From: Dehalococcoidia bacterium
GTDB lineage: Bacteria > Chloroflexota > Dehalococcoidia > SpSt-223
Direction of reading: 5' to 3'
Assembly (NCBI GenBank): GCA_025054935.1
Contig: JANWZD010000003.1
Span: forward strand, 124,001-188,000
DNA: 64,000 nucleotides
The notes under the pieces are model-generated. The model was not told the DNA's origin and searched no databases. It was given only the letters and a program-made list of their open reading frames with translations. Shown piece after piece: positions 1 through 64,000 of the stretch (positions are counted from its first letter, which is position 1; each line of letters begins with the position of its first letter). The position numbers and the translations under genes are program-made.

Positions 1-1625
1 TTCCTTCGCTGCACCAGACGGGGGAGCGCGCGGGAGCGCCGATCGTCGGCGTGCTGGCGGCAGTTCGCGAGCATCTGCGTGCCAGTCTGAGCCGTTCGCT
101 TCCTCAGCCCCAAGCGGCGATCGCGGCGGGGCTCGTGATCGGCGGCCGAGAGGAGTTGCCGGCGGCTGTTCGCGATGCCTTCGCGCGCACTGGCACGAGC
201 CATCTGCTCGCTGTCTCCGGCTTCAATATGATGCTGGTTGGCGCCGGCGCGCTCGGCGTGCTTCTCCCGCTTGTCGGGCGGCGGCGTGCCGCACTCGGCG
301 CGCTGGTTGCCATCTGGCTCTTCGCTGGGGTGACGACGGGAACCCCCGCGGTGCTGCGCGCTGCAGTGATGGCGTCGCTGGGGTTGGTCGGGCTGCTGTT
401 CGGTCGGCAGCGAAACGGGCTCCTTCTTCTCGCGCTCGCTTCTGCAGCCCTTGCGCTCGTCGATCCGCGGGTGGTCGACGATGTCGGATTTCAGTTGAGC
501 GTGGCAGCGACCGCGGGGCTGCTTATCGCTGCCGGTCCGATCGAGGCGGTGCTGCGGCGCGCTGCGCTGCTCCGCGCCGAGGTGCTCGCGCCGCTGCGCG
601 AGGCGGCTGCGTCGACCCTCGCGGCGGTGCTGGCGACCCTCCCGATCGTCGCGCTGACGTTTGCGACAGTGTCGCTCGTCGCGGTGCCGGTCAATGTCAT
701 TGTTGCGCCGCTCATCGCTCCGGCGATGGCAACGGCCGCGCTCTGCGGGCTGGCGGGGCTTCTCCACCCGCTGCTCGGTCACCTCACCGCGCTGCCGGCA
801 TGGCTGTTCACCAGTGCCATTCTGGCGGCTGTCGAAGCGGCTGCCGCTATTCCGGGTGCCGCCGTCGCGGTCGCGCCGCCGCCCGGCTGGGCGACGCTGG
901 CGGTCTATCTAGGGCTTGGCGCGGCGCTGTTCCCGCCGGTCCGACGCGCGGTGGGCAGCGTCGCTGCCGGCGCGCGGGGGAGAGCGCTCCTTGCGCTCGC
1001 AGGGCTCGCCGCTGCCGCAAGCTGGACGGCGGTTGTCGCGACGCCCGAAACGCGCCAGGGGACCGTTGTCTTCATCGAAGGAGGCGCAGTAGCGCGGACG
1101 CCCGGCGGGCGCATCATCGTCGTGGATGGCGGGTCGCAGGCCGCTCGGCTGCTGGCTGAGCTGGACCGGCTGCTGCCTCTCTGGGATCGGCGAGTTGACC
1201 TTTACGTTGCGAGCAGCTGGCGGACGGAGCACGCCGCAGCGCTCAACGACGTTGCGCGCCGCGTGCCCGTCGACCGCGTTCTCGGCCCGCCGCTGCCCGA
1301 CGATGATCGCCGGTGGTCGGCCGTGCTCGGCGAACGCCGCTTGTCCTTCATCGAAATCGACCGTCCTGTCGATATCGCCCTTGGCGATGGCTCCCGCCTC
1401 TGGGTCGAACCAGCGACGCCCCTTGCTGTCCGCCTCGCTCTGCCGGCAGCGACGGTCGCACTGAATGAGGCGGGGCGCCGCCGCGGCGCCGCTCTTGGCG
1501 CAGCCTATGACTCTGCCCGCCGGCCAACGGTCGAGGTCGCTGGGGAGCGCTATGGGCTCGCCCGGCATGGCGCAGTTCGGCTGGTAATCGGAACCGAGCT
1601 GCGGGTCGATGTCGCGCAGCGCTGA
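1..1625 (+). CDS. comEC: ComEC/Rec2-family competence channel protein, 5' truncated by window
   Basis: The frame is open from nt 3, so the N-terminus lies outside the window; an in-frame GTG at 51 is probably internal. The competence domain is clear: a LLAVSGFNMM-like motif near nt 210-240 followed by a string of hydrophobic membrane segments to about nt 1070. In the family this forms the inner-membrane channel for single-stranded DNA uptake. The C-terminal part resembles the metallo-beta-lactamase-like domain of ComEC: it keeps the VDGG turn (about nt 1123-1134). The expected THPHxDH metal motif is replaced by SSWRTEHAAAL, so metal binding looks lost. Family assignment is strong; nuclease-type activity is doubtful. 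Confidence 0.88.
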   Translation, partial: PSLHQTGERAGAPIVGVLAAVREHLRASLSRSLPQPQAAIAAGLVIGGREELPAAVRDAFARTGTSHLLAVSGFNMMLVGAGALGVLLPLVGRRRAALGALVAIWLFAGVTTGTPAVLRAAVMASLGLVGLLFGRQRNGLLLLALASAALALVDPRVVDDVGFQLSVAATAGLLIAAGPIEAVLRRAALLRAEVLAPLREAAASTLAAVLATLPIVALTFATVSLVAVPVNVIVAPLIAPAMATAALCGLAGLLHPLLGHLTALPAWLFTSAILAAVEAAAAIPGAAVAVAPPPGWATLAVYLGLGAALFPPVRRAVGSVAAGARGRALLALAGLAAAASWTAVVATPETRQGTVVFIEGGAVARTPGGRIIVVDGGSQAARLLAELDRLLPLWDRRVDLYVASSWRTEHAAALNDVARRVPVDRVLGPPLPDDDRRWSAVLGERRLSFIEIDRPVDIALGDGSRLWVEPATPLAVRLALPAATVALNEAGRRRGAALGAAYDSARRPTVEVAGERYGLARHGAVRLVIGTELRVDVAQR

Positions 1626-1676
1626 GCAGTCCGCTGCCGATCGTCTGGTATCATTGCGAGGAAGGGAGCGGGACCG

Positions 1677-2018
1677 ATGATGTGCCCATCCTGCGGCGCA
1701 GAGCTGCTCGAAGAAGCCGAAGCGTGTCTTTCCTGCAGGGCGTCCTCTTCGCCCACGCTCCCGGCGGTAGTCTCCTCTCCTGCTCTCCCGGCGCGGGTCG
1801 AGCGTTCGGCCTGGCCAACGCTGCTGCGGCCTCTTTTGCCGATTGCAGGCGGGGTCGCTGCCGTTGCAGTGACTGCGAGCCTCGCGGTCGCCGGCCTGCG
1901 GCGCTGGCCCGGCTTCCTCCTCTCGCGTGGGCGCACGCCGCGCGACGACGTGCCGCTCATTGAGATCGACGAGGCGATCGTGATCCGCGCTCGGTCAACG
2001 CGGGTTCGCGCGCGGTGA
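1677..2018 (+). CDS. Small zinc-ribbon membrane protein
   Basis: A 113-aa protein starting at tandem ATG codons after a GAAGGGAGCGG ribosome-binding site. The N-terminus holds a zinc ribbon of the CPSCGAEL...CLSC type (two CxxC pairs within residues 3-21). A Ser/Pro/Ala-rich linker and one hydrophobic segment (about residues 50-72) follow, then a short basic tail. No enzyme domain is visible. It is followed by a GTGA overlap with the glycerophosphodiesterase, so the two are probably co-translated. Function unknown; a membrane-anchored zinc-ribbon adaptor is the most that can be said. Confidence 0.7.
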   Translation: MMCPSCGAELLEEAEACLSCRASSSPTLPAVVSSPALPARVERSAWPTLLRPLLPIAGGVAAVAVTASLAVAGLRRWPGFLLSRGRTPRDDVPLIEIDEAIVIRARSTRVRAR

Positions 2019-2698
2019 GCCGCTGGCGGCTGATCGCCCATCGCGGCGCATCTGCCGAGGTTACCGAAAACACCCTTGCCGCCTTCGACCTCGCTGCTCG
2101 CCACGGCGCTGACGCCGTCGAATGCGACGTTCGCCTGACGCGAGACGGCGTCCCCGTGGTCTTTCACGATGCTGACCTCGTTCGTCTTGCGGGGAGGCCC
2201 GAGCGGGTCGACTCCTTGACCGCCGCGGAGGTTGCGGCAGTGCGCCTAGAAGGCGGCCACCGGATCCCGACGCTTGCGGAAACCCTGGTCTGGTCGCGGA
2301 CTGGGCTCCCCCTCATCATCGAAGTGAAGTCCGGTGCCGACCCCGTGCTGATGGCGAGGCAGGTCGCAGCGGTCGCCGCGGCGGTGGGGGGCACGGTTGC
2401 CGCGCTCTCGTCGTTCTCGCCCCGGCTCTTGGAGGCGCTCGCTGCTTCCTTGCCGGAAGTGCCGCGGGCGCTGGTCGCTGACCTGCCGGCAGAGGACGCG
2501 GCCGTGCAAGCGCGAGCAGTGGGCGCTGCGGCCTTGCATCTTGCGGTGAGACGCTGGACAGGCGCGCCGCCATTCGAGCCGACATTCGTTTGGACGGTTG
2601 ATGACGTGAGCGCGGCGGGCCGGCTTCTTGGCGAGGGGGCGAGGGGGATTTTCACCAATCGGCCGGCGGCGCTGGCGGCACTGCGAGGATCGGCGTGA
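2015..2698 (+). CDS. Glycerophosphodiester phosphodiesterase
   Basis: A 227-aa GDPD-family TIM barrel that hydrolyses glycerophosphodiesters to glycerol-3-phosphate and an alcohol. The hallmark AHRGASAEVTENT near the N-terminus (catalytic His, Arg and Glu), ECDVRLTRDGVPVVFHD (metal-binding Glu/Asp and second catalytic His) and the EVKS strand are all present. No signal peptide is seen, so it is probably cytoplasmic, of UgpQ type. GTG start at 2015 overlaps the preceding stop by 4 bp, and its own stop overlaps the next GTG in the same way, indicating a tightly coupled operon. Confidence 0.9.
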   Translation: MSRWRLIAHRGASAEVTENTLAAFDLAARHGADAVECDVRLTRDGVPVVFHDADLVRLAGRPERVDSLTAAEVAAVRLEGGHRIPTLAETLVWSRTGLPLIIEVKSGADPVLMARQVAAVAAAVGGTVAALSSFSPRLLEALAASLPEVPRALVADLPAEDAAVQARAVGAAALHLAVRRWTGAPPFEPTFVWTVDDVSAAGRLLGEGARGIFTNRPAALAALRGSA

Positions 2699-3306
2699 CG
2701 TGGCTGGCCGCCCTTCTTGCGAGCATCGCGACGGCGATCGCGATCTTGCGAGGGGTGGTAGGCGCGGTCTGGCTGCACCGCTGGCTTCAGCGCGACCTCG
2801 CGCCGGCGTGGGCGCTGCGGCGCGGTCCGACGGTGCCGGAGGCGGTCGTGGAGATCCTCGTGCGCGGGGGAGACCCGCGGGAGGTGTGGAAGGCGAAGGG
2901 GGCGCCGCTCGAAGAGCTGCCGGAAGAGACGAGCCGCCATCTGCCCGAAGTCCGGCAGCTTCTGCGCCGGATCTGGCGCGTGGGCTGGCTCGCGGGGCTG
3001 GCAAGCATCGTTCTCGGCGGGGCGCGCCCGCGCGCGGCGGTCCGGGGCGCCGGTCGCGTGTCGCTGCTGCTGGGCGGCATCGGGCTGCTCTCCGTCCTCG
3101 CGCTCTTCCCGGCGATCTGGGCGCTCTATCACCGGCTTGCCTATGCCAGCGATGACTGGCAGCTCCCTGAGGATGTCTTGCTCGCCGCCCTCTACCCCGA
3201 GCGGTTCTACCAGCGCGCGGCGGCGCTCTGGTTCGCCTTGCTTGCGCTGAGCGGTATCGGCTGCCTTGCGCTTGAGGCGTGGTTCCGAAGAGGAGGCAAG
3301 CGATGA
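2695..3306 (+). CDS. Integral membrane protein, DUF1461-like C-terminal region
   Basis: A 203-aa protein with about four hydrophobic segments: residues 1-25, about 95-110, about 120-147 and about 175-198. The stretch with YHRLAY, DDWQLP and LYPERFYQ recalls the conserved loop of the DUF1461/TIGR01906 membrane family, but the match is only by eye. The GTG start overlaps the upstream stop by 4 bp and its stop overlaps the Crp/Fnr ATG by 4 bp, so it belongs to the same transcription unit. No biochemical role can be assigned. Confidence 0.65.
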   Translation: MTWLAALLASIATAIAILRGVVGAVWLHRWLQRDLAPAWALRRGPTVPEAVVEILVRGGDPREVWKAKGAPLEELPEETSRHLPEVRQLLRRIWRVGWLAGLASIVLGGARPRAAVRGAGRVSLLLGGIGLLSVLALFPAIWALYHRLAYASDDWQLPEDVLLAALYPERFYQRAAALWFALLALSGIGCLALEAWFRRGGKR

Positions 3307-3998
3307 TGAGCTCCTCGCCCGGCCTGCTGCGCTCCCTCGCCCTTTTCGACGGACTGGACCCCTCCTCCCTAGCGCTGCTCGAAGAGCGGGTGCGAGCGCG
3401 CGTCTTCCGCGAAGGGGAGATCATCTTCCGGCGCGATGACGTCGGCACCGCGCTCTATGTCATCCGCAGCGGTCGGGTGAAGATCCGGCTGACGGCGGAC
3501 GATGGGCGCGAAACAGTATTGGCGCTCCTCGGGCCCGGCGCGTGCTTTGGCGAATTGGCGGTTCTCGACGGCGAGCCGCGCTCGGCTGATGCGGTCGCGG
3601 TCGACCGGACCGAGACGGTGATGCTGCTGCGCGACGATTTCTTGCGCGCCCTCGACCAAAGCGCGGTGCTGGCGAAGCGGATGATCCTCCTGATCAGTCA
3701 AAAGCTCCGCCAGACCAACGAGCAGCTGTACGACCTCGTTTTTTATGATGTGCCCGGCCGGGTCGCGAAGCGGCTGCTCGAGCTTGCCGCAACCCACGGG
3801 GTGCGCTCGCCCGTGGGGACCCAGATCGACATCTCCCTAACCCAGCAGGACCTCGCGCAGCTTATCGGCGCGAGCCGCGAGAGCGTCAACCGCGCTTTGC
3901 GCTCCTACGTCGCTCGCGGCTTCATCGCCGTTGCTCATCAGCGCATCGTCATTCTCAAGCCTGAGGGGCTTCGGCGCCAGCTGGGCTCGGCGGGCTGA
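3303..3998 (+). CDS. Crp/Fnr-family transcriptional regulator
   Basis: A 231-aa regulator. Residues about 15-125 form a cyclic-nucleotide-binding-type beta-roll with the phosphate-cassette-like FGELAVLDGEPRSADA, so cAMP or another nucleotide is a plausible ligand. No Fnr-type cysteine cluster is seen. A dimer helix (about 125-150) leads into a winged helix-turn-helix containing LTQQDLAQLIGASRESVNR. The start at 3303 is chosen over an in-frame upstream GTG (3279) because AGAGGAGGCAAGCG precedes the ATG. It is the last gene of a coupled run from the zinc-ribbon protein. Its 3' end overlaps a convergent gene by 44 bp. Confidence 0.9.
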   Translation: MMSSSPGLLRSLALFDGLDPSSLALLEERVRARVFREGEIIFRRDDVGTALYVIRSGRVKIRLTADDGRETVLALLGPGACFGELAVLDGEPRSADAVAVDRTETVMLLRDDFLRALDQSAVLAKRMILLISQKLRQTNEQLYDLVFYDVPGRVAKRLLELAATHGVRSPVGTQIDISLTQQDLAQLIGASRESVNRALRSYVARGFIAVAHQRIVILKPEGLRRQLGSAG

Positions 3999-4407
3999 GC
4001 CCAAGCCCGAGGTCTTGGCGCATTTTCAAGGCGTCGGCGACCGCCCACCGCTCGGTGATGCGGCCATCGCGCACCGTGTAGATGTGCATCTCCTTCATCT
4101 CGAAGCGCCGGCCGCTGGGCGGATAGGGACCGTAAGGGCCGCTGTGCGTTCCGGTCGCCGTTCCCCGGTCGATCACCTTCTCGCCAGACACGAGCAGTTC
4201 ATCAACTCGGTAATGCAGGTCGGGAAATCCTGTCCGGAGATGGCGGAAGAGCTCCTTAATCCCGGCGCGGCCGGGCGAGAAGGCAGGATTTTGGTCGTGG
4301 TTGACGAAGTCGTCCGAAAAGAGCTCGTCAACACGGTCGAAATTCCCACGATTGACGACCTCATCGTAGAAGCGCTGGACCACCGCTTTGCGCTCGTCGT
4401 CCGTCAT
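3955..4407 (-). CDS. SnoaL-like polyketide cyclase/ester cyclase family protein
   Basis: A 150-aa NTF2-fold protein of the SnoaL ester-cyclase type. It shows the usual opening (RFYDEVVNRGNFDRVDELF), NHD, a GPxGIKEL-like helix, FPDLHYRVDELL, and the closing IYTVRDGRITERWAVAD with the conserved Asp and Trp. The fold binds small hydrophobic ligands; the substrate cannot be read from sequence. Start chosen at the ATG giving MTDDERK, which begins at the canonical first helix; longer in-frame starts would add an atypical basic leader. Its last 44 bp lie antisense to the end of the Crp/Fnr gene. Confidence 0.8.
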   Translation of the reverse strand: MTDDERKAVVQRFYDEVVNRGNFDRVDELFSDDFVNHDQNPAFSPGRAGIKELFRHLRTGFPDLHYRVDELLVSGEKVIDRGTATGTHSGPYGPYPPSGRRFEMKEMHIYTVRDGRITERWAVADALKMRQDLGLGLSPPSPAGAEAPQA

Positions 4408-4450
4408 TCCTGCCTCGGCACGATTTTTCCGTGATCCTACGACGTTCTTG

Positions 4451-7400
4451 TCAGCGCTGTCGTTGAGGCAGCAGCGCGCCCGCGGCATACTCGACGCGCA
4501 GCTCGCGCGCGTGCTCGTGCGTGTAGGTCAAGCGCAAGATGCCGACGCGCGCGTCGTACGTGAAGGCGGAAGCGGGCAACGGCTCCCCGGCGAGAAGGAC
4601 GCGCGTCGGGGGCGGGGCGGCGATCTCGATGCTGCCGGGCACCGACGCCGGCCCCCGGAGCTGATAGCGGAGCACGCCGGGCGCTGCCTCCCCAGTGACC
4701 GCGCTTGCTGTCCACAGCCAGCCTGCCTCTTGGCGCACGATAAACAGCTTGAGGCTCGCCGGCGGCAGGTCCGCAGCGATCGCGGTGTCGGCGAGAAACG
4801 TTGTCCCCGTGCCGGTGTCGCGCACGACGGCGGGGCGGTGCTGCAGCCCAAAATCGGTCAGCTTCGCGGTGATCGTTCGCCGGCTCGCTGAGCGGTTGAT
4901 GAAAGCGAGGTACGTCAGCCCCTCGACGCGGGTTGCGACCACTTCGGCGTTCGTGCCGAAGGAGAAGGCGGTTTGTCCGGCGAACGGCCGCAGGTGGACA
5001 AGCCACCGCCGCAGCTGCGCCACTGCCGGCTCCTCAAGCCGTGTCAGCGGGAACCCGAGGCCGGTCATCCCGCCGACAGCGAGGGCCGTCTCGATCCAGC
5101 GGAAGCGGAGGGAGGCAGCGTCGCCGTCGCCCTCCGCCGCCGCGCCGAGATGGGGGCGCTGGTTGAGGGCGATGCGCTGGAAGAGCGCGTAGTCGAAATG
5201 CTGGCGCAGCCCAGCGCGCGGAGCAGCGCGGTCAAAGGCGGGCGCTTGGTCCGCGAACCGAACTGCATGGACATAGGGATTGGCGAACGGAGGGACATAC
5301 CACCCGGCCTCGATGTACGCATTCGGCTTGGCCGCCCAGGCGTGTTCGGCTGTGAGACGGTACAACTCGGCCGCTTGGAGCGACGGGCGCGGCCGCTCTT
5401 TCGCGACGGCGGCGAGCGTCTCGCCGTAGCCGTCGATCCAGATCCCGTCGGCGTCATAGGTGACGACAATGTCGCGCACCAGCTCTGCCCACCAAGCGCG
5501 AACGGCGGGATTGCTGAAGTCGAACAGCCGCTTCTCGCTCGCGGTCGCGAGCGGAATGAACCAGGCGGGCTGCTGATCGACCAGCGGACGCAGGGCAGCA
5601 TGAGCAGCTGCACCGCTGTCGAGAAGCGGACCGGGGACGCCGAGGACAACGCGGATGCCGCGCAGATGGGCATAGTCGACGAGGGCGCGCATCCCGCTTG
5701 GAAAGCGCGTTCGGTCGACGGTCCGTCCGCTGTCGTCGACCCGCAGCCAGCCATGTTCGATCACGATCTGCCAGGGGCCGAGGTCGGCGAGGGCGGCGGC
5801 GATGAAGTCGATATGCTGGCGGAGAGCCGCTTCGTTCAGGTCGTTGCCGAGCGCGCGGGCAGCCAGCCATTGGTAGCGCACCCAGGAGGGAAGCGGCGGG
5901 TTCGGGTAGAGCGCAGCAATGGTGCGCCGATAGCCGCTCAGCATGATGTTCGGGTCGTCGGAGGGAGTGAAGTCAATGAAGAGGCGGGGCGAGAGCGCCT
6001 CCGCGGTCGGCCCCTGCGGCGGCAGGGTGATCTCATAGCCTAGCCGGATGCCGGCCGGCTCATTGGTCGGCCGGAGTTGGAAGGTGACAGCATGGTCGAC
6101 AGCGTCGAGCGTGGCGAGGACCGCTGCCCGCTTTCGCACCGGGTCGTTCAGAAGCAGCGGTTTGCCGGCATGCGCTTCGCCGGTGACGTGACCGTCCGCC
6201 ACCGCTCCTCGCCGCAGGTTGCCGTCGTCGGTCAAGTAGGTCGTCGCTGGGCCAAGATCGATCCAGCCGAGGTGCTCTCCGTCGAACAGGCGGAACGACG
6301 TGACGGCATGGCCTCCCGCCAGTCCGCGGACTGCAAGCTGTACGGTCAGAGCGCTTTTTCCGGCGTACAGTGTCGCGAGCAGCGTGACGCTCCCGCCGCT
6401 TTTGAGCGGGAGCTCCGCTTCCAGCTGGTGCCCTTCACCGAGGAAGGGGTCGCTGAAGGGCAAGCTGCGCGAGCGCGCCCCATCGGCGACGGTGTCGTCC
6501 TTGAGGCTGAGGCGGGCGCCGTTCTTCAGCCCGAGGGTGGGAACTGTCCACGCGCGGAGGTCGCCGGAGCGCGAACGGATAGTGAGCTGGCCGTGCTCGG
6601 GGCCGCCAATGCCGAGCGAGAGGTGAAGCCGCTCATTGGCGATGGAGGAGGTCTCCTGCGGGCGGGGTGCGCCCGCGCGCGGCGTCGCCGTCGCGCTGGC
6701 AGCCGGCGACGGAGGCGCCTCGGGTTCAAACGCTCTGGTTAAGTCGGTGCCGGGCAAGGCGTCCGGCCGGCTCATCCAGCGGGGAGCCGTCCTTGCATAC
6801 TGCTTGTAGAGCGGGCTGGCGCGCGCCTCGCGCTCCAAGTCGGCGGGCAGCCCCTCGCCGGTGAGGATCGCCTTGAGGTAGTCGGCAAGCAGGATGCCTT
6901 GGGTCACGCCTGTTGTCGCGTCGTAATGCATGACGCCGCGCTGGAACCGGAGATAGATAAAGGAGGAGTTCGCGGGGTCGACAGTCGGATGACTAGTCGG
7001 CAGCCCCCAGATCTCGAGCGCGAGATAGGGGAGGAGGGCGGCGCTGCCCTCCCCATGAGGATACGCCTCGTCGAGCGCGACGGTGGCAAGAAACGTCGCG
7101 TAGAAGTTGACGGGATGTCCGAGCCAGCGGTCGGGCGCCCGCTCGCGGATAAAGGGAATGACCGCCTGGTCGTAATCCGGGGAGCCGGGGGTCGGGGCGC
7201 CGGCAGTGACGGTGGGGTCGAAGGCGGGCAAGCTCGCGTTGTTGATGCGCGTGTAGGGCATGAGCCCGGGGTCGAGCAGATTGAGCAGGCCGACTGAACC
7301 ATCGGGCCGGCGCTGCATCACCTGCCGCTGGAAGATCTGCACGGTGGAGCCGAGCAGCGTGAACTCCCGCGACACCGGATAGCCGAAGGTCCGCAAGCCG

Positions 7401-7603
7401 CCGCGCCGCTGGAAGTAGTTCCAGAACGCGTCCGAGCTGATCCGAAATCCTGTCGCGGGAAAATACCGCGGGTCGGCGGCAGCGGCCGGCGTTCCGGTCG
7501 GCAGGGTCAGAGCGGCGAGGAGGATCAGCAGCGCGGCCAGCAGCAGGCCACGGTGAAGCGGCAGCGAAGCGAGCGATCGGCAGCCCGAGCCGAGGGCACG
7601 CAT
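4451..7603 (-). CDS. Large secreted glycoside hydrolase-like protein (GH36/GH31-type TIM barrel)
   Basis: A 1050-aa protein with a signal peptide: basic start, hydrophobic residues about 18-37, then an Ala-rich site. Residues about 45-240 match a domain common in Chloroflexota exoproteins (FPATG, FWNYFQRRGGL, FGYPVSREF, FQRQVMQ). A beta-sandwich follows, then a TIM barrel starting near YQWLAARALG. The barrel carries a strand ending YDADGIWIDGYGET, where GH31/GH36 enzymes place the catalytic Asp nucleophile, and then a C-terminal beta domain. Cleavage of an alpha-glycoside outside the cell is likely; the sugar is unknown. It ends 43 bp after the convergent-side neighbour start and is divergent from the flavoenzyme at 7724. 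Confidence 0.72.
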   Translation of the reverse strand: MRALGSGCRSLASLPLHRGLLLAALLILLAALTLPTGTPAAAADPRYFPATGFRISSDAFWNYFQRRGGLRTFGYPVSREFTLLGSTVQIFQRQVMQRRPDGSVGLLNLLDPGLMPYTRINNASLPAFDPTVTAGAPTPGSPDYDQAVIPFIRERAPDRWLGHPVNFYATFLATVALDEAYPHGEGSAALLPYLALEIWGLPTSHPTVDPANSSFIYLRFQRGVMHYDATTGVTQGILLADYLKAILTGEGLPADLEREARASPLYKQYARTAPRWMSRPDALPGTDLTRAFEPEAPPSPAASATATPRAGAPRPQETSSIANERLHLSLGIGGPEHGQLTIRSRSGDLRAWTVPTLGLKNGARLSLKDDTVADGARSRSLPFSDPFLGEGHQLEAELPLKSGGSVTLLATLYAGKSALTVQLAVRGLAGGHAVTSFRLFDGEHLGWIDLGPATTYLTDDGNLRRGAVADGHVTGEAHAGKPLLLNDPVRKRAAVLATLDAVDHAVTFQLRPTNEPAGIRLGYEITLPPQGPTAEALSPRLFIDFTPSDDPNIMLSGYRRTIAALYPNPPLPSWVRYQWLAARALGNDLNEAALRQHIDFIAAALADLGPWQIVIEHGWLRVDDSGRTVDRTRFPSGMRALVDYAHLRGIRVVLGVPGPLLDSGAAAHAALRPLVDQQPAWFIPLATASEKRLFDFSNPAVRAWWAELVRDIVVTYDADGIWIDGYGETLAAVAKERPRPSLQAAELYRLTAEHAWAAKPNAYIEAGWYVPPFANPYVHAVRFADQAPAFDRAAPRAGLRQHFDYALFQRIALNQRPHLGAAAEGDGDAASLRFRWIETALAVGGMTGLGFPLTRLEEPAVAQLRRWLVHLRPFAGQTAFSFGTNAEVVATRVEGLTYLAFINRSASRRTITAKLTDFGLQHRPAVVRDTGTGTTFLADTAIAADLPPASLKLFIVRQEAGWLWTASAVTGEAAPGVLRYQLRGPASVPGSIEIAAPPPTRVLLAGEPLPASAFTYDARVGILRLTYTHEHARELRVEYAAGALLPQRQR

Positions 7604-7642
7604 AGCGGAAGACCTCCGAACGGGGCCAGTATGATTAGGACG

Positions 7643-7661
7643 GCTGCTTGCTACAAGCAGC
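7643..7661. repeat. Inverted repeat between divergent genes
   Basis: Perfect 7-bp arms GCTGCTT and AAGCAGC around GCTAC lie in the 120-bp gap between the divergent glycosidase and flavoenzyme genes. It could be an operator or a transcript hairpin; no regulator is implied. Confidence 0.35.
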
Positions 7662-7723
7662 TAGAGCGGTCGCTGCGCTGAAATGCCGGCAGCACCCGCG
7701 TCATCCCGGGAAGGAAGGAACGA

Positions 7724-8884
7724 GTGGACGCCGACGTTGTGGTCGTTGGGGCGGGCGTCATCGGCCTCGCCGTCGCCGGCGCTGTGGCGCGCGCCGACCG
7801 AACGGTGGTTGTGATCGAGCGTGCGCCGACCTATGGGACGGGAACGAGCAGCCGCAATAGCGAGGTTGTCCACTCGGGCATTTACTATCTCCCCGGCTCG
7901 TGGAAAGCGCGGCTGTGTGTCGAAGGCAATCGCCGCATCCGGGCCCTCGCCGAGGCGGGCTGGTTCGCCTTCCGTCCCACCGGCAAGCTGATCGTGGCGG
8001 TCGAGCCGGCGGAGATCCCGCTCCTCGAGCGCCTGATCGCGACCGGGCGCGAGAACGGCGTCGAAGGGCTGAGGCTGATCGCCCCTGCCGAGATCGCGCG
8101 TCTTGAGCCGCATGTCCGAGCCGCCGCCGCGATCGTCGTGCCGTCGACGGGGGTCATCGACTCGCACGGGTGGCTGCGCTACCTCGCCCAGCGGGCGATT
8201 GCCGGCGGAGCGATGATCGTCTACGGCTGCCGGCTGGAGAGCGCCGAGCCGCTCGCCGGAGGCTATCGGCTGGGCGTCGCGTACGGCGATGGGCGCCATG
8301 AAAGCCTCACGACACGGGTCGTGGTTAATGCTGCCGGGCTGGAGGCAGACCGCGTCGCGGCGCTGCCGGGGCTTGACGTCGAAGCGGCTGGCTACCGGCA
8401 GGAGTGGGTCAAAGGCAGCTATGCCCAAGTTGGCAACGGCAAGCAGCGCCTGATCAGTCGGCCGATCTATCCCGCGCCGGTGTATCAGGGGGTGGACCCG
8501 GCGGCTGGCCAAGCGGCGTTTTCCGGCCTCGGCATCCACGCGACGGTGAGCGTAGATGGCCGGCTCCGGCTCGGTCCGGACGTCGAATACCTCGCTGAGC
8601 GCCGCGAAGACTACCGCGTTCGGCCTGAAATTGCTGAGACGTTCTACGAATCAGCCCGCCGCTTCTTGCCGTTTCTCGAGCCGGATGACGTGACGCCGGA
8701 AAGCGCGGGGCTGCGGCCAAAACTGCGCGCGGCGCGTCACGGCTTCGCCGATTTCGTGATTGCTGAGGAGAGCGCGCGAGGGTTTCCCGGCTGGGTCAAC
8801 CTGCTCGGTATTGAGTCGCCGGGGCTGACCTGTGCGCTGCCGATTGCCGATGAAGTGGCGCGGCTGGTCGCTGCCTGGGCGTAG
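7724..8884 (+). CDS. lhgO: FAD-dependent L-2-hydroxyglutarate oxidase-like oxidoreductase (LhgO family)
   Basis: A 386-aa DAO-type flavoenzyme. The FAD dinucleotide motif VVVGAGVIGLAVAGAVA is at residues 5-21, followed by SSRNSEVVHSGIYY, the diagnostic N-terminal motif of L-2-hydroxyglutarate dehydrogenase/oxidase. The C-terminus has GLRPKL and the FAD-binding IESPGLTCALPIADEV. The expected reaction is oxidation of L-2-hydroxyglutarate to 2-oxoglutarate, a metabolite-repair step, with electrons passed to oxygen or quinone. GTG start at 7724 follows GGAAGGAAGGAACGA. It is divergent from the glycosidase and separated from dnaX by 183 bp. Related 2-hydroxyacid or glycerol-3-P-type substrates cannot be excluded. 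Confidence 0.85.
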   Translation: MDADVVVVGAGVIGLAVAGAVARADRTVVVIERAPTYGTGTSSRNSEVVHSGIYYLPGSWKARLCVEGNRRIRALAEAGWFAFRPTGKLIVAVEPAEIPLLERLIATGRENGVEGLRLIAPAEIARLEPHVRAAAAIVVPSTGVIDSHGWLRYLAQRAIAGGAMIVYGCRLESAEPLAGGYRLGVAYGDGRHESLTTRVVVNAAGLEADRVAALPGLDVEAAGYRQEWVKGSYAQVGNGKQRLISRPIYPAPVYQGVDPAAGQAAFSGLGIHATVSVDGRLRLGPDVEYLAERREDYRVRPEIAETFYESARRFLPFLEPDDVTPESAGLRPKLRAARHGFADFVIAEESARGFPGWVNLLGIESPGLTCALPIADEVARLVAAWA

Positions 8885-8969
8885 GGTCGCGCGGCGCTGA
8901 AGGGTGCCGTTGCGCTCTGCGGCGCGGCGGGGCGTGATCGGGCGTCTCTCCGTGTGGTACATTTGTTCT

Positions 8970-8988
8970 ATACCGCCCGGTGCGGTAT
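8970..8988. repeat. Perfect palindrome in the dnaX leader
   Basis: ATACCGC-CCGGT-GCGGTAT has 7-bp arms and lies 80 bp before the dnaX start, next to AT-rich sequence (TACATTTGTTCTATA) that could hold a promoter. It could be an operator or an RNA hairpin. The 183-bp gap was checked for a signal-recognition-particle RNA; the conserved GGAAGCAG-type loop was not seen. Confidence 0.4.
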
Positions 8989-9067
8989 CCCCTTCGGACG
9001 GGCGAGTCACTCCCGTACAATCCGACGGCAGAGCCTCGGCGCTGCGGTCGTTCTCCGGAGGAGGCAG

Positions 9068-10672
9068 GTGGCTCAAGCCCTCTATCGCAAGTGGCGCGCG
9101 CAATCGTTCAGTGAGCTGGCGGGGCAAGAGGCGATAACGCGCACCCTCAAGAACGCGATTGCCAGCAATCGGACAACGCATGCCTACCTGTTCTGCGGTC
9201 CGCGCGGCACGGGCAAGACGAGCACCGGGCGCATCCTCGCAAAGGCGCTCAACTGTCTTGATCCGCGCGAGGGCGAGCCGTGCAATGCGTGCCGAATGTG
9301 TCAGGCGGTGAACGAGGGGCGGCTCATCGACCTGATCGAGATTGATGCGGCGAGCAACCGGGGCATCGACGAAATCCGCGACCTGCGCGAGAAAGTGCGC
9401 TTCGCGCCAACCGAGGCGCGCCGGAAGGTGTATATCATCGACGAAGTGCACATGCTGACGGAGCAGGCCTTCAACGCCTTGCTGAAGACGCTTGAAGAGC
9501 CGCCCGAGCATGTCGTGTTCATCTTGGCGACGACAGAAGTGCACAAGGTGCCGCTCACCATCGTCTCTCGCTGCCAGCGCTTCGATTTTCGCCGGATCCC
9601 CGCCGAGGCAGCGCTCGCGAAGCTGCGGACGATTGCGGCAGCGGAAGGCATTGCGATCGATGACGCTGCGCTCGCCCTGATCGTCCGCGCCAGCAGCGGC
9701 AGCCTGCGCGACGCGGAGAACTTGCTCGACCAAGCGGTGAGCTACTACGGCAGCCGGGTGACGGTTGAGGACCTTGCCGCCCTGCTTGGAGTAGGAAGCG
9801 ATGAGCGCGCGCAGGCGGTAGTCCGGGCAGCGCTCGATCGCGACCTTGTCGGCGGCCTGCGCGTTCTCCACGAGGCGGCGACCGAGGGGGTCGACCTGCG
9901 CCAATTTGCGCGCCAGGTCATCGAAGTGCTGCGGCGAGTTGTGCTGCTGCAGGTTGGCGCCGGCGACCTGATCGATGCGACGGACCCGGAGCGTGAGGCG
10001 CTGCGCGCGCTCGCGGAGCGGGCAGAGCCGGACCGGGTGGTGAGCATCACGAAGCGCTTCAGCGAGCTCGATCTGCGCAGTGAGAGCGTCCCGACCTTGG
10101 CGCTCGAGCTCGCCCTGTACGATGCTTGCGTTGGCGCGGTGCAGTTGGTTGCGCCAAGCGAGCGCGTGCAGGGAGGGTGGCCGCCTCAGCCCAGCGCGGC
10201 GGCTGCGGCAACGGCAGCGCCTCCCGCTGCCAAGAGCGCGCCGCCGTCAGCCGCTCGCCGGCCGCACGACCTGCCCGCCAACGATCTGCCGTACCACCCT
10301 TCGGGCCCGCTGCTCGACCGCTGGCGCGAATTGTACGCTCGATTGAAGGCGCGAGAGCCGATCGCTGCGCCGGTGCTGGTGACGGCGCGCCCGGTCGAGG
10401 TGAGCGAGGAGCGCGTGGTCGTGACAGTCCGCGACGGCATGAAGTCGCATGTTGAGCGGCGGCGCAAATCGCTCGAAACGGCGCTCGCGGCGCTCTACGG
10501 GCATCCGGTCCAGCTGATTGTTCAGACGAGCCGCGAGAACGCGGCGGCTGCGTCGCCCGAGGGCGAGCCGACCCCCCCCACCGACCTCGAGCAGCTCGTG
10601 CGCAGCCCGACGGTTCAGCATGCGATGAAGACCTACGGCGCGACAATCGCCGGCGTCGAGCACGACGCCTAG
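9068..10672 (+). CDS. dnaX: DNA polymerase III subunit gamma/tau
   Basis: A 534-aa clamp-loader ATPase. It opens with the family signature ALYRKWR...F.ELAGQ. Walker A GPRGTGKTS lies at residues 44-52, the zinc module uses C63, C72, C75 and C78, Walker B/DEVH is at 125-128, and sensor 1 ATTE follows. After domain III comes an Ala/Pro-rich linker and a tau-like C-terminal segment. Start is GTG 9068 after CGGAGGAGGCAG; longer in-frame starts lack the family N-terminus. It heads a replication/recombination group with ybaB, recR and recO. No A-run slippery site for programmed frameshifting was seen, so one long product is expected. Confidence 0.95.
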   Translation: MAQALYRKWRAQSFSELAGQEAITRTLKNAIASNRTTHAYLFCGPRGTGKTSTGRILAKALNCLDPREGEPCNACRMCQAVNEGRLIDLIEIDAASNRGIDEIRDLREKVRFAPTEARRKVYIIDEVHMLTEQAFNALLKTLEEPPEHVVFILATTEVHKVPLTIVSRCQRFDFRRIPAEAALAKLRTIAAAEGIAIDDAALALIVRASSGSLRDAENLLDQAVSYYGSRVTVEDLAALLGVGSDERAQAVVRAALDRDLVGGLRVLHEAATEGVDLRQFARQVIEVLRRVVLLQVGAGDLIDATDPEREALRALAERAEPDRVVSITKRFSELDLRSESVPTLALELALYDACVGAVQLVAPSERVQGGWPPQPSAAAAATAAPPAAKSAPPSAARRPHDLPANDLPYHPSGPLLDRWRELYARLKAREPIAAPVLVTARPVEVSEERVVVTVRDGMKSHVERRRKSLETALAALYGHPVQLIVQTSRENAAAASPEGEPTPPTDLEQLVRSPTVQHAMKTYGATIAGVEHDA

Positions 10673-10737
10673 CGCGGAACTGACGCGCCGCTCAGCGTAC
10701 ACTATGGGAGGGCGCTGGAACGCGCGTCGGAGGGATC

Positions 10738-11034
10738 GTGAACCGAAACATGTTGAAGCAGATGCAGCAGCTCCAAGCGAAGATCCTGCGCACTCAGGAA
10801 GAGCTTGCCAGTGAGACGGTGGAAGGGTCCGCCGGTGGCGGCGCCGTGCGGATTGTGATGACCGGTCATCAGAAGGTCCAAGCGATCACTATCGACCCTG
10901 AGGCGGCGGAAGATATCGAACTGCTCCAAGACATGCTGGTGACGGCGTTCAACGATGCGCAGGAGAAAGTGGCCGCGCTCATTCAGAAGCGGATGGGCCC
11001 CTTGACGGGCGGACTCGGGATCCCGGGGCTGTGA
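10738..11034 (+). CDS. ybaB: YbaB/EbfC-family nucleoid-associated protein
   Basis: A 98-aa protein with the YbaB layout: an N-terminal helix MLKQMQQLQAKILRTQEELA, then GGGAVRIVMTGHQKVQAITIDP and a C-terminal helix with AFNDAQEKV. The family binds DNA as a dimer. The dnaX-ybaB-recR order is one of the best conserved bacterial gene orders and supports the call. GTG start at 10738 follows GGAGGGATC; recR begins 12 bp after its stop. Confidence 0.93.
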   Translation: MNRNMLKQMQQLQAKILRTQEELASETVEGSAGGGAVRIVMTGHQKVQAITIDPEAAEDIELLQDMLVTAFNDAQEKVAALIQKRMGPLTGGLGIPGL

Positions 11035-11046
11035 GGCGAGGGCACG

Positions 11047-11664
11047 GTGCAGCCTCCAACGTTTGTGGTCACCGCCGAGCCCGTCGCGCGGCTGATCGAC
11101 GAGTTTCATAAGCTCCCCGGCATCGGCCCAAAAACCGCCCAGCGGCTCGCCTACTACCTTTTGCGCATGCCGGAGGCGCAGGCGCGCGCGCTCGCCAACG
11201 CGATCATCGAGGTGAAGGAGAAGATTGGGCTCTGTTCTGTCTGCTTTAACATCACCGACATCGACCCCTGCGGCATTTGCGCGTCCGCTGACCGCAATCC
11301 GGGCCAGATCTGCGTTGTCGAAGAGCCGCTCGACGTGCTCGCGATCGAGAAGACGCGCCAGTTTCGCGGCCGCTACCACGTTCTCCACGGCGCGATCTCG
11401 CCCCTTGAGGGGGTCGGTCCGGACGACTTGAAGATCGAGGAGCTCGTTGCGCGGGTGCGCGCTGGCGGGATCGAAGAAGTGATCCTGGCGACCAACCCGA
11501 ACCAGCTCGGGGAGGCGACTGCCTACTACATCCAAGGCAAGCTTAAGCCGCTCGGCGTTCGGCTGACTCGTCTCGCGCACGGGTTGCCGATGGGAGGCAA
11601 CCTCGAGTACGCAGACGAGGTGACACTTTCGCGCGCCGTGGCGAATCGGCAGGAATTAAGCTGA
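11047..11664 (+). CDS. recR: Recombination mediator protein RecR
   Basis: A 205-aa RecR acting with RecO (and RecF) to load RecA at gaps. The helix-hairpin-helix LPGIGPKTAQRLA is at residues 23-35 and the zinc finger is C63, C66, C75, C78. The Toprim domain starts at ICVVEEPLDVLAIE, and the end carries a GLPMGGNLEYADEVTL Walker-like motif. Length is normal. GTG start, 12 bp after ybaB; recO follows 4 bp after the stop, so recR and recO are co-transcribed. Confidence 0.96.
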   Translation: MQPPTFVVTAEPVARLIDEFHKLPGIGPKTAQRLAYYLLRMPEAQARALANAIIEVKEKIGLCSVCFNITDIDPCGICASADRNPGQICVVEEPLDVLAIEKTRQFRGRYHVLHGAISPLEGVGPDDLKIEELVARVRAGGIEEVILATNPNQLGEATAYYIQGKLKPLGVRLTRLAHGLPMGGNLEYADEVTLSRAVANRQELS

Positions 11665-11668
11665 CGCA

Positions 11669-12454
11669 ATGAGGGCGCCGCGCACGTACCGCACCGAAGG
11701 GGTGGTGCTCCGCTACTACAACTTTGGCGAAGCAGACCGGATCCTCTCGCTCATCACGCCCGATCACGGCAAACTGCGCGTGCTCGCCAAGGGAGTTCGT
11801 CGGCCGGGGTCGAAGCTCTCTGGCCACCTCGACCTGTTCTGTCGCAGCCAGCTGCTGATCGCGAAGGGGCAGACGCTCGACGTCATCGCCGGCGCCTCAA
11901 CGATCAGCAGCTACCTGCAGGTGCGCCAAGACCTCTGGCGCACGAGCTGCGCCTTCTATCTCCTTGAACTGACCGATCGCTTGAGCGAAGAACGGCTGGA
12001 AAACCGTCCCCTCTATGACCTCCTCGTTGAGTGCCTTGCCGCGCTTGAGCGTGCGCGCCGGCCCGAGGTGCTGCTGCGCTATTTCGACCTGCACGCGCTC
12101 GACCGGTCAGGCTTTCGGCCGGAACTGCGGCGGTGTCTCGTCTGCCGTCGCGAGATTGAGCCCCAAGTGAACCGCTTCGGTCCCCAAGGCGTGACCTGTC
12201 CCGACTGCCCGGCCGACATGACAAGTTGGCCGATCAGCGTTGACGCGCTCAAGGTGCTGCGCTTCCTTCAGGCGAACCCGCTCAATGCCGCGCTCCGGTT
12301 TGCGCCCAGTCCGCGGGTTCTCGGGGAAGTCGAGGGGCAGCTGCGCCGCGCGATCACTGCCATCCTCGAGCGGGAGATGAAATCGACAGAATTTTTGAGC
12401 CTCGTGCGCAGCCAGACAGCCGAGAGCAAGATAGCCCCTCCCCTCGCTCGCTAG
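11669..12454 (+). CDS. recO: DNA repair protein RecO
   Basis: A 261-aa RecO. An N-terminal OB fold contains the family opening TEGVVLRYYNFGEADRIL and a KGVRRPGSKLSG loop. A helical domain follows, with a four-cysteine zinc site around residues 150-180 (CLVC...CPDC). It anneals single-stranded DNA and works with RecR in gap repair. Its position directly after recR fits a shared transcript. It is the last gene of the dnaX group; a promoter for the next gene lies in the following 150 bp. Confidence 0.94.
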   Translation: MRAPRTYRTEGVVLRYYNFGEADRILSLITPDHGKLRVLAKGVRRPGSKLSGHLDLFCRSQLLIAKGQTLDVIAGASTISSYLQVRQDLWRTSCAFYLLELTDRLSEERLENRPLYDLLVECLAALERARRPEVLLRYFDLHALDRSGFRPELRRCLVCRREIEPQVNRFGPQGVTCPDCPADMTSWPISVDALKVLRFLQANPLNAALRFAPSPRVLGEVEGQLRRAITAILEREMKSTEFLSLVRSQTAESKIAPPLAR

Positions 12455-12512
12455 CAGCCGGCCAAGGGCAAGATTTTCCGCAAAATCGCGTTCTTGTCAG
12501 CGCGTAGACGCG

Positions 12513-12541
12513 TTGATTTCTCGCTGGCCGTTCGATATGAT
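12513..12541 (+). promoter_or_regulatory. Sigma-70-type promoter for the HEXXH protein gene
   Basis: TTGATT (12513-12518) and TATGAT (12536-12541) are separated by exactly 17 bp and lie 65 bp before the TTG start at 12607. This separates the gene from the upstream recO unit. Confidence 0.65.
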
Positions 12542-12606
12542 GCCCGGCCAGCACGGGATGGCTGTCCTTCACGGACGGAAGGATTGACCTCAGGAGGAGC
12601 ATTCCG

Positions 12607-13119
12607 TTGTCTTCTCACCGACGCGGAGTAGCGCTGCTTCGAACCGACGAATGGTTGGCCGATCTCCTCGACACGATCTGGATGAAGCATTTCAGCGACG
12701 TTGAACGCGCCAACGAGGTCACGATTGAGTTTTCGCGCCACTGGAAGAGCCGTCTTGGCCTGATCCGCATGTCTGAGAGCGGAGCCCACACCTATATAGG
12801 TATTAATGGGCTCTTGCGTCATCCTGAGGTGCCGGAATTCGTGGTCGTGCTGACAACGGCGCACGAACTCTGTCATTACGCCCATGGGTTTGGGTCGCCG
12901 TTGCCCCAACGATATCCCCATCCGCATGCAGGCAATGTCGTGGGACGAGAGCTTGCGCGTCGCGGGCTGAGCGCGCTCGCGGAGCAGTACGAAACGTGGG
13001 TGGCCGACCATTGGCACGACTTTTACGACCGGCAGGTCGGCCGTGTCGGCGCACCGCTGCGGTCGAACGGGGCGGCGGCCCGCGCTCGCGCTGCGGCGGC
13101 CGCTTCTGCTCGGCGCTAG
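12607..13119 (+). CDS. Putative zinc metallopeptidase-like protein (HEXXH)
   Basis: A 170-aa soluble protein with the zincin motif HELCH at residues 86-90, preceded by a hydrophobic strand (FVVVLTTA). It is followed by a HGFGS turn and HPHAGNVV (His 105/107, possible third ligand). The topology recalls SprT-like proteins, where the motif lies mid-protein, but no C-terminal zinc ribbon is present. The C-terminus is Ala/Arg-rich and probably disordered. Start is TTG 12607 after AGGAGGAGCATTCCG, the only candidate with a good ribosome-binding site. Function unknown; a protease role is inference from HEXXH. Confidence 0.6.
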   Translation: MSSHRRGVALLRTDEWLADLLDTIWMKHFSDVERANEVTIEFSRHWKSRLGLIRMSESGAHTYIGINGLLRHPEVPEFVVVLTTAHELCHYAHGFGSPLPQRYPHPHAGNVVGRELARRGLSALAEQYETWVADHWHDFYDRQVGRVGAPLRSNGAAARARAAAAASARR

Positions 13120-13690
13120 CGCGGCTGCCCTGAAGGGCGCGGGCCGGCGGGGCGCGCCGCGACGTCAAACAATCCGGCGGCTGCAGCAGACGCGCCCGTG
13201 CGGATGACGATCGGACGGACGAGCGGGTACCGTCCCGCAACAGCGGGCGAAACATTGTGGATCCGCACCGCCTTCACCGCCGACGTCACTGCGCCAAGCC
13301 CGACGGGGTCGCCTGCCGTGGGGGGAGCCGCTATCCGCTCGAGCATCACCGCTTCTCGGGAGCGCAGCGCAGTCGCAGTGACGGAGCGACCGCCGACCAC
13401 TGCTGCTCCGCTGCCAGCCGCGAGCCGCCCCCTCCTCAGGCATCAGCACCACACTCGCGCCGGGAGGGCCGCCCAGTCAGCCCCATCGCGCCGCCAGCTG
13501 CGGGAGAGCTGGCGCAGCGAGCCGCTGCTGACGCTGGTGATCGAGCTTGTGGGGTGGGCGGCGCGGCCGAGCCCCACGGCGCGGAGCGTGGGGGTCGCGG
13601 GCGCTGGCCGGGTGATCAGGGCGAGGTCGGCGTCGCCCCGCTGCAGCGCGGCGAGCGTTCTTCGGTAGGGACGGGGCGTCTGGTCGTCAC
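13116..13690 (-). pseudogene. Decayed PstS-like (phosphate-type) substrate-binding protein gene
   Basis: Three minus-strand pieces in two alternating frames read as one periplasmic binding protein. About 13690-13480 gives GDADLALITRP and SSITSVSSGSLRQL. About 13480-13405 gives LGGPPGASVVLMPEEGAARG in another frame, interrupted by a TGA at its start. 13402-13116 returns to the first frame with AVKAVRIHNVSPAVAGRYPL and RPIVI, the typical PstS C-terminus. At least two frameshifts and a missing N-terminus (uppP ends at 13687) show it is broken. It lies just downstream of uppP on the same strand. No permease or ATPase gene is nearby. Confidence 0.6.
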
Positions 13691-14502
13691 CGCTGCGGAA
13701 CGGTGAGCGCGAGGACGAGAAGCGCGAGGGCGAGACGGTAGACGATAAAGACATTGAGCGAGAAACGGGCGAGGAAGCGGATCAGAAAGGCGATGCAGAG
13801 AAAGCCGACGACCGCCGAAGAGAGGATGCCAGCGGCGAAGGCGAAGGCGAGACCGTCTGGCATGCCCGTTCGGGCAAGCTTGACCGACTCCAAGACGACC
13901 GCGCCAAACGTGACAGGCGCGGCAAGCAAGAAACTGAACCGCGCGGCGTCAGCGCGGCGCATGCCGCGGAAGAGACCAGCGGAAATCGTAATCCCGCTGC
14001 GGCTGACGCCCGGCACGAGTGCGATCGCCTGCGCTGTGCCGATGATGAGCGCATCCGGCAGGCGCACGCCGAAGAGGTCGCGCTTCTGCAGCGCAACGCG
14101 CTCAGCAAGCCACATCACGCCGGAAAAGATCACCAGCATTGCGGCGGTCAGCCGGGGATCACGGAACGCCTCGGCAGCGAGGTCCTGTACCAGCACGCCG
14201 ATGACGACGGCAGGGATCGTGCCGACGATGATCAGCAGCCCCAGCCGCGCCTGCGGGTCGGCGAACGACCGGCGGCGGAGGGCGGCAAGCACGGCGCCGA
14301 CGATCCCGAACAGGTCGCGCGCGAAGTAGGAGAGCACAGCGAGAAGCGTTCCGAGATGGAGCGCGACGTCGAAAGCGAGGTCGTTCTCGGTCTGCCAGCC
14401 GAACAGCGAGTGGGCGATGACTAAGTGTCCCGAACTGCTGATCGGCAGAAATTCGGTCAGCCCTTGGATGGCGCCGAGGATAACCGCTTGCACGACGTCC
14501 AC
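13687..14502 (-). CDS. uppP: Undecaprenyl-diphosphatase (BacA family)
   Basis: A 271-aa polytopic membrane phosphatase that recycles undecaprenyl diphosphate to the monophosphate lipid carrier used for peptidoglycan and surface glycans. Both catalytic motifs are intact: GLTEFLPISSSGHL (E17, Ser cluster, H26) and PGVSRSGITISAGLFRG. About eight hydrophobic segments and normal length. ATG start at 14502. It is divergent from the pseudokinase gene, and a decayed binding-protein gene follows it. Confidence 0.95.
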   Translation of the reverse strand: MDVVQAVILGAIQGLTEFLPISSSGHLVIAHSLFGWQTENDLAFDVALHLGTLLAVLSYFARDLFGIVGAVLAALRRRSFADPQARLGLLIIVGTIPAVVIGVLVQDLAAEAFRDPRLTAAMLVIFSGVMWLAERVALQKRDLFGVRLPDALIIGTAQAIALVPGVSRSGITISAGLFRGMRRADAARFSFLLAAPVTFGAVVLESVKLARTGMPDGLAFAFAAGILSSAVVGFLCIAFLIRFLARFSLNVFIVYRLALALLVLALTVPQR

Positions 14503-14646
14503 GCTTTGCCCTCCTCGCCGGAGCCGGGGGATTGTACTGGCCCGCTCCCTTGCGGTCGAGCGGCGGCCGGATTGGCGCGAACTGCGCCGCCAACTGCTTC
14601 CGCTTGCTCACCTGCTCCGCTAGCATCGTGGCCGAGGAGGGCGCTC

Positions 14647-16329
14647 ATGACAGTCACGACCCCGGCGGCCGCGTCGCTCTTGCGTGACCAGTTTCGGCTT
14701 GTAGGCGTTGTCGGAAGCACCGAGAGTGCGGATGCCTACTGGGCGGTCGACCGTCAGACCGGAGAGGACGCACTCATTCAGGTGATCCGGCCCGGCGCGA
14801 CGGCGAACGCCGCGGTGCGCGCCGATCTCCTCGCGCGGCTGGCAGCCGCGGTCGGCGTTCGGCGGCCGGACATTGTGCCGATCCGGGAGGTTGGCTGCGA
14901 TGACGACCGCATTGTCATCGTCTGCGAGCGGCCGCTTGGCCTCCCGCTTACGGCAGTGCTCGCCCGCGGGCCGTCACCGCTCGCGTGGTCGGCTGGAGTG
15001 GTGCGAGATGCGCTGCGCGCGGTCGAAGCGGCGCGCAGCGCGGCTGTCGCTCACCCCGGCCTCTCCCCCGCGAACATCTTTGTCGCGCCTGACGGGCAGG
15101 TGCAGGTGGCGGAGCGCGGGCTGCCGCTGCTTCCGCCGGCAGCGGTTCTGCCCGGGATTGGCGGGAGGGCGTGCGCGGTCGCGGCCGCAGTCCGCGCTCC
15201 GGAACTGGTTGCCGGGCAGAGCGCCGACCGCGCGGCGCAGCAATACGCGGCGGCGGCGCTCTTCGTCTGGCTCGTTTCCGGCGCGCCGCCCGTCACGAAC
15301 CCCAACGACTCCCTCGCCGAGCGTCAGGCGCGGCTCTCTGGCGCGCTCGCGGCGGCCAGGGTTCCAGAAGCGTTCATCGCCACTCTCGCGCGCAGCCTCG
15401 CCCTCTCCCCTGCCGAGCGCCGCCGAGCGTTTGGAGCGTTGATCAAGGGGCTCGATGCGCTGCGGGGGGCTCCGTCGTCAGCCGTCCGGCGGGGATGGGC
15501 GCGCCGCTGGCTCTGGTTCGGCGGCGCGGTGGCAGCCGTGGCCGGTGCGGCGGCGTTCCTGCTCGCGGGGAGCTTGCCGGCAGCGCGCGCGCTCGACGAC
15601 CCGGCAGGGCAGCCGGGGTCGAGGAGCGCGATTGCCGCCTCCTCCCAGCACGGAACAGGAACGTTCGCGCACGCTCCGCTGGCTGCCGCCGCACCCGCTG
15701 AGACCGCGCTCGGCCGCGCGCACACCTGCTGGGGCCGGGATTGGCCGTGCGCTATCGACGCGCTGCAGGAACTGGCTGCGCTGCAGCCGGACGACCGCGC
15801 GATCGCGGCGCAGCTCGCGAGCGCGTATGTCAGCTATGGGCAGGCGCTGGCAGAAGTCGGCGAGATCAGCGCCGCGGCAGATGCCTTTCGCGCGGCGCTC
15901 GCGCTCCGTCCGGATGACCCTGCGGCGCTGCGGGGGAGCGAGCTTGCTGCGCACGTCCTTGCCGGCCAAGCAGCGTACGACGCGGCGGACTGGCCGACGG
16001 CGGTCCGCGCCTTCGGCCACGCGACCGCCATCGACCCGACGTTCGGCGAGGCGCGCCGGCTGCTGACGGCGAGCCTGATCAACTGGGGCTGGAGCGCGCT
16101 GCGGCGCGGCGAGCGTCAGCAGGCGGCTCTTCTCTGCGGGGAGGCGCAGCGTCTCGGGGGCGCGGCCGACGCCTGCCTTGCGAGTCTCCAGACCTCGGCT
16201 GCGCCGCGCCCCCGGCCGACCGTTGTCAGTGCGCAACCGCCGGCAGGAAGCGCGCCGCCTTCTCCGTCGACGGCGGTCGTCGTTCGAACGCAGAACACTC
16301 CCCGTCACCGCACGACGTGGCTGCCGTAG
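14647..16329 (+). CDS. Pseudokinase-like membrane protein with TPR-type C-terminus
   Basis: A 560-aa protein. Residues about 10-275 follow the Ser/Thr kinase fold, but catalytic positions are lost. The beta-3 Lys strand reads ALIQVIRPG, the HRDLKPxN loop reads HPGLSPANIFV, and the DFG position reads VAERG. A transmembrane segment (about 290-310) follows, then an extracytoplasmic region with two or three TPR-like helical repeats (LASAYVSYGQALAEVGEISA; about 360-520) and a Pro/Ser-rich tail. Start ATG 14647 follows CGAGGAGGGCGCTC. It may be a ligand-binding or scaffold pseudokinase facing both sides of the membrane. Confidence 0.65.
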   Translation: MTVTTPAAASLLRDQFRLVGVVGSTESADAYWAVDRQTGEDALIQVIRPGATANAAVRADLLARLAAAVGVRRPDIVPIREVGCDDDRIVIVCERPLGLPLTAVLARGPSPLAWSAGVVRDALRAVEAARSAAVAHPGLSPANIFVAPDGQVQVAERGLPLLPPAAVLPGIGGRACAVAAAVRAPELVAGQSADRAAQQYAAAALFVWLVSGAPPVTNPNDSLAERQARLSGALAAARVPEAFIATLARSLALSPAERRRAFGALIKGLDALRGAPSSAVRRGWARRWLWFGGAVAAVAGAAAFLLAGSLPAARALDDPAGQPGSRSAIAASSQHGTGTFAHAPLAAAAPAETALGRAHTCWGRDWPCAIDALQELAALQPDDRAIAAQLASAYVSYGQALAEVGEISAAADAFRAALALRPDDPAALRGSELAAHVLAGQAAYDAADWPTAVRAFGHATAIDPTFGEARRLLTASLINWGWSALRRGERQQAALLCGEAQRLGGAADACLASLQTSAAPRPRPTVVSAQPPAGSAPPSPSTAVVVRTQNTPRHRTTWLP

Positions 16330-16371
16330 CGCGGCGAGCGCGGGCATTGCTCGCCGCGGCGCCGGAGTGCC

Positions 16372-16632
16372 CTAGTCGATCTCGATGCGCGGAGCACGGG
16401 CGCCGGTGGAGGTCGGCTGCGTTTCGAGGCGGTCGATCATCGCGTCGAGAACGCTCCGGATAGCGAGCAGCCCCTCCCGCTGCATCTGATTTAGGTGACG
16501 GCGCGTCTCCTCGGGCAGCCAGAAAAGCGGGTCAACCGTTTCAACCCGAATGCGCGGCAGCTGCGGCGCGCGAGGAACCCGAATGCGCACAACGTATTCG
16601 CGCTCGTCGGCGTTGCTGCGGATTTCGTCCAT
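16372..16632 (-). CDS. Small hypothetical protein, 86 aa
   Basis: A soluble 86-aa protein with an acidic, Arg-rich N-terminus and two predicted helices (LPEETRRHLNQMQREGLLAI and RSVLDAMIDRLE). No known domain is recognised. The start at 16632 is supported by GGAAAGGAGCGACC; an in-frame longer reading has no ribosome-binding site. A perfect hairpin lies just upstream of that site. Neighbours give no functional hint. Confidence 0.6.
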   Translation of the reverse strand: MDEIRSNADEREYVVRIRVPRAPQLPRIRVETVDPLFWLPEETRRHLNQMQREGLLAIRSVLDAMIDRLETQPTSTGARAPRIEID

Positions 16633-16645
16633 TGGTCGCTCCTTT

Positions 16646-16665
16646 CCCGGCAGCATACTGCCGGG
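16646..16665. repeat. Perfect hairpin upstream of the 86-aa protein gene
   Basis: CCCGGCAG-CATA-CTGCCGGG, 8-bp arms with a 4-nt loop, ends 14 nt before the minus-strand start at 16632 and abuts its Shine-Dalgarno sequence. It could act as an operator or as a 5' mRNA hairpin controlling translation. Confidence 0.5.
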
Positions 16666-16838
16666 CTCGTGTTCCAAGTTATACCTTATGCGCTTTCCCG
16701 CGATCGCGTCACCACACGGCCGGCGATTCGCTACTCTATTAATGGAGCGCCGCTGCCGTTGCGCGGCGGCTGCATCTCGAACTGCCGTCAGTGGGTCACC
16801 GTCCGCTGAACATCCGCGCCCTGAAGGAACTCGGGTCG

Positions 16839-19800
16839 ATGCCAAAACGCGTCTTTGCTCAGAACATTGCCGAAGATCCTCTTTGGTACAAAGATGCTGT
16901 CATTTACGAGGTGTATGTCCGGTCGTTCCGCGATTCGAACGGCGATGGGACCGGAGATTTCCGTGGGCTGATCGAAAAGCTCGATTACATCCAAGATCTC
17001 GGCGTGACCGCACTCTGGGTGCTGCCGTTCTACCCCTCGCCGCTTCGTGATGGCGGCTATGATATTGCCGATTACCGCGGGGTCAAGCCGGAATACGGCA
17101 CGCTGCGCGATGTGAAGCAGTTCATCGACGAGGCGCACCGCCGCGGCATCCGCGTGATCTTTGAACTGGTTGCAAATCACACCTCAGACCAGCATCCGTG
17201 GTTTCAGCGTGCGCGCCGCGCCAAGCCGGGTTCAGTCTGGCGAGACTTCTATGTTTGGAGCGATACCCCTGACAAGTATCGCGAGGCGCGCATCATCTTC
17301 AAAGATTTCGAAACCTCCAACTGGGCGTGGGACCCTGTTGCGCGCGCCTACTACTGGCATCGCTTCTATTCCCATCAGCCTGACCTGAATTATGACAATC
17401 CCCGTGTCCAGCAGGAGATGATCAAGGTGGTTGACTATTGGCTGGACATGGGTGTCGATGGCTTGCGGCTTGACGCTGTTCCCTACCTCTATGAGCGTGA
17501 AGGGACAAATTGCGAAAACGTCCCCGAGACCCACGAATTTCTCAAGAAGCTGCGCCGTCATATCGATGAGAAATACGGCAACCGGATGCTGCTCGCCGAG
17601 GCAAATCAATGGCCAGAGGATGCAGTCGCCTACTTTGGAGAGGGCGATGAATGTCATATGGCCTTTCACTTTCCATTGATGCCGCGGCTCTTTATGGCGA
17701 TTCATCAGGAAGATCGATTTCCGATCACAGATATTCTCGAACGCACGCCGTCCATCCCGGACAATGCCCAATGGTGCGTCTTCCTTCGCAATCATGACGA
17801 ATTGACCCTCGAGATGCTGACGGACGAAGAACGCGACTATATGTATCGCGTATATGCGGAAGATCCGCAGATGCGGATCAATCTTGGAATTCGCCGTCGC
17901 CTTGCTCCGCTGATGCGCAATAACCGGCGAAGGATCGAACTGATGAACGCGCTGCTCTTCTCGATCATCGGCGCTCCGGTGATCTACTACGGTGATGAGA
18001 TTGGCATGGGCGACAACATCTATCTCGGCGACCGAGATGGTGTTCGAACGCCGATGCAGTGGAGCAGCGATCGTAACGCAGGATTTTCCGAGGGGAATGA
18101 GCAGCGGCTGTTTCTGCCCGTGATCGTCGACCCAGAATATCATTACCAGGCCGTGAATGTAGCGGTTCAGCAGAAGAACCCGCAGTCGCTGCTCAACTGG
18201 ATGAAGCAGCTGATTGCGTTGCGGAAGCAGTCAAAGGCGTTCAGCCGAGGCTCCCTGGAGGTCCTGCAGCCGAACAATCACCGGGTGCTCGCCTTTCTCC
18301 GCCGCTGGCAGGACGAGACCATCCTCGTCGTCGCGAACCTCTCACGGTTTGTGCAGTCGGTGAAACTAGACCTCGCCTCGTTCCGCGGCTGCGAGCTGGT
18401 CGAGATGTTTGGCGGAAGCACGCTTCCGCCCATTGGGGAAGAGCCGTATTTTATTACGCTCGGTCCTCACGGCTTCTACTGGTTTCAAGTAGCGGCTCCT
18501 CGGCCGGTTACGCTGGTCGAGCGCAGCCGCCGCGACCGCATCCCGACCCTGCAGGTCCGGAGCCGGATGGCAGAGCTCCTCGAACGGTCGAGCCCCCAAG
18601 TCGGCGCCGCCGACGCGATCATGCCCTACCTCTTGACCCACCATTGGTTTGGGCGGCGTCCCCTTGCCCTGCAGTCGGTCCAGTTTCAGGATGCGGTTCG
18701 TCTGCCCAAGGAGCAAGGGAATGACGCCTATCTCGCCATTGCGCGCCTCAACCCGCGCGAGGGGGATGCCGAGACGTGCGCCGTCCCGCTCGGCATTGCG
18801 CAGGGAGAGGCCGCTGCCGACTGGCAAGAGCGGCAGCCGGCAGCCGAGATCGCGCGCGTCGTTGCGAATGAGACGGGCGACCGCGGCCTGATCTATGACG
18901 GGCTCGCCGACCCGGCGATCCGCAAGGCGCTGCTCGAAACGGTGCTGCGCGAGCGTCGGCTGCGCGGGATGCATGGGGAGCTCGACGGAACGCTGACACG
19001 GCTTGGTCGACGGCGGGTCAGCCGAACCGCAGTCGAGGAGTCGCGCCTGGTCTTCGTCGATGCGCGCCACCGCGAAGTGATTTATGACGACCGGCTGGCG
19101 CTCAAACTGATTGGACGGCCTGATGTCGGCCTCCATCCCGAGGTGGAGATTGCCCCGCGCCTGCAGGAGAGCGGCTTTCGCGGCTTGGTGCCCGTCCTCG
19201 GCTGGATCGACTACTGCCAGTCCGACAGCGAGCCGATGACGATCGCAGTGCTCCGCGACTATCTCCCGGGGGCGTCCGACCTTTGGGAGATCCTCCGTCG
19301 TCAGGTCGCGGCGCTCTACCGCAGCCCCGATGCCGCGGCGATCGAAACGCTCGGGCGCACCACCCCGGCGCGGCTGCGCCTTGACGACCTTGGCAGGTCG
19401 CTCCCCCCGAGTGTCCCGACCGCCTTCGCGCCGATTGTCGAACTCGTTCGCCTTGCCGGCCGGCGGACGGTCGAGCTACACGTGGCCCTGGCCCGTCTTG
19501 GCGACGACCCGGCGGTTGCGCCGGAGCCGTTCACGGAGCATTATCAGGAGGCGCTGTTCTACGGGATGCTGAGCGCTGCCGAGCGCACTTTCTGGCGGAT
19601 TCGCCAGCTTGTCGCCGAGGCGGGCTCTGCCACCTCGGCGGCCCTTCTCGACCTCCTTGCCCATCATCGCGAGCTTCATCGCTTCTTCCGCCCTATCAAG
19701 GATCACCGGATCGACGCGCTCCGCATCCGCTGTCATGGCGACCTCCGCTTGGGCTCTTTCCTCAAGGTTGGAGACGACCTAGTGCTGGGCGACTTCGAGG

Positions 19801-20183
19801 GCGAGTTCCAACGGCCGTTGTCAGAGCGGCGCATCAAGCGCAGCCCAATCCGGGATGTTGCGAGTATGCTCGCTTCGCTTCACAACCTTTCCTATGCCGC
19901 CCTCGCCGACCCGGAGGCGGACGAGCCGTTTGGCGAAGCCGCCGCCCTCCGCGAGCCGCTCGCGCGCTTCACGCATCATTGGCTGCAACTCGCATTTCTG
20001 CAGGAATATGTGCCGACGGCGACCCGTCACGGGCTCGTGCCGAGTGACCCGACGCGCCTCCAGATCTTGATCGACACGTTCCTCCTCGAACGGTCGATGA
20101 CCGACCTGCGGAACACCTTGCGCAACCATCCTGACCGGGTCAGCGTGCCGGCGCGATCGATCTTGGATGTCCTGACCGGCTGA
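16839..20183 (+). CDS. treS: Trehalose synthase/maltokinase fusion (TreS-Mak)
   Basis: A 1114-aa bifunctional protein. Residues 1 to about 550 are a GH13 trehalose synthase that interconverts maltose and trehalose. The catalytic set is intact: GLRLDAVPYL (D212), LLAEANQW (E254) and FLRNHDEL (D320). Residues about 590-1114 are a maltokinase (Pep2-like) that phosphorylates maltose to maltose-1-phosphate with ATP; HGDLRLG (H966, D968) and GDFEGE carry the catalytic and metal residues. Such fusions occur in several phyla. ATG 16839 chosen because it gives the family start; an in-frame GTG at 16791 is an alternative. It converges on the kinase/OtsA-OtsB genes, placing two trehalose routes together. 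Confidence 0.95.
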   Translation: MPKRVFAQNIAEDPLWYKDAVIYEVYVRSFRDSNGDGTGDFRGLIEKLDYIQDLGVTALWVLPFYPSPLRDGGYDIADYRGVKPEYGTLRDVKQFIDEAHRRGIRVIFELVANHTSDQHPWFQRARRAKPGSVWRDFYVWSDTPDKYREARIIFKDFETSNWAWDPVARAYYWHRFYSHQPDLNYDNPRVQQEMIKVVDYWLDMGVDGLRLDAVPYLYEREGTNCENVPETHEFLKKLRRHIDEKYGNRMLLAEANQWPEDAVAYFGEGDECHMAFHFPLMPRLFMAIHQEDRFPITDILERTPSIPDNAQWCVFLRNHDELTLEMLTDEERDYMYRVYAEDPQMRINLGIRRRLAPLMRNNRRRIELMNALLFSIIGAPVIYYGDEIGMGDNIYLGDRDGVRTPMQWSSDRNAGFSEGNEQRLFLPVIVDPEYHYQAVNVAVQQKNPQSLLNWMKQLIALRKQSKAFSRGSLEVLQPNNHRVLAFLRRWQDETILVVANLSRFVQSVKLDLASFRGCELVEMFGGSTLPPIGEEPYFITLGPHGFYWFQVAAPRPVTLVERSRRDRIPTLQVRSRMAELLERSSPQVGAADAIMPYLLTHHWFGRRPLALQSVQFQDAVRLPKEQGNDAYLAIARLNPREGDAETCAVPLGIAQGEAAADWQERQPAAEIARVVANETGDRGLIYDGLADPAIRKALLETVLRERRLRGMHGELDGTLTRLGRRRVSRTAVEESRLVFVDARHREVIYDDRLALKLIGRPDVGLHPEVEIAPRLQESGFRGLVPVLGWIDYCQSDSEPMTIAVLRDYLPGASDLWEILRRQVAALYRSPDAAAIETLGRTTPARLRLDDLGRSLPPSVPTAFAPIVELVRLAGRRTVELHVALARLGDDPAVAPEPFTEHYQEALFYGMLSAAERTFWRIRQLVAEAGSATSAALLDLLAHHRELHRFFRPIKDHRIDALRIRCHGDLRLGSFLKVGDDLVLGDFEGEFQRPLSERRIKRSPIRDVASMLASLHNLSYAALADPEADEPFGEAAALREPLARFTHHWLQLAFLQEYVPTATRHGLVPSDPTRLQILIDTFLLERSMTDLRNTLRNHPDRVSVPARSILDVLTG

Positions 20184-20222
20184 GTAGCGCTCGCCGCGCG
20201 GCGGCGGCCGACGGAAGAGGGG

Positions 20223-21692
20223 CTAGCCGCGGGCGCTCTGGAGGACGGCGGGCGTCTCCGCCATGGCCGGGAGGAGGAGCGGCGGCTTGGCGGGGGCGCC
20301 GTCGATGGGCAAGAGGATGGAAAACGTCGTGCCGCGGCCGAGTTCGCTTTGACAGCTGACCTCGCCGCCATGCGCCTCGACGAGATATTTCACGATCGAC
20401 AGCCCGAGCCCGGCCCCGGCGGTGGCGCGCGGCCCGGCCTTGTGGACACGGTAGAACCGTTTCCAGATGTTCGGCAAATGCTCCGCGGGAATGCCTTCCC
20501 CCGTGTCAGCGACGGTAATCCGAGCGCGGTCGCCGAGGCGGTCGAGCCGAACGTCGATCCGTCCCCCTGCCGGCGTGAACTTGATCGCGTTGTCGAGCAG
20601 GTTAGCGACGACTTGCGCGAGCCGGCCTTCATCGCCGAGCACCTCGATCGGCTCGCTCACCTCGAGGGAGAGCAGTTGGCCTTGCGCATGCCGCTCCGCC
20701 TCGCGCACGACACGCGTCAGCAGCTCATCCAGCTTGACGCGGTTGCGCTCGACGACCAGCCCCGCTTCGACGCGCGCGAGGACCAGCAAGTCTGTTACGA
20801 GGCGGCTCAACCGCTCGACTTGGTGGCGCGCTTCCCGGATGCACTCGGCGCGGTCTGCCGGGTCGGAGACGCGGTCAAGGAGCTCAAGGTTCGTCCGCAA
20901 GGCGAGCAGCGGATTGCGCAATTCGTGCGAGGTATCGGCGACGAACTCGCGGTGCATCCGCAGCGTGTCCTCGACAGTGAGCAGCAGATGATTGATCGTG
21001 CGCGCCAGTTCGCCGACTTCATCGGATTGGGTGGACGGCTTCAGCCGCTGACTGAAATCGCGCCCGGCCGCGATCATCGCCGCTTGGTGGGCGAACGCCT
21101 TCAGCGGCGACAGCCCTTGCAGAGCGACAAACCAGCCGACCGCACCCGAGACCAGAACGGCGCCGGCGCCGAGGGTGATCAGCAGCGTCCGCAGGTTCTC
21201 GATCAGCTCGAAAAGCGGCTCGCGCGATTGGCCGACAACCATCACCCCGATGACCGGGCCGGTCGCGCCGCTGGAGCGGATCGGCGCGGTCAGGATCCGG
21301 ATCGGCCGTCCGCCGACGTAGTTCTCGGCGAGCGCTGTGCGGCCCATCAAGGCGGCTTGGAAAGCGGCGTTGTCGACCGAAAGATGCTTCTCGTTCAGCG
21401 TCTCTGAGGCGGCTACGACAGCTCCGGTCGGGTCCATCACTTGGACGAAGATCCCCGGCGCGTCGATGGAGGAGAGCGGACGGAGGTCAAGGTAGGCGAG
21501 GTCAGAGGAGGTGAGGACAATCCCCCGCGGGAGGATCGTCAGCCGCACCTGCTCGGCGCGCACTTCGAGACGGCGGTCCATCTCGGCGCCGAGGCTCTGG
21601 GCTGCCGTCGCGAGGATCGTCACTCCCAGCACGGCGATGGTGATCACCATCAGAATGCTGTAGGTGAGCGCGAGGCGCAGGCGCAGGGACAC
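20223..21692 (-). CDS. Sensor histidine kinase partner of the OtsA-OtsB-regulator protein
   Basis: A 489-aa membrane kinase. One transmembrane segment (about 8-30), an extracytoplasmic sensor domain (about 35-165), a second segment (about 168-190) and a HAMP region (about 192-245) come first. HisKA follows with FVADTSHELRNPLLAL (phospho-acceptor H256) and then the HATPase domain (LLDNAIKFTP, DTGEGIP, GLGLSIVK). It starts with GTG only 3 bp after the stop of the OtsA-OtsB-response-regulator gene, the usual spacing of a cognate two-component pair. The signal sensed is unknown; osmotic or desiccation stress is inference from the trehalose neighbours. Confidence 0.92.
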   Translation of the reverse strand: MSLRLRLALTYSILMVITIAVLGVTILATAAQSLGAEMDRRLEVRAEQVRLTILPRGIVLTSSDLAYLDLRPLSSIDAPGIFVQVMDPTGAVVAASETLNEKHLSVDNAAFQAALMGRTALAENYVGGRPIRILTAPIRSSGATGPVIGVMVVGQSREPLFELIENLRTLLITLGAGAVLVSGAVGWFVALQGLSPLKAFAHQAAMIAAGRDFSQRLKPSTQSDEVGELARTINHLLLTVEDTLRMHREFVADTSHELRNPLLALRTNLELLDRVSDPADRAECIREARHQVERLSRLVTDLLVLARVEAGLVVERNRVKLDELLTRVVREAERHAQGQLLSLEVSEPIEVLGDEGRLAQVVANLLDNAIKFTPAGGRIDVRLDRLGDRARITVADTGEGIPAEHLPNIWKRFYRVHKAGPRATAGAGLGLSIVKYLVEAHGGEVSCQSELGRGTTFSILLPIDGAPAKPPLLLPAMAETPAVLQSARG

Positions 21693-21695
21693 GGG

Positions 21696-24635
21696 TCACT
21701 CCTCGCGCAGGGCGTAGCCGTAGCCGCGGACCGTCTGGATCACCCGCGGGTGCTGGTCGGCTTCGAGCTTCTTCCGGAGGTCTTTGATTGCGTTATCGAC
21801 AAAACTGGGCTCGCCGGAGAAATCCTCGCCCCAGAGGTGCTGCGAGATCTGCTCGCGGGTGAGCACACGACGAGGGTTGCGGAGGAAAAGCCGCAACAGC
21901 TCAAACTCCCGCGGGGTCAACTTCAACAGTTCCCCGTCTCGCCGCGCCTCATGGGTTCTCGTGTCGAGGACGATGCCGAGAAACTCGAGCGTCGTCTCCG
22001 AGACGATTTGCGAGCGCCGCAGGAGGGCCCGCACGCGAGCCAGCAGTTCATCGAGGGCAAACGGCTTGACGAGGTAGTCATCGGCGCCGCGATCAAGACC
22101 CGCGATCCGGTCGGGCAGAGTGTCGCGCGCCGACAAGATGAGGATCGGGGTCATGATCCCCTTCTCCCGCAGCCGCTGGCAGACGTCAAGCCCGTTGATG
22201 CCGGGCAGCATGACATCGAGGACAATGAGATCCGGTGAGCCCTTGCTGACCGCCTCGAGCGCGGTTTCCCCATCGAGCGCGGTTGTCACTTCATAGCCTT
22301 CGAGCGCGAGCGCCCGGCGCAGGCCGCTTAGCACAGCCGGGTCATCATCGACGACAAGGATCCGCGCCGTCGGCGCCGACCGTTCGCGCGGCGTCTCGCC
22401 GTTCAGCCGCGCTTCCGGATCGGAGCGCGAGGCTTCGATCATCGTCTCAAGGAGCGCGCGCGCTTCGGTGAAGTCGCGCAGCCGGTAGGTCTCGCCTTTG
22501 AGGGCGTTGCCCACCCGAACGATGAAGGCAGAAGGCGGGAGGATCCCGAACAGCTCTTCGTCGGGCCAATCATCCCCGAGGGCGATAATAAACTCCCACT
22601 CGCCTCGGGCAAGGAAGTGCAGCCCCGCTCGTCCCTTGTGGATGCCGGCGGTCGTCACCTCGACGACCTTGTTGGCGAGCGTGACTTGGAACTGATGCTC
22701 GCTTGAGATGGCGCGCAGCTCGGCGGCGAGGTCGTTGACGACGGTCTCGGCGCGGTCAGGGTCGGCAAGGCGGTAATGCCAGACGAGCGCTCCTTCTTTC
22801 TCCTCGATGAAAGAGCCGGGTAGGCGCTCAACCGCCTTGGTCAGGATCGGGCGGACGACCTCGCGCCATTGATCGGCGAGCGGCGCCATCGCCACCCAGT
22901 CGCGGCCGCGCTCGCGGATCCAGAGGCCGTGCTCAGCGGCGAGGGCGAGGTCCAGTTCGCCGAACCAGTATTCGAGATCATGGCGGCTGCGTCCGCTCAC
23001 GATCACGACTTCGTTCCGAGGATCGGCGCACAAGTTAGCGAGGATGCGCAGCAGGTCGCTGTCCGGCCACGCCCGGCCTGGCGTGTCGGCGAACGGCACG
23101 AGCGTTCCGTCGTAGTCGAGGAAAAGCAGCCGCTTTTTCGCCGCCTTGTAGGCCTCGATTAGGTCCTGGCTCGGCTGGAAATTAAAGTCGGCTGCCTGCA
23201 CCTTCTCGGCTTCCTTGCGCGCCGCGATCAGCGCATTGACAAAGGCACTGCCCCAGCGGACAACGTCATTCTCCTGAATGTGGCGACGCATGTTGGCGTT
23301 GCGGATCGCCTGCTCCTCGAGCGGCATCTCGAGTGCCCGCTTGATCGCCTGCGCCACTTCCTGCTCGTCATTCGGGTTGACGATAATCGCGCCGGTCAAC
23401 TCGTCTGCTGCCCCGGCCATCTCGCTCAGGATAAGAACGCCGCTGTTGTCCGGGCGGCTCGCGATGTACTCCTTCGAAACGAGGTTCATGCCGTCGCGGA
23501 GCGGGGTGATGAGCGCCACGTCGGCGACGCTGTAGAGCGCCACCAGCGCCTCGAACGGCACGCCGCGATACTGGTAGAGGATCGGCGTCCACGCGAGGGT
23601 TCCAAACTCCCCGTTGATCTGGCTGACAAGTTGCTCGATCTGAGTTTTCAGCTCGGCATATTTCGTCACGACATCCCGCGAGGGGACGACAACTAAAACG
23701 AGCACAATCTTGCCGCGCCACTCGGGATGGTTCTGGAGAAAAGCGCGATAGGCATACAGCCGATTGAGAATGCCCTTCGTATAGTCCAGCCGGTCGAGGG
23801 AAAGAATAATCTTCCGATCGCCAAGTAAGCCGAGCAGCGCCTGCCGCTCACGCTCGACGGCCGCATCTCGGGTCGCATCTTCGAACTTGCGAAAGTTGAT
23901 CCCCATCGGGAACGCGCCGACAGTGACAATGCGGTTCTCGACATGGAGCCGGTTATCGACCGCCTCAATGCCGAGGATCCGTTCGACCGACTCGAGGAAA
24001 TGGTCGGTATAGCTCTCGTTATGAAACCCGACGAGATCGGCGCCGAGCATCCCCTCGAGGATGGCGCGTCGCCACTCATTGGGCAGGAGGCGGAAAACGT
24101 CGACCGAGGGGAAAGGAATATGCAGGAAAAAGCCGATTGCCAGCCGCGGAAAGCGCTCCCGGAGCATCGCCGGCAGCAGCATCAGCTGGTAATCGTGGAC
24201 CCACACGATATCGTCCGGCCGGATTACCTCGAGGACCGCGGTTCGGAACAGCTCGTTGATCGCTTTGTACTCCTCCCATTGCTGGTCATCGAAGGTTGCT
24301 TGGGAGGCGAAGTAGTGGAAGAGCGGCCAAATTGTCGAATTGCAGAAACCAAAGTAGAAGGAGTCGATTTGCTCTCGACTAAGAAAAACAGGATAGGCGT
24401 TAAAATCATCGCGCGCTTGCCGGCGGAGCCGTTCCCGCTCCGCCGCTCCTTCAATCGCCGCTCCCGGCCAGCCAATCCAGATATGGTCGCTGAACTCGCT
24501 CGGCGACGAGCCGAGCACTTCGAGATACGTTCGCATTCCCGAAGCCAAGCCGCCGTCGCTCGGCTGGATCGAAAACTGTCCTCGCTCTTGTTTAACGCTG
24601 AACGGAAGCCGGTTTGAGACAATAACCAGCCGCAT
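21696..24635 (-). CDS. Trehalose-6-P synthase / trehalose-6-P phosphatase / OmpR-type response regulator triple fusion
   Basis: One uninterrupted 979-aa frame. Residues 1 to about 485 are GT20 OtsA, making trehalose-6-P from UDP-glucose and glucose-6-P (SDGGLASG, VHDYQL, HIPFPS, SLDRLDYTKG). Residues about 497-735 are HAD OtsB, with LDYDGTL (D507, D509), VSGRSR, AEHG, HKGRA and GDDWPDE. Residues about 756-875 are a receiver domain: acidic D763-D765, phospho-acceptor D807, S835 and K857. Residues about 885-979 are a PhoB/OmpR winged helix ending VRGYGYAL. Start ATG 24635 follows GGAAGGAGCATCC. The linker (about 736-755) has no convincing internal ribosome-binding site. All three modules look complete. 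OtsA-OtsB fusions are known; the fused regulator is the oddity. Confidence 0.93.
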   Translation of the reverse strand: MRLVIVSNRLPFSVKQERGQFSIQPSDGGLASGMRTYLEVLGSSPSEFSDHIWIGWPGAAIEGAAERERLRRQARDDFNAYPVFLSREQIDSFYFGFCNSTIWPLFHYFASQATFDDQQWEEYKAINELFRTAVLEVIRPDDIVWVHDYQLMLLPAMLRERFPRLAIGFFLHIPFPSVDVFRLLPNEWRRAILEGMLGADLVGFHNESYTDHFLESVERILGIEAVDNRLHVENRIVTVGAFPMGINFRKFEDATRDAAVERERQALLGLLGDRKIILSLDRLDYTKGILNRLYAYRAFLQNHPEWRGKIVLVLVVVPSRDVVTKYAELKTQIEQLVSQINGEFGTLAWTPILYQYRGVPFEALVALYSVADVALITPLRDGMNLVSKEYIASRPDNSGVLILSEMAGAADELTGAIIVNPNDEQEVAQAIKRALEMPLEEQAIRNANMRRHIQENDVVRWGSAFVNALIAARKEAEKVQAADFNFQPSQDLIEAYKAAKKRLLFLDYDGTLVPFADTPGRAWPDSDLLRILANLCADPRNEVVIVSGRSRHDLEYWFGELDLALAAEHGLWIRERGRDWVAMAPLADQWREVVRPILTKAVERLPGSFIEEKEGALVWHYRLADPDRAETVVNDLAAELRAISSEHQFQVTLANKVVEVTTAGIHKGRAGLHFLARGEWEFIIALGDDWPDEELFGILPPSAFIVRVGNALKGETYRLRDFTEARALLETMIEASRSDPEARLNGETPRERSAPTARILVVDDDPAVLSGLRRALALEGYEVTTALDGETALEAVSKGSPDLIVLDVMLPGINGLDVCQRLREKGIMTPILILSARDTLPDRIAGLDRGADDYLVKPFALDELLARVRALLRRSQIVSETTLEFLGIVLDTRTHEARRDGELLKLTPREFELLRLFLRNPRRVLTREQISQHLWGEDFSGEPSFVDNAIKDLRKKLEADQHPRVIQTVRGYGYALREE

Positions 24636-24919
24636 GGATGCTCCTTCCGTTGCTCTCAGACCCCAAAGCGGTGCACACTCCAAGGATACCGCCTTGAAGT
24701 GCTTGCCGAACAACTGGCGCAGAAACTGCGAGGATGAGGGAGGATGAGGAGAGAGCGCGCGAGAGTCGCCCGGGCCCGATGCCGATTGCATCGGCGCACG
24801 GCCAGAAGCGCCTATCCCCTTGCGCTTCTCCGCTCGCGGCGACGAGGCGGCGCGCGCTTCGCTCCTGCAGCGCGCCGGACGCCTGACCGGCGCTCGTCAC
24901 GCGGGGAGGCGGGGGTGCC

Positions 24920-25510
24920 GTGCGCGTGATCTTCCAGTCCGGGAGCGCAGGGTGGCTCCTCGCCGGGGCGGTTACGGTCCTCATCACCGCGGGGATGGCT
25001 GTCGGTGCCGCTGCTGTCGAGGCGCGGCCTGCGGGGGTGACGGTTCCAGGGCTCTGGCAAGGGGAGGGATGCTTCTGCCATGGAGAGCCATACCCCGGGA
25101 CCGTGATCCTCTCCTCGGCGATCGAGGCGCCCCCGACCGTGACGGCGGGAACGACAGTCTCGGTCACGCTCTCGCTAACGGGCACCTCCGACCAGCAGGG
25201 GCCGCTTGGGCTTGGCGGGGGGTTCAATCTCTCCGCCAGCCGCGGGCTCCTTGCGCCCGGGCCGACCGCGCGCTACGTTGCTGACAGCATGGAACTAACC
25301 CACCTCACTCGGACCGCGACAAGCTGGACGGTGCACTGGACCGCGCCGCCGACGAACGGCCCAGCGCAGCTGACCGCAGCGCTTCTCCTCGCTAATGGAG
25401 ACGGCAAGACGAGCTTCGACAGTTGGACGATCATCAGCCGCACCGTTCAGGTGGTCGGCGGCGTCGAACTGCGCTTCGTTCCCGTTGCCGCCCTCGCGGC
25501 CGTGCCGTGA
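24920..25510 (+). CDS. Secreted Reeler-like/choice-of-anchor V-type protein
   Basis: A 196-aa protein with an N-terminal signal or anchor segment (about residues 12-34). After it, GEGCFCHGEP gives a CxCH motif close to a haem-type CxxCH but one residue short. A beta-sandwich then carries GGFNLSASRG, THLTRTATSWTVHW and TAPP, the pattern of bacterial Reeler/choice-of-anchor V domains. Such proteins are exported; their role is mostly unknown. GTG start 24920. The 284-bp gap to the divergent trehalose gene holds no other recognisable gene. Whether the cysteines bind metal or haem cannot be told. Confidence 0.6.
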   Translation: MRVIFQSGSAGWLLAGAVTVLITAGMAVGAAAVEARPAGVTVPGLWQGEGCFCHGEPYPGTVILSSAIEAPPTVTAGTTVSVTLSLTGTSDQQGPLGLGGGFNLSASRGLLAPGPTARYVADSMELTHLTRTATSWTVHWTAPPTNGPAQLTAALLLANGDGKTSFDSWTIISRTVQVVGGVELRFVPVAALAAVP

Positions 25511-25603
25511 GCATGACGTCAGCGCGGCGACGGACTGGGGCGCGCAATCAGACGCCGCTCTGGGGCAGAGATAGCGCCGGCTTCCCTCGTGAGCGGCCAA
25601 GCG

Positions 25604-25632
25604 TTGACGCCTAGACAGAGCTGTGGTATCGT
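25604..25632 (+). promoter_or_regulatory. Sigma-70-type promoter of infC-rpmI-rplT
   Basis: TTGACG (25604-25609) and TATCGT (25627-25632) have 17-bp spacing. A start near 25639 would give a leader of about 90 nt before the AUU initiation codon of infC. Confidence 0.6.
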
Positions 25633-25727
25633 ACCAGCGGCGGATCCGATTTCCGCTATCCTGTGTTTTCCTCGGTAGCCGGGAGCTCCGCGAGGAAGAG
25701 AGGGGATCATCAGAGAGGTGGTTCGAC

Positions 25728-26300
25728 ATTAATCGAGAACTGCGAATCAATGAGCGGATACGTGCTCGCGAGGTCCGGCTCATTGGCGAAAACGGCGAAC
25801 AGCTCGGGATCTACCCGCTGCTGCAGGCCCTCCAGTATGCTCGAGATCGCGGCCTCGACCTCGTCGAGGTCGCTCCGACAGCGGTTCCCCCCGTCTGTCG
25901 GTTGATGGAATACACGAAGTGGAAGTTCGAGCAGTCGAAGAAAGAGCGGGAGGCCCGGAAACATCAGAAGCAGGTCCTCGTCAAAGAGATTCGTTTCCGG
26001 CCGAAAATCAGCGAGCATGATGTCGATTTCAAGGTGAAGCAGATCCTGCGGTTCCTCAGCGAAGGGGACAAGGTCAAAGTGAATGTGCTGTTCCGCGGGC
26101 GTGAAGCGGCGCATCCGCAGATCGCGAAGCAGCTTCTCGACAGTGTGCTGGCAAAAGTGAAGCCGTATGCGGCCGTCGAAAAGCCTCCCGTCTTTGAAGG
26201 GCGCTCGATGTCAATGACCTTGGCGCCAACTTCTCAAGCGGCACAAGCGGTCGCGCCGCGCGTTCCTGCCCGCGACCCCCGCGAACCGGCCAAGAGTTAA
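25728..26300 (+). CDS. infC: Translation initiation factor IF-3 with AUU start codon
   Basis: A 190-aa IF-3 (N-domain with INERIRAREVRLIGENGEQLG; C-domain with KEIRFRPKISEHDVDFK). It binds the 30S subunit and rejects non-canonical initiation. The conserved N-terminus INRELRINERIR begins at ATT 25728, with GAGAGGTGG 8-15 nt upstream. No in-frame ATG, GTG or TTG lies between the far-upstream GTG at 25623 and this codon. In Escherichia coli infC uses AUU for autoregulation, so IF-3 probably limits its own synthesis here too. The C-terminus carries an extra Ala/Pro-rich tail. First gene of the classic infC-rpmI-rplT operon. Confidence 0.93.
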   Translation: MNRELRINERIRAREVRLIGENGEQLGIYPLLQALQYARDRGLDLVEVAPTAVPPVCRLMEYTKWKFEQSKKEREARKHQKQVLVKEIRFRPKISEHDVDFKVKQILRFLSEGDKVKVNVLFRGREAAHPQIAKQLLDSVLAKVKPYAAVEKPPVFEGRSMSMTLAPTSQAAQAVAPRVPARDPREPAKS

Positions 26301-26358
26301 CTCGCCCCTCTCGGGCACCACGAACGTGAAACCGGCGCCGTGCGCTAGGGAGAACGTC

Positions 26359-26556
26359 ATGCCAAAGATGAAGACCCATAAGGGTGCCGCCCGTCGCTTC
26401 AAGATCACGGGCTCGGGCAAGATCCTGCGCGTCCATGGCGGCAAGAGCCACCTGCGTCGAAAAAAGGCCGCCCGGGTCAAGGCACTGTTCGACAAAATGA
26501 TCCCGACGTCGCCAGCGGACGCAAAGCGAATCCGAAAGCTCCTGCCGTACGCATGA
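26359..26556 (+). CDS. rpmI: 50S ribosomal protein L35 (bL35)
   Basis: A 65-aa, highly basic protein with the family signature [20 protein letters not shown] and KSHLRRKK. Start ATG 26359 follows TAGGGAGAACGTC; an upstream in-frame reading would add a non-family leader. It lies 58 bp after infC and 13 bp before rplT, the standard order. The 58-bp spacer is GC-rich and no clear L20-binding pseudoknot could be recognised by eye. Confidence 0.96.
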
Positions 26557-26569
26557 GAGGAGTGCCGTC

Positions 26570-26923
26570 ATGACCCGAGTGAAACGTGGCGTCACCGCTC
26601 GGCGGCGCCACAAGAAGGTCATCTCCCAGACCGCCGGCCATCGAGGCGGCCGCCATAAGCTCTTCCGCCAAGCAAATGAGTCGCTCATCCATGCTCTCGC
26701 CTATGCCTACCGCGACCGCCGAGCGCGGAAGCGCGATTTTCGCCGCTTGTGGATCCTGCGGATCAACGCGGCCGCGCGGCTTCATGGCCTCAGCTACAGC
26801 CAATTCATCGCCGCCCTGAAACGGGCCCAGATCGCGATCGATCGCAAGATGCTGGCGGACCTCGCCGTCTCTGACCCCTCGGCGTTCAGCGCTATCGTCA
26901 AGACTGCGCTCGCGTCAGCGTAG
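26570..26923 (+). CDS. rplT: 50S ribosomal protein L20 (bL20)
   Basis: A 117-aa basic protein with the L20 hallmarks [45 protein letters not shown] and [13 protein letters not shown]. It binds 23S rRNA early in 50S assembly and in many bacteria represses its own operon. Normal length; ATG after GAGAGGAGTGCCGTC. The next gene, an rRNA-methyltransferase homologue, starts 17 bp downstream. Confidence 0.97.
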
Positions 26924-26939
26924 CGCTCAGGAGATCCTC

Positions 26940-28556
26940 ATGCCGCGCGCCAAACGGACCGCCGCTGACGAACCAGTGAGCCTCCCAGTGGAGGCGCCTT
27001 CGGCTCTTAACGGCGCCGCGTCTGCTGTGGTGACGGAGCCACCCGAGGGCGCGCCGCCGCTGCCTGCCGAGGAGGACGCCCCGGCCGTCTTCGCGGCCGA
27101 GGAAGTCGGCGCGGCGGCGCCAGCACCCGCTCCCCAGAAGCGCTCGCGATCACGACGCGCCGCTCCAGAGATGCCGGCGGCCCCCGAAGCCGCTCCTGCC
27201 GCTGAAGCGCCCGTCTCGGAGGTCGCGCCAAAATCGCGCTCGCGGAAACGCCGCGCTGAGGCTGCGGAGACCGCTGCGCCTCCGCCTCGTGAGGAGAGTG
27301 CCGCGCCGACAGACGTGCCGCCGCTCAGTGCCGTGGGCGACCTCGCGGCGGCACCCGAGCGCATCGACACCGCGCCGCCGGCGCCCGACCTAGGAGCCGC
27401 CGCTGCAGAGCGAAGCGCGCGCCCTGTTGCCCGCCCGTCTGAGAAGGAGCCGATCGCAAGCCTCGAGAACGAGCGCGTCCGGATGGTGCGCAGTCTTCAC
27501 GAGAAGCGCCACCGCGATGAGCTCGGCGCGTTCCTCATCGAGGGAGTGCGGCTCGTTGAAGAGGCGCTCAGCGCCGGCGCCGACATCCCGCTCGTGCTCT
27601 ACGACCCGGAGGCAGTTTCCCGGAACAGCCGCGCTCGCCAGTTGATCGACGCCCTCGGCGACGTGGCGATCCCGGTCACCGACCGGGTCTTGCGCAGTGT
27701 CGCCGACACCCAAACCCCGCAAGGCATCGTGGGCATGGTCCGCGTGCCGGAGCCGGCCGAAGCTGCGCCAACTGGCCGCCTCGTGCTTGTCCTCGACGCC
27801 GTCCAAGACCCCGGCAATGTCGGAACGATCTTGCGCGCCGCCGTTGCCAGCGGGGTCAATGCGGTGATTATCGGCCCCGACTGCGCCGATGTCTACAGCC
27901 CCAAGGTCGTGCGCGCAGCGATGGGCGCCCACTTCCATCTCGATCTCTTCACCGGGCTCGATTGGCCGCAGATCGATCGGATGACGGCCGGCCGGCAACG
28001 GCTCGTCGGTGCGCCGGTCGGCGGACGGGTCTACTATCAAGTTGATTGGACGCGCCCAACAGCGCTGATCATCTCCAACGAAGCCGCGGGGCCGAGCCTT
28101 GGCGCGTTGCGGCTCGCCGGCGGACCCGGCAACGGAAAAGTGTCGATCCCGATTGTCGGCGCAGCCGACTCGCTCAATGCTGCCGTTGCGGCAGGGGTCC
28201 TCTTGTTCGAGGCGTCACGCCAAGTGAGCGAGCGGCGCGGTCAGCAGGAGCGCGGCGCGCGGCACGATCGCGGCCAGCGGCCGAACCTCGGCCGCAATAC
28301 CCCGTTCCGCGACGGCCCGCCCCAGCGCGATGGCGGGTGGCGTCCCGGCTTCGATCGGCACAGCGGCGGCCGGCCGTTCGGCGGAGGCCAAGGCAGCCGA
28401 CCCTATCCCGCTGGCGGGGCACCGCGCCGACCAAGCGATTTTGACGACGAGCCGCCGTTCCGCGGCGGGCCGCCGCGCGGAGGACGGCCGGGCGGAGGCG
28501 GGCGCCCTTCGAATCCTCGGCCGCCCTATCGAGGCGGCGGCGGGCGCGACCGCTAG
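26940..28556 (+). CDS. TrmH/SpoU-family RNA 2'-O-methyltransferase with disordered head and RG-rich tail
   Basis: A 538-aa protein whose SPOUT core occupies about residues 165-430. It has an L30e-like RNA-binding part (LENERVRMVRSLHEKRHRD, FLIEGVRLVEEAL) and then the trefoil-knot domain with VLDAVQDPGNVGTILRAA, ISNEAAGPS and ADSLNAAVAAGVLLFEASR. The reaction is SAM-dependent 2'-O-methylation of rRNA or tRNA. Residues 1-165 are Ala/Pro/Glu-rich with RSRRAAP- and KSRSRKRR-type basic patches. Residues 430-538 are Arg/Gly/Pro-rich with GGRPGGGGRP-like runs. Family members are usually about 250-280 aa. It is 17 bp after rplT and probably co-transcribed. Confidence 0.9.
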   Translation: MPRAKRTAADEPVSLPVEAPSALNGAASAVVTEPPEGAPPLPAEEDAPAVFAAEEVGAAAPAPAPQKRSRSRRAAPEMPAAPEAAPAAEAPVSEVAPKSRSRKRRAEAAETAAPPPREESAAPTDVPPLSAVGDLAAAPERIDTAPPAPDLGAAAAERSARPVARPSEKEPIASLENERVRMVRSLHEKRHRDELGAFLIEGVRLVEEALSAGADIPLVLYDPEAVSRNSRARQLIDALGDVAIPVTDRVLRSVADTQTPQGIVGMVRVPEPAEAAPTGRLVLVLDAVQDPGNVGTILRAAVASGVNAVIIGPDCADVYSPKVVRAAMGAHFHLDLFTGLDWPQIDRMTAGRQRLVGAPVGGRVYYQVDWTRPTALIISNEAAGPSLGALRLAGGPGNGKVSIPIVGAADSLNAAVAAGVLLFEASRQVSERRGQQERGARHDRGQRPNLGRNTPFRDGPPQRDGGWRPGFDRHSGGRPFGGGQGSRPYPAGGAPRRPSDFDDEPPFRGGPPRGGRPGGGGRPSNPRPPYRGGGGRDR

Positions 28557-28710
28557 GCGCGCCGCAACAGATGTGGCGACCTTCCTCCTCCGCGATCGAC
28601 CAGTGGTCCTATTCGCCGCAGGGATACGTGTGCTCTCGCGCGCCTGAGCGCTCACATCCACATGCCATTGCTGCCCTCACGAGGGCGGCTGCCAGACGGG
28701 TGAGCGAGTG

Positions 28711-29835
28711 ATGACTGAGCGAGCAGACGAGCTGATGGGAGAGGCGCTCCGGCTCGCTCGGCGCGCTCGCGGTCGCAGCAGTCCCAACCCGCCAGTCGGC
28801 GCCGTCGTTGTCCGCGACGGGACGATCGTAGGGCGCGGCTGGACCCAGCCTGCCGGCTCAGCTCACGCTGAGGTTATTGCTCTTCGCGAGGCGGGGGAAC
28901 GCGCTCGGGGGGCCACCCTCTTTGTCACGCTCGAACCGTGCTGTCATCACGGGCGCACGCCTCCCTGCACCGACGCGATCGTGGCGGCGGGGATCGCCGC
29001 GGTCGAAGCGAGCATCCTCGATCCGAACCCGCGGGTTTCCGGCCAGGGAGTGGCGACCCTGCGCGCGGCCGGGGTCGAGGTGCGGCTCGGTCGGCGCGCC
29101 GCCGAGGCGCGCGAGGAGATCCGCGGGTTTCGCGTCTGGATCCGCACAGGCCGTCCTTTCGTCGCGGCGAAGTTCGCGGCCAGCCTCGACGGCAAGATCG
29201 CTGCTCGTCCCGGTCGACACGAGTGGATTAGCAGCGAAGCGTCCCGCGCCCATGCGCACAACGTGCGCGCCATGCTCGATGCGATCGTCATCGGCATCGG
29301 CACCGCCCTTGCCGACGACCCGCAGCTGACCGCGCGGCCCGGCGGTCGCTTTCCCGACGATGGGCATCAGCCGCTGCGCGTCGTTGTCGACAGTCACCTG
29401 CGCCTTCCTCCCACGGCTGCCCTGCTGCGGCAGCCCGGCGCGACGGTCGTTGCCCACCGTGCCGATGCTCCCCCGGAGCGGGCCGCGGCCTTGCGTGCAG
29501 CGGGCGCCGAACTGCTGGCGCTTCCCGACTGGCAGGGCAAAGTCGATCTCCGCGCCCTCATCGACGAACTGGGACGGCGGGGGATGCTGGAAGTGCTTCT
29601 CGAAGGGGGCGGCGCCCTGCTTGGTTCGGCCTACGAACTCGGTCTCGTCGATTTCCAGTATGCCTATCTCGCGCCCGTCATTCTCGGCGGGGTTGATGCT
29701 GTACCGGCGGTTGGCGGACGCGGCGTGGAAAGCGTCGGAGCGGGGTGGCGGCTCGTCAACCCGACAGTCGAGCGGCTTGGGAGTGATATCCTAGTGTCAG
29801 GCTGGATCGCCGGGCGGGAGACTGCCGATGTTTAG
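28711..29835 (+). CDS. ribD: Bifunctional riboflavin deaminase/reductase
   Basis: A 374-aa RibD. The N-terminal cytidine-deaminase-like domain has H52-A-E54 and EPCCHHGRTPPC (zinc cysteines). The C-terminal reductase domain has KFAASLDGKIA and LLEGGGALLGSA. It converts the first pyrimidine intermediate of riboflavin synthesis by deamination and NADPH reduction. Start ATG 28711; a GTG immediately before it is possible. The 154-bp gap upstream was inspected for an FMN riboswitch (AGGG...GAAAUUC and CACCGGCGG motifs); none was seen. Its stop overlaps the ribE start by 8 bp, opening a ribD-E-BA-H operon. Confidence 0.95.
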   Translation: MTERADELMGEALRLARRARGRSSPNPPVGAVVVRDGTIVGRGWTQPAGSAHAEVIALREAGERARGATLFVTLEPCCHHGRTPPCTDAIVAAGIAAVEASILDPNPRVSGQGVATLRAAGVEVRLGRRAAEAREEIRGFRVWIRTGRPFVAAKFAASLDGKIAARPGRHEWISSEASRAHAHNVRAMLDAIVIGIGTALADDPQLTARPGGRFPDDGHQPLRVVVDSHLRLPPTAALLRQPGATVVAHRADAPPERAAALRAAGAELLALPDWQGKVDLRALIDELGRRGMLEVLLEGGGALLGSAYELGLVDFQYAYLAPVILGGVDAVPAVGGRGVESVGAGWRLVNPTVERLGSDILVSGWIAGRETADV

Positions 29836-30436
29836 CGGGATCGTCGAAGAGCTTGGTACCGTCAGGGCGCGGACGGAGGATTCCCTCGTCATCCGTGCCA
29901 GCACAGTCCTCGAGGACATGCGGGTCGGCGACAGTATTGCCGTCAACGGCGCTTGTCTCACTGTCGTCGCCTTCGGCGCGGACTGGTTTCGTGTCGAGGT
30001 CGTGCCGGAAACCTGGGGACGAACCAACCTCGGCGACTGCTCGGTTGGCGACCCGGTCAACCTTGAGCGGTCGCTGCGCGCCGATGGCCGGATCGGCGGA
30101 CACTTCGTCCAAGGCCATGTCGATGGCACTGCCGCGCTTGAAGCGCTGACCCCCCGCGGGAACGAGGTAGTAGCGCGTTTCGGTGTGGCGCCCGCCATTT
30201 CGCGCTATATTGTCAATAAAGGGTTTATCGCCTTAGATGGCGTGTCGCTTACGGTCGTTGAAACAGGCGCCGACTGGTTTACAATCGCGCTCATCCCGCA
30301 CACGCGGGCAGTCACGACGCTCGGCGTTCGTCGGCCCGGCGACCGGGTGAATGTCGAGGTTGATATCGTCGGCAAGTACGTCGAGCGGTTCGTTGCAGAG
30401 CGCATCGGCAGCTTGCCGTCTGCGGCCGGTGTCTAG
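29828..30436 (+). CDS. ribE: Riboflavin synthase alpha chain
   Basis: A 202-aa protein with the paired lumazine-binding repeats of riboflavin synthase: MFSGIVEELGTV at the start, GACLTVV and GHFVQGHVDG in repeat 1, and GVSLTVV plus IPHTRAVTTLG in repeat 2. It dismutates two 6,7-dimethyl-8-ribityllumazine molecules into riboflavin plus the pyrimidine. ATG lies inside the end of ribD (8-bp overlap). A GTG-started ribBA follows after 19 bp with GGAGGGGAGC before it. Confidence 0.95.
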   Translation: MFSGIVEELGTVRARTEDSLVIRASTVLEDMRVGDSIAVNGACLTVVAFGADWFRVEVVPETWGRTNLGDCSVGDPVNLERSLRADGRIGGHFVQGHVDGTAALEALTPRGNEVVARFGVAPAISRYIVNKGFIALDGVSLTVVETGADWFTIALIPHTRAVTTLGVRRPGDRVNVEVDIVGKYVERFVAERIGSLPSAAGV

Positions 30437-30455
30437 AGTCGGAGGGGAGCGCAGC

Positions 30456-31655
<1,200 letters not shown>

Positions 31656-31664
31656 GAGGCCAGC

Positions 31665-32147
31665 GTGGGCGCAGTCTTCTCTGGCGGTCCCGATGGCGCT
31701 GGCCTGCGGATCGCGATCGCGGTCGCGCGCTACAACGAGTTGGTGACGAAAGCGCTGCTCGCCGGGGCGCGCGAGGGCTTGGAACGTCACGGCGTCAACC
31801 CCGACGACATCGACATTGCGTGGGTGCCCGGCTCATTTGAGCTCCCCCTCGCTGCCGACCGGCTCGCGCGTACTGAGCGCTACGACGCGGTGATCTGTCT
31901 CGGCGCCGTCATCCGCGGCGAAACCGCCCATTTCGACTACGTGGCGGGCGGCGCCGCCACGGGCATCGGTCGGGTGGCGCTCGACAGCGGCCGGCCGATT
32001 ATCTTCGGCGTGCTGACGGTCGACACGCTCGACCAAGCGCTCGCCCGCGCCGGCGGTCATGTCGGCAACAAAGGCTATGAGGCTGCGCTTGCCGCGATCG
32101 AGATGGTCAACGTGCTGCGGGCGATCGACGCCGAAGCGGCGCGTTAG
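31665..32147 (+). CDS. ribH: 6,7-dimethyl-8-ribityllumazine synthase
   Basis: A 160-aa lumazine synthase that condenses the products of RibD and RibB. The family motifs are VARYNELVTKALLAGA, VPGSFELPLAADRLA, GAVIRGETAHFDYV and FGVLTVDTLDQALARAGG. In most bacteria it assembles as a pentamer or a 60-mer shell. GTG start after AGGAGGCCAGC, 9 bp after ribBA. Its last 4 bp overlap the convergent MFS transporter stop. Confidence 0.95.
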   Translation: MGAVFSGGPDGAGLRIAIAVARYNELVTKALLAGAREGLERHGVNPDDIDIAWVPGSFELPLAADRLARTERYDAVICLGAVIRGETAHFDYVAGGAATGIGRVALDSGRPIIFGVLTVDTLDQALARAGGHVGNKGYEAALAAIEMVNVLRAIDAEAAR

Positions 32148-33445
32148 CGCGGCCGCCGGTCTTCCAGGACGGCGCCGGCGACGAGCGCGCCGACCAGGGG
32201 AACGCTGGCCGCAGCATACCAGCCGGCGGTGATGCCGAAGGCCGGAACGATGGCGGCGAGAACGAACGAGCCCGCCGAGACGCCGATGTCGAACCCCATC
32301 GACGAGGTGCTCAGCGCGGCGCCGCGCTCGTGGGCGGGCGCCTGGTCGGCCGTCCAAGCAGCGATGCCGTTCCGTGCCCCTGCTTGAGAGAAGCCGGAGA
32401 GCACGCCGGCGAGGAGGAGGACGGCGGCATTCGGCGCAACCGCGAGCAGTCCCATCCCTGCGCTCGCGCCGATCATTCCCGCCGTAACGACCGGCCGTCG
32501 GCCAAGCCGGTCGGCGAGGCGCCCGAGGGTCAGGCCGGCAGCGAGCGCCCCGAGCGCTTGGCACGTGAAATAGAGCCCGACGTTGCTCAGCCCTTTGCTT
32601 GGAGCGGAGAACGGCAGGTACGTGAGGACGCTGGCGAACGGCACGGTCAGCCCAACCATCAGCAGCATCGGCGCCAGCGCCTTGCGGTAGACTAGGCGGT
32701 GCCAGCGAAGCGGCTGCCACCCGCCGTGTCGCGGCGGCGCTGGCGCGAGGAGAGTCAGGAGCGCTCCGACGGCGGCGGTCAGCAGCAGGAACAGAAAGAG
32801 CGCCGCGAAGTTGTAGCCGCCGAACGCTGCGAGGTCGGGCCACCAGAAGGCGAGCGACGACATAGGATTGGGCGCCGACCAGAGCAGGATCGCGAAGCCG
32901 AGCGTCGGGCCGATCGAGGTGGCGGTCGTCTGGACCGCGTTCAAGTAGCCAAGAAACTCAGCGCGACGGCGCCCCGGCGCGATGTCCGAGACGTAGGTGG
33001 TGACGGCAGCGTTCATCACGCCGACGTTCATTCCTTGCACGGCGCGGAAGAGCCCGAGCTGGAACAGCTGGGCAGCAAAGCCGTAGCCTGCGGCGACGCC
33101 GGCGACAGAGAGCAGGGCGGTCGCCATCATCTGGCGGCGCCCCCACGCATCGATCAGCCAGCCAGTGAGAGGACGGAACGCGATCGAGACGATGCCGATC
33201 ATGCCAATGATGAGGGCGATGTCGGCGTCGCTTGCCCCGCGCAGCGAGAGATAGATCGGCAGGGTTGGGAAGGTCGCGGTGTGGACGAGCATGAAGCAGC
33301 CGGCGCCGCCCGCTGCCAAAGCGATGGCGCGCGCGACCTCGCGGCCGCTCCGCTCCGGCGGCGTCGTTGGCGTCGCGATGCGGCCGGAGGCGACGTCGGC
33401 AGTCGCCGCGCTGGGCGAGGGGTGCTCGTCGGTCATCGGACGCAT
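32144..33445 (-). CDS. MFS transporter
   Basis: A 433-aa polytopic protein with about 12 hydrophobic segments. It has the MFS loop-2/3 signature FRPLTGWLIDAWGRRQMM and its second-half counterpart GRLADRLGRRPVV. Substrate unknown; by shape it resembles drug- or sugar-efflux types. The first 45 residues are a polar, probably cytoplasmic tail. ATG at 33445 or 33436 are both possible. It converges on ribH with a 4-bp overlap and is divergent from the nuclease fusion, with only 17 bp between the starts. Confidence 0.85.
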   Translation of the reverse strand: MRPMTDEHPSPSAATADVASGRIATPTTPPERSGREVARAIALAAGGAGCFMLVHTATFPTLPIYLSLRGASDADIALIIGMIGIVSIAFRPLTGWLIDAWGRRQMMATALLSVAGVAAGYGFAAQLFQLGLFRAVQGMNVGVMNAAVTTYVSDIAPGRRRAEFLGYLNAVQTTATSIGPTLGFAILLWSAPNPMSSLAFWWPDLAAFGGYNFAALFLFLLLTAAVGALLTLLAPAPPRHGGWQPLRWHRLVYRKALAPMLLMVGLTVPFASVLTYLPFSAPSKGLSNVGLYFTCQALGALAAGLTLGRLADRLGRRPVVTAGMIGASAGMGLLAVAPNAAVLLLAGVLSGFSQAGARNGIAAWTADQAPAHERGAALSTSSMGFDIGVSAGSFVLAAIVPAFGITAGWYAAASVPLVGALVAGAVLEDRRPR

Positions 33446-33462
33446 CCTACAATCTTCCCGTC

Positions 33463-35184
33463 ATGGATGCGATCCGAGACCGGGCTGAACAGCTGCTGCG
33501 CTCCGCTGGGGGGTGGCTCTCCGACGATGCCTTAACGCGCGCCCTCTTCGGCGGCAGCGGGCCGGCATGGCAGCAACTGCTCCTGCGCGTGCTCGACGCG
33601 CCGCGATTTGTTCGGACGCCTCTTCCCGATGCCGGCTGGCGGCTCGGGGAAGGAGCGGCCGACGAGGGCACGGTCGCGGTCGCGATCGAGACGACCGGCC
33701 AGGATCCGGCACGGGCGGCGCTCGTGCAGATCGCGGCGTGCCGGATCGTCGATGGGCAGCCGGGACCCTGCTTCCATGCGCTCGTTCTGCCGCCGCGCCG
33801 GCTTCCGGACTGGCTCGCCGGGCGGCTCGGCGTTGACCCGACAGCTGTCGACGACGCGCTGCCGCTCGGCGTGGCGCTCGAACGTCTCGCCGAGTTTGTC
33901 GGCGGCGCCGCCCTTGTCGCCTGGGATGCCGGCTGGACCCTGCGCTTTCTGAACGCGCAGTGCCAAGCAGCAGGGCGTCCGCTCTTCACCAATCGCGCGC
34001 ATGACCTGCTCCTCGCTGCCGCTGCGCTGACGGGCGAGGAGAAGCCGGCGCTCGCCCGCGTCGCGGCACGGCTTGGCATTCCTCTCGGACGCCGGCATCG
34101 CGGGGCCGCCGACGCTGTGCTGGTCGCCCAGCTTGCCTTGCGGCTCGCGGCAGTCGCGCCGCGCCGCAGCCCTGACCGGCTGCTGGAGATGGCCCGCGCG
34201 ATGCCGGACGCTCCTGGCGTCTACTGCTTCCGAGGTGGCGGCGGCGAGCTCTTATACGTGGGGAAGGCGAAGCGGCTTCGCCGCCGCGTGCTCTCGTATC
34301 TGACGCAGCCGGTCGACCGGGAGCGGGATCTCAGCGGGCTTCGCCTCCTGACCGCCGCAATCGAGTGGGAAGCGATGCCCGACGACCTCGCCGCCGCTCT
34401 GCGTGAGATGGAGCTGATCGCGGCAGCTCGGCCGCGCTTCAACACCCAGCGCCGCGTTGTGCCGGGCCGGGTGTGGGTCGAGGCGGCGCTCCACGAGCCG
34501 TTCCCGCGGCTGCGGCGCGTTGCCGAGCCGGGCCCCGCCCGCTTCGGCCCCTACCCCAGCGCGGCGCACGCCGAGCGCGCGGCGCGGCTGGCGGCGAGCA
34601 TCTTTCGCTTACGGACCTGTGCGCGCAAGATCGGCGTCCCGCGCCGGACGAAGCCGCGCCCGCCCTGTCGGCTGCTGGAGCAGGGACGCTGCCTCGGCCC
34701 CTGCACCGGAACGGTTCCGGCGGATGCCTACGCTCGCCTCGTCACGGCGGCGGCGCAGTATCTTTCCGGAGAGGTCGGCGTGGCTCTTCGCGAACTGCAG
34801 GCACGTCTTGCTGCCGCAGCGGCGCGCGGCGACCGCGCCGAAAGCGACTGGCTGCGCGGCCTCTTCCGGATGCTGCTGGCTCGCTCGAATGGCGAGCGCC
34901 GCGACTGCTCTTCCCCTCCGGCGAATGTGGCGGTTCTCCTCCCCGCCGCCGCGCCGGAGCGCGCCTACGTTGTCGTTGACGGCATGCTCCGCTGGCACGG
35001 CCCGCTCGCCGCGCTCTCTGCGGAGGCGCTCGCCGACGTCCTACCAGATGAAGCGGCGCATCGCGGAGGGATCATCGTCCGCCGCTGGCTTGCAGCGCAC
35101 CGGGGAGAGGCGCTCCTCGCCGACCTCCCGCCCGCCGCCACGCCCGCGGCGATCGTGGAGCGAATCCGGTCGGTTCTTGCATAG
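33463..35184 (+). CDS. DEDD exonuclease-like / GIY-YIG (UvrC N-terminal-like) fusion protein
   Basis: A 573-aa protein. Residues about 68-235 follow the DnaQ-type fold, but the ExoI motif is VAIETTG where D-x-E is expected (first Asp is Ala). The ExoII motif WDAGWTLRFL lacks the usual Asp; HRGAADA of ExoIII remains. Residues about 246-345 are a UvrC-like GIY-YIG nuclease with GVYCF, LLYVGKAKRLRRRV, EMELI and RFN. A UvrC-like Cys-rich patch CRLLEQGRCLGPC follows. Fusions of this kind (DnaQ plus Cho/UvrC-like) are known in actinobacteria and are linked to nucleotide excision repair. ATG 33463 is close to the divergent MFS start. Confidence 0.82.
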   Translation: MDAIRDRAEQLLRSAGGWLSDDALTRALFGGSGPAWQQLLLRVLDAPRFVRTPLPDAGWRLGEGAADEGTVAVAIETTGQDPARAALVQIAACRIVDGQPGPCFHALVLPPRRLPDWLAGRLGVDPTAVDDALPLGVALERLAEFVGGAALVAWDAGWTLRFLNAQCQAAGRPLFTNRAHDLLLAAAALTGEEKPALARVAARLGIPLGRRHRGAADAVLVAQLALRLAAVAPRRSPDRLLEMARAMPDAPGVYCFRGGGGELLYVGKAKRLRRRVLSYLTQPVDRERDLSGLRLLTAAIEWEAMPDDLAAALREMELIAAARPRFNTQRRVVPGRVWVEAALHEPFPRLRRVAEPGPARFGPYPSAAHAERAARLAASIFRLRTCARKIGVPRRTKPRPPCRLLEQGRCLGPCTGTVPADAYARLVTAAAQYLSGEVGVALRELQARLAAAAARGDRAESDWLRGLFRMLLARSNGERRDCSSPPANVAVLLPAAAPERAYVVVDGMLRWHGPLAALSAEALADVLPDEAAHRGGIIVRRWLAAHRGEALLADLPPAATPAAIVERIRSVLA

Positions 35185-35243
35185 CGCCGGGTGCCCGAGG
35201 CGCGGTATCGTCCCGCGGACGCCTACTCTGGAGACGCTGAAAC

Positions 35244-36038
35244 GTGGACTGGATCGTCAATCCGGACAGCTGGATCGCCCTCGTCACGCTGACGGCATTG
35301 GAAGTCGTTCTCGGCATCGACAACATCATCTTCATCTCTATTCTGGTCAGCAAGCTGCCGCCTCACCAGCAGGCGACCGCCCGACGGCTTGGCCTCGGGG
35401 CAGCCCTCGGCATGCGTATCGCGCTGTTGCTCTCGCTCTCGTGGGTCATAGGGCTGACCGCGCCGCTGTTCTCGGTGCTGAGCCATCCAGTCTCCGGCCG
35501 GGACCTGATCCTGATCGGCGGGGGGCTCTTTCTGCTCGCGAAGGCGACATTCGAAATTCATGAACGGCTCGAAGGCCCTGGTGAACATGGGCGCGCTGCG
35601 ATGGCCGCCTCATTCGCCGGCGTGATCGTCCAGATCATGCTGCTCGATATCGTCTTCTCCCTCGACTCCGTAATCACGGCGGTCGGGATGGCGAACGAGA
35701 TCGCCGTTATGGTCGCCGCAGTCGTCATCGCGGTGGCGATCATGCTCATTTCGGCTGATGCGGTCAGCCGCTTTGTCAATCGGCATCCTACCGTGAAGAT
35801 GCTGGCGCTCGCCTTTCTCCTGCTGATAGGGATGAGCCTCGTTGCCGAAGGGCTGCACTTCCATATCCCGAAAGGCTATATCTACTTCGCAATCGCCTTC
35901 TCGGTGTTCGTCGAGATCCTCAATCTCCGCGCTGGACGCAAGCGCGTGGAGGAGCCGGTCCACCTGCGGCAGCCGTATCTTCGCGAGGTGCTGCCGGCAG
36001 GAAGGGCCGACGCGCCTGTCTCTGAGCTGCCGAAGTAG
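35244..36038 (+). CDS. TerC-family integral membrane protein
   Basis: A 264-aa protein with seven or eight hydrophobic segments. It carries the TerC signature EVVLGIDNIIFISI and the second acidic motif LLDIVFSLDSVITAVGMA. Family members are linked to manganese or calcium export, protein metalation and tellurite resistance; here only the family can be stated. A charged cytoplasmic tail ends the protein. GTG start at 35244. It is 59 bp after the nuclease fusion. The stop is followed by the terminator of the convergent ilvB gene. Confidence 0.9.
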   Translation: MDWIVNPDSWIALVTLTALEVVLGIDNIIFISILVSKLPPHQQATARRLGLGAALGMRIALLLSLSWVIGLTAPLFSVLSHPVSGRDLILIGGGLFLLAKATFEIHERLEGPGEHGRAAMAASFAGVIVQIMLLDIVFSLDSVITAVGMANEIAVMVAAVVIAVAIMLISADAVSRFVNRHPTVKMLALAFLLLIGMSLVAEGLHFHIPKGYIYFAIAFSVFVEILNLRAGRKRVEEPVHLRQPYLREVLPAGRADAPVSELPK

Positions 36039-36086
36039 CCGCTGGGGCGGTTCTGCTCGCGCGCGAGCGCAGCCGCGCTGTGGCAC

Positions 36087-36123
36087 AAAAAGCGGCCTGC
36101 TCCGACAATCCGAAGCAGGCCGC
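36087..36123 (-). terminator. Rho-independent terminator of ilvB
   Basis: On the minus strand, perfect 10-bp arms GCGGCCTGCT and AGCAGGCCGC around a 12-nt loop are followed by TTTTT. It begins 20 bp after the ilvB stop, so ilvB is transcribed alone. Confidence 0.88.
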
Positions 36124-36143
36124 ACAGGGCGGAGCACGGGTCG

Positions 36144-37841
36144 TTAGACGCGAGCGAGCGAGCGCTCAAGGCGCGGGTCTTTGATCGTTTCGGAGAGCGC
36201 CGCGCCAGGAGGCACCATCGGGTAGCAGTTTTCTTCTGCTTCGACGAGGAAGTGCACGAGCGCTGGGCCGTCGTGCGCCATCGCGGCGCGCAGCACATCC
36301 TCGACCTCATCGACCCGGTCGGTGCGGAAGCCGGGGATGCCGTACGCCTCCGCGAGCTTGACGTAGTCGGGGCCGATCATGGCCACCTGCGAATAGCGAT
36401 TGTCGTGGAACAGCTCTTGCCACTGGCGCACCATGCCGAGATAGCCGTTGTCCACGATCGCAATCTTGACCGGGATGTTCTCTTGGACACAGGTCGCCAG
36501 TTCTTGGAGCGTCATCTGGAAACCGCCATCCCCTTCGACCGCCCAGACCATCGCGTCCGGCTCCGCCAGCTTAGCGCCCATCGCGGCGGGCAGAGCGAAG
36601 CCCATCGTCCCCAGCCCGCCCGAGGTGATCAGCCGGTTCGGGTGGTCATACCAGAAGAACTGCGCCTGCCACATCTGGTGCTGGCCGACCCCTGTGGCGA
36701 TATAGGCTTCGCCGTTTGTCACCTCGTAGAGCGCGCGCGCAACGTGCTGCGGCATCAGCCGACCCGTGTTCGGGATCTCGAGCGAGGGATGCTCTCGCTT
36801 CAATTCATCGAGCCGCGCCAGCCACTCGGGGTGCTGCGCCGGCTGAATGAGAGGGAGGAGCTGGCGGAGGACCCGCTTCGCGTCGCCCGTGATAGGAGCA
36901 GTGATCTTGACATTTTTATTGACTTCGCTCGGGTCGATGTCGATATGGATCAGCTTCGCCTGCGGCGCGAAGTCAACGAAGCGGCCCAGCGCCCGGTCGT
37001 CCCATCGCTGGCCGATTCCGATAATGACGTCGGCCTCGCCCATCCCGTAGTTCACCCAGGCCATGCCGTGCATTCCCATCATGCCGAGGAAGAGGGGATG
37101 GGTGCCGGGAAAGCTCGAAATGCCGAGCAGCGTATTGACCACCGGAATTTGGGCCTTTTCTGCCAACTCGCGCAGCTCGGCGTAGGCGCGTGAGAGGATG
37201 ACGCCATGGCCGGCGATGATGACAGGACGCTTCGCTTCGTTGATCAGTTTTGCGGCCCGCTTGACCGCTTCAGGGTCGCCTTCCAGCTGCGGCTCGTACC
37301 AAGGGAGCGAAACGCTCGTGGGATACTGAAACTCGGCCAGTTCGAGCTGAACATCTTTCGGGATATCGATATGAACGACGCCCGGCCGGCCGCTGCGAGC
37401 GAGGTAGAACGCTTCGGCGAAGATCGGCGCCAGCTCTGCTGCCGAGCGCACCAGATAGTTGTGCTTGACAATCGGCAGCGTGACGCCGGTGATATCGCAC
37501 TCTTGGAAGGCGTCGCGGCCGATGAAATGCCGAGCGACTTGGCCCGTGATCGCGATCATCGGCACTGAGTCCATCTGCGCATTGCACAGCCCGGTCACGA
37601 GGTTGGTCGCTCCAGGGCCTGAGGTGCCGATGCAGACGCCGACGTCGCCCTTCACGCGGGCGTAGCCGTCGGCCATGTGAGCTGCGCACTGCTCGTGGCG
37701 GACGAGAATATGGCGCAGTTGAGGATAGTCGGGCATGACGTGGTAGATCGGCAGGACCGCACCGCCTGGATACCCGAAGATCGTCGTCACGCCCTCGCGC
37801 ACCAGGGCTTCCATAATGATTTGCGCACCGCTCAATCGCAT
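36144..37841 (-). CDS. ilvB: Acetolactate synthase large subunit
   Basis: A 565-aa thiamine-diphosphate enzyme, first common step of valine, leucine and isoleucine synthesis. The N-domain has GYPGGAVLPIY and catalytic E50 in RHEQCAAHMADGYAR, the middle domain binds FAD, and the C-domain has GDGGFQMTLQEL...N for TPP/Mg. ATG preceded by AAAAAAGGAGGCGAGCC. No ilvN (regulatory small subunit) or ilvC is adjacent, and a terminator follows 20 bp after the stop. It is preceded by a T-box leader, so expression probably responds to uncharged branched-chain tRNA. Confidence 0.95.
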   Translation of the reverse strand: MRLSGAQIIMEALVREGVTTIFGYPGGAVLPIYHVMPDYPQLRHILVRHEQCAAHMADGYARVKGDVGVCIGTSGPGATNLVTGLCNAQMDSVPMIAITGQVARHFIGRDAFQECDITGVTLPIVKHNYLVRSAAELAPIFAEAFYLARSGRPGVVHIDIPKDVQLELAEFQYPTSVSLPWYEPQLEGDPEAVKRAAKLINEAKRPVIIAGHGVILSRAYAELRELAEKAQIPVVNTLLGISSFPGTHPLFLGMMGMHGMAWVNYGMGEADVIIGIGQRWDDRALGRFVDFAPQAKLIHIDIDPSEVNKNVKITAPITGDAKRVLRQLLPLIQPAQHPEWLARLDELKREHPSLEIPNTGRLMPQHVARALYEVTNGEAYIATGVGQHQMWQAQFFWYDHPNRLITSGGLGTMGFALPAAMGAKLAEPDAMVWAVEGDGGFQMTLQELATCVQENIPVKIAIVDNGYLGMVRQWQELFHDNRYSQVAMIGPDYVKLAEAYGIPGFRTDRVDEVEDVLRAAMAHDGPALVHFLVEAEENCYPMVPPGAALSETIKDPRLERSLARV

Positions 37842-37924
37842 GGCTCGCCTCCTTTTTTGGGCGCCGCTTGCGCCCTTCAGCTTCGGCAGTCATTGCCGGT
37901 CGGAGAGCTCGCCATTGAGCTCAG

Positions 37925-38188
37925 AATCAAAAACGTCTCGTCCGGCAAGGGACGAGACGTTCCAGTCCCGCGGTACCACCCTACTTGCCCACCAGCGTGG
38001 GCCACTCTCCCGAAGCGCACGCGCTTCGCGTCCCGCTAACGGGGGACGAGCCGGCCGCGTCTACTGGGCAGATGCCGTTCGGGCGGCAGCTCAGGAGCGA
38101 CGTTCACCGAGCGCCTCGCACCCGCTTCCACCACACCGGGCTCGCTTTCCGAGGCGGCTCGATTACTCCTCTCCGTCTCAGCCGTTCG
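37925..38188 (-). ncRNA. T-box riboswitch leader of ilvB, predicted valine (GUC) specifier
   Basis: Reading the minus strand: a Stem I region with the AGTA box (GGAGTAATC, near 38165), then GGTGAAC-GTC-GCTCC, where the triplet after GAAC (GTC, 38101-38099) occupies the specifier position. It is followed by the near-invariant T-box AGGGTGGTACCGCGGGA (37982-37966) and an intrinsic terminator. GUC encodes valine, matching the IlvB pathway; the neighbouring frames give Asn, Thr, Arg or Ser. The classic mechanism is that uncharged tRNA pairs with specifier and T-box and stabilises the antiterminator. Confidence 0.9.
37929..37959 (-). terminator. T-box regulated intrinsic terminator
   Basis: On the minus strand, CGTCTCGTCC and GGACGAGACG form a perfect 10-bp stem with loop CTTGCC, followed by TTTTT. 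It sits directly after the T-box sequence, as the attenuator of the ilvB leader. Confidence 0.9.
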
Positions 38189-38210
38189 CCAATAACTGTA
38201 CACGAACGGC
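38181..38210. repeat. Inverted repeat spanning the ilvB promoter -10 region
   Basis: Arms GCCGTTCG and CGAACGGC (8 bp, perfect) flank 14 nt that contain the proposed -10 element. It may be a repressor operator or the base of the leader RNA. Confidence 0.4.
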
Positions 38211-38224
38211 GACCGCTTTGGCAA
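38195..38224 (-). promoter_or_regulatory. Promoter of the T-box/ilvB transcript
   Basis: Minus strand TTGCCA (38224-38219), an 18-bp spacer and TACAGT (38200-38195) would start transcription near 38188, just before the Stem I region. Confidence 0.5.
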
Positions 38225-38290
38225 TCGTTCTCAAGGGCGGCGTGGCCACGTCGCTCAGCCCGCCCTGCCGGCGCTCCATCTCGACAGCGA

Positions 38291-38313
38291 GAATGATACT
38301 GAATATCATTATC
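38291..38313 (+). promoter_or_regulatory. Fur/Zur-family-like operator
   Basis: The near-palindrome AATGATA-CTGAA-TATCATT (core 38292-38310) resembles Fur-superfamily boxes built from AATGATA half-sites. It lies 21 bp before the start of the metal-binding lipoprotein remnant, fitting metal-dependent repression of a zinc or similar uptake operon. Confidence 0.7.
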
Positions 38314-38333
38314 GAGAAATGGAGTGGTGGCTG

Positions 38334-38651
38334 ATGAACGCTCGTCTGCTCTCTGGATGTCTTCTCCTCGTCGGGGTGATAGGCGCGGTCAGCTGCGCCG
38401 CGCCGACCCAGCCCGGCGCGGCGGCGGTCGGAATGCCGGGCGCCGGGCCTGACTGTCCGGCGGCGCCGCTGAATGTCGTGGCGACGGCAAACCAGTACGG
38501 CAGCCTCGCCTTGCAGCTTGGCGGCGCTTGCGTCCGCGTATTCAACGTCATCAGCGGCGCTGATATCGATCCTCACGACTACTAGGCGGATGCCGCTGCT
38601 GCCCGCGCCTACCAGAGCGCCCACGTCATTCTTCACAGCGGTGACGGCTGG
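38334..38651 (+). pseudogene. Truncated ZnuA-like metal-binding lipoprotein remnant
   Basis: A lipoprotein signal (LLLVGVIGAVSC lipobox) is followed by the ZnuA-type start LNVVATANQYGSLALQLGG and the conserved SGADIDPHDY. The frame then hits TAG (38583-38585) where family members have Glu. After the stop the same frame continues with family sequence (ARAYQSAHVILHSGDGW) and then switches without a break into permease sequence. The rest of the binding protein is missing. ATG 38334 is preceded by GGAGTGG. The stop-terminated product would be only about 83 aa and cannot form the metal site. Confidence 0.8.
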
Positions 38652-39473
38652 AAAGTCGGCTATTTCGTCGTGCTGCGCCAACTCTCGTTTGCGGCGCATG
38701 CGCTCGCTCACATCGGGTTCAGCGGCGCGACCGGCGCGGTCTGGCTGGGGACGAACCTCGTTGCGGGCATGGTTCTTTTTACGGTGGCCGCCGCGGTTGG
38801 GATCGGCTTCCTCGGCGAGCGGCTGCGCGGCCGCGATGTCGCTATCGGCACCGTGCTCGCCTTCACCACCGGTCTCGGCTATCTCTTCCTCAGCCAGACG
38901 ACCAAACTCGCCGGCCACGCCACAAGCATCCTGTTCGGCGATCTGCTCGCGATCTCGCCCGAGGCGGTGGGGATCACCGCGCTGCTCGGGGCAGGGTGCC
39001 TCCTCGCGCTCGGCATCGCCTATCGTCCGCTGTTGTTCGCCTCCATCGCGCCTGACGTTGCAGAGACGCGCGGCGTGCCGGTCCGCTTCTTGGGGGTCGG
39101 CTTTTTCGTTCTGCTTGCGCTCACCGTTTCGACAGCCGTGCAGGTGGTGGGCGTCCTCCTCATCTTCGCGCTGCTCGTCACCCCAGCCGCGACTGCGCAG
39201 CGGCTGACTGCTTGTCCCGGCCGCGCGATCGCGCTTTCGCTCCTCTTTGCCGTGGGAAGTGTCTGGACCGGCTTGACACTTGCCTTTCTCGTTCCTTGGC
39301 CACCCAGCTTCTTCATAACGGCCGTCTCTTCTCTGATCTCCCTCACGGCCGTCTGCTGCGTGCCTCCCGTCGGGGCAGTTGCCTCACGGTCGCGCCGACA
39401 GCAAGCCGGGCGGGGACCGCGCTTTCTCCTGCCTCTGCGGCGCTCGGAGCGCCCGACCTCGCGCTTGGGCTAG
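38652..39473 (+). pseudogene. ZnuB-like metal ABC transporter permease lacking its N-terminus
   Basis: Polytopic sequence of the ABC-3 metal permease family: FVVLRQLSFAAHALAHIGFSG, GTVLAFTTGLGYLFLSQ, LLFGDLLAIS and LLIFALLVTPAATAQRL. The first transmembrane part (about 25-35 residues) is missing. The frame is continuous with the upstream ZnuA remnant, as expected from one in-frame deletion that removed most of znuA, any znuC and the start of znuB. A GTG at 38670 could give a 267-aa protein, but no ribosome-binding site precedes it and no ATPase gene is near. Function as a transporter is unlikely. Confidence 0.75.
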
Positions 39474-39505
39474 ACTGAGGTTCACTTCCCTGAGGGAGCG
39501 AATGC

Positions 39506-39817
39506 ATGAGGTTCGACCGGTATCACGAGCCGCCGCAGGAGCTGCCGGCAGAGGCGCGGACATTCACGCGGATGATCGCGTCGCTGATCGAAGAAGCTGA
39601 GGCGATCAGCTGGTACGAGCAGCGGATTGCTGTCGAACAGGATCCCGTCGCGCGCGCGATCATGGCTGACGCGCAGCATGAGGAATTCAAGCACTTCGGC
39701 ATGGAACTGGAATTTCTGCTCCGCCGCAAGCCTGCTTGGCGGGCGATGCTGCAGCGGATCCTCTTCACTGAGGGGAGCATCGTCAAGGCGGGGGAAGAAG
39801 CGGAAGACCTCGGCTAG
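39506..39817 (+). CDS. Encapsulated-ferritin-like protein (EncFtn family)
   Basis: A 103-aa two-helix protein with the EncFtn pattern: YHEP and ELPAEAR at the start, then SLIEEAEAISWYEQR (E32, W36, Y37) and HEEFKHFGMELEFLLRR (E60, H63), ending near LFTEG. In the characterised family these residues build a ferroxidase site between subunits of an annular decamer housed in an encapsulin shell. No encapsulin shell gene is within this window, and no standard C-terminal cargo peptide (LTIGSL-type) is visible. ATG after CTGAGGGAGCGAATGC. It lies just after the collapsed metal transporter. Confidence 0.8.
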   Translation: MRFDRYHEPPQELPAEARTFTRMIASLIEEAEAISWYEQRIAVEQDPVARAIMADAQHEEFKHFGMELEFLLRRKPAWRAMLQRILFTEGSIVKAGEEAEDLG

Positions 39818-39986
39818 CCGCGAGGCGCAGCGCAAGCCCCTGCTCGGTGTGACGCTCCTGGCGAGCGAAAAGAGGCGGCGCTCGGGTCACTCTCGTTTGA
39901 TGGCCACGGCGAGCGCCGCGGAGGCGGGGGGACGGCGCGCGACCGCTGACGCGCTGCTATGGTCCTGCCGCGAGCGCGCGGAAGCG

Positions 39987-40163
39987 CTACTGCGCCGAGA
40001 GGGGCTCCTGCTCGCTGACGCGCTGCTTGGGAAGATAGCGCCCGGGCGTCCGCTTCAGCGGCGTGATCCCGGCGCTGCTCGGCTTTCGGCCGGCAGTGCG
40101 GAACAGCCCGAGGACAAACGGCGCAAAAAAGGCGAGCAGAAATGGCACCGGACAGTTGCCCAT
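39987..40163 (-). CDS. Possible small single-span membrane protein, 58 aa
   Basis: Minus-strand ATG after GCGGAGGAAACA. The product begins with one hydrophobic helix (PVPFLLAFFAPFVLGLF) and continues with a basic, polar tail. The good ribosome-binding site and membrane helix argue for a real gene; no family is recognised. Flanking sequence (39818-39986 and 40164-40304) shows no other gene. Confidence 0.4.
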   Translation of the reverse strand: MGNCPVPFLLAFFAPFVLGLFRTAGRKPSSAGITPLKRTPGRYLPKQRVSEQEPLSAQ

Positions 40164-40304
40164 TGTTTCCTCCGCTGCCGCGAGCCAGCGCTGTGCTGTC
40201 GCGGCGACCTGCATCATGTTAACCGACTGCGAACGGGACGATCATCCCCTCATTACGTCCGCTCGGTACGCTTCGGGGCAGCGTTACTGTCCTTGAGGTG
40301 AAAG

Positions 40305-40493
40305 ATGGCCCGAGTGGTTTGCGCCCATTGCGGCGGCACGATACTCCGCAGCGAGGACGGGCCGGAATGCCTGAATTGCGGCCGGCCGCTGTACGCGCCT
40401 GTCGTCCAGCCGCCGGCGAAGCGGGTCTATCTCCCCGGCGCCCCCGGCCCGCGACGGGCGGACACGCGCGTGGCGCATCGACGGCGCACCTAG
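40305..40493 (+). CDS. Small zinc-ribbon protein, 62 aa
   Basis: ATG after TTGAGGTGAAAG. The first half is a zinc ribbon (VCAHCGG...ECLNCGRPLY, two CxxC pairs at about residues 6-25). The second half is Pro/Arg-rich and probably disordered. It is similar in style to the zinc-ribbon protein at 1677 but has no membrane segment. Function unknown; nucleic-acid or protein binding is only a guess. Confidence 0.6.
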   Translation: MARVVCAHCGGTILRSEDGPECLNCGRPLYAPVVQPPAKRVYLPGAPGPRRADTRVAHRRRT

Positions 40494-40546
40494 CGCTCTC
40501 CTCCGCCGGCCCCGCCGCTCGCGGAGCGATTTCCTTGCGGCGTCGG

Positions 40547-42937
40547 TCAGCGTCTGAGGCGCAGAGCGCCGGCGAGAGCGGCATCCGCTCCGGGCGGGCC
40601 AAGCCGTTCACCGCTGTGCGCGTCGTACAGCCCGGCAAGAAGCTGATAATCGCCCGGAGGAAGGTCGCGCGGCAGCGGGAGTGTGCGCCGGTCGGCAATG
40701 ATCTCCCGCGCCTGCCAGCTTGTTGTCGGCCGGAGGCCGGAGGCCGGTGGCCCGTCGCGCTGTGAGACGAGCTGCCCCTCCGGACCAACGAGATGCAGGA
40801 AGACGACGTAGTCGCGCTCTAGCCGCTGGTCGGCACGCCAGTAAAGGTCGAGCGTCAATTCGCCGCCAGCGGTCAGCTCTGCGGGAAGCGGCGAGATCCC
40901 CGCAAGCTGAACCCCGCCCCCAACGGGCGTGTCGAGACGACGGGCAGATGCCGGCAGTTCGCGCAGCGGCCGCGGCGTTACGTCGTGCACCGCTCGGCCG
41001 TCTGCGTGGAGCACCGCGAGGCGCACTATGCCGTCGCGCACGGTCAGTTCGCGGTCACTCTCCCCAAGCTGGGCGGGCAGCCGACTGCCGATATCCCAGG
41101 GGCTGCCGCCATTTGTCGCGACAAGGGAGACGGTAAACCGGCCGGGACGCCGCCAGCGGCCGAAGGTCGGCGTCATCGCTTGGAAGGCGCTCGTTCCCCA
41201 GAACGTCGGCGGCAGAAAGGTCGGTCCGGGCAGCTGCCAGGTCTCGTCGCGCGCTGAAGGCGGCCCCTCTCCTTCGGTGACGACGAGGAACAGGCGGTCG
41301 CGGTCGTTGGGCTGCGGCCCGGCGCGCAGCGCCAAGACGAGGTACGGCGTCGACGGCGGCTCGGGGACAAGCGTGTAGCCCTCGAGGATCAGGCTCGCGC
41401 CGAACCGGACGACAGCGCGCTCGGCGGGCGGGGCCTCCCGGAGCTGGTTGCGGTAGCTGTCTTCGATCGTCGCCGCGTTCGGCGCTCCGCGCTGGAGCAG
41501 CAGGATGCCGTCCTCCGCTGCCACCAGCCCGTAGCCGCTCCTCAGCAGCTGACGCACCGTCTGATACTGGTCTTCCACGACCATCGGCACATTGCCCGGC
41601 CACGTGTCGAGGATAACCACATCAGAGTCGAGATTGCGCGGGTAGACGACGACCTGCCGCCGCTGGGTCAGGTGGGGGTTCAGCTGCGGCGTTGCGCTCA
41701 CCGAGGCGTCCGGCGGCACGAGACGGAGGATCCGCCGCGCGACCTCGTAGTGCGGAACCGCCGGCTTCACCTCGAAATCCCAAGCGAGCGGCGTAAACCC
41801 GCGCACCCGGCTGTAGCCAAGCGTGAAGAGGAGCGTGAGCGCCGCCACGCCAACCAGCGCCGGGCTGCGCCAGCCGAACCGAGCGCCCCAGCGAACGAGC
41901 CGCGCTGCTCCGACGATCGCGGCCGCAACCATGAAGGGCACGATGGGCGCAGGATAGTGGTTGATCTCGGGGAGTTTCTGCAGCGGGCTGTTTGAGACGA
42001 GGTTTTCTGCCAGCGGCGGCAAGCCTAGGAGCGCGACCTCTGGCGCGAGCAGCGCGAGGAAGGCGACCGGCAGCAGCAGGGCGAGCAGATAACCGGCTGG
42101 GTCACCGTCGGCGACCAAGGGGAGGGCGCGCCAGGGCTGGAAGATCATCGTGAAGATGATCTCCGGCACCGAGCTTCCGAGGTCGCGATAGCGCGGCAGA
42201 TAGGGCGACGCGCCGCTCGGGTTGAACGACGGGATGACCAAAAGGTTGACGAAGAGAAACCAGAGGGTGGCGAGCGCGACGGTCGCGCCGCCCAGCCACC
42301 AGCGCCGCTGAAAGACGATGGCATACAGCCCCATGCCGATCGCCACGAGCGGCATATCTTCCTTGCAGGCGACTGCGAGCACGGTGCCGGCGACGAACAG
42401 CGCCGTCTTGCGCTCCAGCAGTCCGGCAACAGCGAGGGCGAAGAACGGCGCGGTCAGGGTGAGCGGGTGGAACTCATACAGCACCGCCGCTTGGAGCGCC
42501 GGGAACATCAAGTATGCCCCCGCGAACGGAAGTGCTGCCCAGCCCGAGCCGAGCCGCCGCCTTGCCAGCCAGAAGAGCGGGATCGCGCCCAGCCCGACGA
42601 CTGCCGCTTGGAGGACGAGCAGCGTCAGCGGCGTCGGCGCAATCCAGTAGAGGGCAGCAATCGGGATCAGGATCGGCTCGACGTGCGCGCCGAGCCGGTT
42701 CGTTCCGCCGCGCCAGTTCGTCGACTCGAACCACCGCCCTTGGCTGGTGTTCCAGACCGCTTGGTCCATGTTGCCGAGGTCGTTGCCGGCGGTGCCGAAG
42801 GTGAGGTGGCGGTGGACCGAGAGCGCGGCGAAAAAGACCACGAAAGCGACGACCATCACCGCGAGCAGCAGCAGCGGCAGTTGCCGGCGCCACGAGAGCC
42901 GCGGGCGAAGGGAGCGCGCGGGACGAGGAGCAGTCAT
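40547..42937 (-). CDS. DUF2079 membrane protein with C-terminal beta-sandwich (796 aa)
   Basis: About 12 hydrophobic segments over residues 1 to about 390, with the DUF2079 signature DLGNMDQAVWNTSQGRWFE and EFHPLT. A long exported C-terminal region follows. Its last 110 residues form the module seen in the neighbouring proteins (YVVFLHLVGPEGQLVSQRDG, then WQAREIIADRR and YQLLAGLYD). DUF2079 proteins look like lipid-linked sugar transferases, but activity is unproven. Last gene of a seven-gene coupled operon; its ATG overlaps the upstream stop by 4 bp. Confidence 0.82.
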   Translation of the reverse strand: MTAPRPARSLRPRLSWRRQLPLLLLAVMVVAFVVFFAALSVHRHLTFGTAGNDLGNMDQAVWNTSQGRWFESTNWRGGTNRLGAHVEPILIPIAALYWIAPTPLTLLVLQAAVVGLGAIPLFWLARRRLGSGWAALPFAGAYLMFPALQAAVLYEFHPLTLTAPFFALAVAGLLERKTALFVAGTVLAVACKEDMPLVAIGMGLYAIVFQRRWWLGGATVALATLWFLFVNLLVIPSFNPSGASPYLPRYRDLGSSVPEIIFTMIFQPWRALPLVADGDPAGYLLALLLPVAFLALLAPEVALLGLPPLAENLVSNSPLQKLPEINHYPAPIVPFMVAAAIVGAARLVRWGARFGWRSPALVGVAALTLLFTLGYSRVRGFTPLAWDFEVKPAVPHYEVARRILRLVPPDASVSATPQLNPHLTQRRQVVVYPRNLDSDVVILDTWPGNVPMVVEDQYQTVRQLLRSGYGLVAAEDGILLLQRGAPNAATIEDSYRNQLREAPPAERAVVRFGASLILEGYTLVPEPPSTPYLVLALRAGPQPNDRDRLFLVVTEGEGPPSARDETWQLPGPTFLPPTFWGTSAFQAMTPTFGRWRRPGRFTVSLVATNGGSPWDIGSRLPAQLGESDRELTVRDGIVRLAVLHADGRAVHDVTPRPLRELPASARRLDTPVGGGVQLAGISPLPAELTAGGELTLDLYWRADQRLERDYVVFLHLVGPEGQLVSQRDGPPASGLRPTTSWQAREIIADRRTLPLPRDLPPGDYQLLAGLYDAHSGERLGPPGADAALAGALRLRR

Positions 42938-44973
42938 GAGCGCGTCACCCGAACCGTTCCGAGATCGACGCCGTCGCCTGCCGCGCCGCGCAGACGCTCT
43001 CCTGTCCGCGGGTCATAGAGACCGGCGCGCAGGCGGAAATCGCCGGCAGGAAGGTCAGGAGGCAGCAGCACGGTTTGGCGGTCGACAACGGTCTCCCCGG
43101 CCCGCCACGACGAGGTCGGCCGACTGCCGGCGGCGGGCGGCGCGTCGCGCTGGGCGACCAGCCGGCCGTCGCGGTCGAGCAGGTGGAGGTAGACAGTGTA
43201 GTCTGCAGCGAACGGCGCCGTCGCCTCCCAGTCGAGCCGGACCGGCAGCAGTGTTCCCGCTGCCGCGCGCTCCGGCAGCGCCACGGCAGCAAGCCGTGCT
43301 TGTCCGAGGTCAGCGTCGAGACGCCGGCTCGGGGGCAGCGGCAGCGGCATCCAGCGGGTGAGCCGCAGCCCCGACTCGATCCGCGTCTCGACGGCAAACC
43401 GGTCGCGGGCGAGCGCGGCGGTGAGCGATGGGCCGACCCGCCGCCCTTCCTCGCTGTCGATATACACCTCCCAGACCTCGCCCGCGGGGAGCCGCGGCGG
43501 TCGGTCGGCGACAACAAGCCGCGTCTCGAGGCGGCCCCGCAGCAGCGGCGTCAGCCGGTCGTACAGCCCGCGGTCGCTGAACATTGCCGTCCCGCTGCCC
43601 GCTCGAAGCGCTTCCACCGCCTCGCGCGCCGACTCGCTTGGCAGGCGCGTTGCGGCGTAGGTTGCGGTCGCGGAAAGCGTGACGGCGGCAAGGAGCGCGC
43701 CGAGAGCGAGGCCCGCCGGAACAGCGAGCCGGGGAGTGAACGGCGAACGCCGCTGCCAGAGCGCCGCGGCGAGGTCGACCGCGAGGATAAGGAGCACTCC
43801 CGTGCGCGCCAGCACCGTCGTGACGAGCACCGCCGGCTGGTCGGCGAAGAGCAGCAGCGCCAGCGGATATTCGACGAGGTTGATCGTGGAGAGAACCAAG
43901 GCGTAGCCGAGGCCGCGTCCGTCCGGCCAGAGGAGGACGAGCGGGGCGAGGAGATAGACGAGAAATTGCGGGCTGTAACCTTTCGAGGCGAGGAAGAAGA
44001 GCACGAGGGCGAGGCCTGTCGCCGCGACAACGGTTTGCGCCTCCCAGCGGCGGACCCGAAGCACGATCCCGCCGCCGACCAGCGCTGCGATGCCGAGCAC
44101 GGGCAGCATCGGGATGCGTGTCGGCCGTTCAGTCTGGGTGGCGGTCGCGGGGTCGAGCCGCATCTCCGGCCGGGCGACTGCGCCGCCGCTGTAATAGCCG
44201 TCGGCAAGCGCCCAGACGGTCTCCCAGCTGCCGCGCGCGAGCAGGCTCTCCGCCGAGGCGCGCGCCATTACCGGGTTGGCCACGACGAACGGCGCCGCGA
44301 TCAGCGCCGCCGTCGCCGCTGCTGCCACGCAGAGCAGGCTGGCCGCTCCGCGCCGTCCGCTTCGCCAGAGGGCGACCGCGCCGACGGGAACCGCAAGGCC
44401 CGGGATCAGCTTCACCATGATCCCAACCCCCGCTGCCGCGCCGGCAAGTGCGGCCCAGCGTCTCGCCGCGCCGTCGAAGGCGCGCAGGAGCAGCGCCAGC
44501 GCGAGCAGCAGGAAGAACAGGGGATAACTTTCGAAGCCCGCCGCCCAGAAGAAGACAGGCGGAAAAAGGAGCGCCCAGATCCAGGCGGCGAGCAGACCGC
44601 GGTCCGGCCAGCCAACTCGGCTCGCGATCCAGCCGAGAAGCAGCAGGTTGCCGACCTCGAACAGCAGCAAGATTGTCCCGAAGACGACGCTGAACCCGAA
44701 ATGCGGGGTGTCCCACAGGGGGATGAGCGCCGACAGCCGATAGGCGACGACAACGAGCCACGGAAAGAGCGGCGGATGTTCCATCCAGAAGTCGAGGTAG
44801 GGGTAGCGGCCGACATCGGTGAAGCGGGCCCAGCCTTCGAAAAAGTAGTAGTCGTTCCAGTCCGCGATGTAGCCGACCGGCCGCAGCACCGCTGGGATAG
44901 CGATCCGCAGCCCGACGAAGGCGAGCACAAGGATCGCCCAGCCGGCGCGCCGCTGGGACGGAGATAGGATCAT
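42934..44973 (-). CDS. GT87-like membrane glycosyltransferase with C-terminal beta-sandwich (679 aa)
   Basis: A polytopic protein (about ten segments to residue about 440). The first extracytoplasmic loop has DWNDYYFFEGWARFTDVGRY and LDFWMEHPPLFPW, the acidic-loop layout of polyprenyl-phosphate-sugar-dependent mannosyltransferases (GT87/GT39-like). The exported C-terminus ends in the shared module (YTVYLHLLDRDGRLVAQRDA, DFRLRAGLYDPRTGERL). It probably transfers a sugar from a lipid donor on the outer face of the membrane. Coupled by 4-bp overlaps to both neighbours. Closely similar in design to the next gene upstream, suggesting duplication. Confidence 0.78.
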   Translation of the reverse strand: MILSPSQRRAGWAILVLAFVGLRIAIPAVLRPVGYIADWNDYYFFEGWARFTDVGRYPYLDFWMEHPPLFPWLVVVAYRLSALIPLWDTPHFGFSVVFGTILLLFEVGNLLLLGWIASRVGWPDRGLLAAWIWALLFPPVFFWAAGFESYPLFFLLLALALLLRAFDGAARRWAALAGAAAGVGIMVKLIPGLAVPVGAVALWRSGRRGAASLLCVAAAATAALIAAPFVVANPVMARASAESLLARGSWETVWALADGYYSGGAVARPEMRLDPATATQTERPTRIPMLPVLGIAALVGGGIVLRVRRWEAQTVVAATGLALVLFFLASKGYSPQFLVYLLAPLVLLWPDGRGLGYALVLSTINLVEYPLALLLFADQPAVLVTTVLARTGVLLILAVDLAAALWQRRSPFTPRLAVPAGLALGALLAAVTLSATATYAATRLPSESAREAVEALRAGSGTAMFSDRGLYDRLTPLLRGRLETRLVVADRPPRLPAGEVWEVYIDSEEGRRVGPSLTAALARDRFAVETRIESGLRLTRWMPLPLPPSRRLDADLGQARLAAVALPERAAAGTLLPVRLDWEATAPFAADYTVYLHLLDRDGRLVAQRDAPPAAGSRPTSSWRAGETVVDRQTVLLPPDLPAGDFRLRAGLYDPRTGERLRGAAGDGVDLGTVRVTRS

Positions 44974-47078
44974 GGCCGCACCCGCACGACGCCGAGGTCG
45001 GCGGCATCACCGCCGCCGGCGAGCGGCAGGCGTGCTCCGCTGGCGTCGTACAGCCCGGCGCGCAGGCGGAACTCCCCGGCAGGAAGAACGAGCGCGCGCC
45101 GGTCGACGACCGTTTCGCCCGGCTGCCATTCCGTCGTCGGCCGCGTTCCGCCGGCGGGCGGGCCGTCGCGCTGGGCGACCAGCTGCCCCGCGGCGTCGTA
45201 GGCATGAAGGAAGACCGAATACGGCGGCAAGGGACCGCTCGCGCTCCAGACGAGGGCGACCGGGATGACTTCGCCGGCGCGGGGGGCTCGTCCCACCTCG
45301 GCGCGCTCCAGCGTCACGCCGCCGCCGAATGCCGCTCCCGGCACAGGGTCGAGCGGCCCGGCAGCGACAAAGCGGGCGATGCGCGCATTTTCCAGCCATG
45401 TCTCGCCGGCGGGAAAGAGGCGCGCCGCTAGCCAGCGCTCGACGGCCGCGTTCCGCGCCCGGTCTTCGTCTGTCCCGGAGAAGACGAGGGCGACCGGCCC
45501 GCTGCGTCCGCCTTCAGCGAGGAGGTGAGCGGAGCGGGTCGTCCAGTCGGGGGCCGCGCTGCTGACGTCGAGCAGGTGGACCGCCTGGCGGAGCCCGAGG
45601 AAGGGACGGATTGCGGTGTAAAGGACGGGGTCAGTCAGCAGCACCATTCCGCCCTCGGCCTGAAGCGTCTCCATCAGCGGCCGGTAGGGATGGGAGTGAA
45701 AGGCGTCGTCGTAATACGCCCACGCCATGCCCACCGTTCCGGCAAGCAGCACGCCGGTCGCCCCGACCGCCGCCGCCCGGCGCATTCCTGTCGGGATCAC
45801 GAGCGGTCGAAGCAGCCCCCAGCATTCGGCGGCGAGCGCCGCCAGCAGCGCGGTCCGGAACAGGACGAGGAAGGTCAGGATCGCGGCATTCTCGCCGAGC
45901 ATCGCCAGCCAGAACGGCCATTCGAGGAGGTTGACCGCCGAGAGGAGCAGCGCGGAGACTGTCCCGCGCAGCGATGGCCACAGCAACGCAATCAGCGCCA
46001 GCGGGTAGACGACGAACTGCGCGCTCCAGCCCTTCGAGGCGAGCAGCACGACGAGGAGGCTAAACGCCCCGAGCGCGACCACGGTGAGGGGCTGGCGCCA
46101 ATCGTGGCGCCGGGTGACGGCGAGCCCGATGATCGCTCCGGCAGCGAGCGTGACGACAGTCCACGGAAAGCGTGCCGGATGCTGCGCCTGATAGGCGACC
46201 GTCGGGTCAAACCGCTGCTCGACCGGGGCGACGAGGCCGCCGCCGTAATAGCCGTCGATCAGCGCGTAGATCGTCTCCCAGGAAGAGCGGGTGACAATGC
46301 TGGCGTAGGAGGCGAGCGTCATCTCGGGATTGGCAAGGAAGAACGGAAGCGCCACGGCGAGCATGGTAAGGCCGAGAGTCGCGCCGAAGAGCAGGGCGGC
46401 CGCGCGCCCTGCTGACCAGAAGGCGGCCAGCGCCGCCGGCGCGACGGCGAGGGGCAGCACTTTGTACTGCGCTCCAAGGCCGAGGATGACGCCTGCGAGC
46501 GCGGCTCGCAGGAGCGGCCGGCGCGCGCCGGGCAGCGCGAGCCAGAGGGTCGCGAGGATCGCCAGCACGGCCGGCCCGTCAAACCCGGAGAGGAAGAAGT
46601 AGAGCGGTGCCAGCAGCGACGCCCAGATTGCCGCTCCGAGCAGCGCGGCGAGGTCCCCCCAGAGGCGGCGCCCGATCTGGAAGAGGAGGAGCAGGGTCAG
46701 CGCTTCGACCGCCAGCAGCGGCAGTCCGGTCGTGAGCGAAAACCAGAGCTGCGGGTCGCGCCACGGCGGGAGCCATCCTGCCAGCCAGTGCGCCGCAATT
46801 CCGAAGTAGGGGAGCAGGGGCGGGTACTCCATCCAAAAGTCGACGAAGGGCAGATAGCCGGCGTCGACGTAGCGCAGCCAGAAGCCGAAAAAGTAGCGCT
46901 CCGACCAGTCGACGACATAGCCGCCGGGCCGCCACGAGAGGAGGGCTGCCAGTCGGAACGCGACGAAGAGCGCGAGCAGCCCGACGAAGGCGCGGCTGGG
47001 GCGCCACGCGGGCTGGGCGGGCGATACCCTCGGGGGACCCGCTGTCGTTGCGGAGGAGGCAGTCTCGATGGCTGTCAC
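44970..47078 (-). CDS. GT87-like membrane glycosyltransferase with C-terminal beta-sandwich (702 aa)
   Basis: Paralogue of the downstream neighbour: VDWSERYFFGFWLRYVDAGY and VDFWMEYPPLLPYFG in the first loop, about eleven hydrophobic segments, and the exported module (YSVFLHAYDAAGQLVAQRDG, FRLRAGLYDASG). The GTG start at 47078 overlaps the upstream stop by 4 bp. Longer in-frame readings run through the previous gene and are rejected. Likely a lipid-linked-sugar glycosyltransferase; donor and acceptor unknown. Confidence 0.78.
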   Translation of the reverse strand: MTAIETASSATTAGPPRVSPAQPAWRPSRAFVGLLALFVAFRLAALLSWRPGGYVVDWSERYFFGFWLRYVDAGYLPFVDFWMEYPPLLPYFGIAAHWLAGWLPPWRDPQLWFSLTTGLPLLAVEALTLLLLFQIGRRLWGDLAALLGAAIWASLLAPLYFFLSGFDGPAVLAILATLWLALPGARRPLLRAALAGVILGLGAQYKVLPLAVAPAALAAFWSAGRAAALLFGATLGLTMLAVALPFFLANPEMTLASYASIVTRSSWETIYALIDGYYGGGLVAPVEQRFDPTVAYQAQHPARFPWTVVTLAAGAIIGLAVTRRHDWRQPLTVVALGAFSLLVVLLASKGWSAQFVVYPLALIALLWPSLRGTVSALLLSAVNLLEWPFWLAMLGENAAILTFLVLFRTALLAALAAECWGLLRPLVIPTGMRRAAAVGATGVLLAGTVGMAWAYYDDAFHSHPYRPLMETLQAEGGMVLLTDPVLYTAIRPFLGLRQAVHLLDVSSAAPDWTTRSAHLLAEGGRSGPVALVFSGTDEDRARNAAVERWLAARLFPAGETWLENARIARFVAAGPLDPVPGAAFGGGVTLERAEVGRAPRAGEVIPVALVWSASGPLPPYSVFLHAYDAAGQLVAQRDGPPAGGTRPTTEWQPGETVVDRRALVLPAGEFRLRAGLYDASGARLPLAGGGDAADLGVVRVRP

Positions 47079-49078
47079 TCGGCTACCTCGACGGTCGCGA
47101 TCGGCGCTGAGAACCGGCCGGTCGAGTTGCCCGCCTCGTCGAAGACGGTCCACGGGCGCTTGCTGTAGTAGCTGTAGACCGCTGTGACGAGGGTGTAGCG
47201 CCCCGGCGCCGCGTCGGCGGGCACGGTGAGGAAATAGCGGTCGTAGTGAATGACCCCTTGGGCGATGCGGTCGTTCGTCAGCAGGCCGTCCCACGGCTCT
47301 TTATCCACTTGGGCGATGGCGCGGCCGTCAGAGGTCCACAGCTGGAGCGAGGTTGTCGACCGAAAGCGGACGCGGCGCACTTCGATCGGTGTCACCATCC
47401 GCCAGTAGAGGCCGACTGTCACGCGCTCTCCCGGCTGGAGGATCGTTTTCGGCAGGTCGTAGCCGACGAGCTCAATCTGGGGGCGGCCGCCCGCCGCAAA
47501 GCCGACCGTCAGCGGCTGTTGGATCGGCGGGACTGGCTTGCGCTTGAAGATGCCGTAGCCGCCGTCCTGCCAGAGCAGCTCATAAAGCGGGTTGTTCCAC
47601 ATCTCGTCGAGCGCGCGGCCGAAGTCTGCCGCGCTGAGCGGCCAGTAGTCGGCGAAGTTGTCGAGGACGACATACTCGGCGTCATGGATATTGGGGAAGA
47701 CGTAGATCTGGCGGCGGTGGGCAAGATGAGGAACAAGGTCAGACTGCGCTGAGACCGAGGCGTCAGGCGGGATGCGCCGAAACGCCTCTTCAGCGTAGCG
47801 CAGCCGCTCGGTGATGGCAAACTGCTCTGGGTCATGCCGGCGGCCGATCGGCGTCGGGCCGAAGGTGATGCTGCTCGTCGCCGCCGCGATCAGCACGTAG
47901 CTGGCGAGGGCGTAGCGGCCGGCGAGGCTCGCGAACGGTCGCCGCCGCATCAGCCAGCCGAGTGCGACGATCGTCCCGCCCATGATGAACGGGATCAGCG
48001 GCGCGCTGTACTGGTTGACGATGTCGTACTGTTCGCGATAGTCGGAGAGGAGAAGGTAGCCGAAAATCGGGAGCGACAGCGCAAAGATCGGCAGCCCAAG
48101 CGGTCCGAGCAAGCCGACCGGCGCGAACAGCCGGACGAGATATTCCAGCCGCGGAACGGTCCAGAGATAGTCGAGCACCCAGAGCGGCCGAGTGACGATC
48201 GTCAGCAGAATTTCCGGGATCGAATTGCCCAGCTTGCCGTAGCGGACGACGAAGTAGTAGACGGGGCTATTCTGGAAGTAGGGCACGGCCCAGCCGACGG
48301 TAAATGCCAGCCAGGCTGCTCCGACGACAAGCAGCCCAATCCCCCACCGCCAGCGGCGGACGGCAAGGAGCGCGACGCCAAACGCCATCACCGGGATCGC
48401 GATCTCCTCGCGACAGAGCAGCGCCAGCCCGAGGCAGCCCGCGAGCGGCACCATCCGCCGCGTGTCGAAGAAGAAGATCGCTGCCAGCAGCAGCGGGGTT
48501 GTGAGCGCAATCTCATGGAAATCGTAGAAATTGACGTAGTGGAGCGCAGGCAGCAGCAGGTAGGCCGCCGCGAGCAGGAGCGCGGCACCCCGGCTCCCCG
48601 TCCGTCGCCGCGCAAACAGGTAGACCGGGACCGCGCCGAGCGCGAGCGCGACGGTCTGGAGCAGGAGAAGCGCCCGCGGATCCGGCCACACCCAATAGAG
48701 CGGCACGAGTAGGAGAAAGATCGGCGCAAAATGCTGGCCGAGCAGATTGCCCGAGTACTCGATCATCACGGTGTTCTCGAACAACCGCCCTTGGCTGGTG
48801 TTCCAGAGCACTTGGGTGAAGATCCCGAGGTCGTAGGCGTGGCTTTTCAGCGCGTTATGGCGCCTGATCGCCAGTCCGCCGATCGCAGCGATGTACGCGA
48901 CGATGAGGAAGGTGAGGCCGAGGCGGGCGAGGAGGGGCGCTCGCCCAGCCACCGCAAGGCGCAGCCGGGCGCCGGCGAGGCGCACCAGCAGCCAGACGAT
49001 CGCCGCTCCACCGAGCGCCGCAGCGAGGGGCACGATCAGCTCGCCGACAAGGTCCAGTTCGCCAAGCGACCGCTGCAT
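47075..49078 (-). CDS. DUF2079 membrane protein (667 aa)
   Basis: Second DUF2079 protein of the operon: HAYDLGIFTQVLWNTSQGRLFE in the first loop, FYDFHEIALTTPLLLAA, and about twelve hydrophobic segments. Its exported C-terminus is a more diverged beta-sandwich (VTVGLYWRMVTPI, APGRYTLVTAVYSYYSKRPW). ATG at 49078 uses the last A of the upstream TAA (1-bp overlap). Similar in plan to the 796-aa protein at the operon end, so the two are probably old paralogues. Confidence 0.8.
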   Translation of the reverse strand: MQRSLGELDLVGELIVPLAAALGGAAIVWLLVRLAGARLRLAVAGRAPLLARLGLTFLIVAYIAAIGGLAIRRHNALKSHAYDLGIFTQVLWNTSQGRLFENTVMIEYSGNLLGQHFAPIFLLLVPLYWVWPDPRALLLLQTVALALGAVPVYLFARRRTGSRGAALLLAAAYLLLPALHYVNFYDFHEIALTTPLLLAAIFFFDTRRMVPLAGCLGLALLCREEIAIPVMAFGVALLAVRRWRWGIGLLVVGAAWLAFTVGWAVPYFQNSPVYYFVVRYGKLGNSIPEILLTIVTRPLWVLDYLWTVPRLEYLVRLFAPVGLLGPLGLPIFALSLPIFGYLLLSDYREQYDIVNQYSAPLIPFIMGGTIVALGWLMRRRPFASLAGRYALASYVLIAAATSSITFGPTPIGRRHDPEQFAITERLRYAEEAFRRIPPDASVSAQSDLVPHLAHRRQIYVFPNIHDAEYVVLDNFADYWPLSAADFGRALDEMWNNPLYELLWQDGGYGIFKRKPVPPIQQPLTVGFAAGGRPQIELVGYDLPKTILQPGERVTVGLYWRMVTPIEVRRVRFRSTTSLQLWTSDGRAIAQVDKEPWDGLLTNDRIAQGVIHYDRYFLTVPADAAPGRYTLVTAVYSYYSKRPWTVFDEAGNSTGRFSAPIATVEVAE

Positions 49079-49809
49079 TACGGTTTCCGCGCGAGCGCCA
49101 GCACGCTCAAGCCGAACGGCAGGTCTGCCCACCGAAGCGCCTGCCCCTCGGCGGCCAAGATGGCGGCGAACAACTGGTTGAGCATCGGCGAGAGGGGTTT
49201 CACATCGGACTCGCCGCTCGACGAAGCGGTCGCCCATTCGAGGGCGCGCTTTGCTGCCGCCATCGGGAAGAGCGTGGTGTTCAGATAGCTGATCCGCACG
49301 ACCTCAAGCCCTGTTTCCCGCAGCTTGGCGCGGAGCTCGCCGGCCGTATAGCGGTGGCGCGTGTGGACAGCGCGGTCGTGCGCTCCGCGCAGCCAGTCGT
49401 AGGCGGGCACGCGCACCAGCAGCCAGCCGCCTCGGCGCGTGACCCGCGCCATCTCTGCCAGCGCCAGCCGGTCATCCTCGACAGCCAGATGATAGAGAAC
49501 CTCGAACGAGGTCACGAGGTCGAAGCTCTCGTCGGCGAAGGGAAGCGCTCCCACCGAGGCGCGGGCGATCGCCTCCGGCCGGCGCGTGGCGGCAAAGCGC
49601 AGCGCCTCGCGCGACAGGTCGACCCCGACTGGCCGGCCGTAGCGGGCGAGAAAGATGAGATTGGCGCCGGTGCCGCAGCCGGCATCGAGCACTCGTCCGA
49701 CAGCGCCGACATAGCGGTCGAGCAGCGCCGCTGTCGCCCGGCGCATGCCGACATACCACCAGAAGCCATCTTCGCTCTCGTACATCACCCGGTATTCGAC
49801 GCGCTTCAC
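49078..49809 (-). CDS. Class I SAM-dependent methyltransferase
   Basis: A 243-aa Rossmann methyltransferase. Motif I is VLDAGCGTGANLIFLA, followed by PVGVDLSREAL, ALPFADESFDLVTSFEVLYHL and the post-motif helix with MARVTRRGGWLLVRVPAYDW. This type often methylates lipid- or glycan-linked substrates. Lying inside the glycosyltransferase operon (4-bp overlap with the upstream gene, 1 bp with the downstream one), it may modify the same polymer. GTG start. No membrane segment. Confidence 0.85.
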   Translation of the reverse strand: MKRVEYRVMYESEDGFWWYVGMRRATAALLDRYVGAVGRVLDAGCGTGANLIFLARYGRPVGVDLSREALRFAATRRPEAIARASVGALPFADESFDLVTSFEVLYHLAVEDDRLALAEMARVTRRGGWLLVRVPAYDWLRGAHDRAVHTRHRYTAGELRAKLRETGLEVVRISYLNTTLFPMAAAKRALEWATASSSGESDVKPLSPMLNQLFAAILAAEGQALRWADLPFGLSVLALARKP

Positions 49810-52022
49810 GGCCGCACCTGCACCGGCGGCAGTTCGACAAAGTCCGTCTCGCCCGCTGGGAGCCGGGCACCGGTCGCGAGGTCATACATTCCCACAATTA
49901 GGCGATATTCGCCGGGAGGCGGCGCGTTCAGCGTCACCGTCTCTCCGATCCGGTCGCCGGGGGCCCAAGCCGAGGTCGGATAGTGGCCGCCTTGGGGCTG
50001 CCCGTCATGCTGCGCGGCGACGCGGCCGCCCTCATCGAGCAGCTGCACAAACACGGTGTAGTCGAGCGGCGGGACCGCTTTCGCTTCCCACACGAGGTCG
50101 AGAGCGAGCGCTGCGCCAGGGGCGAGGCGGATTACGCCGCCGCTCGGGGCGGGGCGGGTCGTCACCCCAACGAGCCGGATCGCCTCGCCCAGCGGACGGT
50201 CGAGAGTGAGCGCCGGCGCGGCAGGAGACGGACCAACGACGACGATCCGCCCGAGGATGAGGCGCGTGTCGGTCTGTCCGTCCGGAGTGCGGACCGGCAG
50301 ACGCTTGAAGTCGGTCACGGGGTAGAAGCCGATCTCGACAGAATACACCCCGGGCCGAGCGGTCGGCACGATCTGAACGCTTCGCTCGTCGTGGATCGCC
50401 TCCCCGGCGCGCCAGTAGCGCGTCGGATAGACATTGCGCGTCGGCGGGCCGTCGCGCTGACCGCCTTTCTCGAGCGACGGGTTCAGCAGGTGGACGAACA
50501 GCATGTAATGTTCGTTGAGATCGCGCAGCGGCTGCCACGTAAAGGAAAAGTGGACGACCTCGCCCGGACGGACGCGCTCCGGCTTCATGCGGTAGCCGAC
50601 GAGGCGAATTTGATCGCCGAAGACCGCTCCGCTTGGCCGACCGACCTGCGCCGGGTCGTAACTGGCGGAGACAAGCTGCGGACTGGTCAGGAAGACGGCA
50701 ATGCCGGCAACCGCTGCGGCCGCCCCGCCTGCCGCAAGCTGCCGCGTCTGGAGGCGGACCCCGCCGACGCGGAGCGTCCACCAGACGAAAAGGGCACTGT
50801 AGGCGACCGCGTTGACGAGCGTCAGGCTGAGGTGGCGGTAGTGCAGCCCGAGATCTTGGAGCTGGTCGTAGATCCCCGAGTCATGAAGGACTAGGTTGAT
50901 CAAGAAGAGGGCTGAGAGCGTGAAATAGAGCCAGCGCAGCGCCCGTTCCCGCCACCAGATGAGCGAGAGCAGCGGCAGCACGGTGTAGGCGTGGGTCTCG
51001 TGGACGACCGTCATCACCATGAAGAGCGCCAGCCCAAGGTAGGCGGCGATCTCGAGCGTTCGCGTCTCGTCGTGCGTGCGCCAAGCGCGCCAGAGCGCGT
51101 AGAGAAAGAAAAGAGCGAGCAGGCCGATCGCGGTCAGCCGGTAGGAGAGCGGGCCGAGAAACGGCTCGGTGTCGCGGATCTGCCAGCCGTAGCCCCAGCC
51201 GACCAGCCACCAGAAGTTGTGCGCGTTGTTCGAGATGAAGGGGTCGTAGTCGGCCATCGCGAGCATCTGGTTGATAATTCCGTCGGCCGTCCCGGCGAGG
51301 AGGAACGGTCCGGTCGCGAGGAGCACGCCGACGACGATCCCTGCTGCGCCGCGGAGGCATCCGCGCAGCCCCTGCTCGCGCAGCGTGATCAGTGCCACCA
51401 GCGGTGCGAAGATATCGGCTTGCGGCTTGGTAAACACCCCAACCGAGATGAGCGCCCAGGCAAGAAAGGGCCGGCGCGAAAGCGCGAGCAGGAGCGAGCC
51501 GACGATGATGATCGCGTGCGGGGAGTCGGGCATTCCCCAGTAAGCGAGGTTGAACAGAACGGCCGGGTTGAAGGCGTAGGCGAAGGCGGCCGCCAGCCCC
51601 CATCCCTCGCCGCCGCGCCGCCGCACAAACCACCAGATCAGCGCTGCCAAGGCGAGGTCGAGCACGATGCCGGGCAGCCGGATCAGATAGGTGAACGCGG
51701 TTCGGCCAGTGTCGAACTCGGGTGAGAACCACGCTCGATAAAGGCGGACAGCGGCTTCCAGCCAGTAGAGAAAGACGGGCGGATAGTCCACTATCACCGG
51801 GCCGTCGTAGGCATGAACAACGCCGCGCTCGGCGATGATCCGCGCCCACGATTTGTAGACGTCAAGGTCCCACGCGTTGCCGCCCGCGCCAGCGAGCACG
51901 AGGCGCAGCGCCAATGCCAGCAGCAGCCCGCCGGCGAAGATTGCGGCGGCCTGCCTCGCGCTGCGCTGTCCTCCGCGTGCCGAACCGAGAGCGGGCGGGG
52001 GAGCAAGGGGCGGCGTTGTCAT
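49806..52022 (-). CDS. GT87/DUF2029-like membrane glycosyltransferase with two C-terminal modules (738 aa)
   Basis: The first loop holds DLDVYKSWARIIAERG and VDYPPVFLYWLEA, the acidic-loop motif of mannosyltransferase-like GT87 proteins. About ten hydrophobic segments reach residue about 430. Two tandem beta-sandwich modules follow outside the membrane (YMLFVHLLNPSLEKGGQRDG and YTVFVQLLDEGGRVAAQHDG, each closing with a Tyr/Val strand). ATG 52022 overlaps the previous stop by 4 bp. Sugar and acceptor unknown. Confidence 0.78.
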   Translation of the reverse strand: MTTPPLAPPPALGSARGGQRSARQAAAIFAGGLLLALALRLVLAGAGGNAWDLDVYKSWARIIAERGVVHAYDGPVIVDYPPVFLYWLEAAVRLYRAWFSPEFDTGRTAFTYLIRLPGIVLDLALAALIWWFVRRRGGEGWGLAAAFAYAFNPAVLFNLAYWGMPDSPHAIIIVGSLLLALSRRPFLAWALISVGVFTKPQADIFAPLVALITLREQGLRGCLRGAAGIVVGVLLATGPFLLAGTADGIINQMLAMADYDPFISNNAHNFWWLVGWGYGWQIRDTEPFLGPLSYRLTAIGLLALFFLYALWRAWRTHDETRTLEIAAYLGLALFMVMTVVHETHAYTVLPLLSLIWWRERALRWLYFTLSALFLINLVLHDSGIYDQLQDLGLHYRHLSLTLVNAVAYSALFVWWTLRVGGVRLQTRQLAAGGAAAAVAGIAVFLTSPQLVSASYDPAQVGRPSGAVFGDQIRLVGYRMKPERVRPGEVVHFSFTWQPLRDLNEHYMLFVHLLNPSLEKGGQRDGPPTRNVYPTRYWRAGEAIHDERSVQIVPTARPGVYSVEIGFYPVTDFKRLPVRTPDGQTDTRLILGRIVVVGPSPAAPALTLDRPLGEAIRLVGVTTRPAPSGGVIRLAPGAALALDLVWEAKAVPPLDYTVFVQLLDEGGRVAAQHDGQPQGGHYPTSAWAPGDRIGETVTLNAPPPGEYRLIVGMYDLATGARLPAGETDFVELPPVQVRP

Positions 52023-54403
52023 TGCGGCACCGTCACCTCGAGGACGACCAGCCGCCCCTCGCCCGCGGCCGTTGGCAGCCGCTCGCCGGTTGCTGGCCAG
52101 TACATTCCAACCTCGATGGCGTAGCGCCCGGGCGGCGCGGTCGGGTCCACCACGAAGCGGCGGGTGTCGCGAACGATCGTGCCCGGGCGCCACTGATGCG
52201 TCGGAAAGTCTCCGCGCAGCGGGTAGCCGTCATCTTGGCCCCAGAGCGGCGTGGCGTTCAGCGGATTGAGCTCACTTCCGCGGAGATGGGTGAAGACAAC
52301 CCAAGAACGATCGAGGCGGCGCAGCGGCTGCCAGTCGAGCGTCACCTCAAGCGTCTCTCCGGGGCGCACCTGATCGCCGGAGACGAGCGGTCGCCCGCCG
52401 GCAGTGACGCTGGCGCCGGCCAGGCGGAGCCAGTCGCCAAATTCACCGACCGTCTGGAGCCGGGCGGCTGCCGGCGGCTGAGGGGCTGGCTCGGTACGAT
52501 CGATCCGGAGCGTCGCAAGCCGCTGCCGCACCGCTGGCGTCTCGATCTCGAGCTGATACGTCCCTGACGGCGTATAGCGGTGGGCGACGAACTCGAATTG
52601 GCGGCGGAGAACGCTTCCGCTCGGGGCGCCCTCGTCATCGACAATCCACTCTTCCAGCGGGATGCCAGCCGTGTCGATCAGTCGAACCGCAAGCGGGCCG
52701 GCCGAGCGGTCTCCCGCGCGCCAGTAGAGCGCGATATGCCCGACATCGCCGGGCAGCAGCCGCCGTGCCGGCAGGTCATAGCCGAGGAGGCGACGGCCGC
52801 CCCCGAGGTCGCGGTCGAGCGGCACGGCAGGCGCGAGCCGCTCGACCGCGGGCGGCTCGCCGGCGCGGTCGAACAGCGCAAGCCGATTGTAGCCGTTTGG
52901 CTGCTCATACACCTTCGGCCGATTCGCCTCCAGCCAGCGGGCGATTTCGCCGCCCGGGTCTTGGAGGTGCGCTTCCGCTGCCACCAGCCAAATCCGACGG
53001 TGCTGTTCCGCAATCGGGCCGATGTCGCCTGCTGCGCTCGCCGCGGTCGCCGGCACCGTATACGGCAAACCGTACCAGCGGGGCGCATCCGGCATAGCCG
53101 GGAGATAGTAGTAGGTGAACAAGACCGCTCGGTCGCCCGAGACGAGCACCACGCCGTCCTCGGGGCGCGCATAGGCGCGCAGCGCGGCGATCATCGAGTC
53201 AAATTCGTCGCGATAGCGCCGCCCGTCGAGATAGTCGACGGTAAACCAGCCTGCGGCAAGCGCTGCGGCGAGGGTGACGGCGGCGCCCACCGGGCGCCAC
53301 AGTCGGCCGATCGCGGCCAGCGCGCCTGCGATCACAAGCGCCGCCGCCGGCGCCGCGAGCAGGAAATAGCGCACCTCGAGCCGCGGCGAGTAGAACAGCG
53401 CGCGCGGCTGCGTTGCCGAGAAGACGACCAGCGGGACAGTGAGCAGGATAAACAGCGGGAGCAGCCAGCCGACCCCCCAGCCGAGGCGCGAGCGACAGAG
53501 CAGCAGCGAAAGGAGGGCGCCAATGGCCAGTGCGCCAAGCGCAAGCGCGACGCCCGGCCAGTAGCGGTCGATGTCCACCGAGACGCCCGTCGTCAGGACA
53601 ACAGCGTACAGTTTGGCGAAGAGGGTCGGGTCGATCGGCTCCGCGGTTGACCAGGTGCGCATCCGCCCGCTGGCGAAGAGGAACCAGAGACCAAACAGTG
53701 CCGCAACGACGATCTGCGCGGTCGCCCACGCAACGGCAAAGCGCGCGCCGGCGCGGCGCGTGCGCTTGTCGAGCAGTCGGCGGAGCGCCACGACGCCAGC
53801 GAACAGGTTAATTGCGATCAAGACCGCCGCGCTCAGGTAGAGCGTCCAAAGGGCGAGGCTGGCGCTGACGACGAAACCGGCCCACCATCGCTCGCCGCGG
53901 GCGGCGCGGAGCGCGAAGAAGGAGGCGGCAAGCGTGAAGGCCGCTGCCGGGGCGTACATGCGCAGCTCTTGCGACCACCAGACCGGGAAGCGCGCCAGTG
54001 CCAGCAGCAGGGCCGCGATCAGCCCAACGCGCCAGCCGCCGAGAAGCCGGCCGACGGGAATGGCGAGCGCCACCGTCAGCGTGCCGGTCCAGACATCCAC
54101 CAGCCGGCCCGCGAAGGCGCTCTCCCCCGCCAGCCGCACCTGCGCCCAGAGGAGCCAGAAGAAGACCGGGGGATGGACATCGGCTGCTGTCCAGAGGGTG
54201 GTGTCGAGCAGGCTCTGGCGGACCGCCCAGAATGCCAGCCCTTCGTCCCACCAGATGTTCTGCTCGCCGAGGCGGACGAGCCGCAGGCCAAAAGCAGCAA
54301 GCAGGATGAGGAGCGGAACAGCAAGACGCGGCCACGGTCGCGGTCGCGGGCCGGCCGCGGAAAGCTCCACTGCCGGTCGCGGAACCGTCCTCAGGGCGCT
54401 CAC
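52019..54403 (-). CDS. GT39/GT83-like (ArnT/PMT-type) membrane glycosyltransferase, operon leader (794 aa)
   Basis: The first loop has GEQNIWWDEGLAFWAV, the DE acidic motif of the ArnT/PMT superfamily, followed by TAADVHPPVFFWLLW and QELRMYAP. About eleven hydrophobic segments, a soluble region, then two exported beta-sandwich modules (GHIALYWRAGDRSAGPLAVR; DRSWVVFTHLRGSELNPLNA). The GTG at 54403 starts 8 nt after a TAGAAT box, suggesting a leaderless message. First of seven coupled genes reading down to 40547. Confidence 0.78.
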   Translation of the reverse strand: MSALRTVPRPAVELSAAGPRPRPWPRLAVPLLILLAAFGLRLVRLGEQNIWWDEGLAFWAVRQSLLDTTLWTAADVHPPVFFWLLWAQVRLAGESAFAGRLVDVWTGTLTVALAIPVGRLLGGWRVGLIAALLLALARFPVWWSQELRMYAPAAAFTLAASFFALRAARGERWWAGFVVSASLALWTLYLSAAVLIAINLFAGVVALRRLLDKRTRRAGARFAVAWATAQIVVAALFGLWFLFASGRMRTWSTAEPIDPTLFAKLYAVVLTTGVSVDIDRYWPGVALALGALAIGALLSLLLCRSRLGWGVGWLLPLFILLTVPLVVFSATQPRALFYSPRLEVRYFLLAAPAAALVIAGALAAIGRLWRPVGAAVTLAAALAAGWFTVDYLDGRRYRDEFDSMIAALRAYARPEDGVVLVSGDRAVLFTYYYLPAMPDAPRWYGLPYTVPATAASAAGDIGPIAEQHRRIWLVAAEAHLQDPGGEIARWLEANRPKVYEQPNGYNRLALFDRAGEPPAVERLAPAVPLDRDLGGGRRLLGYDLPARRLLPGDVGHIALYWRAGDRSAGPLAVRLIDTAGIPLEEWIVDDEGAPSGSVLRRQFEFVAHRYTPSGTYQLEIETPAVRQRLATLRIDRTEPAPQPPAAARLQTVGEFGDWLRLAGASVTAGGRPLVSGDQVRPGETLEVTLDWQPLRRLDRSWVVFTHLRGSELNPLNATPLWGQDDGYPLRGDFPTHQWRPGTIVRDTRRFVVDPTAPPGRYAIEVGMYWPATGERLPTAAGEGRLVVLEVTVPQ

Positions 54404-54411
54404 GAGGCGCG

Positions 54412-54417
54412 ATTCTA
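54412..54417 (-). promoter_or_regulatory. -10 element of the glycosyltransferase operon
   Basis: Minus-strand TAGAAT lies 8 nt before the GTG at 54403, so transcription would start at or next to the first codon. No convincing -35 was found. Confidence 0.4.
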
Positions 54418-54485
54418 GCAAACAGGCGACGGCTTTCCCTCGAGCAGCAGCGCCTGGTACGCTCCCTCCGAAGGAGTGCTGCTCG

Positions 54486-55124
54486 ATGGCTGACACCTCT
54501 CTCGCACTCAATCAGCATCGCCGAGACACGCTCGACCGCTATCGCGGCGCGTTTCTGGGGCTCGCCCTCGCTGATGGGATAGCCGCTCGCGGGATCCTCG
54601 AACGCTGCGAAATGCTCCTCGCTCAGGAAGATGAGGCCGACCCGGACGGTTTCGAGGAGGGGGATGCTGCCGTAGCCGGCGCTCTCGCCGCGCTCTGGCA
54701 GGGAGGAGATGAAGCGTTGGCCGCCGAGTGGGTGGGACGGACGGCGAAGAAGGCGACAGCGCGGCAGGCGGCAGCAGTGATGGCGCGCATTCTCGCGGGC
54801 ACATCTCGCGACGCGCTGCCGCCGCTTGGCGTGGCGACGGAGGCGCTCCGCGCAGCGGCGACGTTTGCAGAGGGACTGCGCTTTGTCGGTCCCCCCGAGC
54901 GGGCGCGTTACGGCATCCTCGCGGGCGCATTCTTCGGCGAAAGCGGCCTCGACGAAAGGGACGTAAGCCGGCTTCCGCTTCGCGCTGTCGCCCGCGCCGT
55001 TGCGGGGGCGATCGTCGAGCGCCTCTGGTTCCCTGCGCCGGCGGATGCGCCGATGATTGCCTGCGAGCATTGCCGAGCGCTGCTCGAGGGCGGGGGGACT
55101 GCGCCCGGGGCGTCCGAAGGATGA
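54486..55124 (+). CDS. ADP-ribosylglycohydrolase-like protein, probably degenerate
   Basis: A 212-aa helical protein. RYRGAFLGLALADGIA near the start and GILAGAFFGESG further on mirror the RxRGALLGLAVGDALG and AGAYYG motifs of the ADP-ribosylglycohydrolase (DraG) fold. The Asp/Thr metal-binding cluster expected after the first motif (S/TDDT) is absent: the matching region reads EEGDAAVAGAL. Catalysis is therefore doubtful. ATG 54486 follows CGAAGGAGTG. The gene is divergent from the glycosyltransferase operon, with 82 bp between starts. Assignment is by motif only. Confidence 0.5.
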   Translation: MADTSLALNQHRRDTLDRYRGAFLGLALADGIAARGILERCEMLLAQEDEADPDGFEEGDAAVAGALAALWQGGDEALAAEWVGRTAKKATARQAAAVMARILAGTSRDALPPLGVATEALRAAATFAEGLRFVGPPERARYGILAGAFFGESGLDERDVSRLPLRAVARAVAGAIVERLWFPAPADAPMIACEHCRALLEGGGTAPGASEG

Positions 55125-55265
55125 GGTCTCGCTTCCCCGGCCAGTGCTCACTCGACAAGTGAGGCGGCTCTCGACGATCCTAGGCAGTGACAGCCGGGCG
55201 GCATCCCTTCTCAGGGAGCGCTGCAAGCCGGCGGCGAGAATGTGCAGCGGGAGAGACGAGGCAAG

Positions 55266-56021
55266 ATGACAAAGCGGTTCGACGGCAAAGTGATCCTGGT
55301 GACTGGTGGCGGCTCCGGGATTGGCGAGGCGTGCGTCAAGCAGTTCGCGGCAGAAGGCGGCAACGTCGTGGTTGCCGACATCGATCTTGCGGGGGCTGAG
55401 CGGGTTGTTGGCGAGGTGGTGAATGCGGGGGGAACGGCGCGTCCCGTCAAGGTTGATGTAGCCGACCCGGCCTCGGTTGAGGCAATGGTGCGCTTTACGG
55501 TGGAGACGTTTGGTCGGCTCGACGTGGCGGTGAACAATGCGGGCATCGGCGGCGAGGCGAACCCCGTCGGGTCGTACTCGATCGAAGGGTGGAAGCAGGT
55601 CATCGACGTCAACCTGAACGGCGTCTTCTACGGCATGCGCTACGAAATTCCGGCGATGCTGGCGAATGGCGGCGGCGTGATCGTCAACATGGCCTCTATT
55701 CTCGGCACAGTCACCTTTGCGAACGCCCCGGCCTATGTTGCTGCCAAGCATGCGGTCATCGGCCTGACCAAGTCAGCGGCCGTTGAGTATGCCACGGCGG
55801 GCATTCGGGCCGTCAGCGTCGGTCCTGCCTTTATTGTCACGCCGCTGCTGACCCGGCATCTGAACGAAGAGGCGATGCAGGCGATCACGCAGCTGCATCC
55901 GGTGAAGCGGATGGGCGCGCCGAAGGAGGTGGCGGCGTTGGTCTGTTTCCTCGCTTCGGATGAGGCGTCGTTCATCACCGGGAGCTACCACCTCGTCGAC
56001 GGCGGCTACACTGCGCTCTAA
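55266..56021 (+). CDS. SDR-family NAD(P)-dependent oxidoreductase
   Basis: A 251-aa classical short-chain dehydrogenase: cofactor motif VTGGGSGIG, NNAG, catalytic Ser in NMASILGT and the YVAAK Tyr/Lys pair, ending ITGSYHLVDGGYTAL. An Asp after the second strand (VADID) favours NAD(H). Substrate unknown. ATG 55266 gives the usual family start; an in-frame GTG at 55242 is a weaker choice. It is 141 bp after the ADP-ribosylglycohydrolase-like gene and convergent with moaC. Confidence 0.9.
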   Translation: MTKRFDGKVILVTGGGSGIGEACVKQFAAEGGNVVVADIDLAGAERVVGEVVNAGGTARPVKVDVADPASVEAMVRFTVETFGRLDVAVNNAGIGGEANPVGSYSIEGWKQVIDVNLNGVFYGMRYEIPAMLANGGGVIVNMASILGTVTFANAPAYVAAKHAVIGLTKSAAVEYATAGIRAVSVGPAFIVTPLLTRHLNEEAMQAITQLHPVKRMGAPKEVAALVCFLASDEASFITGSYHLVDGGYTAL

Positions 56022-56136
56022 GCTGCCGCAGGCAGGGGCGGCCGCGGCGCCCCGTGCGCGCGCTGGTACGCTGCCGAGGGCAGCGGCAGGCGGAGAAGGG
56101 GGAGAGCGCTCCGCTTGGTGCCGCTGGGGGGGAGGT

Positions 56137-56640
56137 TCACTCGCTGGAGGGGTGAGGAGAACGCCCACGCGCTTCAAGGTCGATCGTGCCGCTCCGCCCG
56201 CCGCTTTTGTGAACGAGCCGGACGGCCTCGATGCGCATGCTGCGGTCAACCGACTTCAGCATGTCGTAGATCGTGAGCGCCGCTACCGTCACCGCGGTCA
56301 GGGCTTCCATCTCCACCCCGGTGCGGCCGCGCAGCGTGACGGTCGCCTCGATCTCGATAGCGTCCTCGCCGAGCTCGAACGACAGGTCAACCGCGGAAAG
56401 CGGGAGCGGATGGCAGAGGGGAATGAGATCGGGGGTCCGCTTTGCCCCCATGATCCCCGCAATCTGCGCGACCGCGAGCACATCGCCTTTGCTTGCCCGT
56501 CCCTCGCGGACGAGGGCGGCGGTCTCTGGCCGCATCGTCACGCGGCCGCGCGCGATCGCGACCCGCAGCGTCTCTTCCTTGGCAGACACGTCGACCATGC
56601 GGGCGCGGCCGCGTTCATCGAAATGCGTCAGGTCGCTCAT
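56137..56640 (-). CDS. moaC: Cyclic pyranopterin monophosphate synthase
   Basis: A 167-aa MoaC, which with MoaA makes cyclic pyranopterin monophosphate, the first intermediate of molybdenum cofactor. Motifs: [55 protein letters not shown] and VDRSM. ATG overlaps the rdgB stop by 4 bp. No other moa, moe or mob gene is in the window, so the rest of the pathway lies elsewhere. Confidence 0.94.
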
Positions 56641-57245
56641 ACGCCCACTTTCGCCCGCTCGCTCAGCCACGCGCGCGCCGCCGCGATCGCTTGGCCGCGG
56701 TGGGAGAGGCGCTGCTTCTCCTCAAGGGTGAGTTCGGCCATCGTCCGCGTCTCGCCGCGCGGCTGGAAGATGGGGTCGTAGCCGAACCCGCCCGTTCCTC
56801 GCGGCATCGTTGTGATTATCCCCTCGCAGACGCCGCGAAAGGTGACGACGGAACCAGTGGGGTCGGCAATGGCAATGAGGGCGACAAATCGCGCCGAGCG
56901 GCGCTCTGGCGGGAGATCTGCCAGCTGTTCGAGAAGGAGGCGAACGCGGCCAGCGTCATCGAGCCCCGGGCCGCCAAACCGCGCGGACTCTACCCCCGGC
57001 GCGCCGCCCAAGGCGTCGACCTCAAGCCCCGAGTCGTCGGCGAGGGCGAGGCATTCGCCCATCGCGGCGTATGCAGTCGCTTTCAGGATGGCATTCTCTT
57101 CGAAGGTGGTGCCGATCTCCTCAACCGAGGCGCGGATGCCGAGGTCGGCCGGGGTTACAAGCCGGTAGGGCAGGTCCGCGAGCGCTTGGCGAAGCTCGCG
57201 CAGCTTGCCGGGGTTCGTGGAGGCGATCAGCAGCAGCTCCGTCAT
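56637..57245 (-). CDS. rdgB: XTP/dITP pyrophosphatase (RdgB/HAM1 family)
   Basis: A 202-aa house-cleaning enzyme that hydrolyses non-canonical purine triphosphates (dITP, XTP) to monophosphates. Signature elements: [52 protein letters not shown] and LSHRGQA. ATG 57245 gives the normal N-terminus. moaC is coupled downstream. The gene is divergent from an SDR gene only 37 bp away, and the two share an AGTATAGT element. Confidence 0.95.
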
Positions 57246-57250
57246 GGAAC

Positions 57251-57258
57251 AGTATAGT
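57251..57258. promoter_or_regulatory. Symmetric, probably bidirectional -10 element
   Basis: AGTATAGT reads TATAGT on the plus strand and TATACT on the minus strand, between the divergent rdgB (start 57245) and SDR (start 57283) genes. The spacing suits an SDR leader of about 18 nt and a near-leaderless rdgB. Both -35 regions are poor. Confidence 0.45.
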
Positions 57259-57282
57259 AGCACCGCTCGAAGGAGGAGAGGG

Positions 57283-58020
57283 ATGCTGCTTGAAGGCAAG
57301 GTCGCGCTTGTGACGGGCGGGGTCAGCGGAATTGGCCGCGCGGTGGCCCTCCGGTTTGCTGCGGAAGGAGCGGCCGGGGTCGCCGTTAACTACTCGCGGT
57401 CAGAGCAGGAGGCGGCCGACACGGTTGCCATGCTGGGAGAGCGGGGCATCGCCATCCGCGCCGATGTCGCCGACTCGGCGCAGGTCCGGCGGATGGTCGA
57501 TGCGGTGGTCGCGCGTTTCGGCCGGATCGACATCCTCGTCAACAACGCAGCGACAACGCGCTACTGCAGTTTCGACGAGGTGGATGAGGCGCTGTGGACG
57601 CGGGTGCTGGCGGTCAACTTGAATGGGCCGTTCTTTTGCATCAAGGCGGTTGTCCCCTACATGCGGGCACAGGGCAAGGGGGTCATCGTCAATGTCTCGT
57701 CGGTCGGCGGCATCGCGCCGGTCGGCAGTTCTGCGGCCTATTCTGTCTCCAAAGCAGGGCTGAACCATCTCACCCGCGTCGCCGCGAAAGCGCTGGGGCC
57801 GGTCATCCGCGTCAATGGGGTTGCCCCCGGGCTCGTCTTCACGCGCTGGAATGCTGACCGCCCGCGCGAGGCCCAAGAAGCGCAGATCCAAGAAGCGCCC
57901 CTCAAAATGGGCGGCCAGCCGGAGGATATCGCCAATGCGGTGCTGTTCTTCGCCTCCGATCAGTCGCGCTTCATCACCGGCCAGACGCTCATCGTTGACG
58001 GCGGGCGGTTCATGCAGTGA
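57283..58020 (+). CDS. SDR-family oxidoreductase, FabG-like
   Basis: A 245-aa short-chain dehydrogenase: VTGGVSGIGRAVALRFA cofactor motif, NNAA, catalytic Ser in VNVSSVGG and YSVSK (Tyr/Lys), with the closing ITGQTLIVDGG. The loop VNYSRSE, with Ser/Arg after strand 2, suggests NADP(H). Substrate unknown; FabG-like reductases and secondary alcohol dehydrogenases are both possible. ATG 57283 follows GAAGGAGGAGAGGG. It is convergent with the NYN gene. Confidence 0.9.
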   Translation: MLLEGKVALVTGGVSGIGRAVALRFAAEGAAGVAVNYSRSEQEAADTVAMLGERGIAIRADVADSAQVRRMVDAVVARFGRIDILVNNAATTRYCSFDEVDEALWTRVLAVNLNGPFFCIKAVVPYMRAQGKGVIVNVSSVGGIAPVGSSAAYSVSKAGLNHLTRVAAKALGPVIRVNGVAPGLVFTRWNADRPREAQEAQIQEAPLKMGGQPEDIANAVLFFASDQSRFITGQTLIVDGGRFMQ

Positions 58021-58056
58021 ACCGCCCCCACGCTGAATGCGGCGGAAGCGGCGCTG

Positions 58057-59859
58057 CTACCGCCGTCGCCTCCCGGAGCGGCGCGCGGGAGACGGCGCGG
58101 CCGCAGGCGCAGTCTCGATCAGCTCGGTGATCTCCGCGCTGTCGGGGTCGGTGCGCGGCGGCGCTTCGAGGCTGGCCGGAAGCGGCTCGGGGGTGAGGTC
58201 GTTAGTGTCGGGGTCGCTGCCGGGCGGGGCTTCGGCGCTCGCGGGCGGGGCGTTCGGGGTCAGGTCTGCCGTGTCAGGGTCGGTTGCCGGCGGCGTTTCC
58301 GCCGGGGGAACGCGTTCGGCGCGGCGACGCCGCGAGCGCGGTTTCGCTGCCGCGGCAGCCTGTTCGGCGGCTTCGCGAAACGCTTCCGGGGCGCCTTCTG
58401 CCTCGAACAAAATCGTGAGCGGGTCCGGTGCCGGACGCGGCTCGGCCGCTTCGATCGGCAGCGGGGCGCCGGTCTCGGCGTCGCCCATTTCGGAGCGGCG
58501 TCGGCGGTCACGCCCGTACTGCTCTTCGAGATCGGCGGCGATCATCGCAACCCCAGGGTCGACCCCGCCGCTCTCCTCAGCGAGATGGGCAAGCGCTGCT
58601 TCAGCGGCAGTGGGCTCTTCTTCCGCGTGAACGATCACGCGGCCGAGGAGAGACTCGAGCGGCGGACGCACCACTTCAATCTCCTCCTCGCTCGGCTCGC
58701 TCACGACCCCGGCTGTCTCTTCCGGCTCGGTAGCGCGCGAGCTGGTTGCCGCGGCACGGATGGGACCGATAGGCGGTTCCTCTCGTCGGACCCCCTCGAG
58801 GATCGGCGGCGATGGCTCGACGAGCGGCTCTGCTTCAGGCGCTGGCGGTCGCCGCGGGGTGCTGGAAGAAGGCAGAGGACGCGGTCGAGGTTGAACAGCT
58901 TCCTCGGGCTGACGGCGCGACTCGAGCTGAGCAAGCACTTCCGGCCGACGGAAGGGAAGACGGCGTCCGGGTTGGGGCGCGCTCGCGGCGGCGGGCTCGC
59001 TCCGCTGGGGGAGGGGCAGAGGAGCGAGGGTGCCGGCGCTCGCTTCATCAACGATCCCCGCTTCGTTGATCGCCTCGGCGAGGTCCATCTGTGGTGCGAC
59101 GGCGTCCGGGGCGCTCTCCTCGGTGCGGGGTGTCTCGCTCCGGCTGCCGCGTCGCCGTCGCCGCCGCCGTTTCGACGAACTCGGCGCCGGCGCCTCGGCA
59201 GAAGAAGGCTCGGTCACCGGGGCGGCGGCGACGGGCGGCACGACCGCCGGGGGAACGCCGGCGTCTTCCATCGCGTCGCTCGCGGCGCCGGGCGCAGTCG
59301 GCTGCGGACGATACGCCGGCTGAAGCGCGCCGGAGAGCGGCGTCTGGCCTGCAGGCATGGGAACGCCCCGGCGGCGTGGGCCGCCGACAAGCTCGCGGTA
59401 GGTGACCAAGCGGTCGGCCGATTGGGCCAGCTGGGCGGCGGTGTAATCGCTCCCGACGACCACGACATGGGCACCGCGCAGCCGCGCCATTCGCACGAGG
59501 GGCATCAGGTCCTTATCGGAGGAGACGACAACAAGCACATCAGGCCGGAGCAGATGCAGCAGATCAACCCCATCAGCGACGAGCGCGGTATCGGCGACGC
59601 TCTTTCCGCTTCCCTGTTGGCCGAGAGCGGGCTGGAACACCGGCGCGAAGGCCGGCTCAACTCCCGTCCGATACACCATCATGCGCACGTTCGGGTCATC
59701 CCACGAACCGTAAGCGCGGGCGGCAACCACGGTGCCGAGGGTCTGCGCATAGGCGACAACGGGGCTCAGGTCGGCAATCGTCTGGAGGTCGCGTCGAACA
59801 CAGATCTCGAAGTTGTCGTAGTCAATGAGGAGAACAACTCGACCGTTCTGAGAAACCAC
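58057..59859 (-). CDS. NYN-domain (PIN-like) protein with long disordered repeat-bearing tail
   Basis: A 600-aa protein. Residues about 5-160 form an NYN/LabA-type nuclease-like domain: LLIDYDNFEI, KSVADTALVADGVDLL and VVVSSDKDLMPLV keep the acidic residues that bind metal. The remaining 440 residues are Pro/Ala/Glu-rich with basic islands (KRRRRRRRGSR, KPRSRRRRAER) and end in 2.6 copies of a 22-residue repeat and RRSGRRRR. It could be a ribonuclease or RNA-binding factor with flexible RNA-contacting patches. GTG start 59859 after GACGAGGAAAAGC, divergent from the M20D-like gene. Confidence 0.8.
   Translation of the reverse strand: MVSQNGRVVLLIDYDNFEICVRRDLQTIADLSPVVAYAQTLGTVVAARAYGSWDDPNVRMMVYRTGVEPAFAPVFQPALGQQGSGKSVADTALVADGVDLLHLLRPDVLVVVSSDKDLMPLVRMARLRGAHVVVVGSDYTAAQLAQSADRLVTYRELVGGPRRRGVPMPAGQTPLSGALQPAYRPQPTAPGAASDAMEDAGVPPAVVPPVAAAPVTEPSSAEAPAPSSSKRRRRRRRGSRSETPRTEESAPDAVAPQMDLAEAINEAGIVDEASAGTLAPLPLPQRSEPAAASAPQPGRRLPFRRPEVLAQLESRRQPEEAVQPRPRPLPSSSTPRRPPAPEAEPLVEPSPPILEGVRREEPPIGPIRAAATSSRATEPEETAGVVSEPSEEEIEVVRPPLESLLGRVIVHAEEEPTAAEAALAHLAEESGGVDPGVAMIAADLEEQYGRDRRRRSEMGDAETGAPLPIEAAEPRPAPDPLTILFEAEGAPEAFREAAEQAAAAAKPRSRRRRAERVPPAETPPATDPDTADLTPNAPPASAEAPPGSDPDTNDLTPEPLPASLEAPPRTDPDSAEITELIETAPAAAPSPARRSGRRRR
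58123..58293 (-). repeat. 66-bp in-frame tandem repeat in the NYN gene
   Basis: About 2.6 copies of a 22-residue unit of the form PPxTDPDTxDLTPxxPPASxEA near the C-terminus. Copies have diverged in sequence but keep phase, so length changes by whole units would stay in frame. Confidence 0.75.
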
Positions 59860-59914
59860 GCTTTTCCTCGTCAGTCATCTGGAACGATCCAGGTGACGAT
59901 GTCTCATCGCTCGA

Positions 59915-59944
59915 ATTATAGTCCGCTGCTCGATTCAGTATGAT
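59915..59944. promoter_or_regulatory. Overlapping divergent promoters of the NYN and M20D-like genes
   Basis: Minus strand: perfect TATAAT (59920-59915), giving the NYN gene a leader of about 50 nt. Plus strand: TTATAG (59916-59921), 17 bp, TATGAT (59939-59944), with the ATG at 59951 only 6 nt later, so the M20D-like message is probably leaderless. The plus -35 and the minus -10 occupy the same bases. Confidence 0.55.
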
Positions 59945-59950
59945 CAACAG

Positions 59951-61168
59951 ATGACACTGCGCAAACGCCACCTTGCGGCTGTAGACGAAGCAGCGCGCAC
60001 CGGCATCGATCGGCTCGCCGCTCTTGCCGGCGACCTCGCGAACTGCCCGGAGCCGGGGTTTGCGGAGTATGGCGCGGCTGCGCGCCTCACCGGCGCGCTG
60101 TCAGCGGCGGGCTTCACGGTCGAGCAGCCGATTGCGGGCCTCGACACCGCCTTTCGGGCCTCGCTCGGGCAGGGGCGTCCAGCTCTTGCCATCTTTCTTG
60201 AGTACGACGCGCATCCGGAAGCGGGCCATCTCGCAGGAAAGCATCTTGCGGCTGCCGCGAGCGTCAGCGCCCTCGCCGCGCTCGCGGCAGTCGGGGACAT
60301 ACCCGGTCGTCTCCTCGCGATCGGCGCGCCCGCCTCTGAGCCGGATCAGCGCGGCGCGGGCGGGAAGGCACTCCTCCTTGAGCGCGGGCTGCTTGATGAG
60401 GTCGACGCGGCGTTCCTGCTCGTCGCGACCAACAGCCGGCGGCCGCGTCTCACGAGCGCGCCGGCTGGACAGCTGATCGAACTGCGATTCACGGGGAAGG
60501 CGTCTCATGCTGCCTCAGCGCCGGAACGGGGGATCAACGCGCTCGAGGCGGCGCTCGGCACGTTTCTGCTCATCAATGCCGCGCGCCAGCATCTTCCGCC
60601 CGGGGCGCGGATAGACGGGGTCGTGCCGAATGGCGGCGCTGCGCCGAACATTGTGCCGGAGAAGGCAGCGGCACGGTTCTGGGTCCGCGCTCCCGAGCCG
60701 TTCAGCCTGCGCCGCGCGGCGCGGCGGCTGGTCCGGGCTGCGGAGGCGTCGGCGGCCGCTGCCGGGGCAACTGTTGAGCGAGAAGCGTACTCACGGCTTT
60801 TTCTCAATTTCATCGACTGCCCGCCGCTCGGCGAGCCGATGGCGGACGCGTGGCGGCGAGTGTATGACGGCGATCCGAGCGGTCCGTGGGAGCTCTCTGC
60901 GCCCACCGACTTCGGCAACGTTTCCCAGGTCATCCCCGCCCTCCTCGTTCCGCTCTTTGTGTCCGAGGCGCCGCCGAAAACGCCGGAATTTGCGGCGGCG
61001 ACGATGACGAAAGAGGCGGTTGCTGCTGCGGCTGCTGCGGCGCGGGCGCTTGCCCTTGGCCTTGCCGCCCTGTTTGCTGCTCCCGACCGGATCGCGGCGG
61101 GCGCAGCCGATTTGGCGGCCCGGCAGGAGCGGCTGCGCGCCGTCGCGACAGCCGCCGCTGAGTTCTGA
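59951..61168 (+). CDS. M20D-like amidohydrolase homologue lacking metal ligands
   Basis: A 405-aa protein with the M20 peptidase/AbgB-HipO layout. The small dimerisation domain is well kept (ELRFTGKASHAASAPERGIN, VVPNGGAAPNIVPEKAAARF), as is TDFGNVSQVIPAL. Every metal-site motif is altered: GHACGHN reads GHLAGKH (92-98), PAEE reads PASE (127-130), the AHP His is replaced (LVAT, 157-160), and the C-terminal NHT/GHS-type His reads PPKTPEF. A catalytic di-zinc centre is therefore unlikely. No Shine-Dalgarno; probably leaderless. purC follows 29 bp downstream. Confidence 0.75.
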   Translation: MTLRKRHLAAVDEAARTGIDRLAALAGDLANCPEPGFAEYGAAARLTGALSAAGFTVEQPIAGLDTAFRASLGQGRPALAIFLEYDAHPEAGHLAGKHLAAAASVSALAALAAVGDIPGRLLAIGAPASEPDQRGAGGKALLLERGLLDEVDAAFLLVATNSRRPRLTSAPAGQLIELRFTGKASHAASAPERGINALEAALGTFLLINAARQHLPPGARIDGVVPNGGAAPNIVPEKAAARFWVRAPEPFSLRRAARRLVRAAEASAAAAGATVEREAYSRLFLNFIDCPPLGEPMADAWRRVYDGDPSGPWELSAPTDFGNVSQVIPALLVPLFVSEAPPKTPEFAAATMTKEAVAAAAAAARALALGLAALFAAPDRIAAGAADLAARQERLRAVATAAAEF

Positions 61169-61197
61169 TAGACTGCTCGCGCCTCAGCGGAGCGCGT

Positions 61198-62112
61198 GTG
61201 ACCGTTCTTCTCGAGACCTTCCTGCCCAACCGGCTTCACCGCGGCAAAGTCCGCGATACCTACGATCTCGGCGATCGTCTCCTGATTGTGGCGACCGACC
61301 GGGTTTCGGCCTTTGATGTCGTGATGCGCGAGGGGATCCCGGACAAAGGCAAAGTGCTGACGTTGCTTTCGGCCTTCTGGTTTGAGCGCACCGCGGCGAT
61401 CCAGCCAAACCATTTCATCGCTGTCGTGCGGGAGACCGGCTGGCCCTATGCGGAAGCGCTCCGCGAGCTGGCGGAGCCCATTCCCGACGAACTCGTTGAC
61501 CGCGCCATGATCGTGCTCAAAGCCGAGCGGATCAACGTTGAATGCGTGGCACGGGGCTATCTTGCCGGCTCCGGGTGGGAGCAGTATCGCGAGACCGGAG
61601 CGGTCTGCGGCGTGCCGCTTCCGCCCGGACTGCGCGAAAGCGAAGCGCTCCCCGAACCGATCTTTACCCCCACCACCAAGGCGGAGACAGGGCACGACCT
61701 GCCGATGACGTTCGATGAGCTCGTGGCGCAGGTGGGCGGCGCGCTGGCCGAGCAACTGCGCGACCGCACGCTCGCCCTCTACCGTTTTGCCGCCGACTAT
61801 GCGCTTCAGCGGGGAATTATCATCGCCGACACGAAATTCGAGTTCGGGCGCTACCGCGATCAGCTGATCGTGATCGACGAACTGCTCACCCCCGACAGCA
61901 GCCGCTTCTGGCCGGCGGACCAGTACCGTCCCGGGCGCCCACAGCCAAGCTTCGACAAGCAGCCGCTGCGCGATTGGCTCGCCGCTAGCGGCTGGAACCG
62001 CGAGCCGCCGCCGCCGCCGCTCCCCGACGAGGTGATTGCGGCAATGGCCGCGCGCTATCGCGAAGCCTACCGGCGGTTGACTGGTGAGGAGATTGAACGT
62101 GTGGCTCGCTAA
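61198..62112 (+). CDS. purC: Phosphoribosylaminoimidazole-succinocarboxamide synthase
   Basis: A 304-aa SAICAR synthetase of purine biosynthesis, joining aspartate to CAIR with ATP. Motifs: RLHRGKVRDTYDLGDRLLIV, ATDRVSAFDV, NVECVARGYLAGSGW, IIADTKFEFG and DELLTPDSSRFW. The length fits the long (yeast-like) PurC type. GTG start at 61198. purS overlaps its 3' end by 14 bp; purQ and purL do not follow. Confidence 0.95.
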   Translation: MTVLLETFLPNRLHRGKVRDTYDLGDRLLIVATDRVSAFDVVMREGIPDKGKVLTLLSAFWFERTAAIQPNHFIAVVRETGWPYAEALRELAEPIPDELVDRAMIVLKAERINVECVARGYLAGSGWEQYRETGAVCGVPLPPGLRESEALPEPIFTPTTKAETGHDLPMTFDELVAQVGGALAEQLRDRTLALYRFAADYALQRGIIIADTKFEFGRYRDQLIVIDELLTPDSSRFWPADQYRPGRPQPSFDKQPLRDWLAASGWNREPPPPPLPDEVIAAMAARYREAYRRLTGEEIERVAR

Positions 62113-62347
62113 AGTGATCGTCAGCTTGAAGCCGGTAGTCAATGACCCGCCTGGAATCACCATCCAGGGCGCGCTGCAGACGCTCGGATTCTCCGGCGTT
62201 CGCTCGGTCCGCTCCGGCAAATATTTCGAAGTGCGGCTCGAGGCCGCCGACGAAGAGAGCGCGCGCCAGCAGGTCGACGCAATGTGCAAGCAGCTGCTCG
62301 CGAACCCCGTGATCGAGGAGTATCGCTTCACGGTAGAGCCGCTCTAA
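62099..62347 (+). CDS. purS: Phosphoribosylformylglycinamidine synthase subunit PurS
   Basis: An 82-aa PurS, the small bridging subunit of the FGAM synthase PurLQS complex. The family signature is clear: VIVSLKPVVNDPPGITIQGALQ is the expected start and GKYFEVRLEA and LLANPVIEEYRF follow. GTG 62099 follows GAGGAGATTGAAC, inside purC. Its partners purQ and purL are not in the window; the next gene is ppa on the other strand. Confidence 0.93.
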   Translation: MWLAKVIVSLKPVVNDPPGITIQGALQTLGFSGVRSVRSGKYFEVRLEAADEESARQQVDAMCKQLLANPVIEEYRFTVEPL

Positions 62348-62394
62348 TCGCGGCAGCCCGACGCGCTCCCTCTCGCGCAGAGACCTGAGGGCGT

Positions 62395-62889
62395 TCATCC
62401 GGAAGCGAGGCGGGCGAGATAGCGCGCGCGTGCCTCTTCAAGCACGCGGAGGGCGAAGGCCGCGTCCCGCCAGCCGACGATCTCGCTCCCTTTGCCTTCT
62501 AGGCTCTTGTATGTCTGGAAGAAGTTTTCGATTTCGCGCTGCCAATGAAAGCCCAGCGCTTCGAGCGAGTCGATATGCGAGAGCCGCGGGTCGCCCACCG
62601 GCACCGCGATCAGCTTTCGGTCTTGGCCTTTGTCATCGATCATGTCGAGGCAGCCGATCGGAATTGCGGCGACATGGCAGCCCGGGAAGGTCGGCTCGTG
62701 AACGATCACGAGCGCATCGAGGGGGTCGCCATCCGGCTCGAGCGTTTCGGGGATGTAGCCGTAGTCGGCTGGATAGTGAACCGAGGAGTACAGCACGCGG
62801 TCGAGCCGAAAGACCCCGCGCCGATGGTCATACTCATATTTGTTGCGGCTGCCCGCCGGAATTTCGATCACGACCTCAATCGGGTTCAT
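62395..62889 (-). CDS. ppa: Inorganic pyrophosphatase, family I
   Basis: A 164-aa soluble pyrophosphatase driving biosynthetic reactions by hydrolysing PPi. The active-site residues are visible: EIPAGSRNKYEYD, LYSSVHYPADYGYIPET, DGDPLDALV and KGQDRKLIAVP. ATG 62889 lies 14 bp inside the end of the upstream GGDEF gene. A longer in-frame reading has no family support. Only a weak ribosome-binding site is seen, so translational coupling is likely. Confidence 0.95.
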   Translation of the reverse strand: MNPIEVVIEIPAGSRNKYEYDHRRGVFRLDRVLYSSVHYPADYGYIPETLEPDGDPLDALVIVHEPTFPGCHVAAIPIGCLDMIDDKGQDRKLIAVPVGDPRLSHIDSLEALGFHWQREIENFFQTYKSLEGKGSEIVGWRDAAFALRVLEEARARYLARLASG

Positions 62890-64000
62890 TGTCCAATCGT
62901 CTTTTCTGCCGACGCTTCGCGCGGTAGAGTGCGCGGTCGGCTCGGTGGAGAAGCGTTTCGGCGGAGGCGCCATCAGCAGGAAATGCTGCCCCGCCCACGG
63001 AAAACCAGACGGCAATGCGGTGTCCCTTCCAGGTGAGGGCGAGCGGGAGAGTTTGGCGGAGGCGGTGAATCACTAGCCGAACGCCGCGCCGGTCGGCATC
63101 GGGGAGGAGAACGGCGAACTCGTCGCCGCCGATCCGCGCCACAAAGTCGCTCGCCCGCGTCGCCCCCACGAGGGCGCGGCCAACCATCCGGAGAGCGGCG
63201 TCGCCGGCGGCGTGGCCGAACTGGTCGTTGATCGCTTTCATTCCGTCGATGTCGGCCATCACGACGCCGTACGCTTGAGCGGCGCGCTGGGCCCGCGCAT
63301 GCTGCCGTCGCAGCGTATCTTCGAAGGCGCGCCGATTGGCGATGCCGGTCAGGGGGTCGGTCAGTGCCTCGCGAGCGAGCCGTTCGACCAAGTCGGCGCG
63401 CTCGAACGTCGTCGCGATCTCGTCGCAGATCGCCTCCACCATCGCGAGGTAGTCGGGAGAAAACGGCCCGACGGGACGAGTGTAGCCTAGCAGGAGCACC
63501 CCCCGCGGCCGGCCGCTGCCGAGGAGGGGCGCGGCGATTGCGGCGCGGAGGGAGGGAAACGACGCGCCGTCGCGGCGAGGAAGGTCGGTCGCGCAGGGCA
63601 CCACGATCGCTTCGCGGGCGCGGAGCGCGAGGAGTACGAGCGGTTCATGCTCCCCTGCCCGCTCGACAAGCGCTGCCGGGTCGGCTCCCCAGCTGCCGAG
63701 GACGTGCAGCATCTCGTCGTCGTCGATCGTGTAGAGGGCGCCGACTTCCGCCTCGATGAGGGGAGGGAGCTGGTGGACGAGCGCGGCGACCGCATCGTGC
63801 AGCCGGTCGATACGGGCAAGCGTCCGCGAGAGCCGCTGGAGCCCTTCGAGCTGCCGCTGGACCCGGACGTGATCGGAAATATCTTCGACGAGCAGGACCA
63901 CGCCGGACGCGCCGTCGCGGATCCGGGTGCAGAGAAATTCGACCGTCCGTCCTGACTGCGCGAGGGTAGAGCGAAACGAGAAGCGAGCAAGCGCTCCCTC
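62876..64000 (-). CDS. PAS-GAF-GGDEF diguanylate cyclase, N-terminus outside window
   Basis: The minus-strand frame is open to the window end. Its first visible part (GRTVEFLCTR, RDGASGVVLLVEDISDH) is the end of a PAS domain. A GAF domain follows (about nt 63800-63420), and then a GGDEF domain with DPLTGIANRRAFED, DIDGMKAINDQFGHAAGD and RIGGDEFAVLL, an intact active site for making c-di-GMP. No RxxD inhibitory site is obvious five residues upstream of GGDEF. The end overlaps ppa by 14 bp. Sensing probably occurs through PAS/GAF ligands or upstream domains not seen. Confidence 0.9.
   Translation of the reverse strand, partial: EGALARFSFRSTLAQSGRTVEFLCTRIRDGASGVVLLVEDISDHVRVQRQLEGLQRLSRTLARIDRLHDAVAALVHQLPPLIEAEVGALYTIDDDEMLHVLGSWGADPAALVERAGEHEPLVLLALRAREAIVVPCATDLPRRDGASFPSLRAAIAAPLLGSGRPRGVLLLGYTRPVGPFSPDYLAMVEAICDEIATTFERADLVERLAREALTDPLTGIANRRAFEDTLRRQHARAQRAAQAYGVVMADIDGMKAINDQFGHAAGDAALRMVGRALVGATRASDFVARIGGDEFAVLLPDADRRGVRLVIHRLRQTLPLALTWKGHRIAVWFSVGGAAFPADGASAETLLHRADRALYRAKRRQKRRLDNEPD

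Follow-up and report, generated by a model that had tools for sequence, protein, structure and literature searches.

As a rule, an enzyme and the regulator that controls its gene are distinct proteins. The locus described here raises the question of whether a trehalose-6-phosphate synthase, a trehalose-6-phosphate phosphatase and a DNA-binding response regulator (RR) are encoded as one protein and, if so, how such a protein would work. The window is the whole stretch of DNA that was analysed (64,000 nucleotides), and all positions refer to it unless a locus is named. The gene and its modules are given below, with the support for each in brackets.

21696..24635, minus strand: otsAB-RR fusion gene, 979 aa (ORF, Pfam, NCBIfam, orthologs)
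23229..24632, minus strand: GT20 trehalose-6-phosphate synthase module, aa 2-469 (Pfam PF00982 and structure match)
22431..23123, minus strand: HAD trehalose-6-phosphate phosphatase module, aa 505-735 (Pfam PF02358; NF011071 to aa 735)
22371..22430, minus strand: linker between the modules, aa 736-755 (disordered and under weak constraint, with the frame preserved in three species)
22020..22370, minus strand: REC receiver domain, aa 756-872, with phospho-acceptor D807 (Pfam and motif residues)
21699..21935, minus strand: OmpR/PhoB-type winged-helix DNA-binding domain, aa 901-979 (Pfam)

Translation of the window from 24635 to 21696 on the minus strand gave a stop-free open reading frame of 979 aa. 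Along this frame, Pfam detected four domains with scores well over their cut-offs: Glyco_transf_20 (aa 2-469, 527 bits), Trehalose_PPase (aa 505-697, 159 bits), Response_reg (aa 759-869, 112 bits) and Trans_reg_C (aa 902-976, 89.7 bits for a cut-off of 26.2). Residues 1-735 were covered by the NCBIfam equivalog of bifunctional OtsAB, NF011071, with 975.4 bits for a cut-off of 634; positions 2-727 of the 729 of the profile were matched, corresponding to a full-length hit. Compared with known bifunctional OtsABs (NF011071, PRK14501), this part of the protein is a full member. The GT20 motifs SNRLP, HDYQL, HIPFPS, DRLDYTKG, VPSR and RDGMNLVSKEY and the phosphatase motifs DYDGT, HKG and GDDxxDE are present, as are the acidic pair D764/D765, the phospho-Asp D807, S835 and K857 of the REC domain. 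By the membership test the enzyme half is a true OtsAB and, by sequence, the regulator half is a true OmpR/PhoB response regulator.

The start codon was assigned to the ATG at 24635, preceded by the Shine-Dalgarno sequence GGAAGG and kept in 3 of 3 species. A longer frame from 24791 was rejected because the upstream frame and sequence are unconserved, whereas the Shine-Dalgarno sequence and the ATG at 24635 are conserved. The first-pass annotation had described a single frame running from GT20 through the phosphatase and REC into the winged helix, with all modules intact. Both claims were borne out, the former by the stop-free 979 aa, the Pfam matches and three same-length orthologs, the latter by complete Pfam and NCBIfam domains and by the enzyme motifs and REC residues listed above. 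We consider it confirmed that the predicted fusion is a real single frame, encoding OtsAB, a linker of about 20 aa and a complete OmpR/PhoB-type response regulator.

The sample of the fusion consists of three species of one genus of uncultured Chloroflexota, all apparently metagenome assemblies; these are all the species examined for the whole order. In the two other species, represented by separate assemblies, the orthologous proteins are 91% and 81% identical to that of the window, and the frame is exactly 2940 nt in all three, with no indel anywhere. Synonymous sites are near saturation between the species (dS about 1). The OtsA, OtsB, REC and winged-helix domains have dN/dS values well below 1 (dN 0.04-0.19, dS about 0.8-1.7), indicating that all four are under purifying selection; the linker is much looser than the four domains in this three-species comparison. 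Between species, 25 to 35 of 69 linker bases differ, yet neither indel nor stop is found, and linker protein identity is only 25-65% while length and frame are kept. A frameshift or stop in the linker, suspected at first pass, is excluded in practice by the in-frame junction of the two other species despite these substitutions.

AlphaFold modelled each domain of the fusion with confidence (mean pLDDT 89), and the GT20 part compares with solved trehalose-6-phosphate synthases at a target-normalised TM (TMt) of about 0.95. The pLDDT drops below 50 at linker residues 746-753, and the overall pTM is 0.60. The domains are thus predicted to fold well, with an uncertain mutual placement and no fixed interface.

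The fusion is followed by a kinase gene:

20223..21692, minus strand: membrane sensor histidine kinase with HAMP, HisKA and HATPase domains, beginning 3 nt past the fusion stop

The Shine-Dalgarno-like GAGGAG of the kinase gene overlaps the last codons of the regulator, and GAGGAGTGA, a conserved sequence at the regulator end, would act as the kinase ribosome site. Adjacency does not prove that the kinase pairs with the fused regulator; we infer this pairing.

OmpR/PhoB-type regulators bind repeats with a period of 10-11 bp, the pho box being the classic case. Upstream of the fusion lies one such candidate:

24733..24748, minus strand: candidate operator, direct repeat CTCATC-N4-CTCATC with a 10-bp period, at the same distance in three species

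The 200 bp before the fusion start are diverged beyond alignment except for the ribosome site, a GGTAT(C/T)CTT box and this direct repeat. The repeat stands at the same place in 3 of 3 species, at about -92 to -115, as CTCATCCTCCCTCATC, CTCATCAAACCCTCATC and CTCATCGTTTCGTCATC, one per species, with the consensus CTCATC-N4/5-(C/G)TCATC. It was noticed by inspection first and shuffle-tested second: among 20,000 dinucleotide-preserving shuffle sets, not one produced a same-core repeat at matching positions in the three species, a figure to be read as indicative. Elsewhere in the genome, most matches fall within long frames; the repeat before the fusion was the only hit observed at orthologous positions in the three species. 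The treS-mak gene described below was considered as a second target and rejected, no such repeat being found upstream of it in the window. It is also conceivable that the repeat serves a different regulator, or the divergent gene starting at 24920 (plus strand), whose upstream intergenic region is the one that contains the candidate operator. That gene (24920-25510, 196 aa) begins with a signal-peptide-like segment, matches nothing in Pfam, and is also divergent in the sister species. The GGTAT(C/T)CTT box (24680-24700), about 60 nt before the start in all three species, is a possible -10 region.

The metabolic setting includes a second fusion gene, convergent with the kinase gene:

16839..20183, plus strand: TreS-maltokinase fusion, TreS-Mak (Pfam, NCBIfam; the start is an ATG conserved in three species)

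The maltokinase half of TreS-Mak is full length and scores 321 for an NCBIfam cut-off of 375. In the genome, the only GT20 gene found is that of the fusion, TreY has no match above cut-off, and GlgE is present. With a sole GT20 gene, no TreY match, GlgE and the adjacent TreS-Mak, the enzyme half is probably needed and probably active. Trehalose made by OtsAB can be converted through TreS-Mak and GlgE into alpha-glucan (pathway reviewed in PMC11046441), and TreS-Mak is the likely consumer of the trehalose made by the predicted OtsAB half. Elsewhere in the window (4451-7603, minus strand), a 1050-aa protein has only weak GH31/GHL glycoside hydrolase matches and is possibly a diverged glycosidase.

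The fusion was searched for in the class (393 genomes), the phylum (400), another Chloroflexota class (29), Bacteroidota (395) and Omnitrophota (145), for a total of more than 1,400 genome searches; the samples overlap, the sets are incomplete and some genomes were searched twice. No full-length fusion was detected outside the genus in these partly overlapping samples. Among the 73 OtsAB loci outside the genus with both enzyme domains in one frame, none carries a response regulator; these standalone OtsABs are about 730-790 aa long and, unlike the fusion, lack a regulator. The first-pass proviso that the two halves might always be separate genes in relatives holds outside the genus, where none was found fused, and fails inside it, where all 3 species carry the fusion.

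The nearest free regulator (genome G088, locus L054) is 69% identical to the fused one and is directly followed by a homologous histidine kinase, in the same order and with the same tight spacing as at the fusion locus. Unlike the fused regulator it is free-standing, with its own start codon and no OtsAB attached or adjacent. In the regulator tree, the fused regulators group with that of G088 and with an orphan regulator of the sister species (support 100/99); in both trees the fusions are monophyletic. The orphan (L105, 605-1279) is 63% identical to the fused regulator; no kinase was found in the fetched flank, and no close counterpart was seen in the window's genome. The order regulator-kinase is common among the related regulators fetched. 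Because the nearest free regulator also directly precedes its kinase, otsAB would have been joined in frame to an existing regulator-kinase operon. The simplest history is one event in the ancestor of the genus, fusing otsAB to the first gene of that operon: otsAB would have been placed before it, its stop and the regulator start lost, and the former gap turned into the linker.

In the plasmids searched, only an adjacent, unfused arrangement of otsAB and a response regulator was detected, in Spirosoma. A Spirosoma oryzicola plasmid (L062, 4989-9472) encodes otsAB, a response regulator and a histidine kinase in the order of the fusion locus. Here the genes are separate, with about 200 bp between otsAB and the regulator, which is 37% identical to the fused one and distant in the tree; this neighbourhood is probably an independent association. 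In two Bacteroidota genomes, a histidine kinase frame lies directly upstream of otsAB (L081, 1-1167; L090, 1-1332).

Receiver domains fused to metabolic enzymes are known, for instance with a BcsA-like glycosyltransferase in Methanobacteriaceae, and have a narrow phyletic range (PMC5847659). Like these, the present fusion puts a metabolic enzyme and a receiver into one protein of narrow range; it differs from them in also keeping the winged-helix output and in that its enzyme covers the two-step trehalose pathway. In the actinobacterial NnaR, a HemD-like domain without HemD activity is joined to a DNA-binding domain (PMC6277429), with no receiver domain (PMC12632262). NnaR shares with the fusion an enzyme-derived N-terminal part and a DNA-binding part in one protein, whereas the fusion has a REC domain, intact active-site residues and an adjacent kinase gene. 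In Pfam, the fusion shows a GT20/HAD enzyme and a full REC domain instead of a HemD domain without receiver. The first-pass annotation knew of no described OtsAB version with a response regulator, and none was found in the open-access papers searched. OtsAB with a full DNA-binding response regulator thus appears to be a new combination, fusions of REC to metabolic enzymes being already known.

Taking together the fusion frame, domains, conservation, operon layout, phylogeny and conserved repeat, all read from the sequence, we consider it fairly probable that this is a trifunctional protein of single origin, in which a working OtsAB is flexibly tethered to a working response regulator, with kinase-driven autoregulation through the repeat. 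From these data we infer the activities of the modules, the kinase pairing, phosphotransfer, binding to the repeat, the sign of regulation and the signal. The membrane kinase encoded directly downstream would sense a signal and phosphorylate D807. The regulator module would then dimerise and bind the direct repeat of 10-11 bp that precedes its own operon, altering transcription of otsAB-RR-HK. Each regulator molecule would carry one enzyme, working alongside it in a modular manner, and the trehalose would then probably feed TreS-Mak and GlgE. The earlier expectation that enzyme and regulator levels are locked together stands, since a single frame imposes a fixed 1:1 ratio. The neighbouring kinase gene, the free regulator-kinase pair as ancestor, the confinement to one genus and the conserved direct repeat are additions to that first-pass picture.

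Rather than working side by side, the modules might affect each other, phosphorylation or DNA binding acting on trehalose synthesis, or occupancy of the enzyme by substrate or product acting on phosphorylation or DNA binding, as in a metabolite-gated regulator of the trigger-enzyme type. This reading, which we regard as unlikely, is favoured by the single polypeptide with all active-site residues kept and by the retention of the fusion in the genus. Receiver domains on metabolic enzymes have moreover been described as placing activity under environmental control (PMC5847659), and in NnaR an enzyme-like and a DNA-binding domain occur together (PMC6277429). However, the disordered linker and the pTM leave no fixed interface predicted, and the poor conservation of the linker speaks mildly against it. 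The first-pass suggestion that phosphorylation or DNA binding alters the enzyme, or that substrate occupancy alters transcription, is for these structural reasons unsupported so far. A self-contained sensor-effector, where phosphorylation state, DNA binding and trehalose-6-phosphate flux mutually influence each other within one polypeptide, is a shade less likely again.

That the regulator acts as a separate piece, released by internal initiation or by proteolysis of the linker, so that the fusion would be a translational coupling device only, is quite improbable. The disordered, fast-evolving linker would suit it, as would M732, the sole nearby conserved methionine before the regulator, kept in 3 of 3 species. 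Against it, no conserved Shine-Dalgarno sequence precedes M732 in the three species compared, no start codon is found close to where REC begins, either in the window or in genome G002, and no excess of synonymous-site conservation is seen at the OtsAB/RR junction in the three species. A separate regulator product would thus have no visible start site. The single promoter-like match inside otsB is unconserved among species, and a hidden internal start or promoter was rejected on these grounds.

Near-neutral loss of a stop codon that then persisted by drift, the fusion bringing no functional benefit, is very doubtful. The confinement of the fusion to one genus agrees with it, a narrow range being typical of enzyme-regulator fusions (PMC5847659); however, with dS about 1, linker length and frame are exact in three species, which indicates that a broken junction is selected against. 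The exact frame is equally expected if the regulator simply lost its separate start. Loss of the original activity of one module, for example a dead enzyme half used as a sensor in the manner of the HemD-like half of NnaR (PMC6277429), is highly improbable given the sole GT20 gene found, intact motifs, strong purifying selection and downstream pathway genes. Finally, although the relatives are metagenome-assembled genomes, an artefact of assembly or sequencing that merged two adjacent genes is virtually excluded, and neither a frameshift nor a missed stop nor a chimeric contig is tenable, because the same 2940-nt frame recurs in three species from separate assemblies, 81-91% identical, whose linkers have diverged without leaving the frame.

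In the preferred reading of a modular trifunctional protein, what appears to be the only enzyme making new trehalose is tied covalently, 1:1, to a full two-component transcription factor. The kinase and candidate operator next door make this unusual feedback design testable. It raises the questions of whether the amounts of enzyme and regulator are locked on purpose and whether a response regulator can be gated directly by a metabolic enzyme. If crosstalk within the protein were true, the activity of a two-component regulator would be read directly by, or from, its attached metabolic enzyme. The fusion is also a naturally occurring template on which flux could be coupled to transcription.
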